From: Sphingorhabdus sp. M41
GTDB lineage: Bacteria; Pseudomonadota; Alphaproteobacteria; Sphingomonadales; Sphingomonadaceae
DNA: 64,000 bases
Reading direction: 5' to 3'
Assembly (NCBI RefSeq): GCF_001586275.1
Contig: NZ_CP014545.1
Span: forward strand, 1,080,501 to 1,144,500
Shown here one piece after another: positions 1 through 64,000 of the stretch. Position 1 is the stretch's first letter, and each line of letters begins with the position of its first letter. The translations under genes and the position numbers were made by a program. The notes below the pieces were generated by a model. It had not been told where the DNA came from. It saw nothing but the letters and a program-made list of their open reading frames with translations, and did not search any database.

Positions 1-1
1 A

Positions 2-1945
2 GTCGTTCGCGCCGGGCAGGGCGATGAATATCTGCTCTGGCAGATGATACCGCAGATTCAGGCTGACATTATGGAGGAGATGATCGGTCTGGTCAGCGGC
101 GGCGGTGGTCGTGCCTTTTCGGAAGTCGGTATATTGGCCAGTGTGATCGGTGGCGAAGGAAGGATTCGCGCGTCCAATCAGGCCTTTGCGTTACGCGCTA
201 CCGGGCGGGTTGATGCGAATATATCGGGCCGCAATTTCATCAATTTTCTGCGCTCCGATGACAAGGGCACGATCTTTTTCGAGCGAGACGGACGGCACGG
301 CACCCCGGTGCGTTTGTTCCATGTTCCGCTCGATCGGGAAAAGGAAAAGGGACCGGCACTGATTCTGCTGATCGATGATGACGGCGGTATGGTGGAGCGC
401 GGCATGGCGCTCGAGCAGGTGGAATCGATGCTGTCGCTTCTTCCACTGGGGCTCGCCCTGGCCGATCGCGACGGACGTTTCCTGTTTCTCAACGAGGCCT
501 TCGCCAAAATCGCCGGGATCGATGATAAGGAAAAGCCGCTCTATCCCGGCGACCTGATGATCCGAGATGACAAATCGGCGGTTGCCGATGCCGTGCGCCG
601 CTATGCGAGCGGCCCGGCTCTGACAGGGGATCTGGCGGTGCGGCTGCGCAATGGTGGAGAAGAGCCGGTCGCGTTGGGCATTGCCGGCGTTCGCGGATTG
701 GGTGAGGCGGCGGTGCTGCTGTCGATCCGCGATAATAGCGAAGAGTCAAAATTGAAGAGCCAAGTGGCTCAGGCGACCAAGATGCAGGCTGTTGGCCAGC
801 TTGCCGGGGGCGTGGCTCATGATTTCAACAATATTCTCACCGCCATCATTGGTCATTGCGACCTGATGCTATTGCGTCATGCGCCGGGTGACAGCGATTA
901 TGACGATATCCAGCAGGTCAAGAATAACAGCAACCGGGCTGCGGGGCTAACCCGCCAGCTGCTTGCTTTCTCGCGCCAGCAGACCCTGCGCCCGCAGGTA
1001 ATCCAGTTGCCTGACGTGGTGGCGGATGTCTCGAATCTGCTCAAGCGCCTGCTCGACGAGACGATCGAGCTGGAAGTGCGGCATGGCCGCAACTTGGGTC
1101 TGGTCCGCGCCGATCCGGGGCAGCTGGAGCAGGTCATCATCAATCTTGGCGTCAACGCTCGCGATGCGATGCCAGGGGGCGGCAAGATTTCAATCTCGAC
1201 CCAAGCGGTGGTGGCGGCCGATGTCCGCGCGTTGAAAAGCGAAATCCTGCCGATCGGAGACTATACGGCTCTGATTTTCACCGATTCCGGAAATGGTATT
1301 CCTCCGCATGTGATCGGCAAGATTTTTGAACCATTTTTCACGACCAAAGCGGTTGGCAAGGGGACCGGCTTGGGGCTGTCGACGGTTTACGGGATCATCA
1401 AACAGTCCGGTGGCTATATCTTTGCCGATTCCAAGCTCGGCAAGGGTACCACTTTTTCTATCTACTTCCCGGTTCACCAGCCCACCAAGGAAGACCTGGA
1501 GCGGGCCAAGCTGGATTCGCTGCCGGTCAAGGCGACGGCCAAGAAGGAATTGTGGGGTAGCGCTCACATCCTGCTGGTCGAGGATGAGGATATGGTTCGT
1601 GCGGTTGCAGAGCGGGCCCTGACCCGTCAGGGTTACACTGTGGTGACGGCCAGCGAAGGCGAGGAAGCCTTGGGATTACTGGCCGTTCAGGACGAAAGCG
1701 AACGGCAGTTCGACCTGATTGTGTCCGATGTGGTGATGCCCAATATGGACGGCCCGACCATGGCGAAACATGTTCGGAAAATCTATCCGGATATGCCGAT
1801 CCTGTTCATGTCCGGCTATGCCGAGGAGCAATTGCGCAAGTCAATTGATGTCGACAAGGTCAATTTTCTGCCGAAACCCTTTTCCGTGGCGCAAATAGCC
1901 GAAGCGGTAGGGGAAACTTTGGCCGAACATGCCAAGAAAATATGA
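2..1945 (+). CDS. cckA: CckA-type hybrid sensor histidine kinase/response regulator (5' end cut by window edge)
   Basis: The reading frame is open from base 2, ahead of the first in-frame ATG at 44, so the gene starts upstream and about 647 C-terminal codons are present. In order the product shows PAS-like sensor segments, a dimerisation/phosphoacceptor helix with the H-box VAHDFNNIL near base 815, an HATPase domain with NARDAMPGGG and GKGTGLGLSTVYGI, and a C-terminal receiver with acidic pocket VEDED, phosphoacceptor Asp in SDVVMPNMDG and Lys in LPKPF. This layout and the position just upstream of recA fit CckA, which in alphaproteobacteria feeds phosphate through ChpT to CtrA to control the cell cycle and motility. 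The membrane-spanning N-terminus is outside the window. The family call is firm; the symbol rests on domain order and neighbourhood. Confidence 0.88.
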   Translation, partial: VVRAGQGDEYLLWQMIPQIQADIMEEMIGLVSGGGGRAFSEVGILASVIGGEGRIRASNQAFALRATGRVDANISGRNFINFLRSDDKGTIFFERDGRHGTPVRLFHVPLDREKEKGPALILLIDDDGGMVERGMALEQVESMLSLLPLGLALADRDGRFLFLNEAFAKIAGIDDKEKPLYPGDLMIRDDKSAVADAVRRYASGPALTGDLAVRLRNGGEEPVALGIAGVRGLGEAAVLLSIRDNSEESKLKSQVAQATKMQAVGQLAGGVAHDFNNILTAIIGHCDLMLLRHAPGDSDYDDIQQVKNNSNRAAGLTRQLLAFSRQQTLRPQVIQLPDVVADVSNLLKRLLDETIELEVRHGRNLGLVRADPGQLEQVIINLGVNARDAMPGGGKISISTQAVVAADVRALKSEILPIGDYTALIFTDSGNGIPPHVIGKIFEPFFTTKAVGKGTGLGLSTVYGIIKQSGGYIFADSKLGKGTTFSIYFPVHQPTKEDLERAKLDSLPVKATAKKELWGSAHILLVEDEDMVRAVAERALTRQGYTVVTASEGEEALGLLAVQDESERQFDLIVSDVVMPNMDGPTMAKHVRKIYPDMPILFMSGYAEEQLRKSIDVDKVNFLPKPFSVAQIAEAVGETLAEHAKKI

Positions 1946-2002
1946 ATTTTAAGCACATTTCTGTTATTAATCATTACGTTAGAATATTCGTAAAATAATT
2001 TC

Positions 2003-2017
2003 GTTCCCCTCTTGTTC
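2003..2017 (+). promoter_or_regulatory. LexA (SOS) box of recA
   Basis: GTTC at 2003-2006 and GTTC at 2014-2017 are separated by exactly 7 bases, which is the alphaproteobacterial LexA consensus (direct repeat GTTC-N7-GTTC). It lies about 76 bases before the recA start, where the promoter is expected. The second GTTC also forms an inverted pair with GAAC at 2023-2026. LexA control of recA is established for the group; occupancy here is inferred. Confidence 0.8.
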
Positions 2018-2092
2018 TATAAGAACAAATGCGGTACATCGTCACAATCATTGATTGATGATGGTTAAGCATTTAGCGAAGGGGACAGGCAA

Positions 2093-3181
<1,089 letters not shown>

Positions 3182-3193
3182 GTGACTGGACTA

Positions 3194-3222
3194 TCAGGGG
3201 GTGACTATTGTCACCGCCCTGA
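3194..3222 (+). terminator. Inverted repeat just after recA, possible terminator
   Basis: The arms TCAGGG.GGTGAC and GTCACC.CCCTGA flank a 4-base loop, starting 13 bases after the recA stop. A run of six T lies at 3234-3239, about 11 bases past the stem, which is further than in a classic intrinsic terminator, so it may work poorly or with Rho. Confidence 0.5.
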
Positions 3223-3289
3223 TGACCTCACCATTTTTTGAAGACCGTTTCTGCTGGCCCGGTCGGCGCTGGGACGAAGAAATATAGAC

Positions 3290-3380
3290 ATTGCAAGTTT
3301 TGCCGGATCACTCTCCCCCGAGGCGATCCCTGGCATAGGGCCGTCCTTCTGTCCCCCGACATCAAGGACGGCCCATTTTT
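3290..3380 (+). ncRNA. Candidate small RNA with two C-rich hairpin loops, ending in an intrinsic terminator
   Basis: No credible protein is encoded between recA and the GST gene (3182-3498). Instead there are two consecutive hairpins on the plus strand. Hairpin 1 pairs GCCGGATC (3302-3309) with GATCCCTGGC (3325-3334, one 2-base bulge). Hairpin 2 pairs GGGCCGTCCTT (3338-3348) perfectly with AAGGACGGCCC (3364-3374) and is followed by ATTTTT, as in an intrinsic terminator. Both loops are 15 nt and both contain TCCCCCGA (3314-3321 and 3352-3359). A TATAGA hexamer at 3283-3288 could be the -10 element of a transcript of about 85 nt; no clear -35 is seen. Repeated C-rich loops are typical of trans-acting alphaproteobacterial RNAs that bind G-rich Shine-Dalgarno regions. 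That role is inferred, and the rest of the gap shows nothing else. Confidence 0.5.
3338..3380 (+). terminator. Rho-independent terminator between recA and the GST gene
   Basis: A perfect 11-bp stem (3338-3348 with 3364-3374) with a 15-nt loop is followed directly by ATTTTT. It is far stronger than the repeat next to the recA stop. It ends either the recA transcript or a separate small RNA. Confidence 0.75.
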
Positions 3381-3498
3381 GAATCTGCAATCCATGGCTT
3401 CGCAATATACCGGCCAAATGTTGGAAAAGATTGACATATGGCCGTTTAAGAGGCTTGCTTGCCCCCAACTTTGAGCGTCCCGGAAGGCCCATATCACC

Positions 3499-4125
3499 AT
3501 GACCATCATTCTTCACCATCTCGAAAACAGCCGTTCGCAACGGATCATCTGGCTGCTCGAAGAGCTCGGTCTGGACTATGAAATCAAACGCTACGAACGC
3601 CACCCCAAGACCCAGAAAGCTCCGGACAGTCTGAAAGCCATTCAGCCTCTCGGCAAATCTCCGATGATCGAGGATGATGGCGAGGTGATTATCGAGACCG
3701 CGGTGATTGCCGAATATCTGGTAGAAAAGGCCGGTGGCAGGCTGGGCGCTCCGAAAGACGCAAAGGGCGCGCGCCTCTATACGCAATATCTGCATTTCGC
3801 CGAGGGGTCGATGATGCCGCCCTTATATGGGCTGCTGGTCGTCGGCCGTCTCGGCCTGCTCGGCCTGCCGGCGCGCAAACCGGTTGGCCAGATGGTGACG
3901 GACCTGCTTGTCTGGCTGGAAACCGAACTGGCGGAGCGCGACTATTTTGCCAGTGATCAACTCACCGCTGCCGATATCATGATGAGCTTCCCGCTGGAGG
4001 CCTGTCAATCCCGCGCCGGGCTGGATGAGCGCTATCCGAATCTGCTGGCATGGCTGGAACGCATTCATGCCCGCCCGCAATATCAGACGGCACTCGAAAA
4101 AGGCGGTCCCTATGCCTATGCATGA
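3499..4125 (+). CDS. Glutathione S-transferase family protein
   Basis: The 208-residue product has the two-domain GST form. The N-terminal thioredoxin-like half contains NSRSQRIIWLLEELGL, a cis-proline region (PLGKSPMIED) and the glutathione-contacting IETAVIAEYL. The C-terminal half is helical and includes the conserved LTAADIMMSFPLEA element. GSTs conjugate glutathione to electrophiles or act as peroxidases; the substrate cannot be read from sequence. The Ser in the first motif probably replaces the catalytic Tyr of classical GSTs. It sits alone between recA and alaS. Confidence 0.9.
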   Translation: MTIILHHLENSRSQRIIWLLEELGLDYEIKRYERHPKTQKAPDSLKAIQPLGKSPMIEDDGEVIIETAVIAEYLVEKAGGRLGAPKDAKGARLYTQYLHFAEGSMMPPLYGLLVVGRLGLLGLPARKPVGQMVTDLLVWLETELAERDYFASDQLTAADIMMSFPLEACQSRAGLDERYPNLLAWLERIHARPQYQTALEKGGPYAYA

Positions 4126-4197
4126 ACAGGGCACTGAATTCGCCCGCTCATGCAATGCAGGATTGTCAACGGCAGATCGCTCGCCTAAGTCGAATTC

Positions 4198-6846
4198 ATG
4201 CAAACAACCAATGATATAAGACGGTCTTTTCTGGACTATTTCGCCGCCGAAGGTCACGAGATCGTCCCGTCCGCGCCGCTCATTCCCTATAATGATCCGA
4301 CGCTGATGTTCATCAATGCCGGGATGGTCCCGTTCAAGAATATCTTCACCGGAGCGGAGAAGAGTTCTTATGCCACCGCAACGTCGAGCCAGAAATGTGT
4401 TCGGGCTGGCGGCAAGCATAATGATCTGGACAATGTCGGCTATACCGCGCGACATCATACATTCTTTGAAATGCTGGGGAATTTCTCCTTCGGCGACTAT
4501 TTCAAGGAACAGGCGATCCTGCATGCGTGGACCCTGATTACAAAGACATGGGGTATTTCACCCGACCGGTTGACCGTCACCGTCTATCATACAGACGACG
4601 AAGCCTTTGATCTGTGGAAGAAAATCGCCGGACTGCCGGACGAGCGGATCATCCGCATCGCGACCGATGACAATTTCTGGTCAATGGGTGATACCGGCCC
4701 TTGCGGTCCGTGCAGCGAGATATTCTACGACCATGGCGCGCATATCGCCGGTGGCCCTCCCGGCAGCCCGGACGAAGACGGTGACCGCTTTGTCGAAATC
4801 TGGAATCTCGTGTTCATGCAATATGACCAGCGCGGCGAAGGCGATCGCGTTGCTCTGCCCAAACCGTCTATCGACACTGGCATGGGGCTGGAGCGTGTTG
4901 CTGCGGTCATGCAGGGTGTGCACGACAATTATGACATAGACCTGTTCAAGGCGCTGATCGCCGAATCAGGATCGCTGACCGGGACCTCGACAACCGGTGA
5001 TAACCAGGCCAGCCATCGGGTGATTGCAGACCATCTGCGCGCATCATCCTTCCTTGTGGCCGACGGTGTGCTGCCCTCCAACGAAGGCCGCGGCTATGTA
5101 TTGCGGCGGATTATGCGGCGGGCGATGCGCCATGCTCATCTGCTGGGCGCCAAGGATCCATTGATGCACCGGATGGTCGGTTCGCTGACCGGTGAAATGG
5201 GCAATGCCTTCCCCGAACTGATCCGCGCCAAGCCGCTGATCGAAGAGACATTGTTGCGCGAGGAAACCAATTTCCGGCAGACATTGGCCAACGGCCTGAA
5301 GCTGCTCGATGCGGAAATCGCCGATATGGACGAGGGCGATATCCTGCCCGGGGAAACCGCTTTCAAACTTTATGATACATTCGGATTTCCCTATGATCTT
5401 ACCGAAGATGCCTTGCGCGCCCAGTCGCTGGGTGTGGATCGCGAAGGCTTTGACAAGGCGATGGCGGAACAGAAAGCCGCTGCCCGTGCCGCCTGGAAAG
5501 GGTCCGGCGACCAGGCGTCCGATACTGTCTGGTTCGATATAGCCGAACGGGAAGGCAGCACCGAATTTACCGGGTATACGTCCGAGCAAGGCGAAGGCGT
5601 CGTGGTTGCGCTGGTCAGGGATGGTGCTGAAATAGATACGGCCCAAAGCGGCGAGACGGTAACCTTGTTGACCAACCAGACGCCGTTCTACGGTGAAAGC
5701 GGCGGTCAGATGGGCGATGCTGGCGAGATTTCCGGCGCGGACGGTTTCGCTGCCGCCGTCACCGACACCAGAAAGCCGCTCGGACGGCTTCATGCCCACC
5801 AGATTGAAATCAAGTCGGGTACCGTCTCGGTCGGTGATATGGTCCATCTGACGGTGGATAAGGATCGGCGCACCGCGCTGCGGGCCAATCACAGCGCCAC
5901 CCATTTGCTGCACAAGGCGCTGCGGCATCATCTGGGCGACCATGTGACGCAAAAGGGCAGTCTGGTCGCACCCGATCGTCTGCGGTTCGACTTTTCGCAC
6001 GTCTCGGCACTGACCGAGTCCGAGTTACAGGCCGTCGAGGCTGATGTGAATGCGCAGATTCGCGGTAACAGTCCGGTGACGACACGATTGATGAGCCCGG
6101 ATGACGCGGTAGCCGCAGGCGCGCTTGCCTTGTTCGGCGAAAAATATGGCGACGAGGTGCGGGTGCTTTCGATGGGCCAGGACGCCGATCTGGATTATTC
6201 GGTCGAGCTATGCGGAGGTACCCACGTCAGTGCTCTGGGCGATATCGGGCTGATGGTGATCGTGTCGGAATCCGCGGTTGCCAGCGGTGTCAGACGGATT
6301 GAAGCGCTGACCGGCGAAGCGGCTCGACTGTGGCTGGCGGATCGCGATGCCAAGCTCAAATCGATTGCCGCAGCGCTGAAGTCTTCTCCTGAAGAAGCCG
6401 CGGATCGCGTGGCCATATTGATCGACGAGCGCAAGAAACTGGAGCGCGAACTGACCGAGGCGAAAAAGGCACTGGCTTTGGCCGGTGATGGCGGCGGAGC
6501 AAAAGCAGCGGAAGCGGAAACCGTCGGCGATGTGACCTTCAGCGGTCAGGTGATCCAGGGCCTGAATCCAAAGGAATTGCGCGGTCTGGTTGACCAGGCG
6601 AAGAAGCAATTGTCGAGCGGCATAAGCGCACTGGTTGCGGTGAACGATGGTCGGGCAACCGTTGCGGTTGGTGTGACTGACGATCTGACCGGGCGCTTCA
6701 GCGCGGTTGATCTGGTTCAGGCAGGTGTTGCCGCCGTTGGCGGGAAGGGCGGCGGCGGTCGTCCGGACATGGCGCAGGGCGGCGGTCCCGACGGCGCGAA
6801 GGCCGATGATGCGATTGCCGCTATCAGGTCTGTTCTTGCGGGCTGA
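4198..6846 (+). CDS. alaS: Alanyl-tRNA synthetase
   Basis: This class II enzyme charges tRNA-Ala and edits Ser/Gly mischarging. The 882-residue product has the standard start ([16 protein letters not shown]), the catalytic core motif [13 protein letters not shown], the tRNA-binding helical region, the editing domain with the zinc-binding HSATHLLH near residue 565 and CGGTHV near residue 672, a coiled coil, and the C-Ala domain ending in a Gly-rich [12 protein letters not shown] segment. All key residues are present. Its 3' end overlaps by 23 bases the convergent antiporter gene. Confidence 0.98.
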
Positions 6847-8653
6847 GCCCGTCCGGCACCAAATCGTCAGCTGTCGCCTGTCCGACAGATGTGGAGAATG
6901 ATTTGAGCTTGGGTTCCTGATCCAGGTCGCCTTCTTCCTGTATCTGTTTGCGGTAGATATCGCGCAGTTCGTGGATCGATGCGATGACCGGGCCCATGGC
7001 CACGCCATTTTCGACGAGCACGGCTTCCGACAATTGCAGCGAACCCTCGAGCGCTTCGGGCACGGCATTGGTTGCGCCGGCCTGATAAAGTTCGGCGGCA
7101 TGTTCTATGTCCCGCGCCCTTGCAATGATCGGCAGGTCAGGCACCCAGGCGCGAACCTTTTTGACGATCTGTACCGACAGCACCGGCTCGTCCATCGTCA
7201 GGACCAGAGCCTTTGCATGCCCCAGTCGCAAACGGTCGAGCATTTCGTTGCGAGATACGTTGCCGAACATGATCGGATAGCCCTCGCGGCGGGCCTTTGC
7301 GACCGTATCGATGTTGGTTTCGACCGCCAGATATTTCTGGTCATGGGTTGTCAGCAGATCGGCGATAAGCTTGCCGACCCGGCCAAAGCCGATGATGATC
7401 GTCTGCTGGGCTTCAACCGGCAATTCATCGGCCGCTGCACCACCGCCGCTGCGCATTTCCATCCGCCGAGCGATGTCATGGCCAAACCGGGCCAGCAACG
7501 GGGTAATGGTCAGGCCGATGGCCGTCACAATCTGCCAGAATGCCGCCGTTTGGGGCTGGATGAGCTGCGCCTGTGTCGCCGCGGCCAATACGATCAGGGT
7601 GGTTTCGGACGGGCTCGACATCAAAACACCGGCTTCGGTAGCCGTTCCGGCACTAGCACCTGCGAAGCGGAGCAACCCGCCGGTCACCGCAGCCTTTACC
7701 AGAACAACGCCGACGACGGCGGTGAGCAGACTGCCCCAATTCTCAAGTACTACGCGAATATCGACCTGCATCCCGACGGTGATCAGAAACACGCCAAGCG
7801 CCAGCCCCTTGAACGGCTGGGTGATGACTTCGACTTCCCCGTGATATTCGGTTTCGGCGATGAGCAGGCCAGCGAGCAGGGCGCCGACGATGGGTGACAA
7901 TCCGGTTGCGGCGGTTGCCAGACTCGCGAGGATTATGACCAGCAAGCTGACGGCGAGGAACAGTTCCGGGCTCTTTGTGCGCGCCGCCTGCGCAAAGATG
8001 CGGGGTAGCAGTAATCGTCCGAGTACCAGCATGCCGATGATGACCGCGCCACCAAGCAACAGAGTTCGTCCCAGATCACCCCATCCGCCATCGGCGGTGA
8101 TCGCCGGGGAAATGGCTCCGAGGAGGAAAATGATCGGGACAATGGCGACATCCTCGAACAGGAGCATCGCCAGAGCGGCACGTCCGACCGGGCTTTTGGT
8201 GCCGGACATCGGTAGCACCAGAGCGGTCGAGGACAGGGCGAGGGCAAGACCTAGGCCCAATGCCCCGGCGGAATTTTGACCCAGCAGATATAAAACCGAT
8301 GCGATAATCAGGCCTGAAGCCAGCAATTCCGCCGCACCAACACCGAATACGAGCCGACGCATCGACCAGAGACGTTTAAACGAGAGCTCCAGTCCGATGG
8401 AGAATAGCAGCAGGATGATGCCCATTTCGGCAAATGGCTCGATCGATTCGCGGTCGCTGATCGTGACAAATTGTAGCCATTCATATTGGCTTTGCAGCGA
8501 GCCGAGGCCCGACGGTCCAAGCAGGAGGCCGACCAATATGAACCCGATGATCGGTGTGATCCGGAAGCGGGTAAAGGCGGGAATCACGATCCCTGCCGCG
8601 CCAAGAATGACGATTGCGTCAATGAAGGCTGGATTTTCGAGAGGACTGTGCAT
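6824..8653 (-). CDS. CPA2-family cation:proton antiporter with RCK/TrkA-N domain (KefB/YbaL-like)
   Basis: The 609-residue product has an N-terminal sodium/hydrogen exchanger domain of about 12 hydrophobic segments (to about residue 390) and a cytoplasmic NAD-binding TrkA-N domain starting with [16 protein letters not shown]. This is the layout of Kef-type potassium efflux systems and of YbaL. The gating ligand (glutathione, nucleotide or other) cannot be told, and no KefF/KefG partner is adjacent. The start is the ATG at 8653. It converges on alaS with a small 3' overlap. Confidence 0.88.
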
Positions 8654-8957
8654 GGAGCGACCCTATATACGAACGATCTGTTTGTCAGCAGCTTACGTGA
8701 AGGAGAAGGCAATTGCCGAAAAATGGCCGCGACATGGTGATTGCCAGCGGGGTCTCCGGTTCTTGGCAACGCTATCTATGCGATGTCATCGATTTGCGGT
8801 GTTTGTAAAAAGGCTAGCAGATGCGTTGCATCCACGAGCTTCAGATAATTGCGCGGGAAAGGGGGATTGCGCCGCTATTGCGGCACAGTCTTTGGGTGGT
8901 ATTGGACCAGGGTTCGGGCGAGAGGATATCCACTCGCCCGAAATTCCCTTCAATCCG
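8654..8957. other. Intergenic region between the antiporter and icd genes
   Basis: These 304 bases lie upstream of the antiporter start and downstream of the icd stop, both on the minus strand. No coding signal was found. The only notable element is the inverted repeat at 8913-8942, described separately. A promoter for the antiporter is expected here but no convincing -35/-10 pair was recognised. Confidence 0.5.
8913..8942 (-). terminator. Perfect 10-bp inverted repeat after icd, possible terminator
   Basis: TTCGGGCGAG (8913-8922) and CTCGCCCGAA (8933-8942) pair perfectly around a 10-nt loop, 15 bases past the icd stop. Neither strand has a following T-tract, so this is a stable hairpin that may end or protect the icd mRNA rather than a classic intrinsic terminator. 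Confidence 0.45.
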
Positions 8958-10184
8958 TTAAGACTTTTGCCAGTTTTCCATTTCCGTCTCCAGATTGGAA
9001 CGAACCGCTTCGAAAAACTGTTCGGTCGTCATCCATGACTGGTCTGGTCCGATCAGGATCGCGAGATCCTTGGTCATGTCGCCATTTTCAACGGTCTGGA
9101 TACAGACTCGTTCCAATGTTTCGGCAAAGCGCGTGACGTCTGGCGTATCATCAAATTTGCCACGATAGATCAGGCCGCGGGTCCAGGCGAAGATCGAGGC
9201 GATCGGGTTGGTCGATGTCGCCTTGCCTTGCTGATGCTGGCGGTAGTGGCGTGTGACCGTACCGTGCGCGGCTTCCGCCTCGACGCAATCGCCGGTCGGG
9301 GTCATCAGCACCGAAGTCATCAGGCCAAGCGAACCGAAGCCCTGTGCAACCGTGTCCGACTGGACATCGCCATCATAATTTTTACAGGCCCAGACGAATT
9401 TGCCGCTCCATTTCAAGGCTGAAGCAACCATGTCATCGATCAGGCGATGTTCGTAGGTAATTCCGGCCTTGTCGAACTTGGCTTTGAATTCTTCCTGGAA
9501 AATCTCTTCGAACAGATCCTTGAAGCGCCCGTCATAGGCCTTCATGATCGTGTTCTTGGTCGACAGATAGACCGGCCATTCGCGGTTCAGGCCATAGTTC
9601 ATCGATGCGCGGGCGAAATCCCGGATCGAGTCATCCAGATTGTACATCGCCATGGCAATGCCGGGGGAGGGGAACTGGAATACTTCTTCGTCGATTGAAT
9701 CGCCATTGTCGCCTTCCCAGACCAACCGCAATTTGCCTGGTCCGGGCACCTTGAAGTCGGTGCAACGATACTGGTCGCCAAAGGCATGACGGCCGACAAC
9801 GATAGGATCGGTCCAACCGGGCACGAGCCGCGGGACATTGTCGATCACAATCGGTTCACGGAACACGACGCCGCCAAGAATGTTGCGGATGGTGCCGTTT
9901 GGCGATTTCCACATCCGTTTCAGACCGAATTCTTCGACCCGGTCTTCGTCCGGGGTGATTGTCGCGCATTTTACGCCGACGCCATGCTTCTTGATCGCAT
10001 TGGCCGCGTCTACGGTGATCTTGTCGTTGGTATCGTCGCGGACTTCGATCGAGAGATCGTAATAATGCAGATCAATGTCGAGATAAGGTTCGATCAACCG
10101 CTCGCGAATCCATTGCCAGATGATCCGCGTCATTTCGTCGCCATCAATTTCGACGACCGGGTTTTTGACCTTGATTTTCGACAT
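8958..10184 (-). CDS. icd: NADP-dependent isocitrate dehydrogenase (type II)
   Basis: It oxidatively decarboxylates isocitrate to 2-oxoglutarate in the TCA cycle, producing NADPH. The 408-residue product has the type II (eukaryote-like homodimer) start [14 protein letters not shown], the isocitrate-binding segment [12 protein letters not shown], and the metal/substrate region [28 protein letters not shown]. The C-terminal [12 protein letters not shown] is the NADP-recognition region of this type. The ATG at 10184 has an AGGAAAG ribosome site. It is a single-gene unit. Confidence 0.97.
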
Positions 10185-10377
10185 ATCGTTTATTTCTTTC
10201 CTGAAACGGGAACAAGAGGGAGGAATGATGTTGCGAGCCTCTTAGCAAAGATTGTCATTTGTTCAACCCAGAGTTGCTGGCTCGGCTTGCTGATGGCTGA
10301 GCAATTTTCCGGTCGAGGATTTTCAATATATCAACGGGAGTGTTGTCAGGACAATGGCTCGCCACTAAGTAGCGTCC

Positions 10378-11112
10378 ATGGCAATTGAAAAATATTCGAA
10401 CAAGGGGCTGGGTGAAGCCAAATGGGCTTTCCCGCCGATCCATCCAGAGGGACGGAAATTCGCGGTCATCGCCGGAGTAATTACTGCGTTTTTTGCAGTC
10501 ATGGCCTGGGAGACCCTCGCTTGGCCGATGGCGGCTATTACCATATGGGTATTGGCTTTTTTCCGGGACCCGAAACGGGTCACGCCGCTCGACGAAAAAT
10601 ATATTGTTTCGCCCGCTGACGGCCTGGTCAATCTGATCATGCCGGTAAAGCCGCCTGTTGAACTGCAGGGTGAGGGTGGACTTGGCGATGAGGAATTGAT
10701 CCGGGTCTCGATATTCATGAGCGTCTTCGATGTCCATGTAAACCGGACGCCGATTGAGGGAACCGTCAAACGGCAGGCCTATATTTCCGGAAAATTTCTG
10801 AACGCTGATCTGGACAAGGCAAGCGAGGAAAATGAGCGGCAGCATTTCCTGGTGGAGCGGAACGACGGGCTCAAGGTCGGTTTTACCCAAATCGCAGGTC
10901 TGGTGGCCCGGCGGATCATGGCCTTTGTCAAGGAAGGCGATTTTGTTGCCGTTGGCCAGCGCATCGGACTGATACGATTTGGTAGCCGGGTCGATGTCTA
11001 TCTGCCCAAGGGGACCGAATCAAATGTCGTGTTGGGGCAGCGGGCGATTGCCGGTGAAACCGTCATCGCCGTGATCGGGCAGACAAAAGAAATTGAAGGT
11101 GTAGGCCAATGA
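10378..11112 (+). CDS. psd: Phosphatidylserine decarboxylase (short form)
   Basis: It converts phosphatidylserine to phosphatidylethanolamine at the inner membrane through a pyruvoyl group made by self-cleavage. The 244-residue product has one or two N-terminal membrane segments, the family block [14 protein letters not shown], and the self-processing site [14 protein letters not shown] near residue 200, where cleavage before the Ser of FGS gives the small alpha chain. The short length and FGSR (not LGST) put it in the compact Psd class. The pssA gene that makes its substrate follows 37 bases downstream. Confidence 0.95.
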
Positions 11113-11149
11113 TCGCCGGATCGCCAAATCGCGGGTTGCAGTACAGCTG

Positions 11150-11944
11150 ATGGCTAACAAAGGTTCACTCAAGCGACCCGAACGCGGGATTCCGCTGCGC
11201 GCTTTCGTTCCGAATGCAGTAACGGCGCTGGCGCTTTGCGTCGGTTTGAGCAGTGTTCGTTTCGCCTATATGGACAATTGGGTGCTGGCCGCGGCATCGA
11301 TCGTTCTGGCGGGCATATTGGATGGCCTGGATGGCCGAATTGCCCGTTTGCTGAATGCCCAGAGCCGTTTTGGTGCGGAACTGGACTCGTTGTCGGATGT
11401 AATCGCCTTCGGCGTGTCGCCTGCGCTGGTGATGTTTCTGTGGTCGACTCAATATATGCCGCAATTCGGTTGGGTTCTGGCGCTTACGATGGTCGTTGCC
11501 TGTGCCCTCAGGCTGGCTCGCTTCAACGCGTTGATCGATGATGAAGACCAACCACATAAATCGGCCGGGTTTCTTACCGGTATCCCGGCGCCCGTCGGTG
11601 CCGGCCTAGCGATGTTGCCGCTATATCTGTGGATGATTACCGATCAGGAAATCTTTCGCCATTATGCGTTGGTGTCTCCGTGGATCGTGCTGATTGCTTT
11701 TCTGATGCTGTCCAACACCGCGACCTACAGCTGGTCTTCCCTGCGTTTGCGTAAAAATATCAGGCTGGAGGCCATTGCCATCATCGCCTTGATCGGAGTT
11801 GCGCTGATCAATTCTCCCTGGATCATGCTGTCCGCGATCAGTATCGGCTATCTGATATTGATACCGTTCAGTGTCCGCAGCTATGCGAAGGTCAAGCGGC
11901 AGCGCGCAGCGGCACGCGCTGCGGCGAGCGATGCTGCGCCATAA
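11150..11944 (+). CDS. pssA: CDP-diacylglycerol--serine O-phosphatidyltransferase
   Basis: It makes phosphatidylserine from CDP-diacylglycerol and serine. The 264-residue polytopic protein carries the CDP-alcohol phosphatidyltransferase signature DG-x2-AR-x8-G-x3-D-x3-D in DGLDGRIARLLNAQS...GAELDSLSD, with about eight hydrophobic segments and a basic, Ala-rich C-terminus. It lies directly after psd in a two-gene operon, so substrate supply and decarboxylation are co-expressed. The 3' end overlaps a small opposite-strand frame. Confidence 0.96.
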   Translation: MANKGSLKRPERGIPLRAFVPNAVTALALCVGLSSVRFAYMDNWVLAAASIVLAGILDGLDGRIARLLNAQSRFGAELDSLSDVIAFGVSPALVMFLWSTQYMPQFGWVLALTMVVACALRLARFNALIDDEDQPHKSAGFLTGIPAPVGAGLAMLPLYLWMITDQEIFRHYALVSPWIVLIAFLMLSNTATYSWSSLRLRKNIRLEAIAIIALIGVALINSPWIMLSAISIGYLILIPFSVRSYAKVKRQRAAARAAASDAAP

Positions 11945-12134
11945 GCGGCGACGTTTTAACTGTCCGGTGCCGATAGGGCGTTGACTGGAAAATCGCTTCG
12001 GACGGATCGACCCGCACCCCGTTGCGAATGACGCTGGCAATCCTGTCCCTATATTGGAAAAACATCATCGAAATGACTATGGCAGAGCCCGCAAACGCGA
12101 GCAGAAAAAAGGAAGAGATAGCGATACTGAGCAT
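11892..12134 (-). CDS. Small single-pass membrane protein, function unknown
   Basis: This 80-codon frame encodes an N-terminal hydrophobic segment (residues 3-27, AISSFFLLAFAGSAIVISMM) followed by a basic, Arg-rich tail with no recognised motif. Its 3' 53 bases overlap the end of pssA on the other strand. The hydrophobic-then-basic layout looks like a real small membrane protein, but no family is recognised and the ribosome site (GGAA) is weak. It could be spurious. Confidence 0.45.
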   Translation of the reverse strand: MLSIAISSFFLLAFAGSAIVISMMFFQYRDRIASVIRNGVRVDPSEAIFQSTPYRHRTVKTSPLMAQHRSPQRVPLRAAA

Positions 12135-12309
12135 GTGTTGATTCCATTCGTTCTATCAATGAACCCTTAATGTTCCATATCTGTTCTCATTGTCAAGCGC
12201 TATTTGATTGCAGCCGGGAATCCGGGGGCAAACGGCGTGCTGCGGCCGCAAGTATCTGTTGCAGTAAGCGTATGAACCTTTTAACTGGTCGTTCTTTGGG
12301 AACTGATCG

Positions 12310-14589
12310 ATGGTGCATATTACTCAACCGCCAAAAACCACTGTTTCTTCTTTTCCATCCATTCAGGCCAAATTGGCATCCTGCTCCCAGGTCGTGGGAG
12401 AAGCATTTTTCCCGGTGATGGTGGAAGCGCTGGCCGAAGCGCTTTCGGCGCGATGGGTGCTTTTGAGTACTCTTCATCCGGTTGACCGCGGTAAAGCCTG
12501 TACCGTGGCGGTATGGGACAATGGGCCCGGCGAGAATTTCGAATATGATCTGAAAGACAGCCCCTGCGAAAATATCGTGGGGCAGGGTGCCTGTTGTTTT
12601 CCCGATAATATTGTCGATCTTTTTCCGCAGGACCAGATGTTGAAAGACATGGGCGCTGTTAGTTATGTCGGAACGCCGTTGCGGAGTTCATCAGGGGAAA
12701 TTCTGGGTCTGCTGTCCGTGCTGGATGAAAAGCCGTTTGAAAATGCAGAGCAGGCTTCCGAAGTGGTCGAAGTGTTCTCCGGGCGCGCAGCGGCTGAACT
12801 CGAGCGGCTGGCAACGGCTTCGCTCAACGAAAGGTTCGGGCGTATCGTCGAGGATTCGGTCAGTGAAGTCTATATTTTTGACGGAGATAGCTATCATTTC
12901 GAGTTGGTAAACCGGGGGGCTCGGGAAAATCTTGGCTATTCAATGGAAGAACTTCGTCTGTTGACGCCCTGGGATATCAAGCCGCAATTTAATCAGGAAG
13001 AATTCATTCAATATGTGACGCCGTTGCGGAAGGGCGAGGTCGCAAACCAGCTATTTGAAACGCAGCATCAGCGGAAAGACGGTTCCATTTACGATGTTGC
13101 GGTGCAGATACAGTTTTTCCCGGGCGTCGAAAATCTTTTCTATGCTTCGATTAGCGACATCACCGATCGCAAGCGCGCAGAAGAAGCGCAGGCCCATCTC
13201 GCAGCCATTGTATCTTGTTCCAGCGAAGCAATCATATCCAAGGCTTTGGATGGAACGATAAAGAGCTGGAACAATGGAGCGGAAAAAATCTTCGGTTATT
13301 CGGCCGAGGAGATGATCGGGAAATCCATTCGCGCGCTCATTCCTGCCGACCGGCAAAATGAAGAGGAAGACATACTCGCGCGGATCAGTCGCGCCGAGCA
13401 GGTCAATAATTACGAAACGGTGCGCTTGTGCCGGGATGGGCGGGAGGTCGACGTATCGGTCACCGTTTCGCCGATTTTCGATTCTGCAGGGACAATCGTG
13501 GGCGCGTCCAAAATTGCCCATGACATAAGCGATAGAAAACTCGCGGAAGCGCGAGAGCAACTGCTTATGGGAGAGGTCAACCATCGAGCGAAAAACATGC
13601 TGACACTGGTGCAGGTGATCGCACGCCAGACAGCTGCGAATGACGCCCATACTTTCGCGCAGCGTTTTGACGAACGCATACTCGCGCTTTCGGCCAGCCA
13701 CGATGTTCTGGTAAACAGCTATTGGCAAAATGTGCCGCTGGATGAACTCGTCAGATCGCAGCTGGGGCATTTTCAGGATATATTCGGCGCGCGGATAAAA
13801 CTGTCCGGGCCGTCTATCAAAATCACGGCGCCGGCGGCTCAGGCGATTGGAATGGCGCTGCATGAACTCGCTACCAATGCTGCAAAATATGGCGCGCTGT
13901 CCAATGACGAAGGGACGATCGAAATTGTCTGGCAACTCGACGAGAGCGAAGGTTCTGAACAGCGCTTGCTGATGGACTGGATCGAGCGGGGAGGGCCGAA
14001 GGTTGAAAAGCCATCTCGAAACGGCTTTGGGTCCACGGTAATTGATCAGATATTGGAAGCCAGCATCGATGGTGAGGTTACGCTGGACTGGCTCCCGACT
14101 GGTCTTGTCTGTCATGTATCCTGTCCGGCCGAAAAGGTGCTCGATAATTTAGAGGTGTCGAGCCAGCAATCGCAGGCGGCTCCGCACAAGGGGCGGGCAA
14201 GCTCGTCGGAGACCCGACGCATTCTGGTCGTAGAGGACGAGATTCTCATTGGAATGGAAATATCTGCAATATTGAAAGATGCCGGATTTGAAATCTCTGG
14301 TCCAGTGGCAACGGCCGCGGCAGCGCTTGCGATATTGGAGCACCAGATGTGCGATGCAGCGGTGTTGGATATCAATTTGGGCAGAGAAACGTCCGAGCCC
14401 GTTGCCCAGCTGCTTTCCAAGGCGGGAACTCCCTATCTCTCGGTGTCTGGCCGCAGTATAGAAGATCGTCCACCGGCATTTTCCGATGCTCCTCATCTTG
14501 CTAAGCCAATTCAATCGACGCTTTTGATCAGAGAATTGGGGCAGTTGCTTGACGCAACGGCAAGCCAGAGTCCGGGGCAAGTCGGCTGA
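12310..14589 (+). CDS. GAF-PAS-PAS HWE-family sensor histidine kinase with C-terminal receiver
   Basis: The 759-residue soluble protein has an N-terminal GAF domain (about 10-165, with the phrase [22 protein letters not shown]), two PAS domains (about 175-290 and 295-415, each ending in the DI[ST]DRK linker), an HWE-type kinase with H-box [11 protein letters not shown] (His near 424) and [17 protein letters not shown], and a receiver with Asp near 687 (AAVLDINLG) and Lys in LAKPI. No membrane segment is present, so it senses a cytoplasmic cue. HWE kinases in alphaproteobacteria often act in light or general stress signalling. No partner regulator is adjacent, and the signal is unknown. Confidence 0.92.
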
Positions 14590-14600
14590 GCGAAGCTGCC

Positions 14601-14630
14601 GAGGTTCCGGTGCGGTCGTCGCGGAACCTC
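14601..14630 (+). terminator. Hairpin after the HWE kinase gene
   Basis: GAGGTTCCG (14601-14609) pairs perfectly with CGGAACCTC (14622-14630), 11 bases after the kinase stop. No T-tract follows, so termination is uncertain. The rest of the 262-base gap before rpsB (to 14851) should hold the rpsB promoter and leader; no clear hexamers were recognised. Confidence 0.45.
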
Positions 14631-14851
14631 CCGCCGGACGGAATTATGAGGCTGGCGCGAACGATTCCAGTCGGCGCTGTTTATGGTCAGGTTGTTACCT
14701 TCCTGTAATTTGTGGTTGCATTTTCCGCTGCTTCGCCTTAACGGCACGCTCATTCCACATGGAAAGCACTCATACCGGTGCCAATAGCGGTCTTTCAGGT
14801 CGTTCGAGGTTCTCAGCTTTCCAGAGGCATAACCGGATAAGGAGAAATATT

Positions 14852-15763
14852 ATGGCGGCCCCTGTCGTCACCCTACAGCAATTGATTGAAGCCGGAGCGC
14901 ATTTCGGCCACCAGACCCACCGCTGGAACCCGAAGATGAAACCATACATCTTTGGTGCCCGCAACAGCGTCCACATTCTTGACCTTTCGCAGAGCGTGCC
15001 CTTGTTCGCACGGGCGCTCGACTTTATCGCCAATGCCGTTTCGGCTGGTGGCAAGGTCCTGTTCGTTGGTACCAAGCGTCAGGCGCAAGAGCCTATCGCT
15101 GAAGCAGCGCGCGCGAGCGGCCAGCATTTCGTAAACCATCGCTGGCTCGGCGGCATGCTGACCAACTGGAAAACGATTTCCAACTCGATTCGCCGGATGA
15201 AAACCCTGGAAGAGCAGCTCGGTGGTGACACCGCTGGCTTTACCAAGAAAGAAGTCCTGCAGATGACGCGCGAGCACATCAAGCTGGAACTTTCGCTTGG
15301 CGGTATTCGCGACATGGGCGGCATTCCTGATGTCATGTTCGTGATCGATGCCAACAAGGAAGAACTCGCAATCAAGGAAGCCAATGTTCTGGGTATTCCG
15401 GTTGTCGCAATTCTCGATTCCAACGTTGATCCAAGCAACATCGCTTTCCCGGTTCCCGGCAATGATGACGCGGCACGGGCGATTCGCCTCTACTGTGAAT
15501 CCGTTGCTGCCGCAGCCACCAAGGGCGGCCAGGACGCTTCGGTTGCAGCTGGCGAAGATCTCGGAGCAGCGGTTGCTCCTCCGGTTGAGCAGATCGTGTC
15601 GAGCGAAGCCAATGCCAGTGCCATGACGTCCGGCGAAGAAGCGGCGGTTGCCGATATTGCTGAAATAGCGGCAGAAATGACGTCAGCTGAAAAAGCGCCG
15701 GCAGAAGAAGCGAAGGCGGCTGCTGTCAAGAAAGATGATGCAAAGGCAGGCGAAAAAGCCTGA
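14852..15763 (+). CDS. rpsB: 30S ribosomal protein S2
   Basis: S2 is a small-subunit protein needed to recruit S1. The start chosen is the ATG at 14852, which follows AAGGAGA and gives the normal N-terminus [20 protein letters not shown]; the frame stays open upstream but that part looks non-coding. Characteristic blocks are [41 protein letters not shown] and [15 protein letters not shown]. The product is 303 residues because of an Ala/Glu/Lys-rich tail of about 60 residues beyond the core, a known trait of alphaproteobacterial S2. It heads the rpsB-tsf operon. Confidence 0.97.
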
Positions 15764-15813
15764 ACTTGAAGCTTCTTTCTGCGGTCATATATTGACTGTA
15801 ACAAAACAAATAG

Positions 15814-15835
15814 GGGGCGGCATTTTTGTCGCCCC
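15814..15835 (+). terminator. Hairpin between rpsB and tsf
   Basis: GGGGCG (15814-15819) pairs with CGCCCC (15830-15835) across a loop containing TTTTT, followed by AATTT. It lies in the rpsB-tsf gap and may act as a partial terminator or attenuator that sets the S2 to EF-Ts ratio. Confidence 0.4.
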
Positions 15836-15874
15836 AATTTCACATTTCCCGGTCAAGAAATTGAGGAACGAATA

Positions 15875-16798
15875 ATGGCTATTACAGCAGCAGCAGTGAA
15901 AGAACTGCGTGAGCGCACCGGTGCGGGCATGATGGATTGCAAAAAGGCACTGAACGAAACCAATGGTGACGTCGAAGCAGCGGTAGATCTGTTGCGGACC
16001 AAGGGCCTGGCCGCAGCACAGAAAAAATCCAGCCGTACGGCAGCAGAAGGTCTTGTCGGTGTTTCCGTTGAAGGCACCAAGGGCGTTGCCGTTGAAGTGA
16101 ACAGCGAAACCGATTTCGTTGCCAAGAATGAACAGTTTCAGGACTTTGTTGCCAAGGTGACAACCGTTGCACTGGGTCTGAACAGCGACGATGTCGAAGC
16201 TTTGGCTGCTGCAGACTATCCTGCTGGCGGCACCGTGAAAGACGTGCTGACCAACAATATTGCGACAATTGGTGAAAATCAGGCGATCCGCCGGATGAAA
16301 ACGGTCGCAGTCTCCAGCGGTTTGGTTGTTCCCTATATTCACAACGCTGTCACACCTACGATGGGCAAGATCGGCGTATTGGTTGCGCTCGAAAGCACCG
16401 CTGGCGCTGACGTTCTCGAGCCACTCGGCAAGCAGATTGCGATGCATATCGCGGCTGCATTTCCTCTGGCGCTGAACGCAGACGGTCTCGACCCTGAAAT
16501 GCTCGCTCGCGAGCGGGCAATCGCCACCGAAAAAGCAGCTGAATCCGGCAAGCCTGAGAATATCGTCGAGAAGATGGTCGACGGTGCGATGGCGAAATTC
16601 GCCAAGGAAAATGCACTGCTCAGCCAGACTTTCGTGATGGATAATAAAACTCCCATCGCACAAGTCGTCGAGCAAGCCGGTAAAGATGCCGGTGCTGAAA
16701 TCAAGCTGACCGAATATGTCCGGTTCCAGCTTGGTGAGGGCATCGAGAAGAAAGAAGAAGATTTTGCAGCGGAAGTTGCTGCTGCGGTTGCTGGCTAA
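15875..16798 (+). CDS. tsf: Translation elongation factor Ts
   Basis: EF-Ts is the guanine-nucleotide exchange factor that regenerates EF-Tu-GTP. The 307-residue product has the N-terminal UBA-like block [21 protein letters not shown], the core signature [15 protein letters not shown], and the second core repeat around [14 protein letters not shown]. The ATG at 15875 follows GAGGAACGAATA. It is downstream of rpsB as in most bacteria. Confidence 0.98.
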
Positions 16799-16841
16799 TC
16801 GAGCAACAGATTGAATATTTCAGGCGGTAACGCTTGGCAGC

Positions 16842-16871
16842 ATGGCGCGGACTATCTATGGTCCGCGCCAT
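16842..16871 (+). terminator. Strong hairpin between tsf and pyrH
   Basis: ATGGCGCGGAC (16842-16852) and GTCCGCGCCAT (16861-16871) form a perfect 11-bp stem with an 8-nt loop, followed by AGTTGTATTT. It probably terminates or attenuates the rpsB-tsf transcript, leaving pyrH with partly separate expression. Confidence 0.6.
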
Positions 16872-16917
16872 AGTTGTATTTGGGGCCGGGCATTGATTCC
16901 GGCGGGATAGGATTGGC

Positions 16918-17640
16918 ATGAAACGACCGGCGTTCAAGCGTATTTTGCTGAAGCTTTCTGGTGAAGTCCTGATGGGCTCGAGTGAATTCGGGATCGATCC
17001 GGAGACGGTCAACCGCATTGCGACCGAAGTAAAATCTGCCAAAGAGGCAGGATTTGAGCTGTGTCTCGTCGTTGGCGGCGGCAATATATTCCGTGGACTG
17101 GCTGCGGCAGCCAAAGGCTTTGAACGGACTAGCGCCGATTATATGGGCATGCTGGCAACGGTGATGAATGCTCTGGCGGTGCAGAATGCGCTGGAACAAA
17201 TGGGTTGTGATACGCGTGTCCTGTCGGCCATCCCGATGGCGAGCGTGTGTGAACCATATATTCGCCGCAAGGCCGTACGCCATCTGGAAAAAGGCCGCAT
17301 CGTCATTTTTGCAGCGGGGACCGGCAATCCTTATTTTACCACCGACACGGCCGCAGCGTTGCGCGCAGCGGAAATGGGCTGTGAGGCGCTTTTCAAGGGC
17401 ACGAGTGTCGATGGCGTCTATAATGCCGATCCGAAACTCGATCCTGACGCCACGCGTTATGAGGAATTGAGCTTCGATCAGGTGCTGAGCGATAACTTGA
17501 AGGTCATGGATGCCAGTGCGGTTGCGCTCTGCCGTGAAAACAAGATACCAATCGTCGTCTTTTCGATCCGGGAGCAGGGCAATCTTGCCACCGTATTGGG
17601 TGGCGGCGGAACTGCGACCATGGTCGGAACAACCGAATAG
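16918..17640 (+). CDS. pyrH: Uridylate kinase (UMP kinase)
   Basis: It phosphorylates UMP to UDP with ATP and belongs to the amino-acid kinase fold, distinct from eukaryotic UMP/CMP kinases. The 240-residue product contains [13 protein letters not shown], the Gly-rich [10 protein letters not shown], the segment [17 protein letters not shown] and the nucleotide-binding [12 protein letters not shown]. The order tsf-pyrH-frr is conserved and couples nucleotide supply with translation factors. The frr start is only 20 bases after its stop. Confidence 0.98.
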
Positions 17641-17659
17641 CTATTTAGGGGAAACAGCA

Positions 17660-18217
17660 ATGGCAAAATATGACAAAGCCGATCTGCAAAAGCGGATGAA
17701 TAGCACGCTGGAGGCGCTCAAGCATGATTTGAGCGGCCTGCGTACCGGCCGGGCCAATATCGCTCTTCTGGATACGATAACGGTTGAGGTTTACGGCTCG
17801 AAAATGCCACTCAATCAGGTCGCCACTGTGTCTGTGCCAGAGCCTCGTATGCTGTCGGTCCAGGTTTGGGACAAGGCCAATGTCCAACCGGTGGAAAAGG
17901 CAATCCGTTCGGCCGGGCTCGGATTGAACCCGATGACGGACGGTCCCAATGTCAGGCTTCCCATTCCGGATCTGACCGAAGAGCGACGCAAGGATCTTGC
18001 CAAATTGACCGGTCAGTTTGCCGAAAAGGCCCGCATTGCCATTCGCAATGTCCGGCGGGACGGCATGGATGATTTGAAAACCGACGAGAACAAGAAAGAA
18101 ATCAGCGAAGATGACAGAAAGCGGCTCGAGACTGAAGTCCAGAAACTGACGGACGACATGATTGCTGAAGCCGACAAGCTGGCCGATGCTAAAGAGCAGG
18201 AAATCCTCACCCAGTGA
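17660..18217 (+). CDS. frr: Ribosome recycling factor
   Basis: RRF splits post-termination ribosomes together with EF-G. The start at 17660 (MAKYDKADLQKRM) follows TAGGGGAAACAGCA and gives 185 residues, the normal length; earlier in-frame codons lie inside pyrH. Typical blocks are LRTGRANIALLDTITVEVYG, NPMTDGPNVRLPIPDLTEERRKDL and the helical VRRDGMDDLK region. Its last bases overlap uppS by 4. Confidence 0.97.
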   Translation: MAKYDKADLQKRMNSTLEALKHDLSGLRTGRANIALLDTITVEVYGSKMPLNQVATVSVPEPRMLSVQVWDKANVQPVEKAIRSAGLGLNPMTDGPNVRLPIPDLTEERRKDLAKLTGQFAEKARIAIRNVRRDGMDDLKTDENKKEISEDDRKRLETEVQKLTDDMIAEADKLADAKEQEILTQ

Positions 18218-18981
18218 AGCTTGCGCGTTCAAAGAGCGGTTCTGCAGATCCTGCGCAGGCTGCGGCCGGGATATCCGACCCGACATTTGGTGCCCGTCAC
18301 GTAGCAATCATCATGGATGGCAATGGGCGCTGGGCGAAGCGCAAGCATCTGCCGCGCGCCCTCGGCCACAAAAAGGGTGTCGAAGCGGTCCGTAATATTG
18401 TCCGTGTAGCCGGAAAAATGGGCATCGAGGTCATGACACTCTATGCTTTTTCATCGGAAAACTGGAACCGGCCGGAAGAAGAAATCAGCGATCTAATGGG
18501 ATTGCTGCGGCAATATATTCAGTCGGATATCAATGAATTTGTCGAAAATGGCGTGCGATTGAAGGTCATCGGCAATTACAAGGCGCTGGATGCCGATATT
18601 GTCACCATGATCGACAATGCGATAGAGAAAACCGCCGGCAATGACAAGATGACGCTGGCCGTCGCGCTCAACTATGGCGCGCAAGACGAAATGCTCCGCG
18701 CGGTCCAGCATATCGCAGGCACTGTGAAAGCGGGCGAACTGGAGCCGGAGGCGATCACGCTCGGTCATATCTCCGGTGCACTGGATACAGCCGATCTGCC
18801 ACCACTGGATCTGCTGATCAGAACATCTGGGGAGCTGCGGCTGTCTAATTTTCTTTTATGGCAGGCTGCCTATTCAGAACTTTATTTTACCGACACACTC
18901 TGGCCGGATTTCGACAAGGCTGAGCTTGAAAAGGCGCTGCAATCCTTTGGTGATCGTGAACGACGATTTGGTGGACGCTGA
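18214..18981 (+). CDS. uppS: Isoprenyl transferase (undecaprenyl diphosphate synthase)
   Basis: It elongates farnesyl diphosphate with cis-isoprene units to the C55 lipid carrier for peptidoglycan and surface polysaccharide. The 255-residue product has the signature HVAIIMDGNGRWA, then GHKKGVEAVRNIV, LYAFSSENWNRP and LDLLIRTSGELRLSNFLLWQAAYSELYF. The GTG start at 18214 overlaps the frr stop (GTGA), so translation is probably coupled. The 10-20 residue N-terminal extension before the signature is poorly conserved and an internal start is possible. Confidence 0.96.
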   Translation: MKLARSKSGSADPAQAAAGISDPTFGARHVAIIMDGNGRWAKRKHLPRALGHKKGVEAVRNIVRVAGKMGIEVMTLYAFSSENWNRPEEEISDLMGLLRQYIQSDINEFVENGVRLKVIGNYKALDADIVTMIDNAIEKTAGNDKMTLAVALNYGAQDEMLRAVQHIAGTVKAGELEPEAITLGHISGALDTADLPPLDLLIRTSGELRLSNFLLWQAAYSELYFTDTLWPDFDKAELEKALQSFGDRERRFGGR

Positions 18982-18983
18982 AC

Positions 18984-19787
18984 ATGGCTGAACCAGCTGC
19001 TCCGGCGCCTAAAAAAGCCAATGAACTGCAAACTCGTGTCATTGTTGGTGTTCTCCTGATTGGGGCGGCTTTGCTGGCGGGTTATTTTGGTGGCATGTAT
19101 CTCTGGTTGCTTGCCGTGCTGATGTCGCTTGGCATCATGAGTGAGTGGGCAGGGCTCACGGGCCGTCGCGAGAAGCGACTGCTCGCAATGTATGCGCTGT
19201 CCGTGCCCCTGGCGATCATGTCTCCATGGGCTGCGGGGGCATCTTTTCTGGCGCTCGGCCTGATCCTGGGGGCTGCGATGTTTGTCGCGGTATTTGATCG
19301 TTCGACCAGGCTCGCTGCCGGCGTGATCTATGCTGGCCTTCCGGCTCTTGCGATTCTCTATCTGCGCGAGATTGATAACGGGATTCTAATCATGCTGTGG
19401 ACGCTCGCGCTGGTCTGGGCCACGGATATAGGTGCCTATTTTTCAGGTCGTGCGATCGGCGGACCCAAATTGGCGCCGCAATATAGTCCGAACAAGACCT
19501 GGGCAGGCTTGATCGGTGGTGTCGTCCTGACTGCGGCTTTGAGCTTCGTGCTGCATATCTATTGGGAGCTTCCCTTCTATCTGGTTTTGCTCAGCCTCCC
19601 GCTTGCGGTCCTGGCACAAATGGGTGACCTGTTCGAAAGCGGGCTCAAGCGAAAGGCGGGCGCCAAGGATAGCGGGACGATATTCCCCGGTCATGGTGGC
19701 GTCATGGACCGTCTCGACGGATTGATCCCGGTCGCACCGGTTGTCGCCCTGATCATGCTGGTCGAAAACTGGCCCACCGGATCATGA
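18984..19787 (+). CDS. cdsA: Phosphatidate cytidylyltransferase
   Basis: It makes CDP-diacylglycerol from phosphatidic acid and CTP, the precursor of all phospholipids, including that used by the PssA encoded 7 kb upstream. The 267-residue product has about seven membrane segments and ends with the CDS family signature region, here SPNKTWAGLIGG and later GDLFESGLKRKAGAKDSGT followed by GHGGVMDRLDG. It begins 2 bases after uppS and its stop overlaps the dxr start (ATGA). Confidence 0.96.
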   Translation: MAEPAAPAPKKANELQTRVIVGVLLIGAALLAGYFGGMYLWLLAVLMSLGIMSEWAGLTGRREKRLLAMYALSVPLAIMSPWAAGASFLALGLILGAAMFVAVFDRSTRLAAGVIYAGLPALAILYLREIDNGILIMLWTLALVWATDIGAYFSGRAIGGPKLAPQYSPNKTWAGLIGGVVLTAALSFVLHIYWELPFYLVLLSLPLAVLAQMGDLFESGLKRKAGAKDSGTIFPGHGGVMDRLDGLIPVAPVVALIMLVENWPTGS

Positions 19788-20944
19788 CCAAATCGATTTC
19801 GATATTTGGTGCGACAGGATCGGTCGGTCTGTCGACTCTGGATCTTGTCCGTCAGCATCGGGATCAATATGATGTCATTGCCCTGACTGCCAACGGAAAT
19901 GCTTCGCAGCTTGCCGCATTGGCCAAGGAATTTTCTGCACGGATCGCAGTTGTTGCAGACGATGCCGCCTATGCCGAACTCAAGCAGCTACTGGCAGGAA
20001 CGTCGATCGAGGCCGCTAGCGGGCCGGACGCGCTGATTGCTGCGGCTGCTCTTGGTGCGGACTGGACAATGGCTGCGATCGTCGGTTGCGCCGGACTGCC
20101 GCCGACACTGGAAGCCCTGCGCTGCGGCAAGACGGTTGCCTTGGCCAACAAGGAGGCTCTGGTTTCTGCCGGTGCCCTGATGATCAACGAGGCCCGGAAA
20201 GCCGGTGCGACATTATTGCCGGTCGATTCCGAGCATAATGCGATATTCCAGGCGCTGCAGGGCGGTCGGATCGATCAGATCCGCAAGATTACCCTGACTG
20301 CCAGTGGCGGTCCGTTTCGCACTTGGACGCGCGAGCAGATGGCAAGCGTCACGCCGGAACAGGCGGTCGCGCATCCCAACTGGAACATGGGTGCCAAAAT
20401 ATCGGTCGACAGCGCGACGATGATGAACAAGGGGCTGGAACTGATCGAGGCTCATCATCTTTTCCCGGTCGGGCTCGAAAATATCGAGATATTGGTGCAT
20501 CCGCAGTCGGTGATTCACTCGATGGTCGAATATCGGGATTGTTCCACGCTTGCCCAGCTGGGCTCCCCGGACATGCGGATACCGATTGCCAGTGCGCTGG
20601 CCTGGCCGGACCGGATGACGACCAATTGCGAGCCTCTCAATTTGGCAGAGATCAGCAGGCTGGATTTCGAACTGCCCGACGAAAATCGCTTCCCGGCCAC
20701 GAAAATTGCGAGAGCCGCGATCATGGCGGGCGGTGCAAAGCCGGCGATGCTCAATGCAGCCAATGAGGTTGCCGTAGCAGCATTTCTGAATCGTGCGGTT
20801 CAGTTTCTGGACATCACAGAGATTGTATCGCGACTGTTAGATAGTTATAGCCCGCCCGACCCAAGCGAGTTGGCGGATATTTTTGCGATAGACAAAGAAA
20901 CGCGCGTTCGGACCGAACAGCTGGTTGAGGAATTGAAGGTTTGA
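19784..20944 (+). CDS. dxr: 1-deoxy-D-xylulose 5-phosphate reductoisomerase
   Basis: It converts DXP to MEP with NADPH, the committed step of the MEP isoprenoid pathway that feeds UppS. The 386-residue product shows the NADPH-binding GATGSVGLSTLDLV, the segment ALANKEALVSAG, the metal- and substrate-binding LLPVDSEHNAIFQALQG, and NWNMGAKISVDSATMMNKGLELIEA. It overlaps cdsA by 4 bases at its start and rseP by 4 bases at its end. Confidence 0.98.
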   Translation: MTKSISIFGATGSVGLSTLDLVRQHRDQYDVIALTANGNASQLAALAKEFSARIAVVADDAAYAELKQLLAGTSIEAASGPDALIAAAALGADWTMAAIVGCAGLPPTLEALRCGKTVALANKEALVSAGALMINEARKAGATLLPVDSEHNAIFQALQGGRIDQIRKITLTASGGPFRTWTREQMASVTPEQAVAHPNWNMGAKISVDSATMMNKGLELIEAHHLFPVGLENIEILVHPQSVIHSMVEYRDCSTLAQLGSPDMRIPIASALAWPDRMTTNCEPLNLAEISRLDFELPDENRFPATKIARAAIMAGGAKPAMLNAANEVAVAAFLNRAVQFLDITEIVSRLLDSYSPPDPSELADIFAIDKETRVRTEQLVEELKV

Positions 20945-22065
20945 CGGAAAATCCCGGTATTTTGATATATTTATTTTCATTTCTGATCGTCATCGGTGTG
21001 CTCGTTTTTGTGCACGAGATGGGGCATTATCTGGTCGGGCGCTGGTGTGGCGTGAAGGCGGAAACCTTTTCAATCGGCTTTGGCAAAGAGATTACCGGGT
21101 GGACCGACAAGCGCGGGACGCGCTGGAAAATCAGCATGTTGCCATTGGGCGGCTACGTCCAGTTTGCCGGAGATATGGATCCGGCGGGGACAAAGAGCAA
21201 GGAATGGCTGAGCCTGCCGGAGGCGGAACGCAACCAAACCTTCCAGTCCAAATCATTATGGCGGCGCGCCGCGATCGTGTTTGCAGGACCGGCGATCAAT
21301 TTCATCTTTGCCATTTTGATCATCATGGGTTTTGTCATTGCTTATGGCACCAGTGCGACCCTGCCTGTTGCGAGCGAAATTTCTCCCAATTCGACCGCGG
21401 CTGCTATCGGGATGAAGCCCGGAGACCGGATCATATCCGTCGACGGTGAGCAGATTGAGCTATTCGAGGATCTGCGGCAGAAAATGATTCTGATTCCCGA
21501 TCAGAATGTTGAAATTGTCTACGAACGGGACGGCCAGCGCATTGCCAAGCGCGGCAAAATCGGCGTCCATATCATGAAGGATAGGTTCGGCAACGAATAT
21601 CGGCTGGGTCTATTGGGCATGTCATCCAACAAGGTAGAGTGGCGCGAAGTCAGTCCGCTTGAGGCACCTGCTGTTGCGGTAGAGAAAACCTTTGGCATCG
21701 TGGATCAGATCACGACCACCCTCGGCCAGGTGATTACCGGCAAGCGTTCGATCAAGGAGCTTGGCGGACCGCTCAAAATTGCTCAGGTTTCCGGAGAGCA
21801 GTTCAAGATGGGGCTGGAAAGTTTCATTCTTTTTGTCGCACTGATCTCAATTAACTTGGGGTTCATCAACTTGCTGCCAATCCCGATGCTCGATGGAGGG
21901 CACCTGATGTTCTATGCAATTGAAGCGGTGCGGCGAAAGCCGGCCAGTCCAAAAGTGCAGGAATGGGCTTTTCGGTCCGGATTGGCACTGGTTATGGTGT
22001 TCATGCTGGTGGTGACATTTAACGATTTATCGTCATTTGGCCTGTTCCGGTCTATCACCGGCTGA
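20941..22065 (+). CDS. rseP: RIP metalloprotease RseP (site-2 protease)
   Basis: This inner-membrane zinc protease cuts transmembrane substrates such as anti-sigma factors and remnant signal peptides. The 374-residue product has the zinc motif HEMGH at residues 25-29 in the first membrane helix, one central PDZ domain (around ASEISPNSTAAAIGMKPGDRI), and the third zinc ligand in NLLPIPMLDGGHLMFY near the C-terminus. The start is a TTG at 20941 overlapping the dxr stop, consistent with coupling. E. coli RseP has two PDZ domains; only one is evident here, and the protein is accordingly shorter. Confidence 0.95.
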   Translation: MTENPGILIYLFSFLIVIGVLVFVHEMGHYLVGRWCGVKAETFSIGFGKEITGWTDKRGTRWKISMLPLGGYVQFAGDMDPAGTKSKEWLSLPEAERNQTFQSKSLWRRAAIVFAGPAINFIFAILIIMGFVIAYGTSATLPVASEISPNSTAAAIGMKPGDRIISVDGEQIELFEDLRQKMILIPDQNVEIVYERDGQRIAKRGKIGVHIMKDRFGNEYRLGLLGMSSNKVEWREVSPLEAPAVAVEKTFGIVDQITTTLGQVITGKRSIKELGGPLKIAQVSGEQFKMGLESFILFVALISINLGFINLLPIPMLDGGHLMFYAIEAVRRKPASPKVQEWAFRSGLALVMVFMLVVTFNDLSSFGLFRSITG

Positions 22066-22154
22066 TTGACCATTGATTGACACGCTGCATTGGGGCAGGG
22101 GGTTGGCGAAGTTGGTGCTTTGGTGCCAGTTTCATTTTATTTTTGGTTTATGGT

Positions 22155-24893
22155 GTGAAAGCGAGTGTGTCTGTGAATCATAAAAAGCGGCTTCTACCCT
22201 TGTTAATGTGTGGCACTATTCTGAGTGGCGCAGCGGTTTCTTCGCAGGCGCAAGCGCAGGAAGCGGCGCAAGCCGCATCCGTGGCTCCGACGGACAACAC
22301 CATACGGTCCATCGTCGTCAATGGTGCCCAGCGACTGGAGCCCACCACTGTCCTGTCCTACATGAAATTGCGTATCGGACAGACGTACACGCAAGAATCG
22401 GCCGATCAGGCCCTGAAGGATCTGTTTGAAACAGAACTGTTCAAGGATGTCAGTATCCGGAACGACCAGGGTGCCGTGATCATTGAGGTTGTCGAAAATC
22501 CCGTGATCAACCGCATCTTGCTGGAAGGCAACAAGCGGATCAAGGAAGACAAGATCTATCCCGAGATCCGATTGGCTCCGCGACAGATATTTACCCGGTC
22601 AAAAGTCCGGGCCGATGTCGCTCGAATCGTCGAGCTGTATAAACGCAAAGGTCGCTTTGCGGCGAACGTTGAGCCGAAAATGGTTCAACTGGACCAGAAT
22701 CGCGTCGATATTGTTTTCGAGATCAATGAAGGACCCAAGTCCAAGGTTCAGCAGATCAACATCATCGGCAACGAAGAATTTTCCGATGGCAAGCTGCGCG
22801 GTGAAATGGTTACCAAGCAATCGCGCTTCTATCGTTTCTTCAGTTCCAGTGACACTTATGATCCGGATCGTCTTGCCTTTGACCAGCAAAAACTCCGTCA
22901 GTTCTATTTGACAGAAGGTTACGCAGATTTCCGGGTTATCTCTGCTGTTGCCGAGCTAACCCCGGACAAGCGTGATTTCATCATCACCTATGTCGTGGAA
23001 GAGGGTGATCGTTATCAGTTCGGTGAAGTGACGGTTGAAAGTGAAATTCGCGATTTTACCGCGGAATTCCTGACCCCTCAGCTGCCGATGAAAGCCGGGG
23101 ATTTTTACAACGCCAAGCAGGTGGAAGATACTGTCGAGCGGCTTTCGGAAACTGCCGGCCTATTCGGATATGCTTTTGCCGATGTCCGCCCGCAATTCAC
23201 CCGGAACAAAGACACGCTGACCATGGATATCCTGTTCCAGGTCGCGGAAAGTGACCGGGTCTACGTCGAACGGATCGACATCAACGGCAACACGCTGACC
23301 CAGGACAAGGTCGTGCGCCGGGAGTTCCGGCTGAATGAAGGGGACGCTTTCAACAGCTTTCAGGTCAAGCGATCAGCCAACCGGATCAAGTCGTTGGGCT
23401 TTTTCCAGGAAGATCTGGAAATTGAGCAAAAACAGGGAAGTGCACCCGACCGCATCATATTGGAAGCCAATGTTGAAGAAAAGGCGACCGGGGAACTGCA
23501 ACTTTCGGCTGGATTTTCCAGCGTCGAGAATTTCATTCTCCAGGCGTCCGTGCGGCAGCGGAACTTTCGTGGCAAGGGGCAGGAACTGCGAGCCAGCGCC
23601 AGCTATTCGAGTTATTCGCAGTCGATCGAGCTAGGCTTTACCGAGCCCTATCTGTTCGACCGGAATATTGCCGTCGGCGCGGATGTTTTTCGTCGTGACT
23701 TGAACAGCTTTAACTACGTCAATAGCGATCGCCAAACTACCTTTGAGCAGCTTACTACGGGTTTCCAGATCCGGGCGGGTGTTCCGATCACCGAATATCT
23801 GTCCGCATCGCTCCGCTATGGGCTCAGTCAGGACGACGTGACGCTTGAGCCAAGTCTGTTTTTCACGGACAGCAATAGCGACGGAATTCGGGGTAACAGC
23901 CCGGCGGATGTTTGCGAACCACTGCTTGCCGGACGTTATTTGTGCGATGCTCTGGGTAATCGCACGACATCATCCATTGGTGCATCTTTAATTTATGATG
24001 ACCGGGACAATCGCATTCGCCCAACCCGTGGTCAGTCGATTGTCGGCAGCGTCGATTTTGCTGGCCTGGGGGGCAGCGTCAAATATCTCCGCGGTCGTTT
24101 GAATGCTTCCAAACACTGGCGTGTTCTGGGGGATTTCATCTTCACCGCTAGTGCCGAAGGCGGATATATTCATCCGCTGGAAAATCGTTCGACGACTGCA
24201 GGGGACGGCATTGATGACGTCCGTCTGACCGATCGCTTTTTCCTCGGTGAACCGCAAATCCGAGGTTTTGATATTCGCGGCGTTGGGCCACGCGTTGTGC
24301 GTTCATCGACTATTCCCGGACTGGATACCAACGGCAATCCGATCAACGTGATTGTGGACGCCAGCAGTGGCACCCAGACCGACGATGCAATCGGCGGCCG
24401 GGCTTATTATCTGGGACGCGCAGAGCTTGAAATTCCGCTGGGATCCGGTGCGCGCGAACTTGGTTTGCGGCCTTCCATTTTTGTCGATGTCGGTGCCGTT
24501 TTCAACGTGGTTCAGCCGCTGCTTCTTACCGACCTGCAAACGCAATCTTCGGGAACCGTGGCGACCCGAGATGCCACTGGTGCTGTGATTAGAGATGCTA
24601 CTACCGGCGCTATCATTACGGCCACCGGGCCGCTGTATCTCAGCCTTGATGATACCGGGCAGGCCGTACAGGTGGTGGACGCCGTCAATGCGAGTGGTGT
24701 TGCCAATCCTATCGCCACCAACTTCACGGAGGGTTTTTTCGGTGATTCACCAAAGCCACGAGTATCCGTCGGCTTCGGCGTGAACTGGAATTCTCCATTT
24801 GGTCCATTCAGGATCGACATAGCCAAGGCACTGTTGAAAGAGCCGGGCGATGATACCAAATTATTCACCTTCAACGTAGGAACACAATTCTGA
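22155..24893 (+). CDS. bamA: Outer membrane protein assembly factor BamA
   Basis: BamA is the central Omp85 protein that folds beta-barrels into the outer membrane. After a signal peptide (VNHKKRLLPLLMCGTILSG, cut near AQAQE) come five POTRA domains (about 60-440) and a 16-strand barrel with the lid-lock motif region RGFDIRGVGPRVV and a C-terminal strand ending in FNVGTQF. The start is uncertain: the frame is open from a TTG at 22077, but GTG codons at 22155 or 22173 place the signal peptide at the N-terminus. None has a strong ribosome site. About 912 residues is long because of an extended loop near 24540-24720. It follows rseP as in most Gram-negatives. Confidence 0.95.
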   Translation: MKASVSVNHKKRLLPLLMCGTILSGAAVSSQAQAQEAAQAASVAPTDNTIRSIVVNGAQRLEPTTVLSYMKLRIGQTYTQESADQALKDLFETELFKDVSIRNDQGAVIIEVVENPVINRILLEGNKRIKEDKIYPEIRLAPRQIFTRSKVRADVARIVELYKRKGRFAANVEPKMVQLDQNRVDIVFEINEGPKSKVQQINIIGNEEFSDGKLRGEMVTKQSRFYRFFSSSDTYDPDRLAFDQQKLRQFYLTEGYADFRVISAVAELTPDKRDFIITYVVEEGDRYQFGEVTVESEIRDFTAEFLTPQLPMKAGDFYNAKQVEDTVERLSETAGLFGYAFADVRPQFTRNKDTLTMDILFQVAESDRVYVERIDINGNTLTQDKVVRREFRLNEGDAFNSFQVKRSANRIKSLGFFQEDLEIEQKQGSAPDRIILEANVEEKATGELQLSAGFSSVENFILQASVRQRNFRGKGQELRASASYSSYSQSIELGFTEPYLFDRNIAVGADVFRRDLNSFNYVNSDRQTTFEQLTTGFQIRAGVPITEYLSASLRYGLSQDDVTLEPSLFFTDSNSDGIRGNSPADVCEPLLAGRYLCDALGNRTTSSIGASLIYDDRDNRIRPTRGQSIVGSVDFAGLGGSVKYLRGRLNASKHWRVLGDFIFTASAEGGYIHPLENRSTTAGDGIDDVRLTDRFFLGEPQIRGFDIRGVGPRVVRSSTIPGLDTNGNPINVIVDASSGTQTDDAIGGRAYYLGRAELEIPLGSGARELGLRPSIFVDVGAVFNVVQPLLLTDLQTQSSGTVATRDATGAVIRDATTGAIITATGPLYLSLDDTGQAVQVVDAVNASGVANPIATNFTEGFFGDSPKPRVSVGFGVNWNSPFGPFRIDIAKALLKEPGDDTKLFTFNVGTQF

Positions 24894-25582
24894 TGACAAG
24901 TTTTTTCAAAACTGCACTCGCCGTTCTCGCCGTAACTGCTGCGCCCCTGGCGCTTGGTTCTGTAGCAAACGCTCAGGTCTCCGGCATCGCTACGGCAAAT
25001 CCAACGATTGCCATAGCCAAGACGAAAGCTTTTTCTGCCGCCTATTCTCAGATTGGAACGCAGTACAAGAGCTATTTTGATCAGATTGAAGCGCGCAACA
25101 AAACTCTGAACGGACTGCGTGCGCAGCTGGACACGGACAATAACAAGCAGCTGACGCAGGAAGAGCTTGATGCTGCAGTAAAAGCCAAGAGCCCGGTTTT
25201 GCAAAGCATGCAGACTGAAGAAGAAGAAATCCAGAAGCTTCAAACTCCTGCAATCAAAGCCCAGATGTTTGCAATCGAAAGTATTTTTAACGAATATTCC
25301 AATGCTCAGCAGCAGGTAGTCGCAGCCAAGAAAATCGGCGTTATCCTGAGCCCGGATGCATTTATCTATGCGCCGCCGCAGACAGATGTCACCGATGCTA
25401 TCACAGCGGCTCTGGACACGAGAGTCCCGACGGTCAGCACCACGCCCCCTGCAGATTGGCAGCCGCAGCGCAACACTGTGTCGCTCCATCAGCAGTTGCA
25501 GCAATTGCTGATGGCAAGTGCCCGTAGTCAGGCGACTCAGCAACAGCAACAACCGCCGGCGGCACAGCCAGCCAGTCGCTAG
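24893..25582 (+). CDS. skp: OmpH/Skp-family periplasmic chaperone
   Basis: Skp-like proteins hold unfolded outer-membrane proteins on their way to BamA. The 229-residue product has a signal peptide (TALAVLAVTAAPLALGSVANA), a core of long charged helices (about 40-150) as in the Skp tentacles, and an unusual tail rich in Gln, Pro and Ala (QATQQQQQPPAAQPAS). Its ATG overlaps the last base of the bamA stop, so the two are translated together, which fits their shared task. Confidence 0.88.
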   Translation: MTSFFKTALAVLAVTAAPLALGSVANAQVSGIATANPTIAIAKTKAFSAAYSQIGTQYKSYFDQIEARNKTLNGLRAQLDTDNNKQLTQEELDAAVKAKSPVLQSMQTEEEEIQKLQTPAIKAQMFAIESIFNEYSNAQQQVVAAKKIGVILSPDAFIYAPPQTDVTDAITAALDTRVPTVSTTPPADWQPQRNTVSLHQQLQQLLMASARSQATQQQQQPPAAQPASR

Positions 25583-25592
25583 TTGACTATTG

Positions 25593-26051
25593 ATGACCGA
25601 ACTTCTCGACTATGATGTAACCAAGGTGATGGCGGTGCTGCCGCACCGCTATCCCATGCTTCTGGTCGACCGGGTGGAGGAACTTGTAAAAGACGAATCC
25701 ATTCGGGCGATCAAGGCGGTCACCATGAACGAAGGCTTTTTCCAAGGCCATTTTCCGGGGCGACCGATAATGCCCGGCGTAATGATCGTGGAAGCGCTGG
25801 CGCAGGCCGCCGGTGTTCTCGCGATGGAGAGTTTCGACATGGTTGGTTCGGGAAAACTGGTCTATTTCATGGCAATAGACGGTGCGAAATTCCGTCAGCC
25901 TGTGGAGCCGGGCTGCTTGTTGACCCTGAACGTGAAATTTGAGCAAAAACGTGCGCGCGTTTGCAAATTTTCCGGACGGGCAATGATCGGCGACAAGCTG
26001 GCTGCCGAGGCGAACTTTACCGCGATGATAGCCGACCCTCCAGCGGCATAG
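25593..26051 (+). CDS. fabZ: 3-hydroxyacyl-ACP dehydratase FabZ
   Basis: FabZ dehydrates 3-hydroxyacyl-ACP in fatty-acid elongation. The 152-residue product has the active-site His in [13 protein letters not shown] and the hot-dog signature [26 protein letters not shown] with the catalytic Glu. The ATG at 25593 is preferred to the TTG just before it. In LPS-making bacteria fabZ is usually flanked by lpxD and lpxA; here skp precedes it directly and rpmE follows. Confidence 0.97.
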
Positions 26052-26161
26052 GCTTTTATAAAAGAATCTTGCCCTTTTGCCATTCGGCGGTTAATGCGCC
26101 GCTTCCGTTAAATTTATTCGCTTTGGGTCTGGTCGGAAACCAGCCTGTTTAGGAGCCGAAA

Positions 26162-26392
26162 ATGAAATCCGATACGCATCCAGACTATCACATGATCACC
26201 GTTCAGATGACCGATGGCACGACTTTTGAAACCCGTTCAACATGGGGCAAGGAAGGCGATACGCTGCAACTGGACATCGATCCTTCCTCGCACCCTGCAT
26301 GGACCGGCGGCAACCAGCGCCTGCTCGATCAAGGTGGCCAGGTGGCTCGCTTCAACAAGCGCTTTGGTGGTTTGTCGCTCAAAAAGAGCTGA
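26162..26392 (+). CDS. rpmE: 50S ribosomal protein L31
   Basis: This 76-residue protein of the large subunit has the L31 pattern: an early THPDYH, then [12 protein letters not shown] and the C-terminal RFNKRFGGL. It contains no cysteine, so it is the zinc-independent (C-minus) form. The ATG at 26162 follows AGGAGCCGAAA. It is followed by a short inverted repeat and then the convergent pxpC gene. Confidence 0.95.
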
Positions 26393-26400
26393 TCTTTATC

Positions 26401-26419
26401 GAGGCTATTCAATAGCTTC
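26401..26419. terminator. Short inverted repeat between convergent rpmE and pxpC
   Basis: GAGGCTAT and ATAGCTTC pair (one G-T) around a 3-base loop in the 33-base gap between the two stop codons. It could be a weak bidirectional terminator. Confidence 0.35.
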
Positions 26420-26425
26420 AATGAA

Positions 26426-27373
26426 TTACCACAATTTGATCTGGCCTAGCCAGGAAGATAGCAGGGAAAGCTTTTCCCGGTATATTTCCGTGGCCCGTTC
26501 CGTCGTGGTTTGCACAAACTGAATTCGTGAGCCCGAACCGAGCTGGCCGATCAAATGACGGTCGGCCCTGATGATCTGCGCAATCCGGGGATAGCCTCCG
26601 GTTGTCTGCGCATCGGGACCGAGAAGATAGGGCTGGCCGCTCGGTGGGAGCTGGATTGTCCCGGGGAAAACCGCTGCGCTCGGCATATTGGACGAGTCGC
26701 AAGCGCTTAGGGCTCCGCCCTCCAGTGCCAAGCCCATTCGGCTGGCCCGTGCTCCGACTGCATAGGGAGCCAGACACAGGTCATCCAGGACGTTCTCGTT
26801 CCGTGTGTCAGCTTCCGGCCCCGGAGTAATCCGCAGCACATGATTATCGCTAAAATGCGGTCGGAGATCTTCCGGTGTGGTTCGCTGCAATTCCGTGACT
26901 GGCGAATCTGGGGTGAAGGCAATGACATCGTCATTCCTGAGGGCCCGGCCGTGAAACCCGCCGAGCGCTGCTGCCAGACAGGTTGACTGGCCTCCGAGCA
27001 GATGGTCGGCATGAATTTTAGCCGCTGTCGCCAGATAGGTCCGGCATCCCGGGCGGCTCGGGCCGATATCGATCTGGTCCCCTGTCATGACTTTCAGCGT
27101 CTGATGCCGAGGTCGATCCTGACCATTGATCCGGACATGTTCAGCCGCACCGACGACAGCGATGGAGCCGGGCTCGTTCATCCGGAAAAGCGCGCCCGTG
27201 AGCGTGATCTCGATTGCGATTTCACCATAGGACTTTCCGACAAGAAAATTTGCCAGGGCCAGCGAAAGACAATCGGCGGCTCCGGCCGCGGGCATGCCCA
27301 GATGCCGGTGCCCGGTGAAGGGCGCGCCTTGCAACGAGCTTTGCAGCCCGGCATTCAAAACGGTGATGCTCAT
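26426..27373 (-). CDS. pxpC: 5-oxoprolinase subunit PxpC (biotin-dependent carboxyltransferase-like/KipA family)
   Basis: With PxpA and PxpB it forms the ATP-dependent prokaryotic 5-oxoprolinase that opens 5-oxo-L-proline (pyroglutamate) to glutamate. The 315-residue product begins at the ATG at 27373 (MSITVLNAGLQSSLQG), which overlaps the pxpB stop by 4 bases; the frame extends upstream but inside pxpB. Family marks are the start block ending GHRHLGMPAAGAADCLSLALAN and the late SCDSSNMPSAAVFPGTIQLPPSG-like substrate region. It is the last gene of the operon. Confidence 0.93.
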   Translation of the reverse strand: MSITVLNAGLQSSLQGAPFTGHRHLGMPAAGAADCLSLALANFLVGKSYGEIAIEITLTGALFRMNEPGSIAVVGAAEHVRINGQDRPRHQTLKVMTGDQIDIGPSRPGCRTYLATAAKIHADHLLGGQSTCLAAALGGFHGRALRNDDVIAFTPDSPVTELQRTTPEDLRPHFSDNHVLRITPGPEADTRNENVLDDLCLAPYAVGARASRMGLALEGGALSACDSSNMPSAAVFPGTIQLPPSGQPYLLGPDAQTTGGYPRIAQIIRADRHLIGQLGSGSRIQFVQTTTERATEIYREKLSLLSSWLGQIKLW

Positions 27374-28041
27374 TGTTCCGTTTCCTGTGGCCAGTGATCG
27401 AACGCGTCTTTCGAAATGGCCTCGAAGCGCACAGTATCTCCGGCTGAAAGCAGGGCGGGCTGGTCTTTGGCCGGATCGAACAGGCGGAGCGGTGTGCGAC
27501 CGATAATCGGCCATCCGCCGGGGCTGTCAAAGGAGTAGATACAGCTTTGCCGGCCAATGATACCGATGGAGCCCGGCGCGACCGATTGTCTTGGATTGGC
27601 GAGCCGACCGATATCGGAACATCCTTCCATGCTTTCCAGATAGGCAAAGCCAGGCATGAAGCCCAGCATGGCTACCCGCTGTATTTGTGCTGCATGCCAG
27701 GAGGATAATGTCTCCGTCGTGATCCCCAGCTTTTTGGCGGCATATTCACTATCCGGAGCGAGCGCTGCGTCATAGCAGACAGGGATCACCTTAGTGGACG
27801 GCGACATTCCGGCCATCTGTGTCAGGTCGCTGATTTGATCCGACGCCATGCTGGCGGCATCAGCGGGCGAAACGAGGGCGGGATCGAACTGTATCGCTAT
27901 GCTGTCGATGCCCGGTACAATTTCTGTCCAGCGAACGTCAGCGGATAATATATTCCGCGCAGCCAGGACTCTATCCATGTCGGGCAAGTTGATGCTGATC
28001 CAGTCGTCACAGATGTGGATTGTCGGACGTGGGACGGCCAT
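27370..28041 (-). CDS. pxpB: 5-oxoprolinase subunit PxpB (allophanate hydrolase subunit 1/KipI family)
   Basis: PxpB is the partner of PxpC in the oxoprolinase complex; the family was first described as KipI, the inhibitor of sporulation kinase KinA in Bacillus. The 223-residue product has the conserved core PVCYDAALAPDS, then MLGFMPGFAYLE and the substrate-pocket block PRQSVAPGSIGIIGRQSCIYSFDSPGGW with IGRTPLRLFD. It overlaps pxpC by 4 bases and pxpA by 1 base, so the three are one translational unit. Confidence 0.94.
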   Translation of the reverse strand: MAVPRPTIHICDDWISINLPDMDRVLAARNILSADVRWTEIVPGIDSIAIQFDPALVSPADAASMASDQISDLTQMAGMSPSTKVIPVCYDAALAPDSEYAAKKLGITTETLSSWHAAQIQRVAMLGFMPGFAYLESMEGCSDIGRLANPRQSVAPGSIGIIGRQSCIYSFDSPGGWPIIGRTPLRLFDPAKDQPALLSAGDTVRFEAISKDAFDHWPQETEQ

Positions 28042-28796
28042 TATCGGACTGAGCCGATCACAATGCAGGCTTGCTCGAGCGCAAGACGCATCTTTCTGGC
28101 TGTTTCCAGAGCGCCGTTGCTGTCAGAGTGGAGGCAGAGGCTCTGCGCCCGGATTGTCAGAGGTGCTCCATCCTTTGTATTCAGCGCAGTCCCTTTTGCC
28201 AGCGACAGGCCTTGGTGAATTCGCAGGGCATCGTCCGCAATCACGGCACCCGCTTCGCTGCGGGGAACCAGTCTGCCATTAGCGGCATATTGCCGGTCGA
28301 TGAAGGCTTCGGCGATGAAGGGAATCGCTCTTTCGTCGGCTGTTTTCTGAAGGAGCGATCCGGGCATGCCCACCAGAGGGAGAGTGGACCGGGCTGCCAA
28401 TTTGACCAGCAAAGTGGAGAGTTCCGGATCATCCTGTGCGTCGTTGTACAGAGCGCCATGTGGCTTGATGTGGGTCAGCGTCACGCCGGTTTCTGCCGCG
28501 GTGTCCCCGATGGCGTCTAGCTGTTCCGTCAGACTGGCTTCCAGGTCCGCAAGCGAAAGCTCCATCGTTTTGCGTCCGAAACCGGCGCGATCAGGATAAG
28601 AGGGATGGGCGCCGGGCGCGACAGACCGCGACTTCGCAGCCGCCAGCATCGTTCGCATGATGTCCGGCGATCCGGCGTGGCCACCGCAGGCGATGTTAAT
28701 GCTCGATACGATGTCCATGATCGCGATGTCGCGGGCGACACCTGCGGGGCTTTCATCCTCGCCAAGGTCGGCATTCAGATCGATCATCACGGTCAC
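28041..28796 (-). CDS. pxpA: 5-oxoprolinase subunit PxpA (LamB/YcsF family)
   Basis: PxpA is a TIM-barrel-like hydrolase-fold protein and the third 5-oxoprolinase subunit. The 251-residue product starts with the diagnostic IDLNADLGED, followed by SSINIACGGHAGSP, VAPGAHPSYPDRAGFGR and THIKPHGALYND. All three pxp genes are present and intact, so pyroglutamate hydrolysis is a well-supported prediction. Its first 4 bases overlap the transporter gene upstream. Confidence 0.95.
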   Translation of the reverse strand: MTVMIDLNADLGEDESPAGVARDIAIMDIVSSINIACGGHAGSPDIMRTMLAAAKSRSVAPGAHPSYPDRAGFGRKTMELSLADLEASLTEQLDAIGDTAAETGVTLTHIKPHGALYNDAQDDPELSTLLVKLAARSTLPLVGMPGSLLQKTADERAIPFIAEAFIDRQYAANGRLVPRSEAGAVIADDALRIHQGLSLAKGTALNTKDGAPLTIRAQSLCLHSDSNGALETARKMRLALEQACIVIGSVR

Positions 28797-30031
28797 GGCC
28801 AGAACCCCAGTGCGCGGGCGATCAACCGGACACCCAAGCCGGTGGTGATCAGCAAAATGGCTACGCCGAGAATATTGGCCCTAAGGCCATTTGCATATTG
28901 CCCGAGCAGCGCCTTGTTGTTCGCCAGCCGGAGCAGGAAAATCGCAATGATAGGGAGCAGCAGGCCGTTGGCGATCTGGGCAACGAATATCAGCTCAACC
29001 GGCTGATAGCCTAGCAGAGCTGCTGACATGCCAGAGAGGATCACAATCAGAGCACCGATCTGAAACGGTCTGCGCGAGTGGGACGATTTGAAAATTTCCT
29101 GCACGATATAGCCTGTGGCCAACGGAGCGGTGATGGCGGAGGTAAGACCCGCTGCGAATAGGCCCGCGCCGAGCGTGACAGTCGCCATGCTGCCAAACAG
29201 GGGGGTGAGCTGCTGTGCCATATCAACCGCATTTTCTATCGTCTTGCCACTGCCAAAAAGGCTGGCTGCCGCGGTTGCCAATATCGTCATCGAAACCAGC
29301 CCGCCGATGCCGATTGAAATAGTGTTGTCCAGCTGGGCTTCGGGCAATTGCTCCTTGTCCCAGCGCTCGCGTACGCTCGCTGCATGGAGAAACAGATTAT
29401 AGGGTACGATGGTGGTGCCAATGAGTGCGATCGCGGTCATCAAGCCACCATCAGGGACGGATGGTACGAAGCCATCCAGCAAGGCCCCGAGGTCCGGTCT
29501 GATCAGCAAGAAGGTCAGAATGAAGGCCGCGCTCATCAATAATACCAGCAGGATCAGGATATTTTCTATCCATTTGGGTTTTGATAAAACCAGCATCGCC
29601 GCCGCAAATAGCGCAATGGTGAGAATGATCGGTGCTTTGCCAAAGGCCAGTGGCCCGCCGTTAATCGCTTCGAGACCAAGCGCAGCGCCGGACATATTGC
29701 CGGCCTCATAAGCTGCGTTGCCAAGCACGAGAGCGGAAATCAGAAGCAAGGCTGCAAGGGTGCGGACAAGAGGCGACGCTACAGATTTGAGCATCGCTTC
29801 TGCCAGTCCGAGTTGCGTAACCAGCGCGATGCGGATGGCGAAGGACTGGAGGATAATAGTGGTGAAAGTGGCAAATGCCAGCGCCCAGAGCAGCGCGAAT
29901 CCGAAACTCGCTCCTGCCAATGTGCAGGCTGTCACGGTTCCGGGGCCGATGAAGGCGGCAGAAACCATCATGCCGGGGCCGGGCCGGTAGTTAAGAATTT
30001 TCATTGTCTTTGGTGCAATCGATTCATCCAT
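28793..30031 (-). CDS. NRAMP-fold transporter with atypical binding site (YcsG-like)
   Basis: The 412-residue protein has about 11 membrane helices and aligns with NRAMP Mn/Fe transporters, for example in AGASFGFALLW after helix 1 and the helix-6 region IALIGTTIVPYNLFLHA. However, the helix-1 metal signature DPGN reads GPGT here and the helix-6 MPH reads VPY, so the Asp, Asn, Met and His ligands are missing. It is the first gene of the pxpABC operon (4-base overlap with pxpA), a neighbourhood also found in Bacillus (ycsG-ycsF-kipI-kipA). Fold assignment is solid; metal transport is doubtful, and pyroglutamate uptake is an inference from context. Confidence 0.85.
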   Translation of the reverse strand: MDESIAPKTMKILNYRPGPGMMVSAAFIGPGTVTACTLAGASFGFALLWALAFATFTTIILQSFAIRIALVTQLGLAEAMLKSVASPLVRTLAALLLISALVLGNAAYEAGNMSGAALGLEAINGGPLAFGKAPIILTIALFAAAMLVLSKPKWIENILILLVLLMSAAFILTFLLIRPDLGALLDGFVPSVPDGGLMTAIALIGTTIVPYNLFLHAASVRERWDKEQLPEAQLDNTISIGIGGLVSMTILATAAASLFGSGKTIENAVDMAQQLTPLFGSMATVTLGAGLFAAGLTSAITAPLATGYIVQEIFKSSHSRRPFQIGALIVILSGMSAALLGYQPVELIFVAQIANGLLLPIIAIFLLRLANNKALLGQYANGLRANILGVAILLITTGLGVRLIARALGFWP

Positions 30032-30665
30032 TCCATGGCCAGGGTTTTTCGCGATACCATTTGGTGATCACATATTTTGTGCCTTTTCTCACCTTCATGC
30101 CATGATGCAAGGTCCAGTCATTGACCGAACTGTCGAGATTGCGGTTATTCCAGCACAACATGGTTCCGGTTTCAGGGGTAAAGCTTTTCTTGAAATGCGG
30201 GAAGCGGGTGGCACCACCTGCCTCGGGTTCGTTGAGATAGATCATGAATGTCCAACTGCGCTGGCCGGAGATGGAGCAATATTTTTGGAAATCCTGGCCA
30301 TTGGGGTCGAAAAAATCCGTGTGCGCCTTGAATTCCTGACCGACCGCATAGCGCTGACCCTGCAGGGGCTCGCCAAATTTCGCGTCGATATCGGCGAAAG
30401 CACAGATCTTCGCGTCAATTTCAGCCACGAAGCCATCCGCATGGTCGAGATCACAGGTCTCGCTGGTCCGGAAATAATCATCACCATTGGGGTCGGCGAT
30501 AGCGGACGGGCGGCGCTTTTCGTCGATTAGCGCCATCAGTTTGCGGCATTCGTCGGGATTGAGGAAATTTTTGACGATGCATAATTCTATTTCCTTGCGC
30601 GGGAACCGCTGCACCTTTCCCAATGCCACGAGATAGTCAGCCGAAGTATTATTGGCCTCTGTCAT
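30024..30665 (-). CDS. 2-oxoglutarate/Fe(II)-dependent oxygenase, prolyl 4-hydroxylase-like
   Basis: The 213-residue product is built on the P4Hc double-stranded beta-helix. Iron ligands appear as His and Asp of AHTDFF and His of LHHGMKV, with the 2-oxoglutarate-binding Lys in KGTKYVITKWYR. The start is taken as the ATG at 30665 (MTEANNTSADYLV); an upstream in-frame ATG at 30752 would add 29 residues of poor character. Its 3' end overlaps the transporter gene start by 8 bases, implying co-transcription with the pxp operon. The substrate could be a free proline derivative, a protein or a small molecule. Confidence 0.85.
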   Translation of the reverse strand: MTEANNTSADYLVALGKVQRFPRKEIELCIVKNFLNPDECRKLMALIDEKRRPSAIADPNGDDYFRTSETCDLDHADGFVAEIDAKICAFADIDAKFGEPLQGQRYAVGQEFKAHTDFFDPNGQDFQKYCSISGQRSWTFMIYLNEPEAGGATRFPHFKKSFTPETGTMLCWNNRNLDSSVNDWTLHHGMKVRKGTKYVITKWYREKPWPWNG

Positions 30666-30772
30666 ATGAACGTCCAAAATTGTACCTAACCAACCTATGT
30701 TAGGATAAATGAATCCCCGTTGATCGCAACCGCTGTTTGCGGCTCGGGCCAATCTGAATATAAGCGAGGTCG

Positions 30773-31387
30773 ATGGACAAAGTCTCCGCCAAATCCTGCA
30801 ATCGCAATGGCTTCACTCTGGTCGAGATGATGGTAGCGCTGTTCATTTTTGCGATGCTGTCGGTGGCTGGGGTGATCATGCTTCGGACTGCGGTCGATAG
30901 CGACGAGATAACCGCAAAAAATCTGGGGAAGATGGCTGAAATGCAGCGCTTTGTCTCTTTGATGGAGGCCGATTTGAGCCAGGCCTTGCCGCGGACATCT
31001 CGTGATGATCGTGGTGACCGAACGCCGGCCTTCGGTAGTGAAGCGGGCGGAGCCGAACCGGCTTTCCTGAAATTCACACGCGGTGGCCAGAGCAATATCA
31101 ACGGCCAGGCGCGATCCAATCTGGAGCGGATTGAATATCGGCTTACGGACGGCAATCTGGAGCGGTGGCGATACCGGATGACAGATGGCGGCAAGATTGA
31201 TCAGCCAGCGGTTCTGATTTCGCAAATCACTTCACTCGATCTGCGCTTTCGCGACAAGCGAGGGCAGTGGTCCAGTCGCTGGGAAGCCGAGCGCCTGGCA
31301 GATTTGCCGCGGGCGATTGAGATCCAGTTTGAACAGCAGGGCCGACGCTATCGCCATTTGTTCCTCGTCGGGACCGGCTATCTGTGA
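30773..31387 (+). CDS. gspJ: Type II secretion minor pseudopilin GspJ
   Basis: GspJ forms the tip complex of the type II secretion pseudopilus with GspI and GspK. The 204-residue product has the prepilin signature GFTLVEMMVALFIFAMLS at about residues 13-30, cut after the Gly by the prepilin peptidase, with Glu at +5, and a C-terminal globular domain ending in the GspJ-like RHLFLVGTGYL. The gspK start overlaps its stop by 4 bases. No other gsp gene lies in the window. Confidence 0.85.
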   Translation: MDKVSAKSCNRNGFTLVEMMVALFIFAMLSVAGVIMLRTAVDSDEITAKNLGKMAEMQRFVSLMEADLSQALPRTSRDDRGDRTPAFGSEAGGAEPAFLKFTRGGQSNINGQARSNLERIEYRLTDGNLERWRYRMTDGGKIDQPAVLISQITSLDLRFRDKRGQWSSRWEAERLADLPRAIEIQFEQQGRRYRHLFLVGTGYL

Positions 31388-32379
31388 GCGAATTTCAGGA
31401 AATTGGGACCGAGAAGGAACGGGGCGCAGCGCTGTTGACGGTGTTGTTGCTGGTCGCAGTGATTGCGATATTGGCGGCGCACGGGATTGACCGGCTGGCC
31501 GGCGCTACCAAGCTTGCCTCCAATGCGCGCGAACTGTCGCAAGCCAAGGCCTATCTGATCGCGGCCGAATCGATCGGAATGCAGTCGGCCGAGCAGATTG
31601 TGTCCGCTTCTCCGGGCCGGACGATCAATGTCGGCGGCTGGAACGGCAAGGAGCAGAGCTTTCCGGTGCCCGGCGGGATTATCACGGCATCGCTGGCCGA
31701 CGGGGGCAATTGCTTCAACATCAACAGCCTTGTTACGCAGCAGCAGGATGTCCTGACGGCAAGGCCGGAAGGTCTGGCGCAATTTTCGCGGCTGATGGTC
31801 ATGCTCGGCATATTGGACGGTGATGCTGCGGATATTGCGGAATCGGTCGCTGACTGGATCGACAGCGATATGGTGGCGGCGCCCCGTGGAGCGGAGGATC
31901 AATATTATCTCCAGCAGGAAAGCCCCTATCGCACGGCCAATGCGCTGATCGTCGATGTCAGCGAGTTGCGGACAATCAAGGGCGTGACCGACGATGTGTA
32001 CGTCCGCCTCGCGCCCTGGATTTGTGCCTTGCCGACCACCGATTTGTCGCCGGTCAATATCAACACGTTGCGGCCGGAGCAGGCGATCTTGTTGGCCATG
32101 CTGGGAGCGGTCCCGTCCGATCTCACACCGGCGCGGCAATTTCTCGGGCGGCGGCCGGAACTGGGATATGGCAGCCTCAATGATTTCTGGGCGCAATCCT
32201 ATCCTGCCAGCCTCGGAGCCGCGGCTGAAGTCCAGAGCCAGGTCAAGCTGACCACTCGCTGGTTCCGCGTTGATCTGGCGGTCGAGATGCAAAGCGCGCT
32301 GGTCGAGGAGCGGGCGTTGATCGATGCGGCGCGGCAACCGGCCCGGCTTGTCCATCGTCAGCGCGGCGATACGTTTTAA
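31384..32379 (+). CDS. gspK: Type II secretion minor pseudopilin GspK
   Basis: GspK caps the pseudopilus. The 331-residue product has a prepilin-like N-terminus, ERGAALLTVLLLVAVIAILAA, and the large alpha/beta insertion typical of GspK, with calcium-site-like acidic residues and an HhH-type segment around NINTLRPEQAILLAML. The GTG start at 31384 overlaps gspJ. A tRNA-His gene follows 89 bases later, so the gsp unit ends here. Confidence 0.88.
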   Translation: MSEFQEIGTEKERGAALLTVLLLVAVIAILAAHGIDRLAGATKLASNARELSQAKAYLIAAESIGMQSAEQIVSASPGRTINVGGWNGKEQSFPVPGGIITASLADGGNCFNINSLVTQQQDVLTARPEGLAQFSRLMVMLGILDGDAADIAESVADWIDSDMVAAPRGAEDQYYLQQESPYRTANALIVDVSELRTIKGVTDDVYVRLAPWICALPTTDLSPVNINTLRPEQAILLAMLGAVPSDLTPARQFLGRRPELGYGSLNDFWAQSYPASLGAAAEVQSQVKLTTRWFRVDLAVEMQSALVEERALIDAARQPARLVHRQRGDTF

Positions 32380-32468
32380 TTCCAAAATGCCCCGCTAAAT
32401 GCTTGACGATGGCTACCGGCTATCCCTATGGACCCCATCGCAATGCGGCTATATAGTGCGCGGCTTGT

Positions 32469-32546
32469 GGCGATCGTAGCTCAGTTGGTTAGAGCGCCGG
32501 TTTGTGGTACCGGAGGTCGGGGGTTCAAGACCCCTCGATCGCCCCA
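32469..32546 (+). tRNA. tRNA-His (GTG anticodon)
   Basis: A full cloverleaf can be drawn. The acceptor stem is GCGATCG/CGATCGC with the extra G(-1) at 32469 opposite C73, the identity mark of tRNA-His. The D stem is GCTC/GAGC, the anticodon stem CCGGT/ACCGG holds loop TTGTGGT (anticodon GTG, 32504-32506), the T stem GGGGG/CCCCT holds TTCAAGA, and CCA is encoded (32544-32546), followed by TTTT. Confidence 0.97.
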
Positions 32547-32667
32547 TTTTCCCTCAGGAAGCATAAGGCCATCACCACCTGGCCCGTGCTGCAAAGTCTC
32601 TCTTTATTTGTAATTAAATTACAGCTATGAGATATTTAATTACTCCAGTTTGCTAGGGATGACTGCC

Positions 32668-33720
32668 ATGAGCGTGATGTGGGATTTGCCGGATTTTGAC
32701 GACCATGAAGCGGTCCATTTTTTCCATGATGCCGACAGCGGGCTCAGCGCGATTATCGCGCTGCACAGCACGCATCTCGGCCCCGGCGCGGGCGGAACCC
32801 GGTTCTGGCATTACGAGAATCGCGAAACCGCGGTGACCGATGCGCTGCGCCTTTCGCGCGGCATGAGCTTCAAGAACGCGATGGCCGGTCTGCCACTGGG
32901 TGGCGGCAAGGCGGTGATTCTCGCCGACCGCAATCGCACCAAGACACCGGAAATGCTCGCCGCTTTCGGCCGGATGATCGAGTCGCTCGGCGGCCAATAT
33001 GTCACCGCTGAAGATGTCGGGATCACCGCTGCCGATATGGTCGCTCTGACCAAGGAAACCAAATATGTCTCCGGACTGCCGGTCAGCAACAGCGGCGAAG
33101 CCGGCGGCGATCCCGGACCCTTTACCGCAATGGGTGTCTATCTCGGCGTGAAGGCCGCGGTAGCGCACAAGCTGGGCCGCGAATCCATGGACGGTGTCCA
33201 TGTCGCGATCCAGGGTGTTGGCAGCGTTGGTGGCGGACTTGCCCGTCTGCTGGCCAAGGATGGGGCGAAGCTAAGTATCGCTGACATCAACAAGGACCAT
33301 GCGGCTGCGCTGGCAGAGGAAATCGGAGCCACGGTCGTCGGTCTCGACGAGGTCATGCGGATCGAGGCAGATGTCTTTAGTCCCAATGCTTTGGGCGCGA
33401 TACTGGACAAGGTTTCCATCGCTCATCTCAATGTTCCGATCGTTGCGGGCGGTGCCAATAACCAGCTGGCGACTCCTGAAGACGGACAGCGAATCTTCGA
33501 CCGTAACATATTGTTCGCGCCGGATTATGTCATCAACTCCGGCGGGATCATCAGCGTCGGTCTGGAATATCTAGGCGACGGCGACGTCAAAGAAGTTAAT
33601 CGTCGGGTCGCGATGATTCCGCAGCGTCTGACCGAAATCTGGGAACAGAGCGCGGCGCAAAAATTGCCAGATTCCGATGTCGCCGACAATATGGCGATGG
33701 CGTTGATCGGCCGGGGTTAG
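32668..33720 (+). CDS. Glu/Leu/Phe/Val dehydrogenase, leucine dehydrogenase-like
   Basis: NAD-dependent enzymes of this family reversibly deaminate branched-chain or related L-amino acids. The 350-residue product (ATG at 32668, nine bases after TAGGG; TTG 32650 and ATG 32659 are alternatives) has the glycine-rich substrate region HLGPGAGGTRFW, the catalytic Lys in GLPLGGGKAVIL, the block GGDPGPFTAMGVY and a Rossmann motif IQGVGSVGGGLARLL. Length and the GGTR motif fit leucine dehydrogenase better than glutamate dehydrogenase. It is a single-gene unit after tRNA-His. Confidence 0.9.
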   Translation: MSVMWDLPDFDDHEAVHFFHDADSGLSAIIALHSTHLGPGAGGTRFWHYENRETAVTDALRLSRGMSFKNAMAGLPLGGGKAVILADRNRTKTPEMLAAFGRMIESLGGQYVTAEDVGITAADMVALTKETKYVSGLPVSNSGEAGGDPGPFTAMGVYLGVKAAVAHKLGRESMDGVHVAIQGVGSVGGGLARLLAKDGAKLSIADINKDHAAALAEEIGATVVGLDEVMRIEADVFSPNALGAILDKVSIAHLNVPIVAGGANNQLATPEDGQRIFDRNILFAPDYVINSGGIISVGLEYLGDGDVKEVNRRVAMIPQRLTEIWEQSAAQKLPDSDVADNMAMALIGRG

Positions 33721-34028
33721 GGCCAGGCCGAACTTTACACGGATCAATTGTTTTATTTTCTGTAACCTTCTCCTGAAAGTCTCCCGTTTCTGCCATTCTC
33801 TAGCCGCCGGACCGGCGCCTAGTGTAATCTTTGGATTCTGCGCCCGCTCGCGCGGTTCTTTAAGTTCGTGCGAACATCCTTATTTCGTTCAAATGTCAAA
33901 GAGCCTGTCCTGCGCTTGGCGAAGGACAGGCCGGAAGATACGAGATCAGGCCGACTGTAGGAAAGAAGTTTTGACGGGATGACGGAAGAGAGGTCCGCAG
34001 ACGGTCCCTTCCGTTCCAGCGTTCAATA
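33721..34028. other. Intergenic region between converging dehydrogenase and phytase genes
   Basis: These 308 bases separate two convergent genes. No coding frame with family character was found. The identifiable element is the palindromic repeat at 33902-33931, described separately. Confidence 0.5.
33902..33931. repeat. Short palindromic intergenic repeat (CTGTCC...GGACAG type)
   Basis: GCCTGTCCT (33903-33911) pairs perfectly with AGGACAGGC (33923-33931) around GCGCTTGGCGA. The outer AGCCTGTCC/GGACAGGC sequence recurs at 47988-48083. Such elements are common between sphingomonad genes. Here it lies just past the phytase stop and may protect or end that mRNA. Confidence 0.6.
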
Positions 34029-35075
34029 TTATGGCGTGACTGCAGCCTTGATTTTGGCCCAGCTGACCAGCTTGAAATTTTGCGTGCCGCCTTCATTTGC
34101 ACCATCCTGCATGACCATCAGGCCTTCGGGATAGTCGGGGCCAAAGTCGCCCAAGATGACTTCAATCCCGTCTGTTTCCGAAGTGCCGTCGATTGTTCCA
34201 TCTACCAGCCTGAAGCGGTTCACATAGGCGCCTGTGGTCAGGTCATAGAGCACATAGGCATTGTCGCCCTGGCTAGAGGCGACCAGATAGCCGCCGGTTT
34301 CTCCGGTAGGCGCGAGCGCCAGTCCTTCGACATCGGCCACCAGTTCCTTGCCATTGATATTGGCAAAGCGCTGCGGCTCGAAATTGTCCGCGTTCAGATC
34401 GAACAGCCAGATGCCGCTATTTTCCTCGCCGACATAAAGCCGCCCCGTGCGGTCATCGACGACGCAGCCCTCCGGCTGGGTCGCGAGCTTATATTCCCGG
34501 GTAATGGTTGCGCTCGGCGTGCTGCCCTCAAAGGAGAGGGTGATCTCGCGGACAAAGCCGCTTTTCTCGATCATATAGGCGAAGGTCTCGCCGCCGCTGT
34601 CCTGACCGAAGCAGAAACCATAAGCTTCGCCGGGACCGACCGGATATTTGCCCAGCAGCGTCAGTTCCGCGGATTCGGGATCGAGCCGGTACAGACCGAT
34701 ATGCGCATTGGCGCGGTCGTTGCGGATGCTGGCACCGACCAGCACGGTCTTCTCGCCACCGATCATGACTTCGCGCAGATCGACATTGTTGAGTTCGCCT
34801 TCGGGCAGGAAGGATTTTTTCGATCCATCCAGTCCGTAGACATAGAGACCGGCGCGCTTGTCGGTCCCGATTATCAGGCTGTTCGCCGGATCATCGGCAT
34901 TGCGCCAGATCGCCGGATCATCCGCCGCATCGCGATTGACGGTGCCGACCGGAACGGTTTCTGCGTCCGCGGTCAGTTCGAGGGTTGGCGCAGCAGTGAC
35001 TGTACCGGACGGGGTCGCGCAACCGGCCAAAGCCAGGCTGCCGAGCAGGAGAGGGGAGATTATATTTTTCATCAC
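34029..35075 (-). CDS. Beta-propeller phytase, lipoprotein
   Basis: Beta-propeller phytases release phosphate from inositol hexakisphosphate in a calcium-dependent way. The 348-residue product has a lipoprotein signal peptide with lipobox LALAGC, then the family blocks RDAADDPAIWRN, IIGTDKRAGLYVYGLDG, YGFCFGQ, QPEGCVVDDRTGRLYVGEENSGIW and DVEGLALAP, spread over the propeller blades. The start codon overlaps the stop of the TonB receptor gene by 4 bases. The pair suggests surface or periplasmic phytate breakdown coupled to uptake. Confidence 0.92.
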   Translation of the reverse strand: MMKNIISPLLLGSLALAGCATPSGTVTAAPTLELTADAETVPVGTVNRDAADDPAIWRNADDPANSLIIGTDKRAGLYVYGLDGSKKSFLPEGELNNVDLREVMIGGEKTVLVGASIRNDRANAHIGLYRLDPESAELTLLGKYPVGPGEAYGFCFGQDSGGETFAYMIEKSGFVREITLSFEGSTPSATITREYKLATQPEGCVVDDRTGRLYVGEENSGIWLFDLNADNFEPQRFANINGKELVADVEGLALAPTGETGGYLVASSQGDNAYVLYDLTTGAYVNRFRLVDGTIDGTSETDGIEVILGDFGPDYPEGLMVMQDGANEGGTQNFKLVSWAKIKAAVTP

Positions 35076-37909
35076 ATTGTTATCTTTGCGCCAAATTTGA
35101 AGGTCGAGCCATATTCTTCATATTGCAGCAGCCGCTTGCGCGTATCGAAATTCTGATAGGCGGAATATTTGGCGTTGTTGATGTTGATCCATTCCGCGAA
35201 TAGCCGGATATTGTTGTTCAGTTTCAGCTTCACGCTGGCGTCGAGCTGGAAATGATTGTCGACATAGCGGTCCTCGCCGGCTTCCGCGCCGAGCTCGTCG
35301 AGATAATGATCCCGATAAGTGCCCGCCAGACGGAAATCGAAAGGGCCTTTCTCGTAACCGAGCACCGCGTTGAACGTATGCTTGGAACTGCTGGGCAGCG
35401 CGATGCTGCGCAGATTGGTGATATCGCCGTCGGTTGGTACCGTGCCGCTGGCGTCGGTATAGGTATAGTTGAAGTTGACAAGAAAACCGTCGAGCGGGTC
35501 CGGCAGGAAATTGAGCGCTTGCGCAAAACCCAGTTCGATGCCGAACACTTCGGCGCTGGAACCGTTGATCGGTATGGTTGCTTCGTCGAAATCTATGCCG
35601 AAGCGCGTGCCGTTTTCCTCCAGCGAGCTGACGATGAAATTCTTGATATCCTTGTAAAAGACATTGGCCGTGAGCGCGCCGTTGGAACTGAAGTAAAATT
35701 CCGCTGCGGCATCGAAGTTCCAGGCTTCGTAGGGCTGCAAGTCGGGATTGCCAAATTCGCCTTCGCGCTCATTGTCGTCATTTTGCTCGACCGCGAACCG
35801 AGGGGCCAGGTCAGACAGATTGGGTCTCACCACGCTGCGATAGCCGGCAGCGCGAAATACAAGATTGCGCTGCGGTTCAAAGCGGACATTGAGGCTGGGG
35901 AGCCAGTCGTCATAGCTGCGCGTGAAGCCATTGGGCGTGACGAATACCGTGTCGTCGGTCAGTGTCACCCCGTTGAAGACCGCATCCTCTTCTACCAGCG
36001 TGACTGTGTTGGCGGAAATGACATTCTCCGTGCGTTCAAAGCGGACGCCGCCAATCACGCGGACCTCTTCACTATCCCAGCGCCCCAGCAGATAGCCGGC
36101 ATAAATATCTTCCTGATTGATATAATCCGAGACGGCGGAATCGAACTGGCTGTCGATATCCTGCAACTCGAAATCACCGAAATTGGCACGAAAATATTCG
36201 GTCGCACCGGTCCGGCTGACAACCGGTCCGAGGTCGGCGAGGCGATAGGTTTGCTCGCCCAGCACGTTGGCGAGCGTATAACTGCCGGTGCTGTCTTCAT
36301 AAAATTCGACGTCATTGTCATATCGCTTTTCTCGCCAGCGACCCTTGAAACCGGCCTGGACGGTGAAATCGCCACTGCCCATCGCGAAAAGGCGGGAAAC
36401 GTCCAGTCGGGCGGAAAATTCTTCGTCCTGAGCGGCTGAAAGAGCGGTCAGTTCAACATCTCCCAGATCATAAAGACTGGCGTCATTGGCGAGAGCAGCG
36501 CCGGACGCGTAGCTATATGCCGGTATGCGATCGTCTGCATAGTCGAACAGCACACTGACGCCGTCGCCTTCGAATTTATTGGAAAAAGTTGTGGGGTCGA
36601 GCGAGCCATTTTCCGATTCGCTGGATTTGGACCAGCTGCCGGAATATTCTGCTTTCCAGGGACCTGTTTCGGTCTTGCCGCCGACGACTATGGAACGGAT
36701 CTTCTGGCTTTCGAAACGATCTTTCATGTCGCGTTCGATTTCGATTTCACCGTCCGCATCATCGAACAGGGCGCTGTTGGCATCGCCGCTGCTGGCTGCT
36801 TCATCCAGTTTGAATGTGGTCCGGGCGCGATATTCCTGATCATCAAACTGGCTGTAAATGCCGCGAACATAAAGTTCGGTGCTATCGCTTGCGCGGAAAT
36901 CGAAGGAAAGCGAGGCGCTGATCCGTTCCCGTTCGACGTCATAGTCGCGAAACTGGACCTCGTCGGCATAGGCTATGCCGTCATCATTGACGTCCCAGCC
37001 TTCTGCTTCGATATTGTCGGTTTCGAACTTGCGCTTATAGTAAGAAACGCCTCCGGCCACGCCGATATCGTCGGTGAGGCGAGTCGAGAAATCGATGCTG
37101 CCCTTTGGCGTTACGTCGCCCGAATATTCGTTGTAGCTGCCTTCAATCTTGCCCGTCAGCAGATCCTTCTTGCGGTCAAAGGCACTGACCGTGCTGATTT
37201 CGATCGAGGCACCGATCGTATCGCCATCCATGTCAGGGGTGAGCGATTTCTTGATTTCGATCGATTCAATGAGATCGCTGGAAATAACGTCCAGAGCCAC
37301 GGAACGGACATCGCTTTCCGGTGAAGGGATCCGGACGCCGTTCAGCGAGGAGGCGTTCAGATTGGGGTCGAGGCCACGGACTGAAACAAACCGGCCTTCG
37401 CCCTGATCATTGAGAATATTGACCCCGGGTACCCGGCGTAGGGATTCTGCGACATTCTGGTCCGGAAACTGACCGATTGCGTCTCGAGTCAGAACCGACG
37501 ACACGCCATCACCTTCGCGTTTGCGCGACAGGGCGCTGGCCTGGTTGGCACTTTGGCCGATGACCAGGATTTCGGTGCCGGAGCCGGTCTGCAACGTGAT
37601 GTTCGCGACAACAAGGCCGGTTTCGGTGACGGTCACGCTGGCTTGACTGGTGTCGGCTCCGATATAGCGGGTCTCGAGCGTATAGGTGCCGGCCGGGACA
37701 TCGGGAAATCGATAGCTGCCGTCGCGTTCCGTGGTCACGACACGGTCCAGTTCCACAATGCGAACCTGCGCCGATTGCAACCCTCTGGTTTCGCTGGGAT
37801 CGCTGACGACACCGGTCACGGTGCCGGCCCAGGCTACGGTCGGTAGCGTCACCATGATCCCCGCTGATCCGATTAGTAACCCTCTGCGAAATTTAGATAT
37901 TTTTGCCAT
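35072..37909 (-). CDS. TonB-dependent receptor (phytase-associated)
   Basis: The 945-residue outer-membrane receptor has a signal peptide ending AWAGTVTG, an N-terminal carboxypeptidase-regulatory-like beta domain (about 28-115, with DGSYRFPDVPAGTYTLETRYIG), a plug domain (about 130-250, with RVPGVNILNDQGEGRFVSVRGLDPN) and a 22-strand barrel. This class imports large or complex ligands with energy from TonB-ExbBD. Coupling to the phytase gene by a 4-base overlap suggests a phytate or inositol-phosphate ligand. The ATG at 37909 follows GGAGGGCATC. Confidence 0.93.
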   Translation of the reverse strand: MAKISKFRRGLLIGSAGIMVTLPTVAWAGTVTGVVSDPSETRGLQSAQVRIVELDRVVTTERDGSYRFPDVPAGTYTLETRYIGADTSQASVTVTETGLVVANITLQTGSGTEILVIGQSANQASALSRKREGDGVSSVLTRDAIGQFPDQNVAESLRRVPGVNILNDQGEGRFVSVRGLDPNLNASSLNGVRIPSPESDVRSVALDVISSDLIESIEIKKSLTPDMDGDTIGASIEISTVSAFDRKKDLLTGKIEGSYNEYSGDVTPKGSIDFSTRLTDDIGVAGGVSYYKRKFETDNIEAEGWDVNDDGIAYADEVQFRDYDVERERISASLSFDFRASDSTELYVRGIYSQFDDQEYRARTTFKLDEAASSGDANSALFDDADGEIEIERDMKDRFESQKIRSIVVGGKTETGPWKAEYSGSWSKSSESENGSLDPTTFSNKFEGDGVSVLFDYADDRIPAYSYASGAALANDASLYDLGDVELTALSAAQDEEFSARLDVSRLFAMGSGDFTVQAGFKGRWREKRYDNDVEFYEDSTGSYTLANVLGEQTYRLADLGPVVSRTGATEYFRANFGDFELQDIDSQFDSAVSDYINQEDIYAGYLLGRWDSEEVRVIGGVRFERTENVISANTVTLVEEDAVFNGVTLTDDTVFVTPNGFTRSYDDWLPSLNVRFEPQRNLVFRAAGYRSVVRPNLSDLAPRFAVEQNDDNEREGEFGNPDLQPYEAWNFDAAAEFYFSSNGALTANVFYKDIKNFIVSSLEENGTRFGIDFDEATIPINGSSAEVFGIELGFAQALNFLPDPLDGFLVNFNYTYTDASGTVPTDGDITNLRSIALPSSSKHTFNAVLGYEKGPFDFRLAGTYRDHYLDELGAEAGEDRYVDNHFQLDASVKLKLNNNIRLFAEWININNAKYSAYQNFDTRKRLLQYEEYGSTFKFGAKITM

Positions 37910-37988
37910 GATGCCCTCCGGTAAATCTGATGTACCGGGCCTCTAGGCGCTAATTGTGAAGGGAATTGACGGTTTCGGAGACTCATGG

Positions 37989-38017
37989 ATGAATCTTTGA
38001 TTACGCTTTGGTTACAA
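37989..38017 (-). promoter_or_regulatory. Pho-box-like array upstream of the TonB receptor/phytase operon
   Basis: Read on the minus strand: TTGTAAC, CAAA, GCGTAAT, CAAA, GATTCAT, that is three 7-mers separated by two identical 4-base AT-rich spacers. This is the 11-bp period of PhoB sites (CTGTCAT-N4-CTGTCAT). TTGTAAC matches a common half-site well, the other two only partly. It is 80-108 bases before the receptor start codon. Confidence 0.45.
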
Positions 38018-38024
38018 GCAGAAA

Positions 38025-38067
38025 ATCCCGGGAATCAGACTGTTGTGCCGCGGCTTGATTCCGGGAA
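38025..38067 (-). terminator. Inverted repeat after the DUF983 gene, probable terminator
   Basis: On the minus strand ATTCCCGGAATCA and TGATTCCCGGGAT form a near-perfect stem, followed by TTTTC, starting 6 bases after the DUF983 stop. Its 19-base loop is long. It also lies just upstream of the Pho-like array. Confidence 0.55.
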
Positions 38068-38072
38068 TTCGA

Positions 38073-38600
38073 TTATCGGTGGTCCTGGATATTCTCCGGT
38101 AATTCGGCTGTCTCCGCTAAACTGGCTGCGACGGGCCGGCCGGGCTTTTCAAATCCGTTCAATCCCATCCACCATTGCAAGGCAATGACTGCACCCTTGG
38201 CCGGTTGCAGCAGTGCAGCGATCAGCAGCAGCGCCAGGGTGATTATGATCGCCAGATTGGTCCAGACGGAAAAATCGGTATCATTTATCATGTAGATGAT
38301 GATCGGCGCGAGAATATGTCCGGTTAGGATAATGGCGATATAGGCAGGAAAATCATCCGCCTGTTGCGCGGTCCAGTCCTGGCCACATATCGGGCAATGT
38401 TCGATCGGCTTGAGCAGACGAGGGAACATCTTGCCTTCACCGCAGCTCGGGCAGCGGCCCCGCAGGCCACGGGTGAAGGCTTCAAAAGCCGTCTTCGGCA
38501 GGCCGGGTGTATCGAGGTTCTGCGTCATTTCTTTGTCTGCTCCATCGCTGCTGCTCATGTCATCAACGATTCTGTCGAGCAAAGTTTCAAATCCGGCCAT
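38073..38600 (-). CDS. DUF983 family membrane protein
   Basis: The 175-residue product has the DUF983 layout: RGRCPSCGEGKMF and HCPICGQDW form a four-Cys zinc-ribbon-like pair, followed by two membrane helices around FPAYIAIILTGHILAPIIIYM and the segment IITLALLLIAALLQPAKGAVIALQW. Function is unknown; in some alphaproteobacteria it lies near cytochrome oxidase genes, not here. The start at 38600 gives an acidic extension of about 40 residues; internal ATGs at residues 15 and 25 are alternatives. Confidence 0.85.
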   Translation of the reverse strand: MAGFETLLDRIVDDMSSSDGADKEMTQNLDTPGLPKTAFEAFTRGLRGRCPSCGEGKMFPRLLKPIEHCPICGQDWTAQQADDFPAYIAIILTGHILAPIIIYMINDTDFSVWTNLAIIITLALLLIAALLQPAKGAVIALQWWMGLNGFEKPGRPVAASLAETAELPENIQDHR

Positions 38601-38829
38601 AATTTTTATTCTGTCCCATCATTTCTGGAATTCGCGGCTGGCATTAGGGCAGCCTCTTGTTTGCGGCAGCCGCAGAATATTCAGCCTGCGACTGTGAAGG
38701 CGGTGAACCGGCCGGTCGCGGGGCAGGCACCATCACCGCTGTGAAATTTGTCTGGTCCATGTTCCTGTCAGTATTGCCGGTCCAGATTAGCGGCAACGAC
38801 AGTTGCCCTCTATACACTATCAGAATAAA

Positions 38830-38857
38830 TTGTTAATACTGAGTTTTGATGTATAAT
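38830..38857 (+). promoter_or_regulatory. Promoter of the XRE regulator/SulP pair
   Basis: TTGTTA (38830-38835) and a perfect TATAAT (38852-38857) are separated by 16 bases, 20 bases before the regulator ATG at 38878, which follows AAGGGG. This is the clearest sigma-70 promoter in the window. Confidence 0.6.
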
Positions 38858-38877
38858 GTATCATAAGGGGTGGATGG

Positions 38878-39198
38878 ATGATCACGTCGCAGCAAATGCG
38901 GGCAGCGCGTGCCCTGCTCGGTATCGATCAGCGGCAACTGGCCGAACTGGCTGGCCTGTCGCTGCCGACGATCCAGCGGATGGAAGCGTCGGGCGGGCAG
39001 GTGCGTGGCGTGGTCGACACTCTGGTCAAGGTTATCGGGGCGCTCGAAAGCGGCGGAATCGAGCTGATTGGCGAAAATGCGCCCAGCATTGGCATCGGCC
39101 GCGGTGTGCGGATGCGCGAGACCATGGATGGCAGAGCGGCGAATGCGGTGGGCTCGATATTGTTCGATCAGGCAAGGTCGGACGCGGACAAAGAATAG
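38878..39198 (+). CDS. XRE-family helix-turn-helix regulator
   Basis: The 106-residue product starts with a compact HTH, QMRAARALLGIDQRQLAELAGLSLPTIQRMEAS, resembling single-domain Cro/C1-type regulators, and has an Ala/Gly-rich remainder without a recognised ligand domain. A longer frame (from 38856) runs across this gene in another phase, but this reading has clear family character. It lies 11 bases before the SulP start, so it probably controls the transporter or itself. Confidence 0.88.
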   Translation: MITSQQMRAARALLGIDQRQLAELAGLSLPTIQRMEASGGQVRGVVDTLVKVIGALESGGIELIGENAPSIGIGRGVRMRETMDGRAANAVGSILFDQARSDADKE

Positions 39199-39209
39199 TC
39201 GTTCGTCCG

Positions 39210-40871
39210 GTGCAAGGCTTTACCCCCAAAATCATCACGACAATGCGTGAAGGCTATAATCCCGGCCTGTTCAAGGCCGATGCTGTCGCAGGACTGACGG
39301 TCGCAATCGTTGCTCTGCCGCTTTCGATGGCCCTGGCAATTGCCAGCGGGGCTTCTCCCGACAAGGGCTTGATTACCGCGGTTATTGCCGGATTCCTGAT
39401 CTCTTTCCTCGGTGGCTCGCGGGTTCAGGTTGGCGGGCCGACGGGTGCCTTTGTCGTGGTTGTGTACAATGTCATTGCCCAATATGGCTATGACGGCTTG
39501 CTGCTCGCCACATTCATGGCGGGTCTGATTCTCATAGCTGCCGGGGCGTTCAAGCTCGGCCGGCTGATCAAATTTATCCCGCATCCGGTGGTGACCGGCT
39601 TTACCGCCGGGATCGCCGTGATCATTGCCTCCAGTCAGGTGAAGGATTTTCTCGGCCTGTCGCTCGATAATGTCCCTTCCGAATTTTTACCGAAATGGCA
39701 GGCCTATTTCAGCGCGATATCGTCGGTTCATATGGCGACTCTGCTGGCCGGGGGCGGTGCTTTCTTCGTGATTGTCGCACTCAAGAGATTTGCCCCCAGG
39801 CTGCCGGGTTTCCTGATTGCGCTCGTGCTGGCCTCGATCATGGTCGCGCTGCTCAAGCTGCCCGTCGATACGATCGGGACGCGGTTTCCAGATATGCCGG
39901 CGACGATGCCGATGCCGTCGCTGCCGGTGTTCGGCTGGGCAAGGATGGTCGAATTGCTCCCTTCTGCCTTCACGATCGCCTTTCTTGCCGGGATCGAGGC
40001 GCTGCTGTCGGCGGTGGTCGCGGACGGGATGATTGGCACGCGCCACCGTTCCAATCAGGAGCTGATCGGGCAGGGCATTGCCAATCTCGGTTCGGTCGCG
40101 TTCGGTGGACTGCCTGCGACGGGTGCGATTGCGCGGACGGCGACGAATATCAAGGCCGGGGCAAAAACCCCCGTGGCGGGTATGATGCACGCGCTGTTCA
40201 TCCTGTTGTTCATTTTGTTCGGCAGTGGCCTGATGGCCTATGTGCCGATGGCTGCGCTGGCTGCCATCCTGTTCGTCGTCGCCTGGGGCATGTGCGAAAT
40301 CGACCGGTTCATTGCGCTGCTGCGCATGCCCAATAGCGATCGCGCGGTATTGCTGCTGACCTTCGGGCTGACCATATTGGTCGATCTTACCGTGGCGATT
40401 GGCGTCGGCGTCACCCTGGCATCGCTGCTGTTCATGGCTCGGATGAGCGAGACCGTGGAGCTGGAGAACGGAAATTCAGCTGATCGCGAGGGCCAGTCTG
40501 ATGGTGATGATCTGGATCAGCGCGACGATCTCCCGAGCGGAGTTGAAGTGTTCCGGATCAGCGGTCCGGTATTTTTCGGGGTGGCGGGTGAATTGCTTGA
40601 CGCGATGCGCAAGATCGGGCGCACACCCAGGGTCATCATCCTGCGTATGCGGCTGGTGCCGATGCTCGATGCCAGCGGGGTGACGATGATCGAGGAATTT
40701 ATCGAACAGGCCCGCGTCTCGGGCGCGAAGATCATTTTATCGGGTGTGCAGCCGCAACCGAGGGACATGCTCCGGCGCATCGGCTTGTCAGAGGACGAAG
40801 CAGATGTCTGTTTTGCAGCCGACTATGCCGCTGCGCTGCGGAATGCCGAACGACTGACATCCTCAGGCTGA
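39210..40871 (+). CDS. SulP-family anion transporter with STAS domain
   Basis: SulP proteins move sulfate, bicarbonate or other anions. The start taken is the GTG at 39210 (VQGFTPKIITTMREGYNP), because the family begins near FTPK; ATG 39243 is the alternative, and the open frame before 39210 lies within the regulator gene. The 553-residue product has about 12 membrane helices, with ADAVAGLTVAIVALPLSMALAIASG and VQVGGPTGAFVVVVYNV, and a C-terminal STAS domain (about 440-545, MRLVPMLDASGVTMIEEF). The substrate cannot be told. No sulfur-assimilation or carbonic anhydrase gene is adjacent. Confidence 0.92.
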   Translation: MQGFTPKIITTMREGYNPGLFKADAVAGLTVAIVALPLSMALAIASGASPDKGLITAVIAGFLISFLGGSRVQVGGPTGAFVVVVYNVIAQYGYDGLLLATFMAGLILIAAGAFKLGRLIKFIPHPVVTGFTAGIAVIIASSQVKDFLGLSLDNVPSEFLPKWQAYFSAISSVHMATLLAGGGAFFVIVALKRFAPRLPGFLIALVLASIMVALLKLPVDTIGTRFPDMPATMPMPSLPVFGWARMVELLPSAFTIAFLAGIEALLSAVVADGMIGTRHRSNQELIGQGIANLGSVAFGGLPATGAIARTATNIKAGAKTPVAGMMHALFILLFILFGSGLMAYVPMAALAAILFVVAWGMCEIDRFIALLRMPNSDRAVLLLTFGLTILVDLTVAIGVGVTLASLLFMARMSETVELENGNSADREGQSDGDDLDQRDDLPSGVEVFRISGPVFFGVAGELLDAMRKIGRTPRVIILRMRLVPMLDASGVTMIEEFIEQARVSGAKIILSGVQPQPRDMLRRIGLSEDEADVCFAADYAAALRNAERLTSSG

Positions 40872-41038
40872 TCTGGCGAAGGGTTTGAGGAGGGTTGGCA
40901 GAGAGCGGTCCATTTGGGGGTTTCCAACTTTGTTACTGGCCGCAATTCGCAAAAACGCTTGTCGGCCAGCCACGCTTCTGCCATCGAAAGTCGCGATTGA
41001 TGTTGATCATCCGTAACCGAGGCAATATCGCTTTACCC

Positions 41039-41758
41039 ATGCATGCATATGCGAATCCCACCCGTTTCCTGTCACTTGCCAGGCCGCTGACGCCGTTTTT
41101 GCTGTTCGGCGGTATCGCCATGGTAGTGGCCGCTTGCATATGGGGCCTGCTGGCTACGCCAGCCGAGCGGTTGCAGGGCGACACGGTGAAGATCATCTTT
41201 GTTCATGTGCCGATGGCATGGCTCGGCATGGCGGGCTGGTCGGGCATTGCGATTGCCAGCATCACCGAGCTGATCTGGCGGCATCCGCTCGCCTCGCATG
41301 CGGCGCGCGCGATTGCGGTGCCCGGGGCGCTGTTTTCCCTTTTATGTCTGATCACGGGAGCAATCTGGGGACGTCCGGCATGGGGTACATGGTGGGTCTG
41401 GGACGGTCGCCTGACCTCGATGCTGGTGCTGTTTTTTCTCTATCTGGCCTATATCGTGCTCGCCAACGAGACGAGCAAGAGCAACGGCCAGAGCCGGATC
41501 GCGGCAATTTTCGGCGTTGTCGGCATCATCAATCTGCCAATCATCCGTTTTTCGGTCGAATGGTGGGAAACCCAGCATCAGGGGACGAGCATCAATATCA
41601 TGGGCAAATCCACCATCGATGCGCTCTATTTATGGCCTCTATTGGTTTCGGCCGTAGGTTTCTCTCTGCTATTCGGCGCGATTGTGCTTATGCGGATGCG
41701 GGCCAGTCTGGCGCAAACCAAGGTCGATGCGCGGCTGAAAAGGATGGCAGCAGAATGA
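41039..41758 (+). CDS. ccmC: Heme exporter CcmC
   Basis: CcmC is the inner-membrane protein that loads heme onto CcmE for cytochrome c maturation. The start at 41039 (MHAYANPTRFLSL) removes a non-family extension and gives 239 residues with six membrane helices. The Trp-rich heme motif is WGTWWVWDGRLTSML and flanking His residues are in FVHVPMAWLGM and WWETQHQGTS. It leads a run ccmC-D-E-F-G-H-I in which each gene overlaps the next by 4 bases. Confidence 0.95.
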   Translation: MHAYANPTRFLSLARPLTPFLLFGGIAMVVAACIWGLLATPAERLQGDTVKIIFVHVPMAWLGMAGWSGIAIASITELIWRHPLASHAARAIAVPGALFSLLCLITGAIWGRPAWGTWWVWDGRLTSMLVLFFLYLAYIVLANETSKSNGQSRIAAIFGVVGIINLPIIRFSVEWWETQHQGTSINIMGKSTIDALYLWPLLVSAVGFSLLFGAIVLMRMRASLAQTKVDARLKRMAAE

Positions 41759-41886
41759 ACCACTGGACTTTTGTCTTTGCCGCCTATGCCATAGTGCTGA
41801 TTGGGACGGCAGCCGTTATCATGAACAGCTTTGTCGCGATGCGAAGGGCAGAACGCAAGGCAGATCAGTTGAGCAAGCGGAAATGA
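41755..41886 (+). CDS. ccmD: Heme exporter protein CcmD
   Basis: This 43-residue single-pass protein (MNHWTFVFAAYAIVLIGTAA...) overlaps ccmC by 4 bases at its start and ccmE by 4 bases at its end. Length, one helix and a basic Arg/Lys-rich cytoplasmic tail (MRRAERKADQ) are typical of CcmD, which helps release heme-loaded CcmE from the CcmABC complex. Confidence 0.92.
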   Translation: MNHWTFVFAAYAIVLIGTAAVIMNSFVAMRRAERKADQLSKRK

Positions 41887-42332
41887 AAGCAAAGCATCAA
41901 AGACTGACCCTGGTTCTGCTGGCGGTGGTGGCGCTGGTCGGTGCTGGTTTGCTGGCCGCTTATGCGCTCCAGGATCAGGCGAGCTATTTCTACACGCCTT
42001 CTGATATTGCGGACAAGAAACCGCAGGCGGGTACGGCCATCCGGCTGGGTGGCATGGTAGAAAAAGGCTCGATCCAGCGCTCGGCGGACGGCGTGACGGT
42101 GCAGTTCATCGTGCAGGACGCCAAAGCCCAGCAAAAGGTCACGTATACCGGTATCACTCCGGACCTGTTTGTCGAAGGTTCGGGCGTGGTTGCCGATGGA
42201 CGGCTCGATGCCAACGGTCTGTTTGTTGCCGAGACTTTGCTCGCCAAACATGATGAAAATTACATTCCGCGCGAGCTGGAAGGCATTGATATGACATCCG
42301 GCAAAAATAAAACGGAGACGCTGGTCCAATGA
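41883..42332 (+). CDS. ccmE: Heme chaperone CcmE
   Basis: CcmE carries heme covalently through the periplasm from CcmC to CcmF. The 149-residue product has an N-terminal anchor (LVLLAVVALVGAGLLAAYAL), the OB-fold core with YFYTPSDI, IRLGGMVEKGSI and FIVQDAK, and the heme-binding HDENY motif (AKHDENYIPRE), whose His is the attachment site. The key residue is intact. Confidence 0.97.
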   Translation: MKAKHQRLTLVLLAVVALVGAGLLAAYALQDQASYFYTPSDIADKKPQAGTAIRLGGMVEKGSIQRSADGVTVQFIVQDAKAQQKVTYTGITPDLFVEGSGVVADGRLDANGLFVAETLLAKHDENYIPRELEGIDMTSGKNKTETLVQ

Positions 42333-44266
42333 TCGCCGAAACCGGCCTGATCGCGCTATGGCTCGCCGCTGCGCTTGCGCTCCTGCAATTTGCTCTCGGC
42401 GCGATTGGCCTGCGCGCGCAGCGGGACGAATATTTTTCTGCGATCCGGCCGGTCGCGGTTGCGCAAGGGCTGTTTGTCAGCCTGTCGTTTCTGCTGCTGA
42501 TCTGGCTGTTCCTGCGCTCCGACATGTCGGTTCGGCTGGTGGTGATGAACAGCGCCTCGGTGAAGCCTTTGCTCTACAAATTTGCCGGAACCTGGGGCAA
42601 TCACGAGGGATCGATGCTGCTCTGGGTTACGGTGATGGGCCTGGCCGGTGCCTTCATTGCGCTATTCGAACGATCACTGCAGACCAGAACGCTGGTCGCA
42701 ACCCTGGCGGCTCAGGCTTTTATCAGTCTGGGTTTTTACGCTTTCCTGCTGGTATCATCCAATCCGTTCGAACGGATGTTTCCGGTGCCGGCGGACGGGC
42801 AGGGACTCAATCCGCTGCTGCAGGACCCCGGTCTCGCCTTTCATCCACCCACTCTCTATTTCGGCTATGTCGGGCTTTCGGTAGCCTTTTCCTTTGCGGT
42901 CGGAGCGATGATTACCCGCGATGTCGGCGCGTCTTTTGCCAAGGCGATGCGGCCTTGGGTATTGGGTGCCTGGATATTTCTGACGCTCGGCATTACCGCG
43001 GGCAGCTACTGGGCTTATTATGAACTGGGCTGGGGCGGCTGGTGGTTCTGGGATCCTGTGGAGAACGCCTCGCTCATGCCGTGGCTGGCGGCGACGGCCT
43101 TGCTCCATTCGGTGACAGTACTGGCGACGCGAGACAGCCTGCGCGCCTGGACGCTGATGCTGGCTGTGGTCGCTTTTTCGATGTCGATGATCGGGACTTT
43201 CCTCGTACGCTCCGGTATCTTGACGAGCGTACACGCCTTTGCGGTCGATCCCGAACGCGGCAGCTTCATATTGGCCTTGCTTGCCATCTATATTGGCGGA
43301 GCGATGGCTTTGTTCGCGCTGCGGGTCGGTACGGTGAAGGAAGGAAAGCGTTTTGAACTGGTCAGCCGGGAAGGCGCACTGGTTGCCAATAATCTTCTGC
43401 TGTCGGTCATTTTGGCACTGGTTTTCATCGGCACGCTTTATCCGTTGCTGGTCGAAGCGGTGACCGGAGACAAGCTTTCGGTTGGTCCACCCTATTTCAA
43501 TCTGGCTACCGGTCCGCTGGCACTGATTCTGGTGTCGGTTATGGCGGCCGGGCCGCTTCTGCGATGGCGACGCGACAATCCGAAGGCGTTGCTGAACCGC
43601 ATTTCGATACCCATTTTGCTCACTGCCGCAGCCCTGTTTGCACTGGCATTGTTCACCACCGGGATGTCCATTCTTTCGCTGCTCGGCCTCGGGCTGGCAG
43701 CTGGCGTTGCCGTCGCCAGTTTCGCGCCTTTGTGGAAACGGAACCTGCGGCGGACGCCGCTTCACACTTACGGCATGGTGATCGCTCATTTCGGTATCGC
43801 GGTTGCGCTGACCGGAATGGCTTGTGAAAGCAGTTTCACCGAAGAAAAGCTGGTCGCGGCTATGCCGGGGGATGAAATTGCGGTGAACCAGTGGAAGCTC
43901 AAGTTCGAAGCGATCGAACCGATGGCCGGACCCAATTGGACCGCGCTCGAAGGGCGGATGACGGCGCAATATGGCGACGGGGCGATCCACGAGATCACGC
44001 CGCAGAACCGTATGTTTGCTGCTGCACAGACCCAGACCAGCGAAGCGGCGCTGCTGACTCGCTGGAACGGGCAGCTCTATGTGGTGCTCGGCGACGGGGA
44101 CAGCGAAGGACGCTGGCAGGTTCGGGTCTGGTGGAAGCCATTCGTGCCCTTGATCTGGTTCGGCGGAATATTGGTCGCTCTTGGCGGATTTCTGGCGATG
44201 ATTGGCAGGCTGCGGCGTGGCTATAAGCAGCGCAAGCAGCGCGAATATGCAGAGGCGATGCTATGA
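42329..44266 (+). CDS. ccmF: Cytochrome c heme lyase subunit CcmF
   Basis: CcmF takes heme from CcmE and joins it to apocytochrome c with CcmH/I. The 645-residue polytopic protein has the WWD heme-handling motif WGGWWFWDPVENASLMPW, AGTWGNHEGSMLLW and the HPPTLYFGYVG segment, plus a C-terminal periplasmic domain. Length and motifs are standard. It is embedded in the ccm operon with 4-base overlaps on both sides. Confidence 0.97.
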   Translation: MIAETGLIALWLAAALALLQFALGAIGLRAQRDEYFSAIRPVAVAQGLFVSLSFLLLIWLFLRSDMSVRLVVMNSASVKPLLYKFAGTWGNHEGSMLLWVTVMGLAGAFIALFERSLQTRTLVATLAAQAFISLGFYAFLLVSSNPFERMFPVPADGQGLNPLLQDPGLAFHPPTLYFGYVGLSVAFSFAVGAMITRDVGASFAKAMRPWVLGAWIFLTLGITAGSYWAYYELGWGGWWFWDPVENASLMPWLAATALLHSVTVLATRDSLRAWTLMLAVVAFSMSMIGTFLVRSGILTSVHAFAVDPERGSFILALLAIYIGGAMALFALRVGTVKEGKRFELVSREGALVANNLLLSVILALVFIGTLYPLLVEAVTGDKLSVGPPYFNLATGPLALILVSVMAAGPLLRWRRDNPKALLNRISIPILLTAAALFALALFTTGMSILSLLGLGLAAGVAVASFAPLWKRNLRRTPLHTYGMVIAHFGIAVALTGMACESSFTEEKLVAAMPGDEIAVNQWKLKFEAIEPMAGPNWTALEGRMTAQYGDGAIHEITPQNRMFAAAQTQTSEAALLTRWNGQLYVVLGDGDSEGRWQVRVWWKPFVPLIWFGGILVALGGFLAMIGRLRRGYKQRKQREYAEAML

Positions 44267-44790
44267 ACCGCTGGTTGCTCTGGCTACCGCTCGTGCTCTT
44301 TGGCCTCTTCTTCGCTGCGGTCGCAGTCGGGCTGATCATGCCCAAGAATGATATTATCGAGAGCAAGATGGTCGGCAAGCCGATGCCAGCCTTTGCCTTG
44401 CCAGCAGCGGTGGAGCAGCGGCCCGGATTAAGCAGTACCGACCTGACCAAGGGCAAGCCGACCTTGCTCAATATATTCGCCAGCTGGTGCGTGCCCTGCA
44501 TCGCCGAGGCACCGCAACTGCTGGCGCTGCAGCGGGCGGGTGTTGAAATCAACGCAATCGCCAGCCGTGACACGCCCGAAGATATTGCCAATTTTCTTAA
44601 TCGCTGGGGCAATCCCTATAATCGGATCGGAACCGACACGACCAGCAAGGTGCAACTCGAACTGGGTTCGTCCGGCGTACCCGAGACCTTTGTCATCGAT
44701 GGTAATGGCATCATCGTTCATCAGCATATCGGCGACATCCGCCAAGAGGATGTCGCAAAGCTGATCGAATTGCTGGAGGAAGCGGGATGA
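44263..44790 (+). CDS. ccmG: Thiol:disulfide interchange protein CcmG/DsbE
   Basis: This membrane-anchored periplasmic thioredoxin reduces the cysteines of apocytochrome c. The 175-residue product has one N-terminal helix and a thioredoxin domain with active site WCVPC (in FASWCVPCIAEAPQL), the cis-proline loop GVPETFVID and the acidic GIxxxD-type region found in CcmG. It lies between ccmF and ccmH. Confidence 0.95.
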   Translation: MNRWLLWLPLVLFGLFFAAVAVGLIMPKNDIIESKMVGKPMPAFALPAAVEQRPGLSSTDLTKGKPTLLNIFASWCVPCIAEAPQLLALQRAGVEINAIASRDTPEDIANFLNRWGNPYNRIGTDTTSKVQLELGSSGVPETFVIDGNGIIVHQHIGDIRQEDVAKLIELLEEAG

Positions 44791-45203
44791 AGCGATTTCT
44801 TGTTCTGCTTATTCTGTGCCTCTCGGTGCCGATTGCCGCGCAAACCGGTCTGCCACAGGCGCCTTATGCCGACCGGCAACTGGACGATCCCCGGCAGGAA
44901 GCCGCCGCGCGCGACCTGATGGAAGAATTGCGCTGCCTGAAATGCCAGAGCCAGTCGATTGCCGACAGCAATGCGCCGATGGCGGGCGATATGCGCAGTC
45001 AGGTGCGGGAGAGAATCGCCGCCGGCGAAACGCCGGAACAGGTCAGAAACTGGCTGATCGAGCGCTATGGCAATTGGGTTTCCTATAATCCGCCGATAGG
45101 GTCGGCGGTCACCTGGCCGCTGTGGATTGCGCCGATCATTCTGTTGCTCGCTGCCCTGTGGCTGGCGCGCGGGCGTTTCCGCAAATCCAAGGATGATCAA
45201 TGA
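44787..45203 (+). CDS. ccmH: Cytochrome c maturation protein CcmH (thiol-reducing)
   Basis: CcmH holds apocytochrome c and works with CcmG in reducing its CXXCH site. The 138-residue product has a signal peptide, the redox motif LRCLKCQSQSIADSNAPMA, the family block RERIAAGETPEQVRNWLIERYGNWV and one C-terminal membrane helix (WIAPIILLLAALWLA). It matches the short N-terminal part of E. coli CcmH. Confidence 0.96.
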   Translation: MKRFLVLLILCLSVPIAAQTGLPQAPYADRQLDDPRQEAAARDLMEELRCLKCQSQSIADSNAPMAGDMRSQVRERIAAGETPEQVRNWLIERYGNWVSYNPPIGSAVTWPLWIAPIILLLAALWLARGRFRKSKDDQ

Positions 45204-45856
45204 TGGGCTGGATCATAATTTTTCTGTTCGTATTGATTTGCGCTGGCGCTCTGATCAAGCTCGGCAAATTATCCCGTGGCACCTATGAAATTACCGCTGC
45301 GGCCCTGTTGCTGGGGGTTGCCGGTTACGCCTGGCAGGGGCATCCCGGGATGGCGGGGGTCTCGGTTGAGCCAATCGAAAAACCCAATAGCTTTGACGAT
45401 GATACAATTGACGCACGCAACGAGATGGGCGAGCGCTTCGGTACCGCACGGGAATGGCTGGTCTTTTCCGACTCTCTCAATCGTACCGGAAAACACGGAG
45501 CGGCAGCCAATTATCTGCGCAACGGGGTAAAAGAACATCCCGATGATCCCGATCTCTGGGTCGGGCTGGGCAATGCTCTGGTTGTTCATGCCGATGGTGT
45601 CATCACGCCGGCCGCGCAATTTGCCTTTCAGAAAGCCGCCGATCTGTCGCCGGAACATCCTGGACCGCCATTCTTCCTCGGACTGGCTTATGCCCAGTCG
45701 GGCAAGATCGATCAGGCCCGGGCAATCTGGACCGAATTGCTGGCGCGGAGCAGCGCAGATGCCCCGTGGCGCGCCGATCTCGAGTCGCGACTGGCGACGA
45801 TGGAAAAGATACAACCGTCGCTTCCAACGGCGCCGGACTCCCCTGCAGAGCAGTAA
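45200..45856 (+). CDS. ccmI: CcmI-like TPR protein of cytochrome c maturation
   Basis: This gene corresponds to the TPR part of the CcmH/CcmI apocytochrome chaperone. The 218-residue product has two N-terminal membrane helices (IIIFLFVLICAGALI and ITAAALLLGVAGYAW) and then three or so TPR-like repeats in a periplasmic domain, including DDPDLWVGLGNALV and PGPPFFLGLAYAQSGKIDQARAIW. It is shorter than the 400-residue CcmI of Rhodobacter. It ends the ccm operon. Confidence 0.85.
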   Translation: MMGWIIIFLFVLICAGALIKLGKLSRGTYEITAAALLLGVAGYAWQGHPGMAGVSVEPIEKPNSFDDDTIDARNEMGERFGTAREWLVFSDSLNRTGKHGAAANYLRNGVKEHPDDPDLWVGLGNALVVHADGVITPAAQFAFQKAADLSPEHPGPPFFLGLAYAQSGKIDQARAIWTELLARSSADAPWRADLESRLATMEKIQPSLPTAPDSPAEQ

Positions 45857-46010
45857 AAACCTTGTGTTATGAATGGGTTGATATTCGCAGTCAGTCGGTT
45901 TGTTGCGCCCGATAAAAGCCGGTGCTAAGCGCTCGCGCTTGCTGAGACAAATGTCAGTAAACAGAGTATTTTGTCCAAATTGATCGGGGTACGCCTTACA
46001 CGGCCAACCA

Positions 46011-47951
46011 ATGTCCGCAGAAACAACCGAAAGCGCAGAAGCGCAAGGCAGCACGGTGCAAACCCACGGCTCGCCTCAGCGTAACACTGCTATCGCCAAG
46101 CTGGCCGCGGGCGCGATTGGAATCGTGTTCGGCGACATCGGCACGAGTCCACTCTATGCGTTTCGCGAAACCTTCGTCGGGGCGCATCCGCTGGAACTGG
46201 ATCGCATCCATGTTCTAGGCGTGGTCAGCCTGATCTTCTGGTCGATGACGCTGGTCGTGACCATTCAATATGTCTCGATCACGATGCGGGCGGATAACAA
46301 GGGGCAGGGCGGCAGTCTGGCGTTGGTGGCGCTGATTTCCGGTGCCATGCGACGGTCAAAATATGGCTGGTTGGCGATCTTGCTCGGTGTGTTTGCGACA
46401 GCGCTTTTTTACGGCGACAGCATGATCACGCCGGCGATTTCAGTGCTCTCGGCGGTTGAGGGCCTGACCGTCGTGCAGCCCCAACTGGGACATCTCGTCA
46501 TTCCGATCGCGCTCACCCTGCTGATATTCCTGTTCCTGCTCCAGTCCCGCGGTACCGCGAAAATCGGCGCGTTGTTTGCGCCGGTGATGTTTGTTTATTT
46601 TGCCGTGATCGGGACGCTCGGCATCATTCAGATCGTCGAACATCCTTCGATTCTCTTTGCCTTCAACCCCTGGTACGCTGTGCAGTTTTTCATCACCGAC
46701 GGGGTGAAGGCCTTCCTCGCCCTGGGTTCTGTCGTGCTGGCCGTAACGGGTTCCGAAGCCCTGTTTGCCGATATGGGCCATTTCGGCAAGAAGCCGATGC
46801 GTATCGCATGGTATGGTTTCGTCATGCCGGCGCTATTGTGCAATTATTTCGGCCAGGGCGCGATGATCCTGTCGCTTGATGCCGCTGGCGCAGCCGCGGC
46901 GATTGAAAGTCCGTTTTTCATCATGGCACCCGAAGTGCTGCGCCTGCCGCTCGTCATACTGGCGACGGCGGCGACATTCATTGCCAGCCAGGCCGTTATT
47001 TCGGGTTCCTTCTCGGTGACCCATCAAGCGATCCAGCTTGGTTTCATTCCGCGGCTGACGATCAAGCATACCAGCGCGTCCGAGGCCGGCCAAATCTATA
47101 TCCCGTTCGTCAACTGGGCGATCATGATTGCGGTGATCCTGCTGGTGCTGACCTTCCAGAGCTCGAGCAATCTCGCTTCGGCTTATGGTATCGCGGTCAC
47201 CGGTGCGATGTTCATCGACACCTGTCTGCTGGCCATCGTGATGGTGGTTCTGTGGAAGTGGAAACTATGGATCACCGTGCCGTTGCTGGCGGTTTTCTTC
47301 ATCGTCGATGGTGCTTATTTTGCCGCCAATCTGACCAAGGTTCCCGATGGCGGCTGGTTCCCGCTGGCTGTCGGCGGTGTCGCTTTCATCATCCTGACGA
47401 CCTGGGCCAAGGGCCGCAAGATCATGCGCAAGAATATGGCGGAAGCGGCGATGCCGATCGAGATATTCACCAAATCTGCCGCCAACAGCGCCACCCGCGT
47501 GCCGGGCACCGCGATTTTCATGGCATCTTCATCCGCTGGTGTGCCGTCGGCGCTGCTCCACAATATCAAGCATAACAAGGTGATCCACGAACGGGTTGTC
47601 ATCCTGACCGTGAATATCAAGGATGTCCCGACAGTGGCTCCCAACAAACGCTGCGAAGTGAAGGACCTGGGCCATGGTTTCTACCGGCTCATCCTCCATT
47701 TCGGTTTCATGCAGGAAACCGATGTTCCCGAGGCGCTGAAACTGGTGAAAGGCTGCGGAATGGAATTCGACATGATGACCACCAGTTTCTTCCTCTCGCG
47801 CCAGACCCTGCTGCCGTCGAAGAAGCCGGAGATGATGATCTGGCGGGAGAAACTCTTTGCCTGGCTGCTGCGCAACGCGGCGACGGCCATGGAGTTTTTC
47901 AAGCTGCCCACCAATCGGGTGGTGGAGCTTGGAAGTCAGATGGAAATCTGA
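46011..47951 (+). CDS. kup: Potassium uptake protein Kup
   Basis: Kup is a low-affinity K+/H+ symporter of the KUP/HAK/KT family. The 646-residue product has 12 predicted helices and begins with the family block [21 protein letters not shown]; other marks are [34 protein letters not shown] and [15 protein letters not shown]-terminal cytoplasmic domain of about 150 residues follows. It is monocistronic, with about 150 bases of upstream sequence lacking an obvious regulatory element. Confidence 0.97.
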
Positions 47952-47987
47952 CCGGCTGGCAGGCTGCTTTCCGGGCGTGAAATCAGG

Positions 47988-48083
47988 AGCCTGTCCGGCA
48001 TGGTTGAGAAGGCATCTTGTCTTGAGTCGGAAAGAGACACCGGCCTTCGCCGGGGTTGATCCCCGCCTTCGCAGGGACAGGCT
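47988..48083. repeat. Composite palindromic intergenic repeat between kup and rpiB
   Basis: AGCCTGTCC (47988-47996) and GGACAGGCT (48075-48083) are terminal inverted repeats. Inside are CCGGCCTTCGCCGG (48040-48053) and CCCCGCCTTCGCAGGG (48061-48076), the CTTCGC-cored motif widely repeated in sphingomonad genomes. It shares its outer arms with the element at 33902-33931. No coding function is seen in this gap. Confidence 0.65.
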
Positions 48084-48187
48084 GTATCGTCCCGCTGCGC
48101 ATGACGCGGCGCGTCAAATATTTGGTGGCCTATCGCCGGACTCTCTACTAAATAGCGGCCATTCGATTCTAACCACAGGAACAGCCC

Positions 48188-48640
48188 ATGCGCGTCGCTA
48201 TTGCCTCCGATCATGCCGCCCTTGAAATGAAGGCCGCGCTGGTGGATTGGTTGCAACAGGCAGGTCACGACGTCAGCGATCTGGGACCGATGACCACCGA
48301 TAGCGTCGATTATCCCGATTATGGTTACAAGCTGGCCGACGAAGTAGCCTCGGGCCGGGTGGACCGGGGGGTCGCGCTTTGCGGATCAGGTATTGGCATT
48401 TCGATGGCGGTCAACCGCAATCCCGCCTGTCGCTGCGCGCTGGTGTCCGAGGGCCTCTCGGCGAAACTGGCCCGGGAACATAATGATGCAAATGTCATCG
48501 CCATGGGCGCGCGGCTGGTTGGCATAGAAATCGCGAAAGACTGTCTGGACGTCTTTCTGAAAACAGAATTTGGCGGCGACCGGCATCAGCGGCGGGTCGA
48601 TAAATTGTCCGCACCACAAGTTGAAGGAGCAAGTGCATGA
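48188..48640 (+). CDS. rpiB: Ribose 5-phosphate isomerase B
   Basis: It interconverts ribose 5-phosphate and ribulose 5-phosphate in the pentose phosphate pathway. The 150-residue product has [15 protein letters not shown], the catalytic-Cys motif [17 protein letters not shown], the phosphate-binding [15 protein letters not shown], and a C-terminal RHQRRVDKL. It overlaps glyA by 4 bases and starts the rpiB-glyA-nrdR-trmJ cluster. Confidence 0.96.
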
Positions 48641-49944
48641 GCAACGTCGCAGATATTCAGGATATCAGGCAGACCGGATTTTTCGACTTTTCGGTCGATG
48701 AAAGCGATCCAGCTGTAGCAGGCGCCATTAACGCGGAATTGTCGCGCCAGCAAAATCAGATCGAATTGATCGCTTCGGAAAATATCGTTTCTAGGGCCGT
48801 GCTGCAGGCGCAGGGATCGATCTTCACCAATAAATATGCCGAAGGCTATCCCGGACGCCGCTATTATCAGGGCTGCGCGCCGTCGGATGATGTCGAGACG
48901 CTGGCGATCGAACGCGCCAAGCAGCTGTTTGATTGCGGCTTCGCCAATGTTCAGCCGCATTCGGGTGCGCAGGCCAATGGCGCGGTTATGCTCGCGCTGG
49001 TCAAGCCGGGCGATACGATTCTGGGCATGTCACTCGACGCTGGCGGCCATCTGACCCATGGCGCGAAACCGGCGCTGTCGGGCAAATGGTTCAACGCGAT
49101 CCAATATGGCGTCAATGATGACGATCACCTAATCAACTATGAAGAAGTCGAGGCTCTGGCGAAGGAGCATCAGCCGAAACTGATCATTGCCGGTGGTTCC
49201 GCCTATCCGCGCCAGATTGATTTCGCCAAATTCCGGGCCATTGCCGATGCTGTGGGTGCTTTGTTCATGGTCGATATGGCGCATTTCGCCGGACTGGTGG
49301 CTGCCGGGCTGCACCCCAGTCCTTTGGGCTATGCTGATGTGGTCACGACCACGACGCACAAGACACTGCGCGGACCGCGCGGTGGCATGATTTTGACCAA
49401 TGACGAAGCCATTGCCAAGAAGATCAACTCTGCGGTTTTCCCCGGCCTGCAGGGCGGCCCGCTGATGCATGTGATCGCGGCCAAGGCGGTTGCCTTTGGC
49501 GAAGCGCTGCGTCCCGAGTTCAAGAGCTATTCTGCTGCCGTGATCGAAAATGCAAAAATTCTCGCGGCCACGCTCAAGGAACGCGGTGCCGATGTTGTCG
49601 CCGGTGGCACCGACACCCATCTGGCGCTGATCGATCTGTCGCCGCTGGGTATCACCGGACGCGACGCGGATGAAGCGCTGGAACGGGCCGGCATCACCTG
49701 CAACAAGAACAGCATTCCCAACGATCCGCAGCCGCCGATGAAGACGAGCGGCATCCGGGTTGGTTCGCCGGCTGGTACGACCCGCGGCTTCGGTCCCGCA
49801 GAATTCCGGATGATCGGTGACATGGTTGCCGATGTGCTCGACGGGCTGCGCGAAAAAGGCGAGGGCGGTGATCCGGCGGTGGAGCAAGATGTGCGCGAGC
49901 GGGTGCAAGAGCTTTGCGACCGCTTCCCGATCTATCAGGATTGA
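48637..49944 (+). CDS. glyA: Serine hydroxymethyltransferase
   Basis: This PLP enzyme interconverts serine and glycine and is the main source of one-carbon units on tetrahydrofolate. The 435-residue product shows [17 protein letters not shown], the [16 protein letters not shown] block, [17 protein letters not shown], and the PLP Lys in [16 protein letters not shown] near residue 241. The C-terminal [15 protein letters not shown] is typical. It overlaps rpiB and is followed 15 bases later by nrdR. Confidence 0.98.
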
Positions 49945-49959
49945 TCGGAAAGCCATAAC

Positions 49960-50421
49960 ATGCGTTGCCCATTTTGTGCCCATGATGACAGCCAGGTCAA
50001 GGACAGTCGTCCAACCGAGGACAATACGACGATCAGACGCCGGCGGCAGTGTGAAAGCTGTGGCGCCCGGTTCACGACCTTTGAACGCGTGCAATTGCGT
50101 GAGATCACGGTGGTAAAGAGCGAGGATCGCAAGGAACCGTTCGACCGGTCCAAGATCGATCTGTCGGTTTCGCTCGCTTGCCGCAAGCGCGGTCTGGCGC
50201 AGGAGCAGATGGACCAGCTTGTTTCCGGTATCCAGCGACAGCTGGAAACCAGCGGCGAGACCGAAATTCCGTCCCAGAGAATTGGCGAGATGGTGATGGA
50301 CGGGCTGAAAGCCCTCGACAGTGTCGCCTATATACGTTTCGCCTCCGTCTATAAGGATTTTACGGAAGCCAAGGATTTCAAGGAATTTGCCGGTAGCGTG
50401 AAAGACGTCGGCGGAGCGTGA
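49960..50421 (+). CDS. nrdR: Transcriptional repressor NrdR
   Basis: NrdR represses ribonucleotide reductase genes according to the ATP/dATP balance. The 153-residue product has a four-Cys zinc ribbon ([17 protein letters not shown] and [15 protein letters not shown]) and an ATP-cone domain beginning [13 protein letters not shown]. All zinc ligands are present. The adjacency glyA-nrdR recurs in alphaproteobacteria and ties one-carbon and dNTP supply together. Confidence 0.97.
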
Positions 50422-51158
50422 TCAACCAGCCCGCGATCATATTGGTCAATCCGCAGCTAGGCCAGAATATCGGCAAGGCAGCGCGAGCGATGCTGAATTT
50501 CGGCTTGACCGAAATGCGCATCGTCAAGCCGCGGGACGGCTGGCCAAATCCGGATGCGGGTCCTTCCGCTTCTGGCGCAGATCAAGTGCTCGAACATGCT
50601 CAGGTTTTTGAAACGACGGCTGAGGCGGTGGCCGACTGCGCTCATGTCTATGCCACAACCGTACGCAAACGCGGCATGACCAAGCCGGTGCTGACGCCTT
50701 GGGAGGCTGCAGAAGACATGGCGCAAGCGAGCGGCAAATGCGCAATCCTGTTTGGTCCGGAACGGTCCGGGCTCGAGGTTGTCGATGTCGAACTGGCACG
50801 GAAAATCATTACGGTTCCGATTAATCCGGAATTTGGCTCGCTCAATCTGGCGCAGGCAGTCATCCTTGTGGCTTATGAAATATCCAAGATCGATAGCAGT
50901 GCCAATGTTCAGCCGACGCTGGAAAAGAAGACGGCTGAGCCGGCCCCGCAGAAAGAGCTGGATATGTTTTACGAGCATCTGGAGCGAGCGCTGGACAAAA
51001 ACGGCTATTTCTATCCGGCTGATCGGGCTGTGGCGACGAAGGTTACGCTCCGCAACATGCTGACCAAGCCGGCATGGACGAATGAGGAGGTCAAGACATG
51101 GCGCGGTGTTATTTCGTCTCTCGAACGACCGCCTCGCAAGGATAAAGCTGAAAAATAG
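50418..51158 (+). CDS. trmJ: TrmH/TrmJ-family RNA 2'-O-methyltransferase
   Basis: SpoU-class enzymes use a C-terminal knot to methylate ribose 2'-OH; TrmJ acts at position 32 of certain tRNAs. The 246-residue product has the SPOUT blocks [38 protein letters not shown] and [18 protein letters not shown], and the C-terminal extension of TrmJ. The GTG start at 50418 overlaps nrdR by 4 bases. The tRNA target is inferred from family membership. Confidence 0.88.
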
Positions 51159-51170
51159 GCGTCAAACTCG

Positions 51171-51479
51171 CTATTTGCGCATTTGGTCCCATTTCTGCAA
51201 TTCGTAGCTGATCGATGTTTCCACCAGCATTTCCCAAATCGCTGCCATAGCCGGCACCGGAACGCGCGCTTCTTCTGCCAGTCGTTTGACATTTTGCAGG
51301 ACAGCCGCCTTGCGGGCTTCGTCGCGCACGATATTCCGATCTTGCTTGATCCGGGCGGCGGCGTCCATGCAAGCGAAGCGTTGCGCCATCAAAGCGATGA
51401 TTTCGGCGTCGATGCGGTCGACCTGCTGGCGGACATCGGTCATGGTTTCCATGGGTGGCAATGGCTTGGGATCAATCAT
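51171..51479 (-). CDS. Chorismate mutase (AroQ type), monofunctional
   Basis: It rearranges chorismate to prephenate for Phe/Tyr synthesis. The 102-residue all-helical product has the AroQ pattern VRQQVDRIDAEIIALMAQRF, the active-site Lys/Arg in IKQDRNIVRDEARKAAVL and a third helix with the EMLVETSISYE block. No prephenate dehydratase or DAHP synthase domain is fused. It stands alone, convergent with trmJ. The first 12 residues are variable, so the start may be one of the internal Met codons. Confidence 0.9.
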   Translation of the reverse strand: MIDPKPLPPMETMTDVRQQVDRIDAEIIALMAQRFACMDAAARIKQDRNIVRDEARKAAVLQNVKRLAEEARVPVPAMAAIWEMLVETSISYELQKWDQMRK

Positions 51480-51557
51480 GTCAGCGCATTAATCGCCGGT
51501 CGATTGAGAGTCGAGACTTGTTGCCGGATTTTGTACGTTTTTCGTGGGGCAATAGAG

Positions 51558-51586
51558 TTGACAATGGCGGCTTTGCTCGCCATAGG
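51558..51586 (+). promoter_or_regulatory. Possible rpsD promoter
   Basis: TTGACA (51558-51563) is followed after 17 bases by CATAGG (51581-51586), giving a leader of about 105 bases before rpsD. The -35 is perfect but the -10 is weak, so the call is tentative. Confidence 0.35.
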
Positions 51587-51698
51587 CCCGCTCTTGCAAT
51601 TGGCCCCGCACCCCGGTGAAGCGGCGGCCGCATCAAGACTCAGGTTTTGATGGTGCGCTCCGGGAAGACTTATAAACAGCAAATGAGGAGTCATTGAT

Positions 51699-52313
51699 AT
51701 GACCAAACGTACCAGTTCCAAATATAAGCTCGATCGCCGTATGGGCGAGAATATTTGGGGCCGTCCCAAATCTCCCGTCAATCGTCGCGACTATGGCCCG
51801 GGCCAGCACGGTCAGCGCCGCAAGGGCAAATTGTCCGACTTCGGTATTCAGTTGCGCGCCAAGCAGAAGCTCAAGGGCTATTATGGCGACGTCACGGAAA
51901 AGCAGTTCCGCCGCGCCTATAAAGAAGCCGCAGCGATGAAAGGCGATACCAGCCAGAATCTGATCGGCTTGCTCGAACAGCGTCTCGACATGGTTGTCTA
52001 TCGCGCCAAGTTCACCCCGACCATCTTTGCTGCCCGTCAGCTCGTCAGCCACGGTCATATCCGTGTGAACGGCGTCAAATGTAATGTTGCATCGCGCAAG
52101 GTTGTACCGGGCGACGTGGTCTCGCTTAGCGACAAGGCGCAGGAAATGCTGCTGGTTATCGAAGCACAGAGCCTGCCAGAGCGTGACATTCCTGAATATG
52201 TGAATCCCGAAGGCACCGACAAAGTGACCTATGTCCGTATCCCGACATTGGACGAAGTGCCTTATCCGGTGACAATGGAACCCAATCTGGTTGTCGAATT
52301 CTATTCGCGCTGA
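51699..52313 (+). CDS. rpsD: 30S ribosomal protein S4
   Basis: S4 nucleates assembly of the small subunit on 16S rRNA. The 204-residue product has the S4 N-terminal domain ([34 protein letters not shown]) and an S4 RNA-binding domain ([31 protein letters not shown]). It is monocistronic, as usual in alphaproteobacteria, outside the alpha operon. A strong terminator follows. Confidence 0.98.
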
Positions 52314-52333
52314 TTGTTTTCAACGATATTTAC

Positions 52334-52370
52334 AAAAAAGGGCGGCCCGTTGGAGCCGCCCTTTTTTTTT
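52334..52370. terminator. Rho-independent terminator between rpsD and the S9 peptidase gene
   Basis: GGGCGGC (52340-52346) pairs with GCCGCCC (52355-52361), preceded by six A and followed by nine T. The A- and T-runs on both sides make it bidirectional, serving both convergent genes. It is the best intrinsic terminator in the window. Confidence 0.93.
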
Positions 52371-52387
52371 GATCGTCTGTATAAATG

Positions 52388-54358
52388 TTATTTGGGCAGG
52401 AATTCCGCTGATTTCGTTAGCAGTTCGGCACGGATTTCCGAATTCCACAGACTGTGGGTCGTATTTTCATATTCGTGGTAGGTAACCTCTTTGCCGGCGT
52501 CTTGCAGACGGTTTTCCATCAACCTGGAATGCTGCACATCGACGTTCTGGTCATTGTCCCCGTGGAACATCAATACGGGCGCTTTGAACTTATCAACATT
52601 CTGCGCCGGTGATCCGTCTTTTACATGCGGACCATCCCCAACAAAATCCCGCACTACCGCGCTACCATAAGTGTTTTTGGCGTTGGTTTTCAGTGTGCTG
52701 AGATCGGTGACCGGAGCGATGGCGACGACGGCTTTGAAAAGATCAGGCTCCAAGACAGCGGATTGCAAGGCCGCATAGCCGCCGTAGGACCAGCCGACGA
52801 TGGACAGTGCTTCGGGCTTGGCGATGCCTTGGGACACCAGCCATTTTCCGGCATCGGTGACATCTCCAATGGATGTGCGCCATGACTGAAAGCCATTCGT
52901 CTGGTACCATGCATCACCATATCCGGAGGATCCCCGGAAGTTGGGTTGGATGACGGCAAAGCCTTGGCTTGCAAAAAATTGCGAAAACCAGTCATAACCC
53001 CACTCGTCCCGGCTCTCAGGGCCTCCATGCGGCATCACGATGGCAGGCAAGCCTTTTCCATTCGAACCGGGGGGCAAGGTCAGGTAGCCCGGAATCATGG
53101 TCCCATCGGCAGCCGGGTAGGATATTGACTGGACGGTCGCCAGAGTTTCCTTTTCCGCATAGGGACGGATCGCCAGAAGCGGCTCCAGTTTCATCTGCGT
53201 TCGGTCGAACAGATAATATTGCCCAGGATCCGTGTCAGATGTTGCACGGAGCAGCAATTTGCTTTCATCCATGCTCGCGTCGACGAATCCAATAGAGACA
53301 TTGTTGGAAAGCGCTTTTGCGAGGCTGTTTCTAAGCTTTTCGAGATCTTCGTCAAAATAATGACCCTGACGGACATCCACGACATAGCTTGCACCTACGA
53401 TCCGTCTTTTGCGGCCGATACGAATCAAGCCATCAACGTCCACTTCATCATGGGCGAATATGACTTCGGTTTCCCCGCTGCCGTCCAGAGCCTTGGTGAC
53501 GAGCGCCTTGCGGCCATTCACGGTTTCGTAACCGAATATGCGATTGGTTCCTGGGTCGACGGCATGAGGATTAAAGCCAGTCCGGTCGGCATAATTTAAT
53601 TCCCCAAGCCGCTCCCAGTCGCCCTCATTCTTGAAAAAATACTTGATTTCTCCGCTGTTCCGCTCGGTTCGTCCAAGTTTCGTCCGCATTCCCATGATCC
53701 GGACATTGCCTTCACCGTCGGTGATATATGTCGTTGCTTCATCCTCGGGGCGTTCGACGATTTTCCGTTTGCCAGTGATCGTATCCACCCGTTCGACTGC
53801 AAGCCCTCGGGCGCTATTGGCTATCCGTGATCCAACTCGCGATTTCTCGAGATGCCATTGGGTCATCAGGATCGCATTTTCTTCGTCTGGTAGCCAGTCG
53901 ATTACCTGCCCACCATAAAGCGTGTAACCGATTGTGCCTTGGCGTTGTTTAAGGGTCAGAAGCTTTGGATTGGCGCCATTGGCATCGACCGCGAAAATAT
54001 TGGAAAAACTGTACAGCTCGCCTGCATATTCCTCGACCCCGCCTACCTGGCAGACCAGACGGGCGTTCGATACCCAGTTGCACCAATGCAAGCTTTCCGG
54101 CTCACCGGAGGAACTGGTTACCCGCGTCGGGGTACCCCCCTTGCTGATGTCTATCGTGTATAGATCCATTGTCTTCCCGGGACCGGGAGATACAAACGCC
54201 ACTTTTGAGCCGTCGGGTGATAGGCTGATATCGGTGACACTCGGTAATGCCCCAAATATTTTGGCTTTTTCATTAGCCGACACCGCCGGGATGGTGAGGG
54301 CCGTGGTGACGGCGAGCGAGAATAAAACTATACTATTACGAAACACAAAGACTCCCAT
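52388..54358 (-). CDS. Exported S9-family (prolyl oligopeptidase-like) peptidase
   Basis: The true start is the ATG at 54358 (MGVFVFRNSIVLFSLAVT), which gives a signal peptide and 656 residues; the reading frame stays open far upstream but only as antisense of two other genes. The product has an N-terminal beta-propeller with WD-like LSPDGSKVAFVS and a C-terminal alpha/beta hydrolase domain with the nucleophile in VGWSYGGYAALQS (near 523), Asp in FHGDNDQNVDVQHS and His in ENTTHSLW near the end. It probably degrades oligopeptides in the periplasm. It is divergent from the M28 gene across 147 bases. Confidence 0.92.
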   Translation of the reverse strand: MGVFVFRNSIVLFSLAVTTALTIPAVSANEKAKIFGALPSVTDISLSPDGSKVAFVSPGPGKTMDLYTIDISKGGTPTRVTSSSGEPESLHWCNWVSNARLVCQVGGVEEYAGELYSFSNIFAVDANGANPKLLTLKQRQGTIGYTLYGGQVIDWLPDEENAILMTQWHLEKSRVGSRIANSARGLAVERVDTITGKRKIVERPEDEATTYITDGEGNVRIMGMRTKLGRTERNSGEIKYFFKNEGDWERLGELNYADRTGFNPHAVDPGTNRIFGYETVNGRKALVTKALDGSGETEVIFAHDEVDVDGLIRIGRKRRIVGASYVVDVRQGHYFDEDLEKLRNSLAKALSNNVSIGFVDASMDESKLLLRATSDTDPGQYYLFDRTQMKLEPLLAIRPYAEKETLATVQSISYPAADGTMIPGYLTLPPGSNGKGLPAIVMPHGGPESRDEWGYDWFSQFFASQGFAVIQPNFRGSSGYGDAWYQTNGFQSWRTSIGDVTDAGKWLVSQGIAKPEALSIVGWSYGGYAALQSAVLEPDLFKAVVAIAPVTDLSTLKTNAKNTYGSAVVRDFVGDGPHVKDGSPAQNVDKFKAPVLMFHGDNDQNVDVQHSRLMENRLQDAGKEVTYHEYENTTHSLWNSEIRAELLTKSAEFLPK

Positions 54359-54505
54359 TTCCAATATCCAGTTGTGAAACATCGCGAACTCGTCATCGTT
54401 TGGCAACCCGGTATCTGAATCCTGAGGCTGCTTGCCTTGCAGAAAATCGTCTGCCATTGAGCACGCAACGTTTTTCGAAACAGAGAATTTCAGAAGGATA
54501 GCTTT

Positions 54506-56182
54506 ATGTTGAAACGGTCGCTTTGGGTGCTGCTCGCACCATCGCTGGTACTGGCTGGCTGCACCAAGATCGATGAGGGTGACACGGCGGTAGCGCTTCC
54601 CGAAATCGCGGCGCCGGAATTGTCGGTTGAAACGATGAAGTCGATCACCGAAGAGCTTTCCTCTGACGCCTATGAAGGACGCGCGCCCGGTACGGCGGGT
54701 GAGGAAAAGACAATCAAGCTGATATCCGAAAAATTTGCTGCAGTCGGTCTGGAGCCGGGAAACAAGGGTGGCTGGTTTCAGGATGTACCATTGGTCGGCA
54801 TCACCGCGAAAAATATGTCGCCCCTGAAAATCAGCGGCGGCGCCAGCGAATTGTCTTTTGCCTATGGCAGTGAATATGTCGCTTCGAGCTATCAGGAACA
54901 GCCGAAAATTGACGTTGCTGACAGCGAAATGGTATTTGTCGGTTACGGCATCACCGCTCCCGAGCGAGGCTGGAACGACTATGCTGGCGTCGATGTCAAA
55001 GGCAAGACCGTCGTCATCCTGGTAAATGATCCCGATTTCGGGACCGAAAGCCTGGAAGGCGAATTTGGCGGTCGGGCGATGACCTATTACGGGCGCTGGA
55101 CCTACAAATATGAAGAAGCGGCACGGCAGGGGGCTGCTGCGGCTTTGATCATCCACGATACCGAGCCTGCAGCCTATGGCTGGAATGTTGTCGAATCGAG
55201 TTGGACGGGTGAGCAATTTTACCCCAAGTCGGAAAATGGCGGCGCGGACCAGACCAAATTGAACGGCTGGATTCAGAAAGACGCGGCGGCCAAGGTCTTT
55301 GCAGCAGCCGGTCAGGATTTGACCGCGCAAATGGCAGCAGCGAAGAAAAAGGGTTTCAAGGCAATTGATCTGAAGCTGAAAGCTTCGGCTTCGCTCGAGA
55401 ATGATATCAAGCAAACCGACAGCAAGAATGTCGTCGGCATCCTGAAGGGCAAGACCCGTCCTGACGAATATGTGATCTATACCGCGCACTGGGATCATCT
55501 TGGTCGCTGCAAGCCGGCACCCGATGGCGATGATATCTGTAATGGTGCGATCGATAATGCCACGGGCACTGCCGCTTTGGTTGCTCTGGCCGAAGCGCAT
55601 GTGAAGGCCGGTGCGCCGGATCGCAGCATCATCTTCCTGGCGGTGACCGCTGAAGAATCGGGGCTTTTGGGTTCCAAATATTATGCACAAAACCCGATCT
55701 ATCCGCTCAGCCAGACCGTTGGCGGCGTGAATATGGATGCGTTCGGCATGGCTGGCCCTGCCAAGAATGTGATTGTTGTCGGCAAAGGCAAATCGGGTCT
55801 GGATCGCTATCTCGAAGCGGCGCTGACCGGCGATAGCCGTGTGGCCGAAGCCGAGCCGACACCGGAGAAGGGCTATTATTACCGTTCCGATCATTTCAGC
55901 TTCGCCAAGCTTGGCGTGCCGATGATCTATTTCGAAGGTGGCGAGGATCTTGTCGAGGGTGGTCGGGAAGCCGGTGAAGCCCTTTCGAAAGATTATACCG
56001 AAAACCGCTACCATGGCCCGAAGGACGAATATGATCCGAACTGGAATTGGGAGGGCGTGATGGGCGATCTGAAAATCTATTATTCCGTCGCGCGGATGCT
56101 GGCGATGACCGAAGACTGGCCCAACTGGAACGAAGGCGACGAATTCCGCGCAACGCGGGACGAGAGCCGCGCCGGCAACTGA
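54506..56182 (+). CDS. M28-family metallopeptidase, lipoprotein
   Basis: M28 enzymes are di-zinc aminopeptidases. The 558-residue product has a lipoprotein signal peptide with lipobox LVLAGC, a protease-associated (PA) domain insert (about 120-270, with MVFVGYGITAPERGWNDYAGVDVKG), and the catalytic domain: zinc ligands His of YTAHWDHLG and Asp of NGAIDNATGTAALV, Glu pair in AVTAEESGLLGS, Asp in GVNMDAFG and late His in YYRSDHFSFAKLGVP. All ligands look intact. AAGGA precedes the ATG. It probably works with the divergent S9 enzyme. Confidence 0.93.
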   Translation: MLKRSLWVLLAPSLVLAGCTKIDEGDTAVALPEIAAPELSVETMKSITEELSSDAYEGRAPGTAGEEKTIKLISEKFAAVGLEPGNKGGWFQDVPLVGITAKNMSPLKISGGASELSFAYGSEYVASSYQEQPKIDVADSEMVFVGYGITAPERGWNDYAGVDVKGKTVVILVNDPDFGTESLEGEFGGRAMTYYGRWTYKYEEAARQGAAAALIIHDTEPAAYGWNVVESSWTGEQFYPKSENGGADQTKLNGWIQKDAAAKVFAAAGQDLTAQMAAAKKKGFKAIDLKLKASASLENDIKQTDSKNVVGILKGKTRPDEYVIYTAHWDHLGRCKPAPDGDDICNGAIDNATGTAALVALAEAHVKAGAPDRSIIFLAVTAEESGLLGSKYYAQNPIYPLSQTVGGVNMDAFGMAGPAKNVIVVGKGKSGLDRYLEAALTGDSRVAEAEPTPEKGYYYRSDHFSFAKLGVPMIYFEGGEDLVEGGREAGEALSKDYTENRYHGPKDEYDPNWNWEGVMGDLKIYYSVARMLAMTEDWPNWNEGDEFRATRDESRAGN

Positions 56183-56197
56183 TCCCGGAAGACACGC

Positions 56198-57181
56198 ATG
56201 ACAAGATGGCCCGCAGAATGGGAGCCGCATCAGGCGGTCTGGATCGGCTTTCCCGGTGATCCGGCGGAATGGCCGCAGGGCCGGGATGCCGCGCAGCAGG
56301 AAGTGGCTGGCTTTGCCAATGCGGTCGCCGACAATGGTGCCGGCGAGACAGTGGTTCTCGTGTGCCGTGACGCTGCGGACGCGGAAATCGCGCGGGGGCT
56401 GGTCCAGTCCTGCGTCGACGTGATCGTCGAGCCTTTTGGCGACATTTGGTTGCGCGATTCCGCACCGATTTTCGTCACCGGTCCCGACGGGCTTGCCGGT
56501 CGGGATTTCGGCTTTAACGGCTGGGGCGGCAAATATGAAATGGCTGGTGATCAGGATATCGGGGCGCGCTTGTCGAAGCGCTTTGGGCTGAGCGATAATG
56601 TGCAAGACTGGATATTGGAAGGCGGGGCTATCGATGGCGATGGTTCGGGTCGGTTGGTTACCACCGAGCAATGTGTGCTCAACGCCAATCGCAATGACCA
56701 GCTAAGCAGGGAGCAGGCTGCTTCCCGGCTGCGCGAAGCTCTGGCGGTAGAGGATATCTGCTGGCTGGGGGACGGCTTGGTCGCCGATCATACGGATGGT
56801 CATGTCGACAATCTTGCCCGCTTTTTCTCGCCCGGCACGGTGGCTATCCCGCAAGCCGAAACCGCCGAGGATCCCAATGCGGATATTTTTGACAATGCCG
56901 CACAGCGAGCCCAGTCGTCGGGTTTGAAGGTGGTCCGGCTGCCGTCAGCGGGATTGTACACGATTGACGGCGACATCGCACCGGCAAGCTATATGAATTT
57001 CTATATCGGAAATACTGTAGTCGCGGTTCCGCAATATGGAGCGGTGAACGATGCCAGAGCAGTCGATCAGATCGCGGCCCTTTTCCCCGACCGCAAGGCG
57101 ATCGGACTATCCAGCCAGGCGCTGCTGCGCGGTGGCGGAAGTTTTCACTGCATCTCGCAACAGATCCCGCTGCTGGGGTAA
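56198..57181 (+). CDS. aguA: Agmatine deiminase
   Basis: It hydrolyses agmatine to N-carbamoylputrescine and ammonia. The 327-residue product belongs to the PPAD/guanidino-modifying fold: substrate residues in EPFGDIWLRDSAPIFV, WILEGGAIDGDGSGRLVTTEQCVLN, DHTDGHVDNLARF, and the catalytic Cys in GGGSFHCISQQIP near residue 318. It starts 15 bases after the M28 gene. The partner enzyme AguB is encoded 2.5 kb downstream, after two unrelated genes. Confidence 0.95.
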   Translation: MTRWPAEWEPHQAVWIGFPGDPAEWPQGRDAAQQEVAGFANAVADNGAGETVVLVCRDAADAEIARGLVQSCVDVIVEPFGDIWLRDSAPIFVTGPDGLAGRDFGFNGWGGKYEMAGDQDIGARLSKRFGLSDNVQDWILEGGAIDGDGSGRLVTTEQCVLNANRNDQLSREQAASRLREALAVEDICWLGDGLVADHTDGHVDNLARFFSPGTVAIPQAETAEDPNADIFDNAAQRAQSSGLKVVRLPSAGLYTIDGDIAPASYMNFYIGNTVVAVPQYGAVNDARAVDQIAALFPDRKAIGLSSQALLRGGGSFHCISQQIPLLG

Positions 57182-57259
57182 CCGGGTCACCGATTTTCGC
57201 AAACCTTTGTCAGGAAGGCGCAAGCTGCTACTCTGTGAGGTCTGTTGAGGGGAAGATTG

Positions 57260-58780
57260 ATGCCGAACGGAATCCTGAGCGTGATAAGCGCGCTCACCTA
57301 TATATTCATTCTGTTGTTCGGGCTTGGACTGGCGGCTTTTGTCGTGCTGTTCATCATCGATATCACCCAGAAACAGGATGCGGTGCGGCGGAACTATCCG
57401 GTCATTGGGCGCTTTCGTCATATTTTCTCGACCTTGGGAGAGTTTTTCCGGCAATATTTTTTTGCCATGGACCGCGAGGAATTGCCGTTCAACCGGGCCG
57501 AGCGGGAATGGGTTGAAAGAGCCGGCAAGGGCTTGGACAATACGATCGCCTTTGGATCGACCAAGAATCTTGATCCGCCGGGCACGGCAATTTTTGTCAA
57601 TTGCCCATTTCCTGCGCTTGATAGTGATGCGGCGGAAACCACAACATGCATCATCGGGGAATATTCGAGACATCCCTACGAAGCTACGTCCTTTTTCAAC
57701 ATTTCCGCAATGAGCTTCGGGGCATTGTCTGTGCCAGCGGTTCAGGCCCTGTCGCATGGTGCGAAACTGGCCGGGTGCTGGCTGAATACCGGGGAGGGCG
57801 GCCTGTCGCCTTTTCATCTTGAAGGCGGCTGCGATATTGTCTTTCAGATCGGTACGGCAAAATATGGAGTGCGCAATCCGGACGGCAGCATGAGCGATGA
57901 AAGATTGCAGGCCGTGGCTGCGCACGATCAGGTGAAGATGTTTGAAATCAAGCTTTCCCAAGGTGCCAAGCCGGGCAAGGGCGGGATATTGCCCGGCGAG
58001 AAAGTGAACCGGATGATTGCGGACGTCCGCGGCATAACCGAGGGGCAGTCGAGCATATCGCCGAACCGCCATCCCGAGATCAACAGCGTCGATGAATTGC
58101 TCGACTTCATCCATCATGTGCGGGAAGTCACCGGCAAGCCGACCGGGATCAAGGCTGTGGTCGGCGCCTATGGCTGGCTGGAGGAATTGTGCGAGGCAAT
58201 CCATGAGCGCGGAATCGCGAGCGCTCCGGATTTTTTCACGCTCGATGGCGGCGACGGTGGCACTGGTGCAGCGCCGATGCCGCTGATGGACAATGTCGGA
58301 CTGCAACTGAAGGAAAGCCTGCCGATGCTGTCCGATATCTTTCACCGCTATGGCCTGCGCGACCGGATCAGGATAATCGCTTCGGGAAAGCGGATCACAC
58401 CGTCGAGCGCTGCCTGGGCCATTTGTGCCGGAGCGGATTTCGTCAACACGGCGCGCGGTTTCATGTTCTCGCTCGGCTGTATCCAGTCGCTGAAATGCAA
58501 CAAAAATACCTGCCCGACCGGGGTTACTACCCACAACCCCCGCCTGCAGCGCGGGCTTGATCCGCAGGACAAGAAAGTCAAAGTCGCCAATTACTGCAAG
58601 AATATTGTCCATGAGGTGGAAGTGATCGCGCACAGTTGCGGTGTGGACGAGCCGCGAAAATTGGGCAGAAGACATGTGCGGATCGTACAGGATACGGGGA
58701 AATCAGTGCCGTTCGACGAACTTTGTCCGCGGCCCGATGTGCTTCTGCAATACAGGCCGTCTATGGAAGCTGCCCGATAA
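57260..58780 (+). CDS. FMN-binding glutamate synthase-like protein, membrane-anchored
   Basis: The 506-residue product has one N-terminal membrane helix (VISALTYIFILLFGLGLAAF) and then the FMN/2-oxoglutarate barrel of the glutamate synthase large subunit: ISAMSFGALSVPAVQALSHGA, NTGEGGLSPFH, the FMN block LDGGDGGTGAAPMPLMD and a 3Fe-4S motif C-x5-C-x4-C in CIQSLKCNKNTCPTG near residue 407. The glutaminase domain and the small subunit are absent, so it cannot be a normal GOGAT. The ATG at 57260 follows GAGGGGAAG. Family members are often annotated only by this domain; the reaction is unknown. Confidence 0.85.
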   Translation: MPNGILSVISALTYIFILLFGLGLAAFVVLFIIDITQKQDAVRRNYPVIGRFRHIFSTLGEFFRQYFFAMDREELPFNRAEREWVERAGKGLDNTIAFGSTKNLDPPGTAIFVNCPFPALDSDAAETTTCIIGEYSRHPYEATSFFNISAMSFGALSVPAVQALSHGAKLAGCWLNTGEGGLSPFHLEGGCDIVFQIGTAKYGVRNPDGSMSDERLQAVAAHDQVKMFEIKLSQGAKPGKGGILPGEKVNRMIADVRGITEGQSSISPNRHPEINSVDELLDFIHHVREVTGKPTGIKAVVGAYGWLEELCEAIHERGIASAPDFFTLDGGDGGTGAAPMPLMDNVGLQLKESLPMLSDIFHRYGLRDRIRIIASGKRITPSSAAWAICAGADFVNTARGFMFSLGCIQSLKCNKNTCPTGVTTHNPRLQRGLDPQDKKVKVANYCKNIVHEVEVIAHSCGVDEPRKLGRRHVRIVQDTGKSVPFDELCPRPDVLLQYRPSMEAAR

Positions 58781-58857
58781 TATATATTGTGTCCTGACCG
58801 GCCTCGCGTAGGAATGCATACAGGAAAAAATGCCGGAAATCTGAGAGGAATGACATT

Positions 58858-59712
58858 ATGAAGAAATTACTGATGGCGAGCGCGGCGCTGGCGATGCTGG
58901 GAGCGGCTGTTCCCGCGGTTGCCAATCACCATGAAAAACACGGTGCCGCGATGACGGACGCAAGCCTGCAAGCTATTCTGGATCATGAGCGCCGCGCCGA
59001 CGACAAGGCCCGCGATGACCATCGCCATCCGGCCGAGACGTTGAGTTTCTTCGGCGTCAAACCCGGGCAGACGGTCGTTGAATATGGACCCGGCGGAGGC
59101 TGGTACACGCGTGTGTTGGTGCCTTATCTCGCCGATAGCGGGCAATATATCGCGATCAACGCGGATAGTTCCAACTCCACTTTTCCCGATCGTGCCCGCG
59201 AAGCGCGCACCAAGGGCTGGCCTGAGATCTTCCCTACAACAGCGGCGAAATGGACTGGTACGGATGCCAGCAAGATACTCGCTTTTGAAAGCGACGAACT
59301 GCCGGATGATATGAAGGGCAAGGTCGACCGGATTTTGATTTTCCGGTCGCTGCACGGAATGCTGAACGGCAACCGTGCTGACTTCGAACTGCGCGCTTTG
59401 CGCGACATGCTGGCCGACGACGGGATGGTCGGAATTGTCCAGCACCGCGCCAAAGCGGATGCCTCCTACGCCATGTCCAACGGTAGCAAGGGCTATCTGA
59501 AACAGGCATCGGTCGTGGCATTGTTTGAACTGAACGGTTTCGAGTTGGTCAGCGAGTCCGAAATCAACGCCAATCCCAAGGACACAACCGATTATGAACG
59601 CGGCGTCTGGACATTGCCTCCGGTCCTCGCATTGGGTGACACGAACAAAGCCAAATATCAGGCGATTGGAGAATCAGACCGCATGACATTATTGTTTAAG
59701 AAACGTCCTTAA
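58858..59712 (+). CDS. Exported SAM-dependent methyltransferase-like protein
   Basis: The 284-residue product has a clear signal peptide (MASAALAMLGAAVPAVANH), cleaved near ANH, followed by a class I methyltransferase-like Rossmann domain with motif I VEYGPGGGWYTRVLVPYL and the post-motif YIAINADSS. SAM is not expected in the periplasm, so this could be a periplasmic protein using the fold for another purpose or a misplaced enzyme. Such exported methyltransferase-like proteins occur in sphingomonads and other proteobacteria. It stands between the FMN enzyme and aguB. Confidence 0.82.
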   Translation: MKKLLMASAALAMLGAAVPAVANHHEKHGAAMTDASLQAILDHERRADDKARDDHRHPAETLSFFGVKPGQTVVEYGPGGGWYTRVLVPYLADSGQYIAINADSSNSTFPDRAREARTKGWPEIFPTTAAKWTGTDASKILAFESDELPDDMKGKVDRILIFRSLHGMLNGNRADFELRALRDMLADDGMVGIVQHRAKADASYAMSNGSKGYLKQASVVALFELNGFELVSESEINANPKDTTDYERGVWTLPPVLALGDTNKAKYQAIGESDRMTLLFKKRP

Positions 59713-59730
59713 ACCGCTATCAGGGCTGCT

Positions 59731-60579
59731 ATGACCAATTTAAGCGTAGCGGCCCTGCAGCTGCCCCTCGGTGGCGACGAACAAACGAATATCTATGCCG
59801 TCGGCGGCCTTGTCGCCGAGGCGGCGGAGCAGGGCGCGCAGATCATCCTGCCACCGGAACTGTTTGCCGGCCCCTATTTCTGCAAGACCGAGGACGAAGC
59901 CTTGTTTGCGCTGGCCCAGCCGGTTGGCGAAAGCGCGCCAGTGCTGGCGATGCAGAAGCTCGCCAGACAACATGGTGTGGCGATTCCGGCCAGTTTTTTC
60001 GAACGCGACGGGCAGCATTATTATAATAGCCTTGCGATGATCGATCCCGAAGGCGAGATCATGGGCGTCTATCGCAAGAGCCATATTCCCGACGGCCCCG
60101 GCTATGAGGAAAAATATTATTTCCGCCCCGGAAATACAGGCTTCAAGACCTGGGACGTGTTCGGTACCCGGATCGGTATCGGCATCTGCTGGGACCAATG
60201 GTATCCGGAGACGGCCCGGGCAATGGCGCTGATGGGCGCAGAAATCCTGTTCTATCCCACGGCAATCGGGTCGGAACCCTATGACGCGGACCTCGACACC
60301 AGCCGCATGTGGCGGCGGGCGATGCAAGGCCATGCGGTGAGCAATTGCATGCCGGTAGTCGCCAGCAACCGCATCGGCATCGAAGACGGGCAGGCCTTTT
60401 ACGGACACAGCTTCATCACCAATGAATGGGGTGATCTGGTGACCGAATATGGTTCGCAGGAAACCGGTGTACTGACGGCATCACTCGATCTCGAACAGGC
60501 GCGCAAGCACCGGGCAGGCATGGGATTTTTCAGAGACCGGCGGCCGGAGCTTTACGGGCGTCTGGCCGAGGATATATAG
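59731..60579 (+). CDS. aguB: N-carbamoylputrescine amidase
   Basis: It hydrolyses N-carbamoylputrescine to putrescine, CO2 and ammonia, finishing the route started by AguA. The 282-residue nitrilase-superfamily protein shows the catalytic triad: Glu in ILPPELFAGPYFC, Lys in YRKSHIPDGPGYEEKYYF and Cys in GIGICWDQWYPE near residue 153. The GPGYEEKYYF segment is specific to this amidase branch. It is on the same strand as aguA. Confidence 0.95.
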   Translation: MTNLSVAALQLPLGGDEQTNIYAVGGLVAEAAEQGAQIILPPELFAGPYFCKTEDEALFALAQPVGESAPVLAMQKLARQHGVAIPASFFERDGQHYYNSLAMIDPEGEIMGVYRKSHIPDGPGYEEKYYFRPGNTGFKTWDVFGTRIGIGICWDQWYPETARAMALMGAEILFYPTAIGSEPYDADLDTSRMWRRAMQGHAVSNCMPVVASNRIGIEDGQAFYGHSFITNEWGDLVTEYGSQETGVLTASLDLEQARKHRAGMGFFRDRRPELYGRLAEDI

Positions 60580-60649
60580 GCTTGATCATGGTGAGATCGT
60601 TCGCGTTCTGGTCGTAGCACCGGATACCGACGGTTTTGCTATGGAGACC

Positions 60650-61156
60650 TTATTCACCACGATAGGGTGGTGTGGTTAGCAAAATATCCTTCACCCGATC
60701 ATGGAGGGATTTGCTTTTTAGTGCCAGTTCGATCTTGTCGATTGAGGCTATCAGATCGTCGCCTTCTTTATTCAAATCAATGGCGACCTTGACGAGCGCT
60801 TGCCAGAGCGGGTTTAGTCTTTTGGTCAGCTCATGTCCCCTTGGGGTGAGGTGAATCTCGTTGCGCCGCCGGTCATTTTTGTCGGGCCGAGAAGATACAT
60901 ATCCGGCTTTCTCAAGCGATTGCCGTGATTGGCTAACGGAAACATGGGTGATCCCCAAAGCTTCGGCAATTTCGCGCACCGACATGGGACCGTTGATTAT
61001 CAGTTGGTCAAGAAGCCCAAACCAGCGCTGTTCAAACTCCACGCCCATCAAACTATAGGTGCGGGACGCGTCACGGTCGATGGTCGCGGAAAGCCGGCGC
61101 AATCGTGCACCGAGGTTTGCACCCCGGGAATCATCGAGATATTTTGCTTTTTTCAC
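60650..61156 (-). CDS. MarR-family transcriptional regulator
   Basis: The GTG start at 61156 (VKKAKYLDDSRGANLG) is preferred because a GGAG ribosome site lies 5 bases ahead; a TTG at 61180 would add 8 residues. The 168-residue product has a winged-helix MarR domain with MSVREIAEALGITHVSVSQSRQSLEKAGYVS and the wing RPDKNDRRRNEIHLTPRG. It is divergent from an M19-like dipeptidase gene and probably controls that promoter. The ligand is unknown. Confidence 0.9.
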   Translation of the reverse strand: MKKAKYLDDSRGANLGARLRRLSATIDRDASRTYSLMGVEFEQRWFGLLDQLIINGPMSVREIAEALGITHVSVSQSRQSLEKAGYVSSRPDKNDRRRNEIHLTPRGHELTKRLNPLWQALVKVAIDLNKEGDDLIASIDKIELALKSKSLHDRVKDILLTTPPYRGE

Positions 61157-61173
61157 CTTGGCTCCAGATCGTC

Positions 61174-61203
61174 TTGACAACTATGTAGGTGCCTACCTAT
61201 TAA
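61174..61203 (+). promoter_or_regulatory. Promoter with overlapping operator for the dipeptidase gene
   Basis: TTGACA (61174-61179) and TATTAA (61198-61203) are 18 bases apart. Between them is the palindrome GTAGG-TG-CCTAC (61185-61196), which also overlaps AGGTGCCTACCT. A repressor bound there would block RNA polymerase, and it lies close to the MarR gene start, so it is a good candidate MarR operator. Confidence 0.55.
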
Positions 61204-61232
61204 CGGTGTAACATTCAAGCATTGGATTAAAC

Positions 61233-62351
61233 ATGTTATATTCGACAGATAGGCGTTCGTTCCTTGCCGCAACTTCTGTTGCTGCTGCCGTTTGTGCGAC
61301 ACCGCTGATGGCTGCTACCGAGGGCGTCAAAGAGCAGGCACGCAGGCTGCTCAGTCGATCCATCGTGATAAATGGCAATATGTTGCCAGGTTTTTCGGAT
61401 CCAGTGGATGATCCGCAATTTATCTCCGATGTGCGGGCGACGGGTCTTACTGCGGTCAAGCTGAGTGTAGGCGGAGGTGCCGGTACATTTTCTAATACGG
61501 TCGAACATATCGGATATATCAACAATCAAATTGCCGCTCATAAAGACGTATATATGCCGGTTTTCTCCATTAATGATCTGGTCGAGGCAAAGCGTAGCGG
61601 CAGGGTCGGGATATTCTATGCATTTGAAGATGCTGGCATGCTTGAAGGCAAGGTCGAACGGATCAACTATTTTCATAGTCTCGGCGTGCGGTCGATGCAG
61701 CTATCCTACAATGGCGTGTCACCTTTTGCATCGGGTGTTATGTCGACGAAGCCATCGCAGGGCCTGACCAAAAAAGGTGCTGAGGCCGTGATCACTATGA
61801 ACGGCGTAGGTGTGACGATCGATGTTAGCCATTCGGATGACAAGTCCACGCAGGAGATTGTCGCGCAATCGAGCAAACCGGTGATGATATCGCATGGCGG
61901 CTGCGATGCCATTAACCCGCATCCGCGCAACAAGAGCGATGCGATATTGCGGGCGGTGGCAGACCAGGGCGGTGTATTTGGGCAATATGAACTCTCCTAT
62001 CTGACACCGGGGCTGGAGCAGCAGACACTGGCCGATTATATGCGCCACCTGACCCATGCGCTGAATATTTGCGGAGAAGATCACGTTGGAATCGGTAGCG
62101 ATGCCTTCATGCTGGCCTTCGATACATCGCCTGAAAGCATGAAGGCGTGGGATGACAGCATCAAGCAACGAGCGGATGCCGGTATAGCGGCACCCGGAGA
62201 GGGGCCTCCGCCATTTGCGGTTGGCATGAACGGACCGCACAAGTCACTGGTAATTGCCGAAGGATTGTTGAAAGCCGGATATTCCGAGACTGCAGCAGAG
62301 AAAGTGCTGGGTGGCAATTTCCTTCGGATTTTCAAAGAGACGTGGCGTTAG
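61233..62351 (+). CDS. M19-family (membrane dipeptidase-like) protein, exported
   Basis: The 372-residue product has a Tat-like signal (DRRSFLAATSVAAAVCATPLMA) and the TIM barrel of renal-type dipeptidases. Retained elements are Glu in FYAFEDAGML, His in DVSHSDDKS, His in MISHGGCDAINPHPRN and Asp in DHVGIGSDAF. The usual first zinc pair of DGHNDLP is replaced by INGNMLPG, so the His and Asp ligands of strand 1 are missing. It may be a metal-poor variant, act on another substrate, or be inactive. It is divergent from a MarR gene and overlaps the UDG gene at its 3' end. Confidence 0.85.
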   Translation: MLYSTDRRSFLAATSVAAAVCATPLMAATEGVKEQARRLLSRSIVINGNMLPGFSDPVDDPQFISDVRATGLTAVKLSVGGGAGTFSNTVEHIGYINNQIAAHKDVYMPVFSINDLVEAKRSGRVGIFYAFEDAGMLEGKVERINYFHSLGVRSMQLSYNGVSPFASGVMSTKPSQGLTKKGAEAVITMNGVGVTIDVSHSDDKSTQEIVAQSSKPVMISHGGCDAINPHPRNKSDAILRAVADQGGVFGQYELSYLTPGLEQQTLADYMRHLTHALNICGEDHVGIGSDAFMLAFDTSPESMKAWDDSIKQRADAGIAAPGEGPPPFAVGMNGPHKSLVIAEGLLKAGYSETAAEKVLGGNFLRIFKETWR

Positions 62352-63009
62352 CTTTCAGGACATTCGCAAAAACCTCCTCAAACATCTCCACCGTCAATCG
62401 CCGCGTATTCACATTATACCGGCTGCAGTGATAGCTGTCGATCAGGGTGCGGCCATCTGGTAGTTCGTGCTTCGCGCAGTGGGCGAATTTGTGATCGGCG
62501 AGTTTTGCGCCGGACAGGCGGATGATGCTGTCATGGGCGACCTTCCCGAGAGCCAGGATGATTTTCAGTTCCGGCAATCCGTCCAGCGCTTTGGCTAGAT
62601 AGGGTCGGCAATTGTTAATCTCCGCGCCGGTCGGCTTGTTTTCCGGCGGCAGGCATTTCACCGCGTTGAGAATGATGGCACCGTTCAATGTAATACCGTC
62701 GGCGGGGTCATTGGCGAACACACCATCGACAAAGCCATATTTGGTGAGAGTGGCAAACAGCGTTTCTCCCGAGGCGTCGCCGGTAAACGGCCTGCCGGTG
62801 CGGTTGGCGCCCTCCGTGCCCGGCGCGAGGCCGACGATGGCCAGCCATGCCTCCGGGTCGCCAAAGGCCGGAACCGGGGCGTTCCACCAGTCCGGATGGT
62901 CCTTGCGCAAGGATTTGCGCAGGCCGACCAGTCGCGGACAGCGCCGGCAGCCTTTCGGGGCTTCCGCAGCGGGAAGCGGGGCAAAAGGAAGAGGGCCATG
63001 ATCGCTCAC
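62332..63009 (-). CDS. Uracil-DNA glycosylase, family 5-like (UDGb)
   Basis: The 225-residue product has the iron-sulfur UDG layout: CRRCPRLVGLR near the N-terminus, motif 1 VGLAPGTEGANRTGRPFTGDASG, CLPPENKPT and CRPYLAKAL as further Cys positions, and the C-terminal SYHCSRYNVNTRRLT block. Such enzymes remove uracil and other deaminated bases from DNA. The GANRTGRPFTGD wording fits family 5 better than family 4. It overlaps the dipeptidase gene by 20 bases at the 3' ends. Confidence 0.9.
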   Translation of the reverse strand: MSDHGPLPFAPLPAAEAPKGCRRCPRLVGLRKSLRKDHPDWWNAPVPAFGDPEAWLAIVGLAPGTEGANRTGRPFTGDASGETLFATLTKYGFVDGVFANDPADGITLNGAIILNAVKCLPPENKPTGAEINNCRPYLAKALDGLPELKIILALGKVAHDSIIRLSGAKLADHKFAHCAKHELPDGRTLIDSYHCSRYNVNTRRLTVEMFEEVFANVLKANATSL

Positions 63010-63049
63010 AGCCCCCGCCTAAATTCTATCGGACCTGCGGTCCAGTGGA

Positions 63050-63415
63050 TTAGTCCTTCAGATCAGCCGGTACGATACCGCCCGCTGCTGCAATCTTGTT
63101 CATCACCTGCTTGTGCAGCAGGATATTGTCTTCGGCAGAACCGCTATAGTCGCTGTTGCCGAGCTCCTGCGCCAGTTCCTTGCGATTGCCATAGCTGGCA
63201 TCGATCTGGACCAGCTTCATCAGGTCGACAATCGACGTGCGCCAGTTGAGCTTGTCAGATCCGGGGATGCTGTCCAGCCGTGAAGCGACGTCGACTTCGC
63301 TGATCGCCGCGCGCTTGGCTGGTGCCGCTGCGACGGGTGTTGCCGCAACTTCGGGTTCTGCTGCCTTGGCTTCGCCGCCGAAGATTGCGTTCTTAATCTT
63401 TCCAAAAATGCTCAT
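63050..63415 (-). CDS. DUF3597 domain-containing protein
   Basis: The 121-residue product (ATG at 63415, MSIFGKIKNAIFG) has a Pro/Ala-rich linker and a conserved C-terminal domain LDSIPGSDKLNWRTSIVDLMKLVQIDASYGNRKELAQELG, the DUF3597 hallmark. This domain often occurs in small proteins related by name to LysM/BON stress proteins; the function is unknown. No membrane helix is evident. Confidence 0.88.
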   Translation of the reverse strand: MSIFGKIKNAIFGGEAKAAEPEVAATPVAAAPAKRAAISEVDVASRLDSIPGSDKLNWRTSIVDLMKLVQIDASYGNRKELAQELGNSDYSGSAEDNILLHKQVMNKIAAAGGIVPADLKD

Positions 63416-63662
63416 ATCGTGCTCCATCTTGATTAGCCGGCCTCATTGTCCGACTTTTGCCTGACCATGCCGTTGCATCATCATCTCGGTGTTCCGGTCG
63501 ATGGAGTCAATTGTCCTTCTTCTGCTGTGGCGGTTGTCAGCCACCAATGGCGTGTAAACACTCGTAAAACCCTTGATCAGGCGGTTTCGCGCCCGAAACT
63601 ATGCTAAGGACTGGGCAAGCGATGAATCAAACGGGCCGTCAAGGCAAAGAAGGAGAGCAATG

Positions 63663-64000
63663 ATGAATATTATGGAAGTTTTGCAACAGTCGGGCGGGAT
63701 CGGCACTATGGCCAAGGAATTGGGCATCAACGAGAATGTCGCAGAGGCCGGTGCTGCAGCATTGCTGCCTGCCATATTGGGCGGTTTCAAGAAAACGACA
63801 CAGGCACAACCAGGCGGTCTGGACGGTCTGGGTGGATTGCTCGGCCAGTTGGGCGGTGGTGGACTGCTCGACAGTGTTCTCGGTACGCAGCCGACCCCGG
63901 TCAGCAAAGGCAATGAAGTGCTTGGTCAGATTTTCGGTTCCAAGGAAGTCAGCCGTACTGTCGCTGCTGGCGCAGAACAGCAGACCGGGATCAGCAGCGA
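63663..64000 (+). CDS. DUF937 family protein (3' end cut by window edge)
   Basis: A frame open to base 64000 starts at ATG 63663, 7 bases after AGGAG (an ATG at 63660 is adjacent). It encodes at least 112 residues: NIMEVLQQSGGIGTMAKELG, a small helical block VAEAGAAALLPAILGGFKK and a Gly-rich linker before a segment NEVLGQIFGSKEVSRTVA. This matches the DUF937 (YidB-like) pattern. The function is unknown. Confidence 0.82.
   Translation, partial: MNIMEVLQQSGGIGTMAKELGINENVAEAGAAALLPAILGGFKKTTQAQPGGLDGLGGLLGQLGGGGLLDSVLGTQPTPVSKGNEVLGQIFGSKEVSRTVAAGAEQQTGISS

Follow-up and report, generated by a model that had tools for sequence, protein, structure and literature searches.

The window analysed here, the whole stretch of 64,000 nucleotides, contains a gene for an NRAMP-related transporter with the three genes of a 5-oxoprolinase, pxpABC, on one side and the gene of an oxygenase on the other, all on the minus strand. 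These genes and the motifs discussed below are as follows.

30024..30752, minus strand: 2OG-Fe(II) oxygenase, prolyl 4-hydroxylase-like (PF13640, 59.3 bits); start codon provisional
28793..30031, minus strand: NRAMP-fold transporter of the GPGT/VPYN group, 412 aa, likely 5-oxoproline importer (Pfam Nramp match)
29936..29947, minus strand: TM1 break GPGT (G29-P30-G31-T32; DPGN in canonical members), numbered from the ATG at 30031
29396..29407, minus strand: TM6 break VPYN (V209-P210-Y211-N212; MPHN in canonical members), numbered from the ATG at 30031
28793..28796, minus strand: overlap of pxpA with the transporter stop, 4 bases, GTGA (read in the sequence)
28041..28796, minus strand: pxpA, 5-oxoprolinase subunit A (LamB/YcsF), 251 aa (PF03746, 259.3 bits; NF003814, 248.6, cut-off 226)
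27370..28041, minus strand: pxpB, 5-oxoprolinase subunit B, 223 aa (PF02682, 163.7 bits; TIGR00370, 125.2, cut-off 145.55)
26426..27373, minus strand: pxpC, 5-oxoprolinase subunit C, 315 aa (PF02626, 239.1 bits; TIGR00724, 200.8, cut-off 230.2)

The transporter gene runs from 30031 down to 28793. The initial annotation had placed it correctly, to which the strand, absent there, can now be added. The 4-base overlap with pxpA that it described is indeed present (GTGA at 28796..28793), and pxpA/pxpB and pxpB/pxpC overlap by 1 and 4 bases, respectively. It also had the transporter heading pxpABC. The three enzyme genes do lie downstream, but the transporter gene is not the first, as that of the oxygenase overlaps its start by 8 bases. 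The coupled set thus comprises five genes (oxygenase, transporter, pxpA, pxpB and pxpC) and, given the overlaps, would form a single transcript. All three Pfam families of PxpABC are matched, with the NCBIfam cut-off reached by PxpA and undershot by PxpB and PxpC.

An Nramp match is present in 23/23 same-genus genomes drawn. Together with the window's own, 24 loci of the genus were compared; 23 have pxpA and 23 have the oxygenase gene, each exception being a locus that ends early. This conserved genus locus is not a chance arrangement. A prolyl 4-hydroxylase-like oxygenase also adjoins the transporter in loci L148, L162, L182, L214 and L266. Near the operon in the window lies a Glu/Leu/Phe/Val dehydrogenase gene (32650-33720, plus strand). 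A TonB-dependent receptor gene and, after it, a phytase gene (34029-37909, minus strand) are likely an organophosphate uptake pair.

An NRAMP-like protein devoid of the metal ligands

The resemblance to NRAMP noted initially is borne out. The protein scores 271.9 bits (E 1.1e-80) against the broad NRAMP model PF01566, whose curated cut-off is 29.8, and a PDB sequence search aligned it with solved NRAMPs over most of its length. NCBIfam model NF037982 (divalent metal transporter) also matches it, with 80.2 bits for a cut-off of 50. Similarly, the alignment upheld the reported replacement of DPGN by GPGT and of MPH by VPY, i.e. D to G29, N to T32, M to V209 and H to Y211. TM1 reads AFIGPGTVT in the window protein and GY[MI]DPGN in canonical members; TM6 reads IGTTIVPYNLFLH in the former and ILGATVMPHNLYLH in the latter. 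The canonical TM3 acidic pair (D...E of DLAE) corresponds to E109 and N112. Whereas canonical NRAMP/MntH proteins such as DraNramp have the D, N, M and H ligands, the window protein has none of them. Structure prediction, proposed in the initial annotation as a check, yielded a model with a LeuT fold and with breaks in helix 1 (residues 28-29) and helix 6 (residues 208-209); by structural comparison, the fold of this predicted model is nearest to those of metal NRAMPs.

We sampled NRAMP proteins with Pfam over 249 genomes of the window's phylum and read the motifs in the fetched members among the matches listed. These matches comprise canonical DPGN/MPH proteins, proteins of the window's GPGT/VPYN type and several other non-canonical types. 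As defined here, the GPGT/VPYN group has G29, T32, V209, Y211 and H216 and lies on one side of a tree branch; it includes the window protein, with a group support of 80-83 on a branch that is not starred. The 73 group members measured are 37-89% identical to the window protein, vs 28-32% for 10 canonical NRAMPs, and throughout the group the canonical TM3 D...E pair has given way, mostly to E or Q, and N.

The GPGT/VPYN group spans many phyla and haloarchaea. A TM6 DNA pattern found at least 120 loci in many phyla, whose agreement in TM6 is by construction since that motif was what found them, and the type also occurs on haloarchaeal plasmids. A profile built from 11 group members matched at E <= 1e-80 in 15/296 genomes of the Micrococcus phylum and 10/299 of the Shouchella phylum, in draws that included centre genomes chosen for holding the gene. 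Only these 25 matches were found independently of the TM6 expression. Position 29 is Gly in all 25, position 32 is Thr in 24 with a single Ser, and V-[PT]-Y is present in TM6 in 25/25. One copy in the Micrococcus phylum (L324, genome G392) is broken by a TAG stop after TM6, and in genome G003 (L025, L214), the match to the transporter gene is split over two reading frames, through sequencing error or decay.

Our literature searches found no published function for the GPGT/VPYN group. It does resemble the Slc11 'orphan outgroup' as described in passages of PMC10606218, which report Y/N in helix 3, V/Y in helix 6 and a Thr in helix 6a. These marks match Y108, N112, V209, Y211 and T206 of the window protein, as judged by reading residues rather than by sequence comparison. 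The passages of that paper on the outgroup give no function; in contrast, the window's group comes with an enzyme context.

Two unrelated enzyme partners

We collected 96 GPGT/VPYN loci from four sets, with membership assigned by the TM6 expression and with the broken L324 copy and pieces under 200 aa left out. The transporter gene is near pxpA in 46 of them, near the genes of HyuAB, a hydantoinase/oxoprolinase unrelated to PxpABC, in 9 from other lineages, near neither in 41 and near both in none. By comparison, canonical NRAMPs were found beside pxpA or HyuAB in 0/20 cases for each, and among 52 other non-canonical NRAMPs, none is near pxpA and one is near HyuAB, 3.1 kb away. Another count, with a 3-kb limit and plasmid loci included, gave 45/77 vs 0/73; the 96-locus count is the cleaner one.

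The eukaryote-like 5-oxoprolinase is of the fused Hydantoinase_A/Hydantoinase_B type. In locus L074, from a genome that belongs to the window's taxonomic family and lacks pxpA, the transporter gene overlaps by 1 base that of a 1216-aa protein with both Hydantoinase_A and Hydantoinase_B domains. Among the plasmid records, 11 of which were hand-picked from 41 matches, HyuA is coded directly behind the transporter in 9/10 haloarchaeal loci (8 annotated, 1 by a reading frame at the record end), and an Asp/Glu/hydantoin racemase-like gene follows in 5 of the 8 annotated operons. Neither enzyme is encoded beside the transporter in one haloarchaeal record and in the Pseudoalteromonas plasmid. In the Micrococcus phylum, transporter and HyuA genes occur together in five loci, and a D-glutamate cyclase-family gene is present in four of those (L317, L319, L320 and L321); the L321 protein belongs to PF07286, and the others match a profile made from it. 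A pyroglutamyl peptidase gene lies near the transporter in L338, in the Shouchella phylum. On a quick tree, the HyuAB label requires five changes, and the starred branches force five.

At the level of whole genomes, pxpA is present in 31/36 hand-picked GPGT genomes; Hydantoinase_B occurs in all 5 that lack it, but it does so in every one of the 18 hand-picked genomes searched. In the 249-genome draw, pxpA was found in 94 genomes, i.e. in 7/8 GPGT genomes vs 87/241 others among the matches listed (window genome counted; Fisher p 0.005, uncorrected for kinship). We found no paper in our literature search that joins Nramp with both oxoprolinase and hydantoinase. The exchange of one 5-oxoprolinase-type partner for another, unrelated one is new evidence that goes beyond the initial annotation.

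Two NRAMP-like groups linked to pxpA

Import of 5-oxoproline is already a known hypothesis for pxp-linked NRAMP-like proteins, namely YcsG and PxpT. The passages on C. glutamicum report that a delta-pxpT mutant does not grow on 5-oxoproline and is complemented, allow for metal transport as well and give PxpT as 50% identical to YcsG (PMC13274462). The earlier 5-oxoproline result for YcsG is that of Niehaus 2017 (PMC5625064), as quoted in parts of PMC13274462 and PMC10448178; a polar effect is held possible in the latter, which reports that YcsG overexpression raises cell Mn, claims Mn2+ import and renames the protein MntG. Mn2+ import has also been claimed for MumT of A. baumannii in the relevant passages of PMC5050338, on which PMC11796373 builds, as far as its passages on MumT and Mn go. 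In passages of PMC12873925, NRAMP-related groups that have neither motif are recognized, MntG's group being 'G-motif 3', and groups other than G-motif 3 and the NRMT-like one are described as uncharacterised.

Our data separate a second group from that of the window. The weak Pfam matches found beside pxpA are NRAMP-like proteins with GPGF-TQT in TM1 and VGGY in TM6; seven members are 25-28% identical to the window protein, and the two groups are separate on the tree. For sisterhood of the two pxp-linked groups, or of the GPGT/VPYN group with canonical NRAMPs, we obtained a support of 25 and an AU p of 0.338. In the 249-genome draw, the listed matches include nine genomes with an NRAMP-like match within about 3 kb of pxpA, two of the GPGT/VPYN type and seven of this second, YcsG type; the seven loci were fetched for their nearness to pxpA, and an eighth member, L304, lies elsewhere. 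DPGN or MPH is found in 0/9 of these listed proteins. The YcsG-type group is present in 26/299 genomes of the Shouchella phylum and in 1/296 of the Micrococcus phylum, the centre genome, again in draws that included centre genomes chosen for holding the gene. Shouchella, Micrococcus and genome G643 each carry a GPGT/VPYN-type copy (atypical in G643, with GTGT) together with a YcsG-type transporter, and in Shouchella pxpA is adjoined by the YcsG-type gene, not by the GPGT/VPYN-type copy.

Gene orders in this second group resemble those of the published systems. The order in L301 (NRAMP, pxpA, pxpB/pxpC, biotin carboxylase) resembles A. baumannii mumTLUHC, with an NRAMP gene first, genes of the allophanate-hydrolase type and a carboxylase gene last; we take MumL to be PxpA. 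L348 and L349 of the Shouchella phylum (pxpA, NRAMP, D-glutamate cyclase family, pxpB) resemble the B. subtilis order, ycsF-ycsG-ycsI-kipI. L351, L356, L361 and L362 of the same phylum (pxpA, NRAMP, pxpB, pxpC) have the order of C. difficile pxpAGBC. Across the YcsG-type loci (L297-L303, L348-L375), several have a D-glutamate cyclase-family gene and some a biotin carboxylase or biotin carrier gene.

In structural alignment, the window model shares only 18-20% identity with 9a52, an integrative model of B. subtilis YcsG. This value is below the floor of the GPGT/VPYN group and suggests that YcsG, PxpT, PxpG and MumT belong to the GPGF-TQT/VGGY group. This placement was made from the 9a52 identity, gene order and the identities given in the passages of PMC13274462 rather than from the proteins' own sequences. 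PDB sequence searches with the window protein or an L302 relative did not have 9a52 among their matches, and two published sequence tags of C. glutamicum had no counterpart in L317-L341. Both groups are NRAMP-related, lack DPGN and MPH, occur in pxpABC operons and have GPG in TM1, N in TM3 and N in TM10, but they differ in reading GPGF-TQT/VGGY in one case and GPGT/VPYN in the other. We considered whether the window gene is an orthologue of YcsG, PxpT or MumT and rejected this, given the 18-20% identity to 9a52 and the existence of a second pxp-linked group. The published phenotypes of YcsG, PxpT, PxpG and MumT thus do not appear to concern the window's group directly. The analogy with the Bacillus ycsG neighbourhood drawn initially is half right, as the operon slot is the same, but YcsG appears to represent a different NRAMP-like group.

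Probable substrate and its significance

The window gene probably codes for a LeuT-fold secondary transporter of the inner membrane, related to NRAMP but devoid of metal ligands in its central site, that imports 5-oxoproline for PxpABC. The identity of the substrate, 5-oxoproline (pyroglutamate), and the inward direction would both follow from the genetic context; PxpABC would then open the 5-oxoproline ring to yield glutamate at the expense of ATP. In the amino-acid members of the APC superfamily, the substrate carboxylate is held at the glycine-rich TM1 break, a role that GPGT might similarly play here, with Y108 and N112 of TM3, Y211 of TM6 and Q352 and N355 of TM10 as a putative lining of the site. 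Three points favour a 5-oxoproline carrier over a metal carrier: the metal ligands are gone, the transporter is shared by two unrelated enzymes whose common substrate is 5-oxoproline, and the same operon slot is taken elsewhere by another NRAMP-related group, for which 5-oxoproline genetics exist. The initial proposal of import of 5-oxoproline or a related lactam is therefore the best supported, strengthened by the two-enzyme partner swap and by the cyclase and peptidase neighbours. The 41/96 loci with neither enzyme in the stretch seen count against it. Unlinked group members may carry something else, and the situation in Shouchella, where the YcsG-type gene adjoins pxpA, indicates that members may differ in substrate.

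It is unlikely, in our view, that the transporter imports a related compound, be it a lactam such as hydantoin, D-5-oxoproline, glutamine or glutamate, and that 5-oxoproline arises only as an intermediate further downstream. Relatives of HyuAB are also active on hydantoins, caprolactam and ketones; the closest NCBIfam models are those of caprolactamase, far below cut-off, and the best PDB match is an N-methylhydantoinase. The racemase-like gene of the haloarchaeal operons would also fit, as would D-glutamate cyclase, which, to judge by the family name, makes 5-oxo-D-proline. However, 5-oxoproline is what both enzyme types share as a substrate, and the known substrate of PxpABC, the window's partner, is 5-oxo-L-proline according to passages of PMC13274462.

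Import of a divalent metal (Mn2+) through other ligands, the operon link then reflecting a metal need of ATP-dependent enzymes, is quite improbable. The similarity of the predicted fold to metal NRAMPs and the Mn claims for YcsG and MumT speak for it, but the latter evidence appears to concern the YcsG-type group. The initial annotation had favoured 5-oxoproline 'rather than a metal'; the loss of all four ligands stands, but it does not suffice to dismiss a metal, because EleNRMT, which lacks the motif, carries Mg2+ and Mn2+ (parts of PMC12873925). By structural alignment, EleNRMT is 26-27% identical to the window protein, and the passages on it describe no 5-oxoprolinase link. Neither a ZIP nor a full NRAMP besides this one came up in our search of the window genome, so that a role in Mn supply could not be called redundant; a FeoB candidate is present. 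A weak partial Nramp match (G000:C1:2886593-2886904; 25.3 bits, below cut-off) lies inside a 587-aa frame of that genome and recurs in many genus genomes. Against a metal, the TM3 acidic pair is replaced across the group along with the four ligands, canonical NRAMPs are not found beside these enzymes (0/20), and the metabolite is suggested by neighbouring genes for D-glutamate cyclase-family proteins and a pyroglutamyl peptidase. An exporter that relieves a build-up of 5-oxoproline, which arises in every cell and accumulates in pxp mutants (passages of PMC13274462), is very hard to credit, as export beside a degrading enzyme would be redundant and the published deletions in the YcsG-type group block growth on external 5-oxoproline.

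For the GPGT/VPYN group as a whole, probably the 'orphan outgroup', we lean slightly towards the view that its members are 5-oxoproline or lactam carriers of bacteria and haloarchaea, repeatedly paired with two unrelated 5-oxoprolinases. The window protein is called a divalent metal transporter by an automatic model, plasmid records use that name as well, and the literature on pxp-linked relatives is split between 5-oxoproline (C. glutamicum, B. subtilis) and Mn2+ (B. subtilis, A. baumannii). Residues and context together distinguish two groups hidden by a shared operon and provide a concrete candidate substrate for that of the window; in other genomes, the slot beside pxpA is occupied by the second of these groups. 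If the view of the group as 5-oxoproline or lactam carriers is correct, the Mn phenotypes published for pxp-linked relatives would need re-testing. The substrate of a widespread side branch of the NRAMP family would then be known, and NRAMP metal transport would lie next to, or have arisen from, carriers of amino-acid-like substrates, with a bearing on the origin of metal specificity in the APC superfamily.
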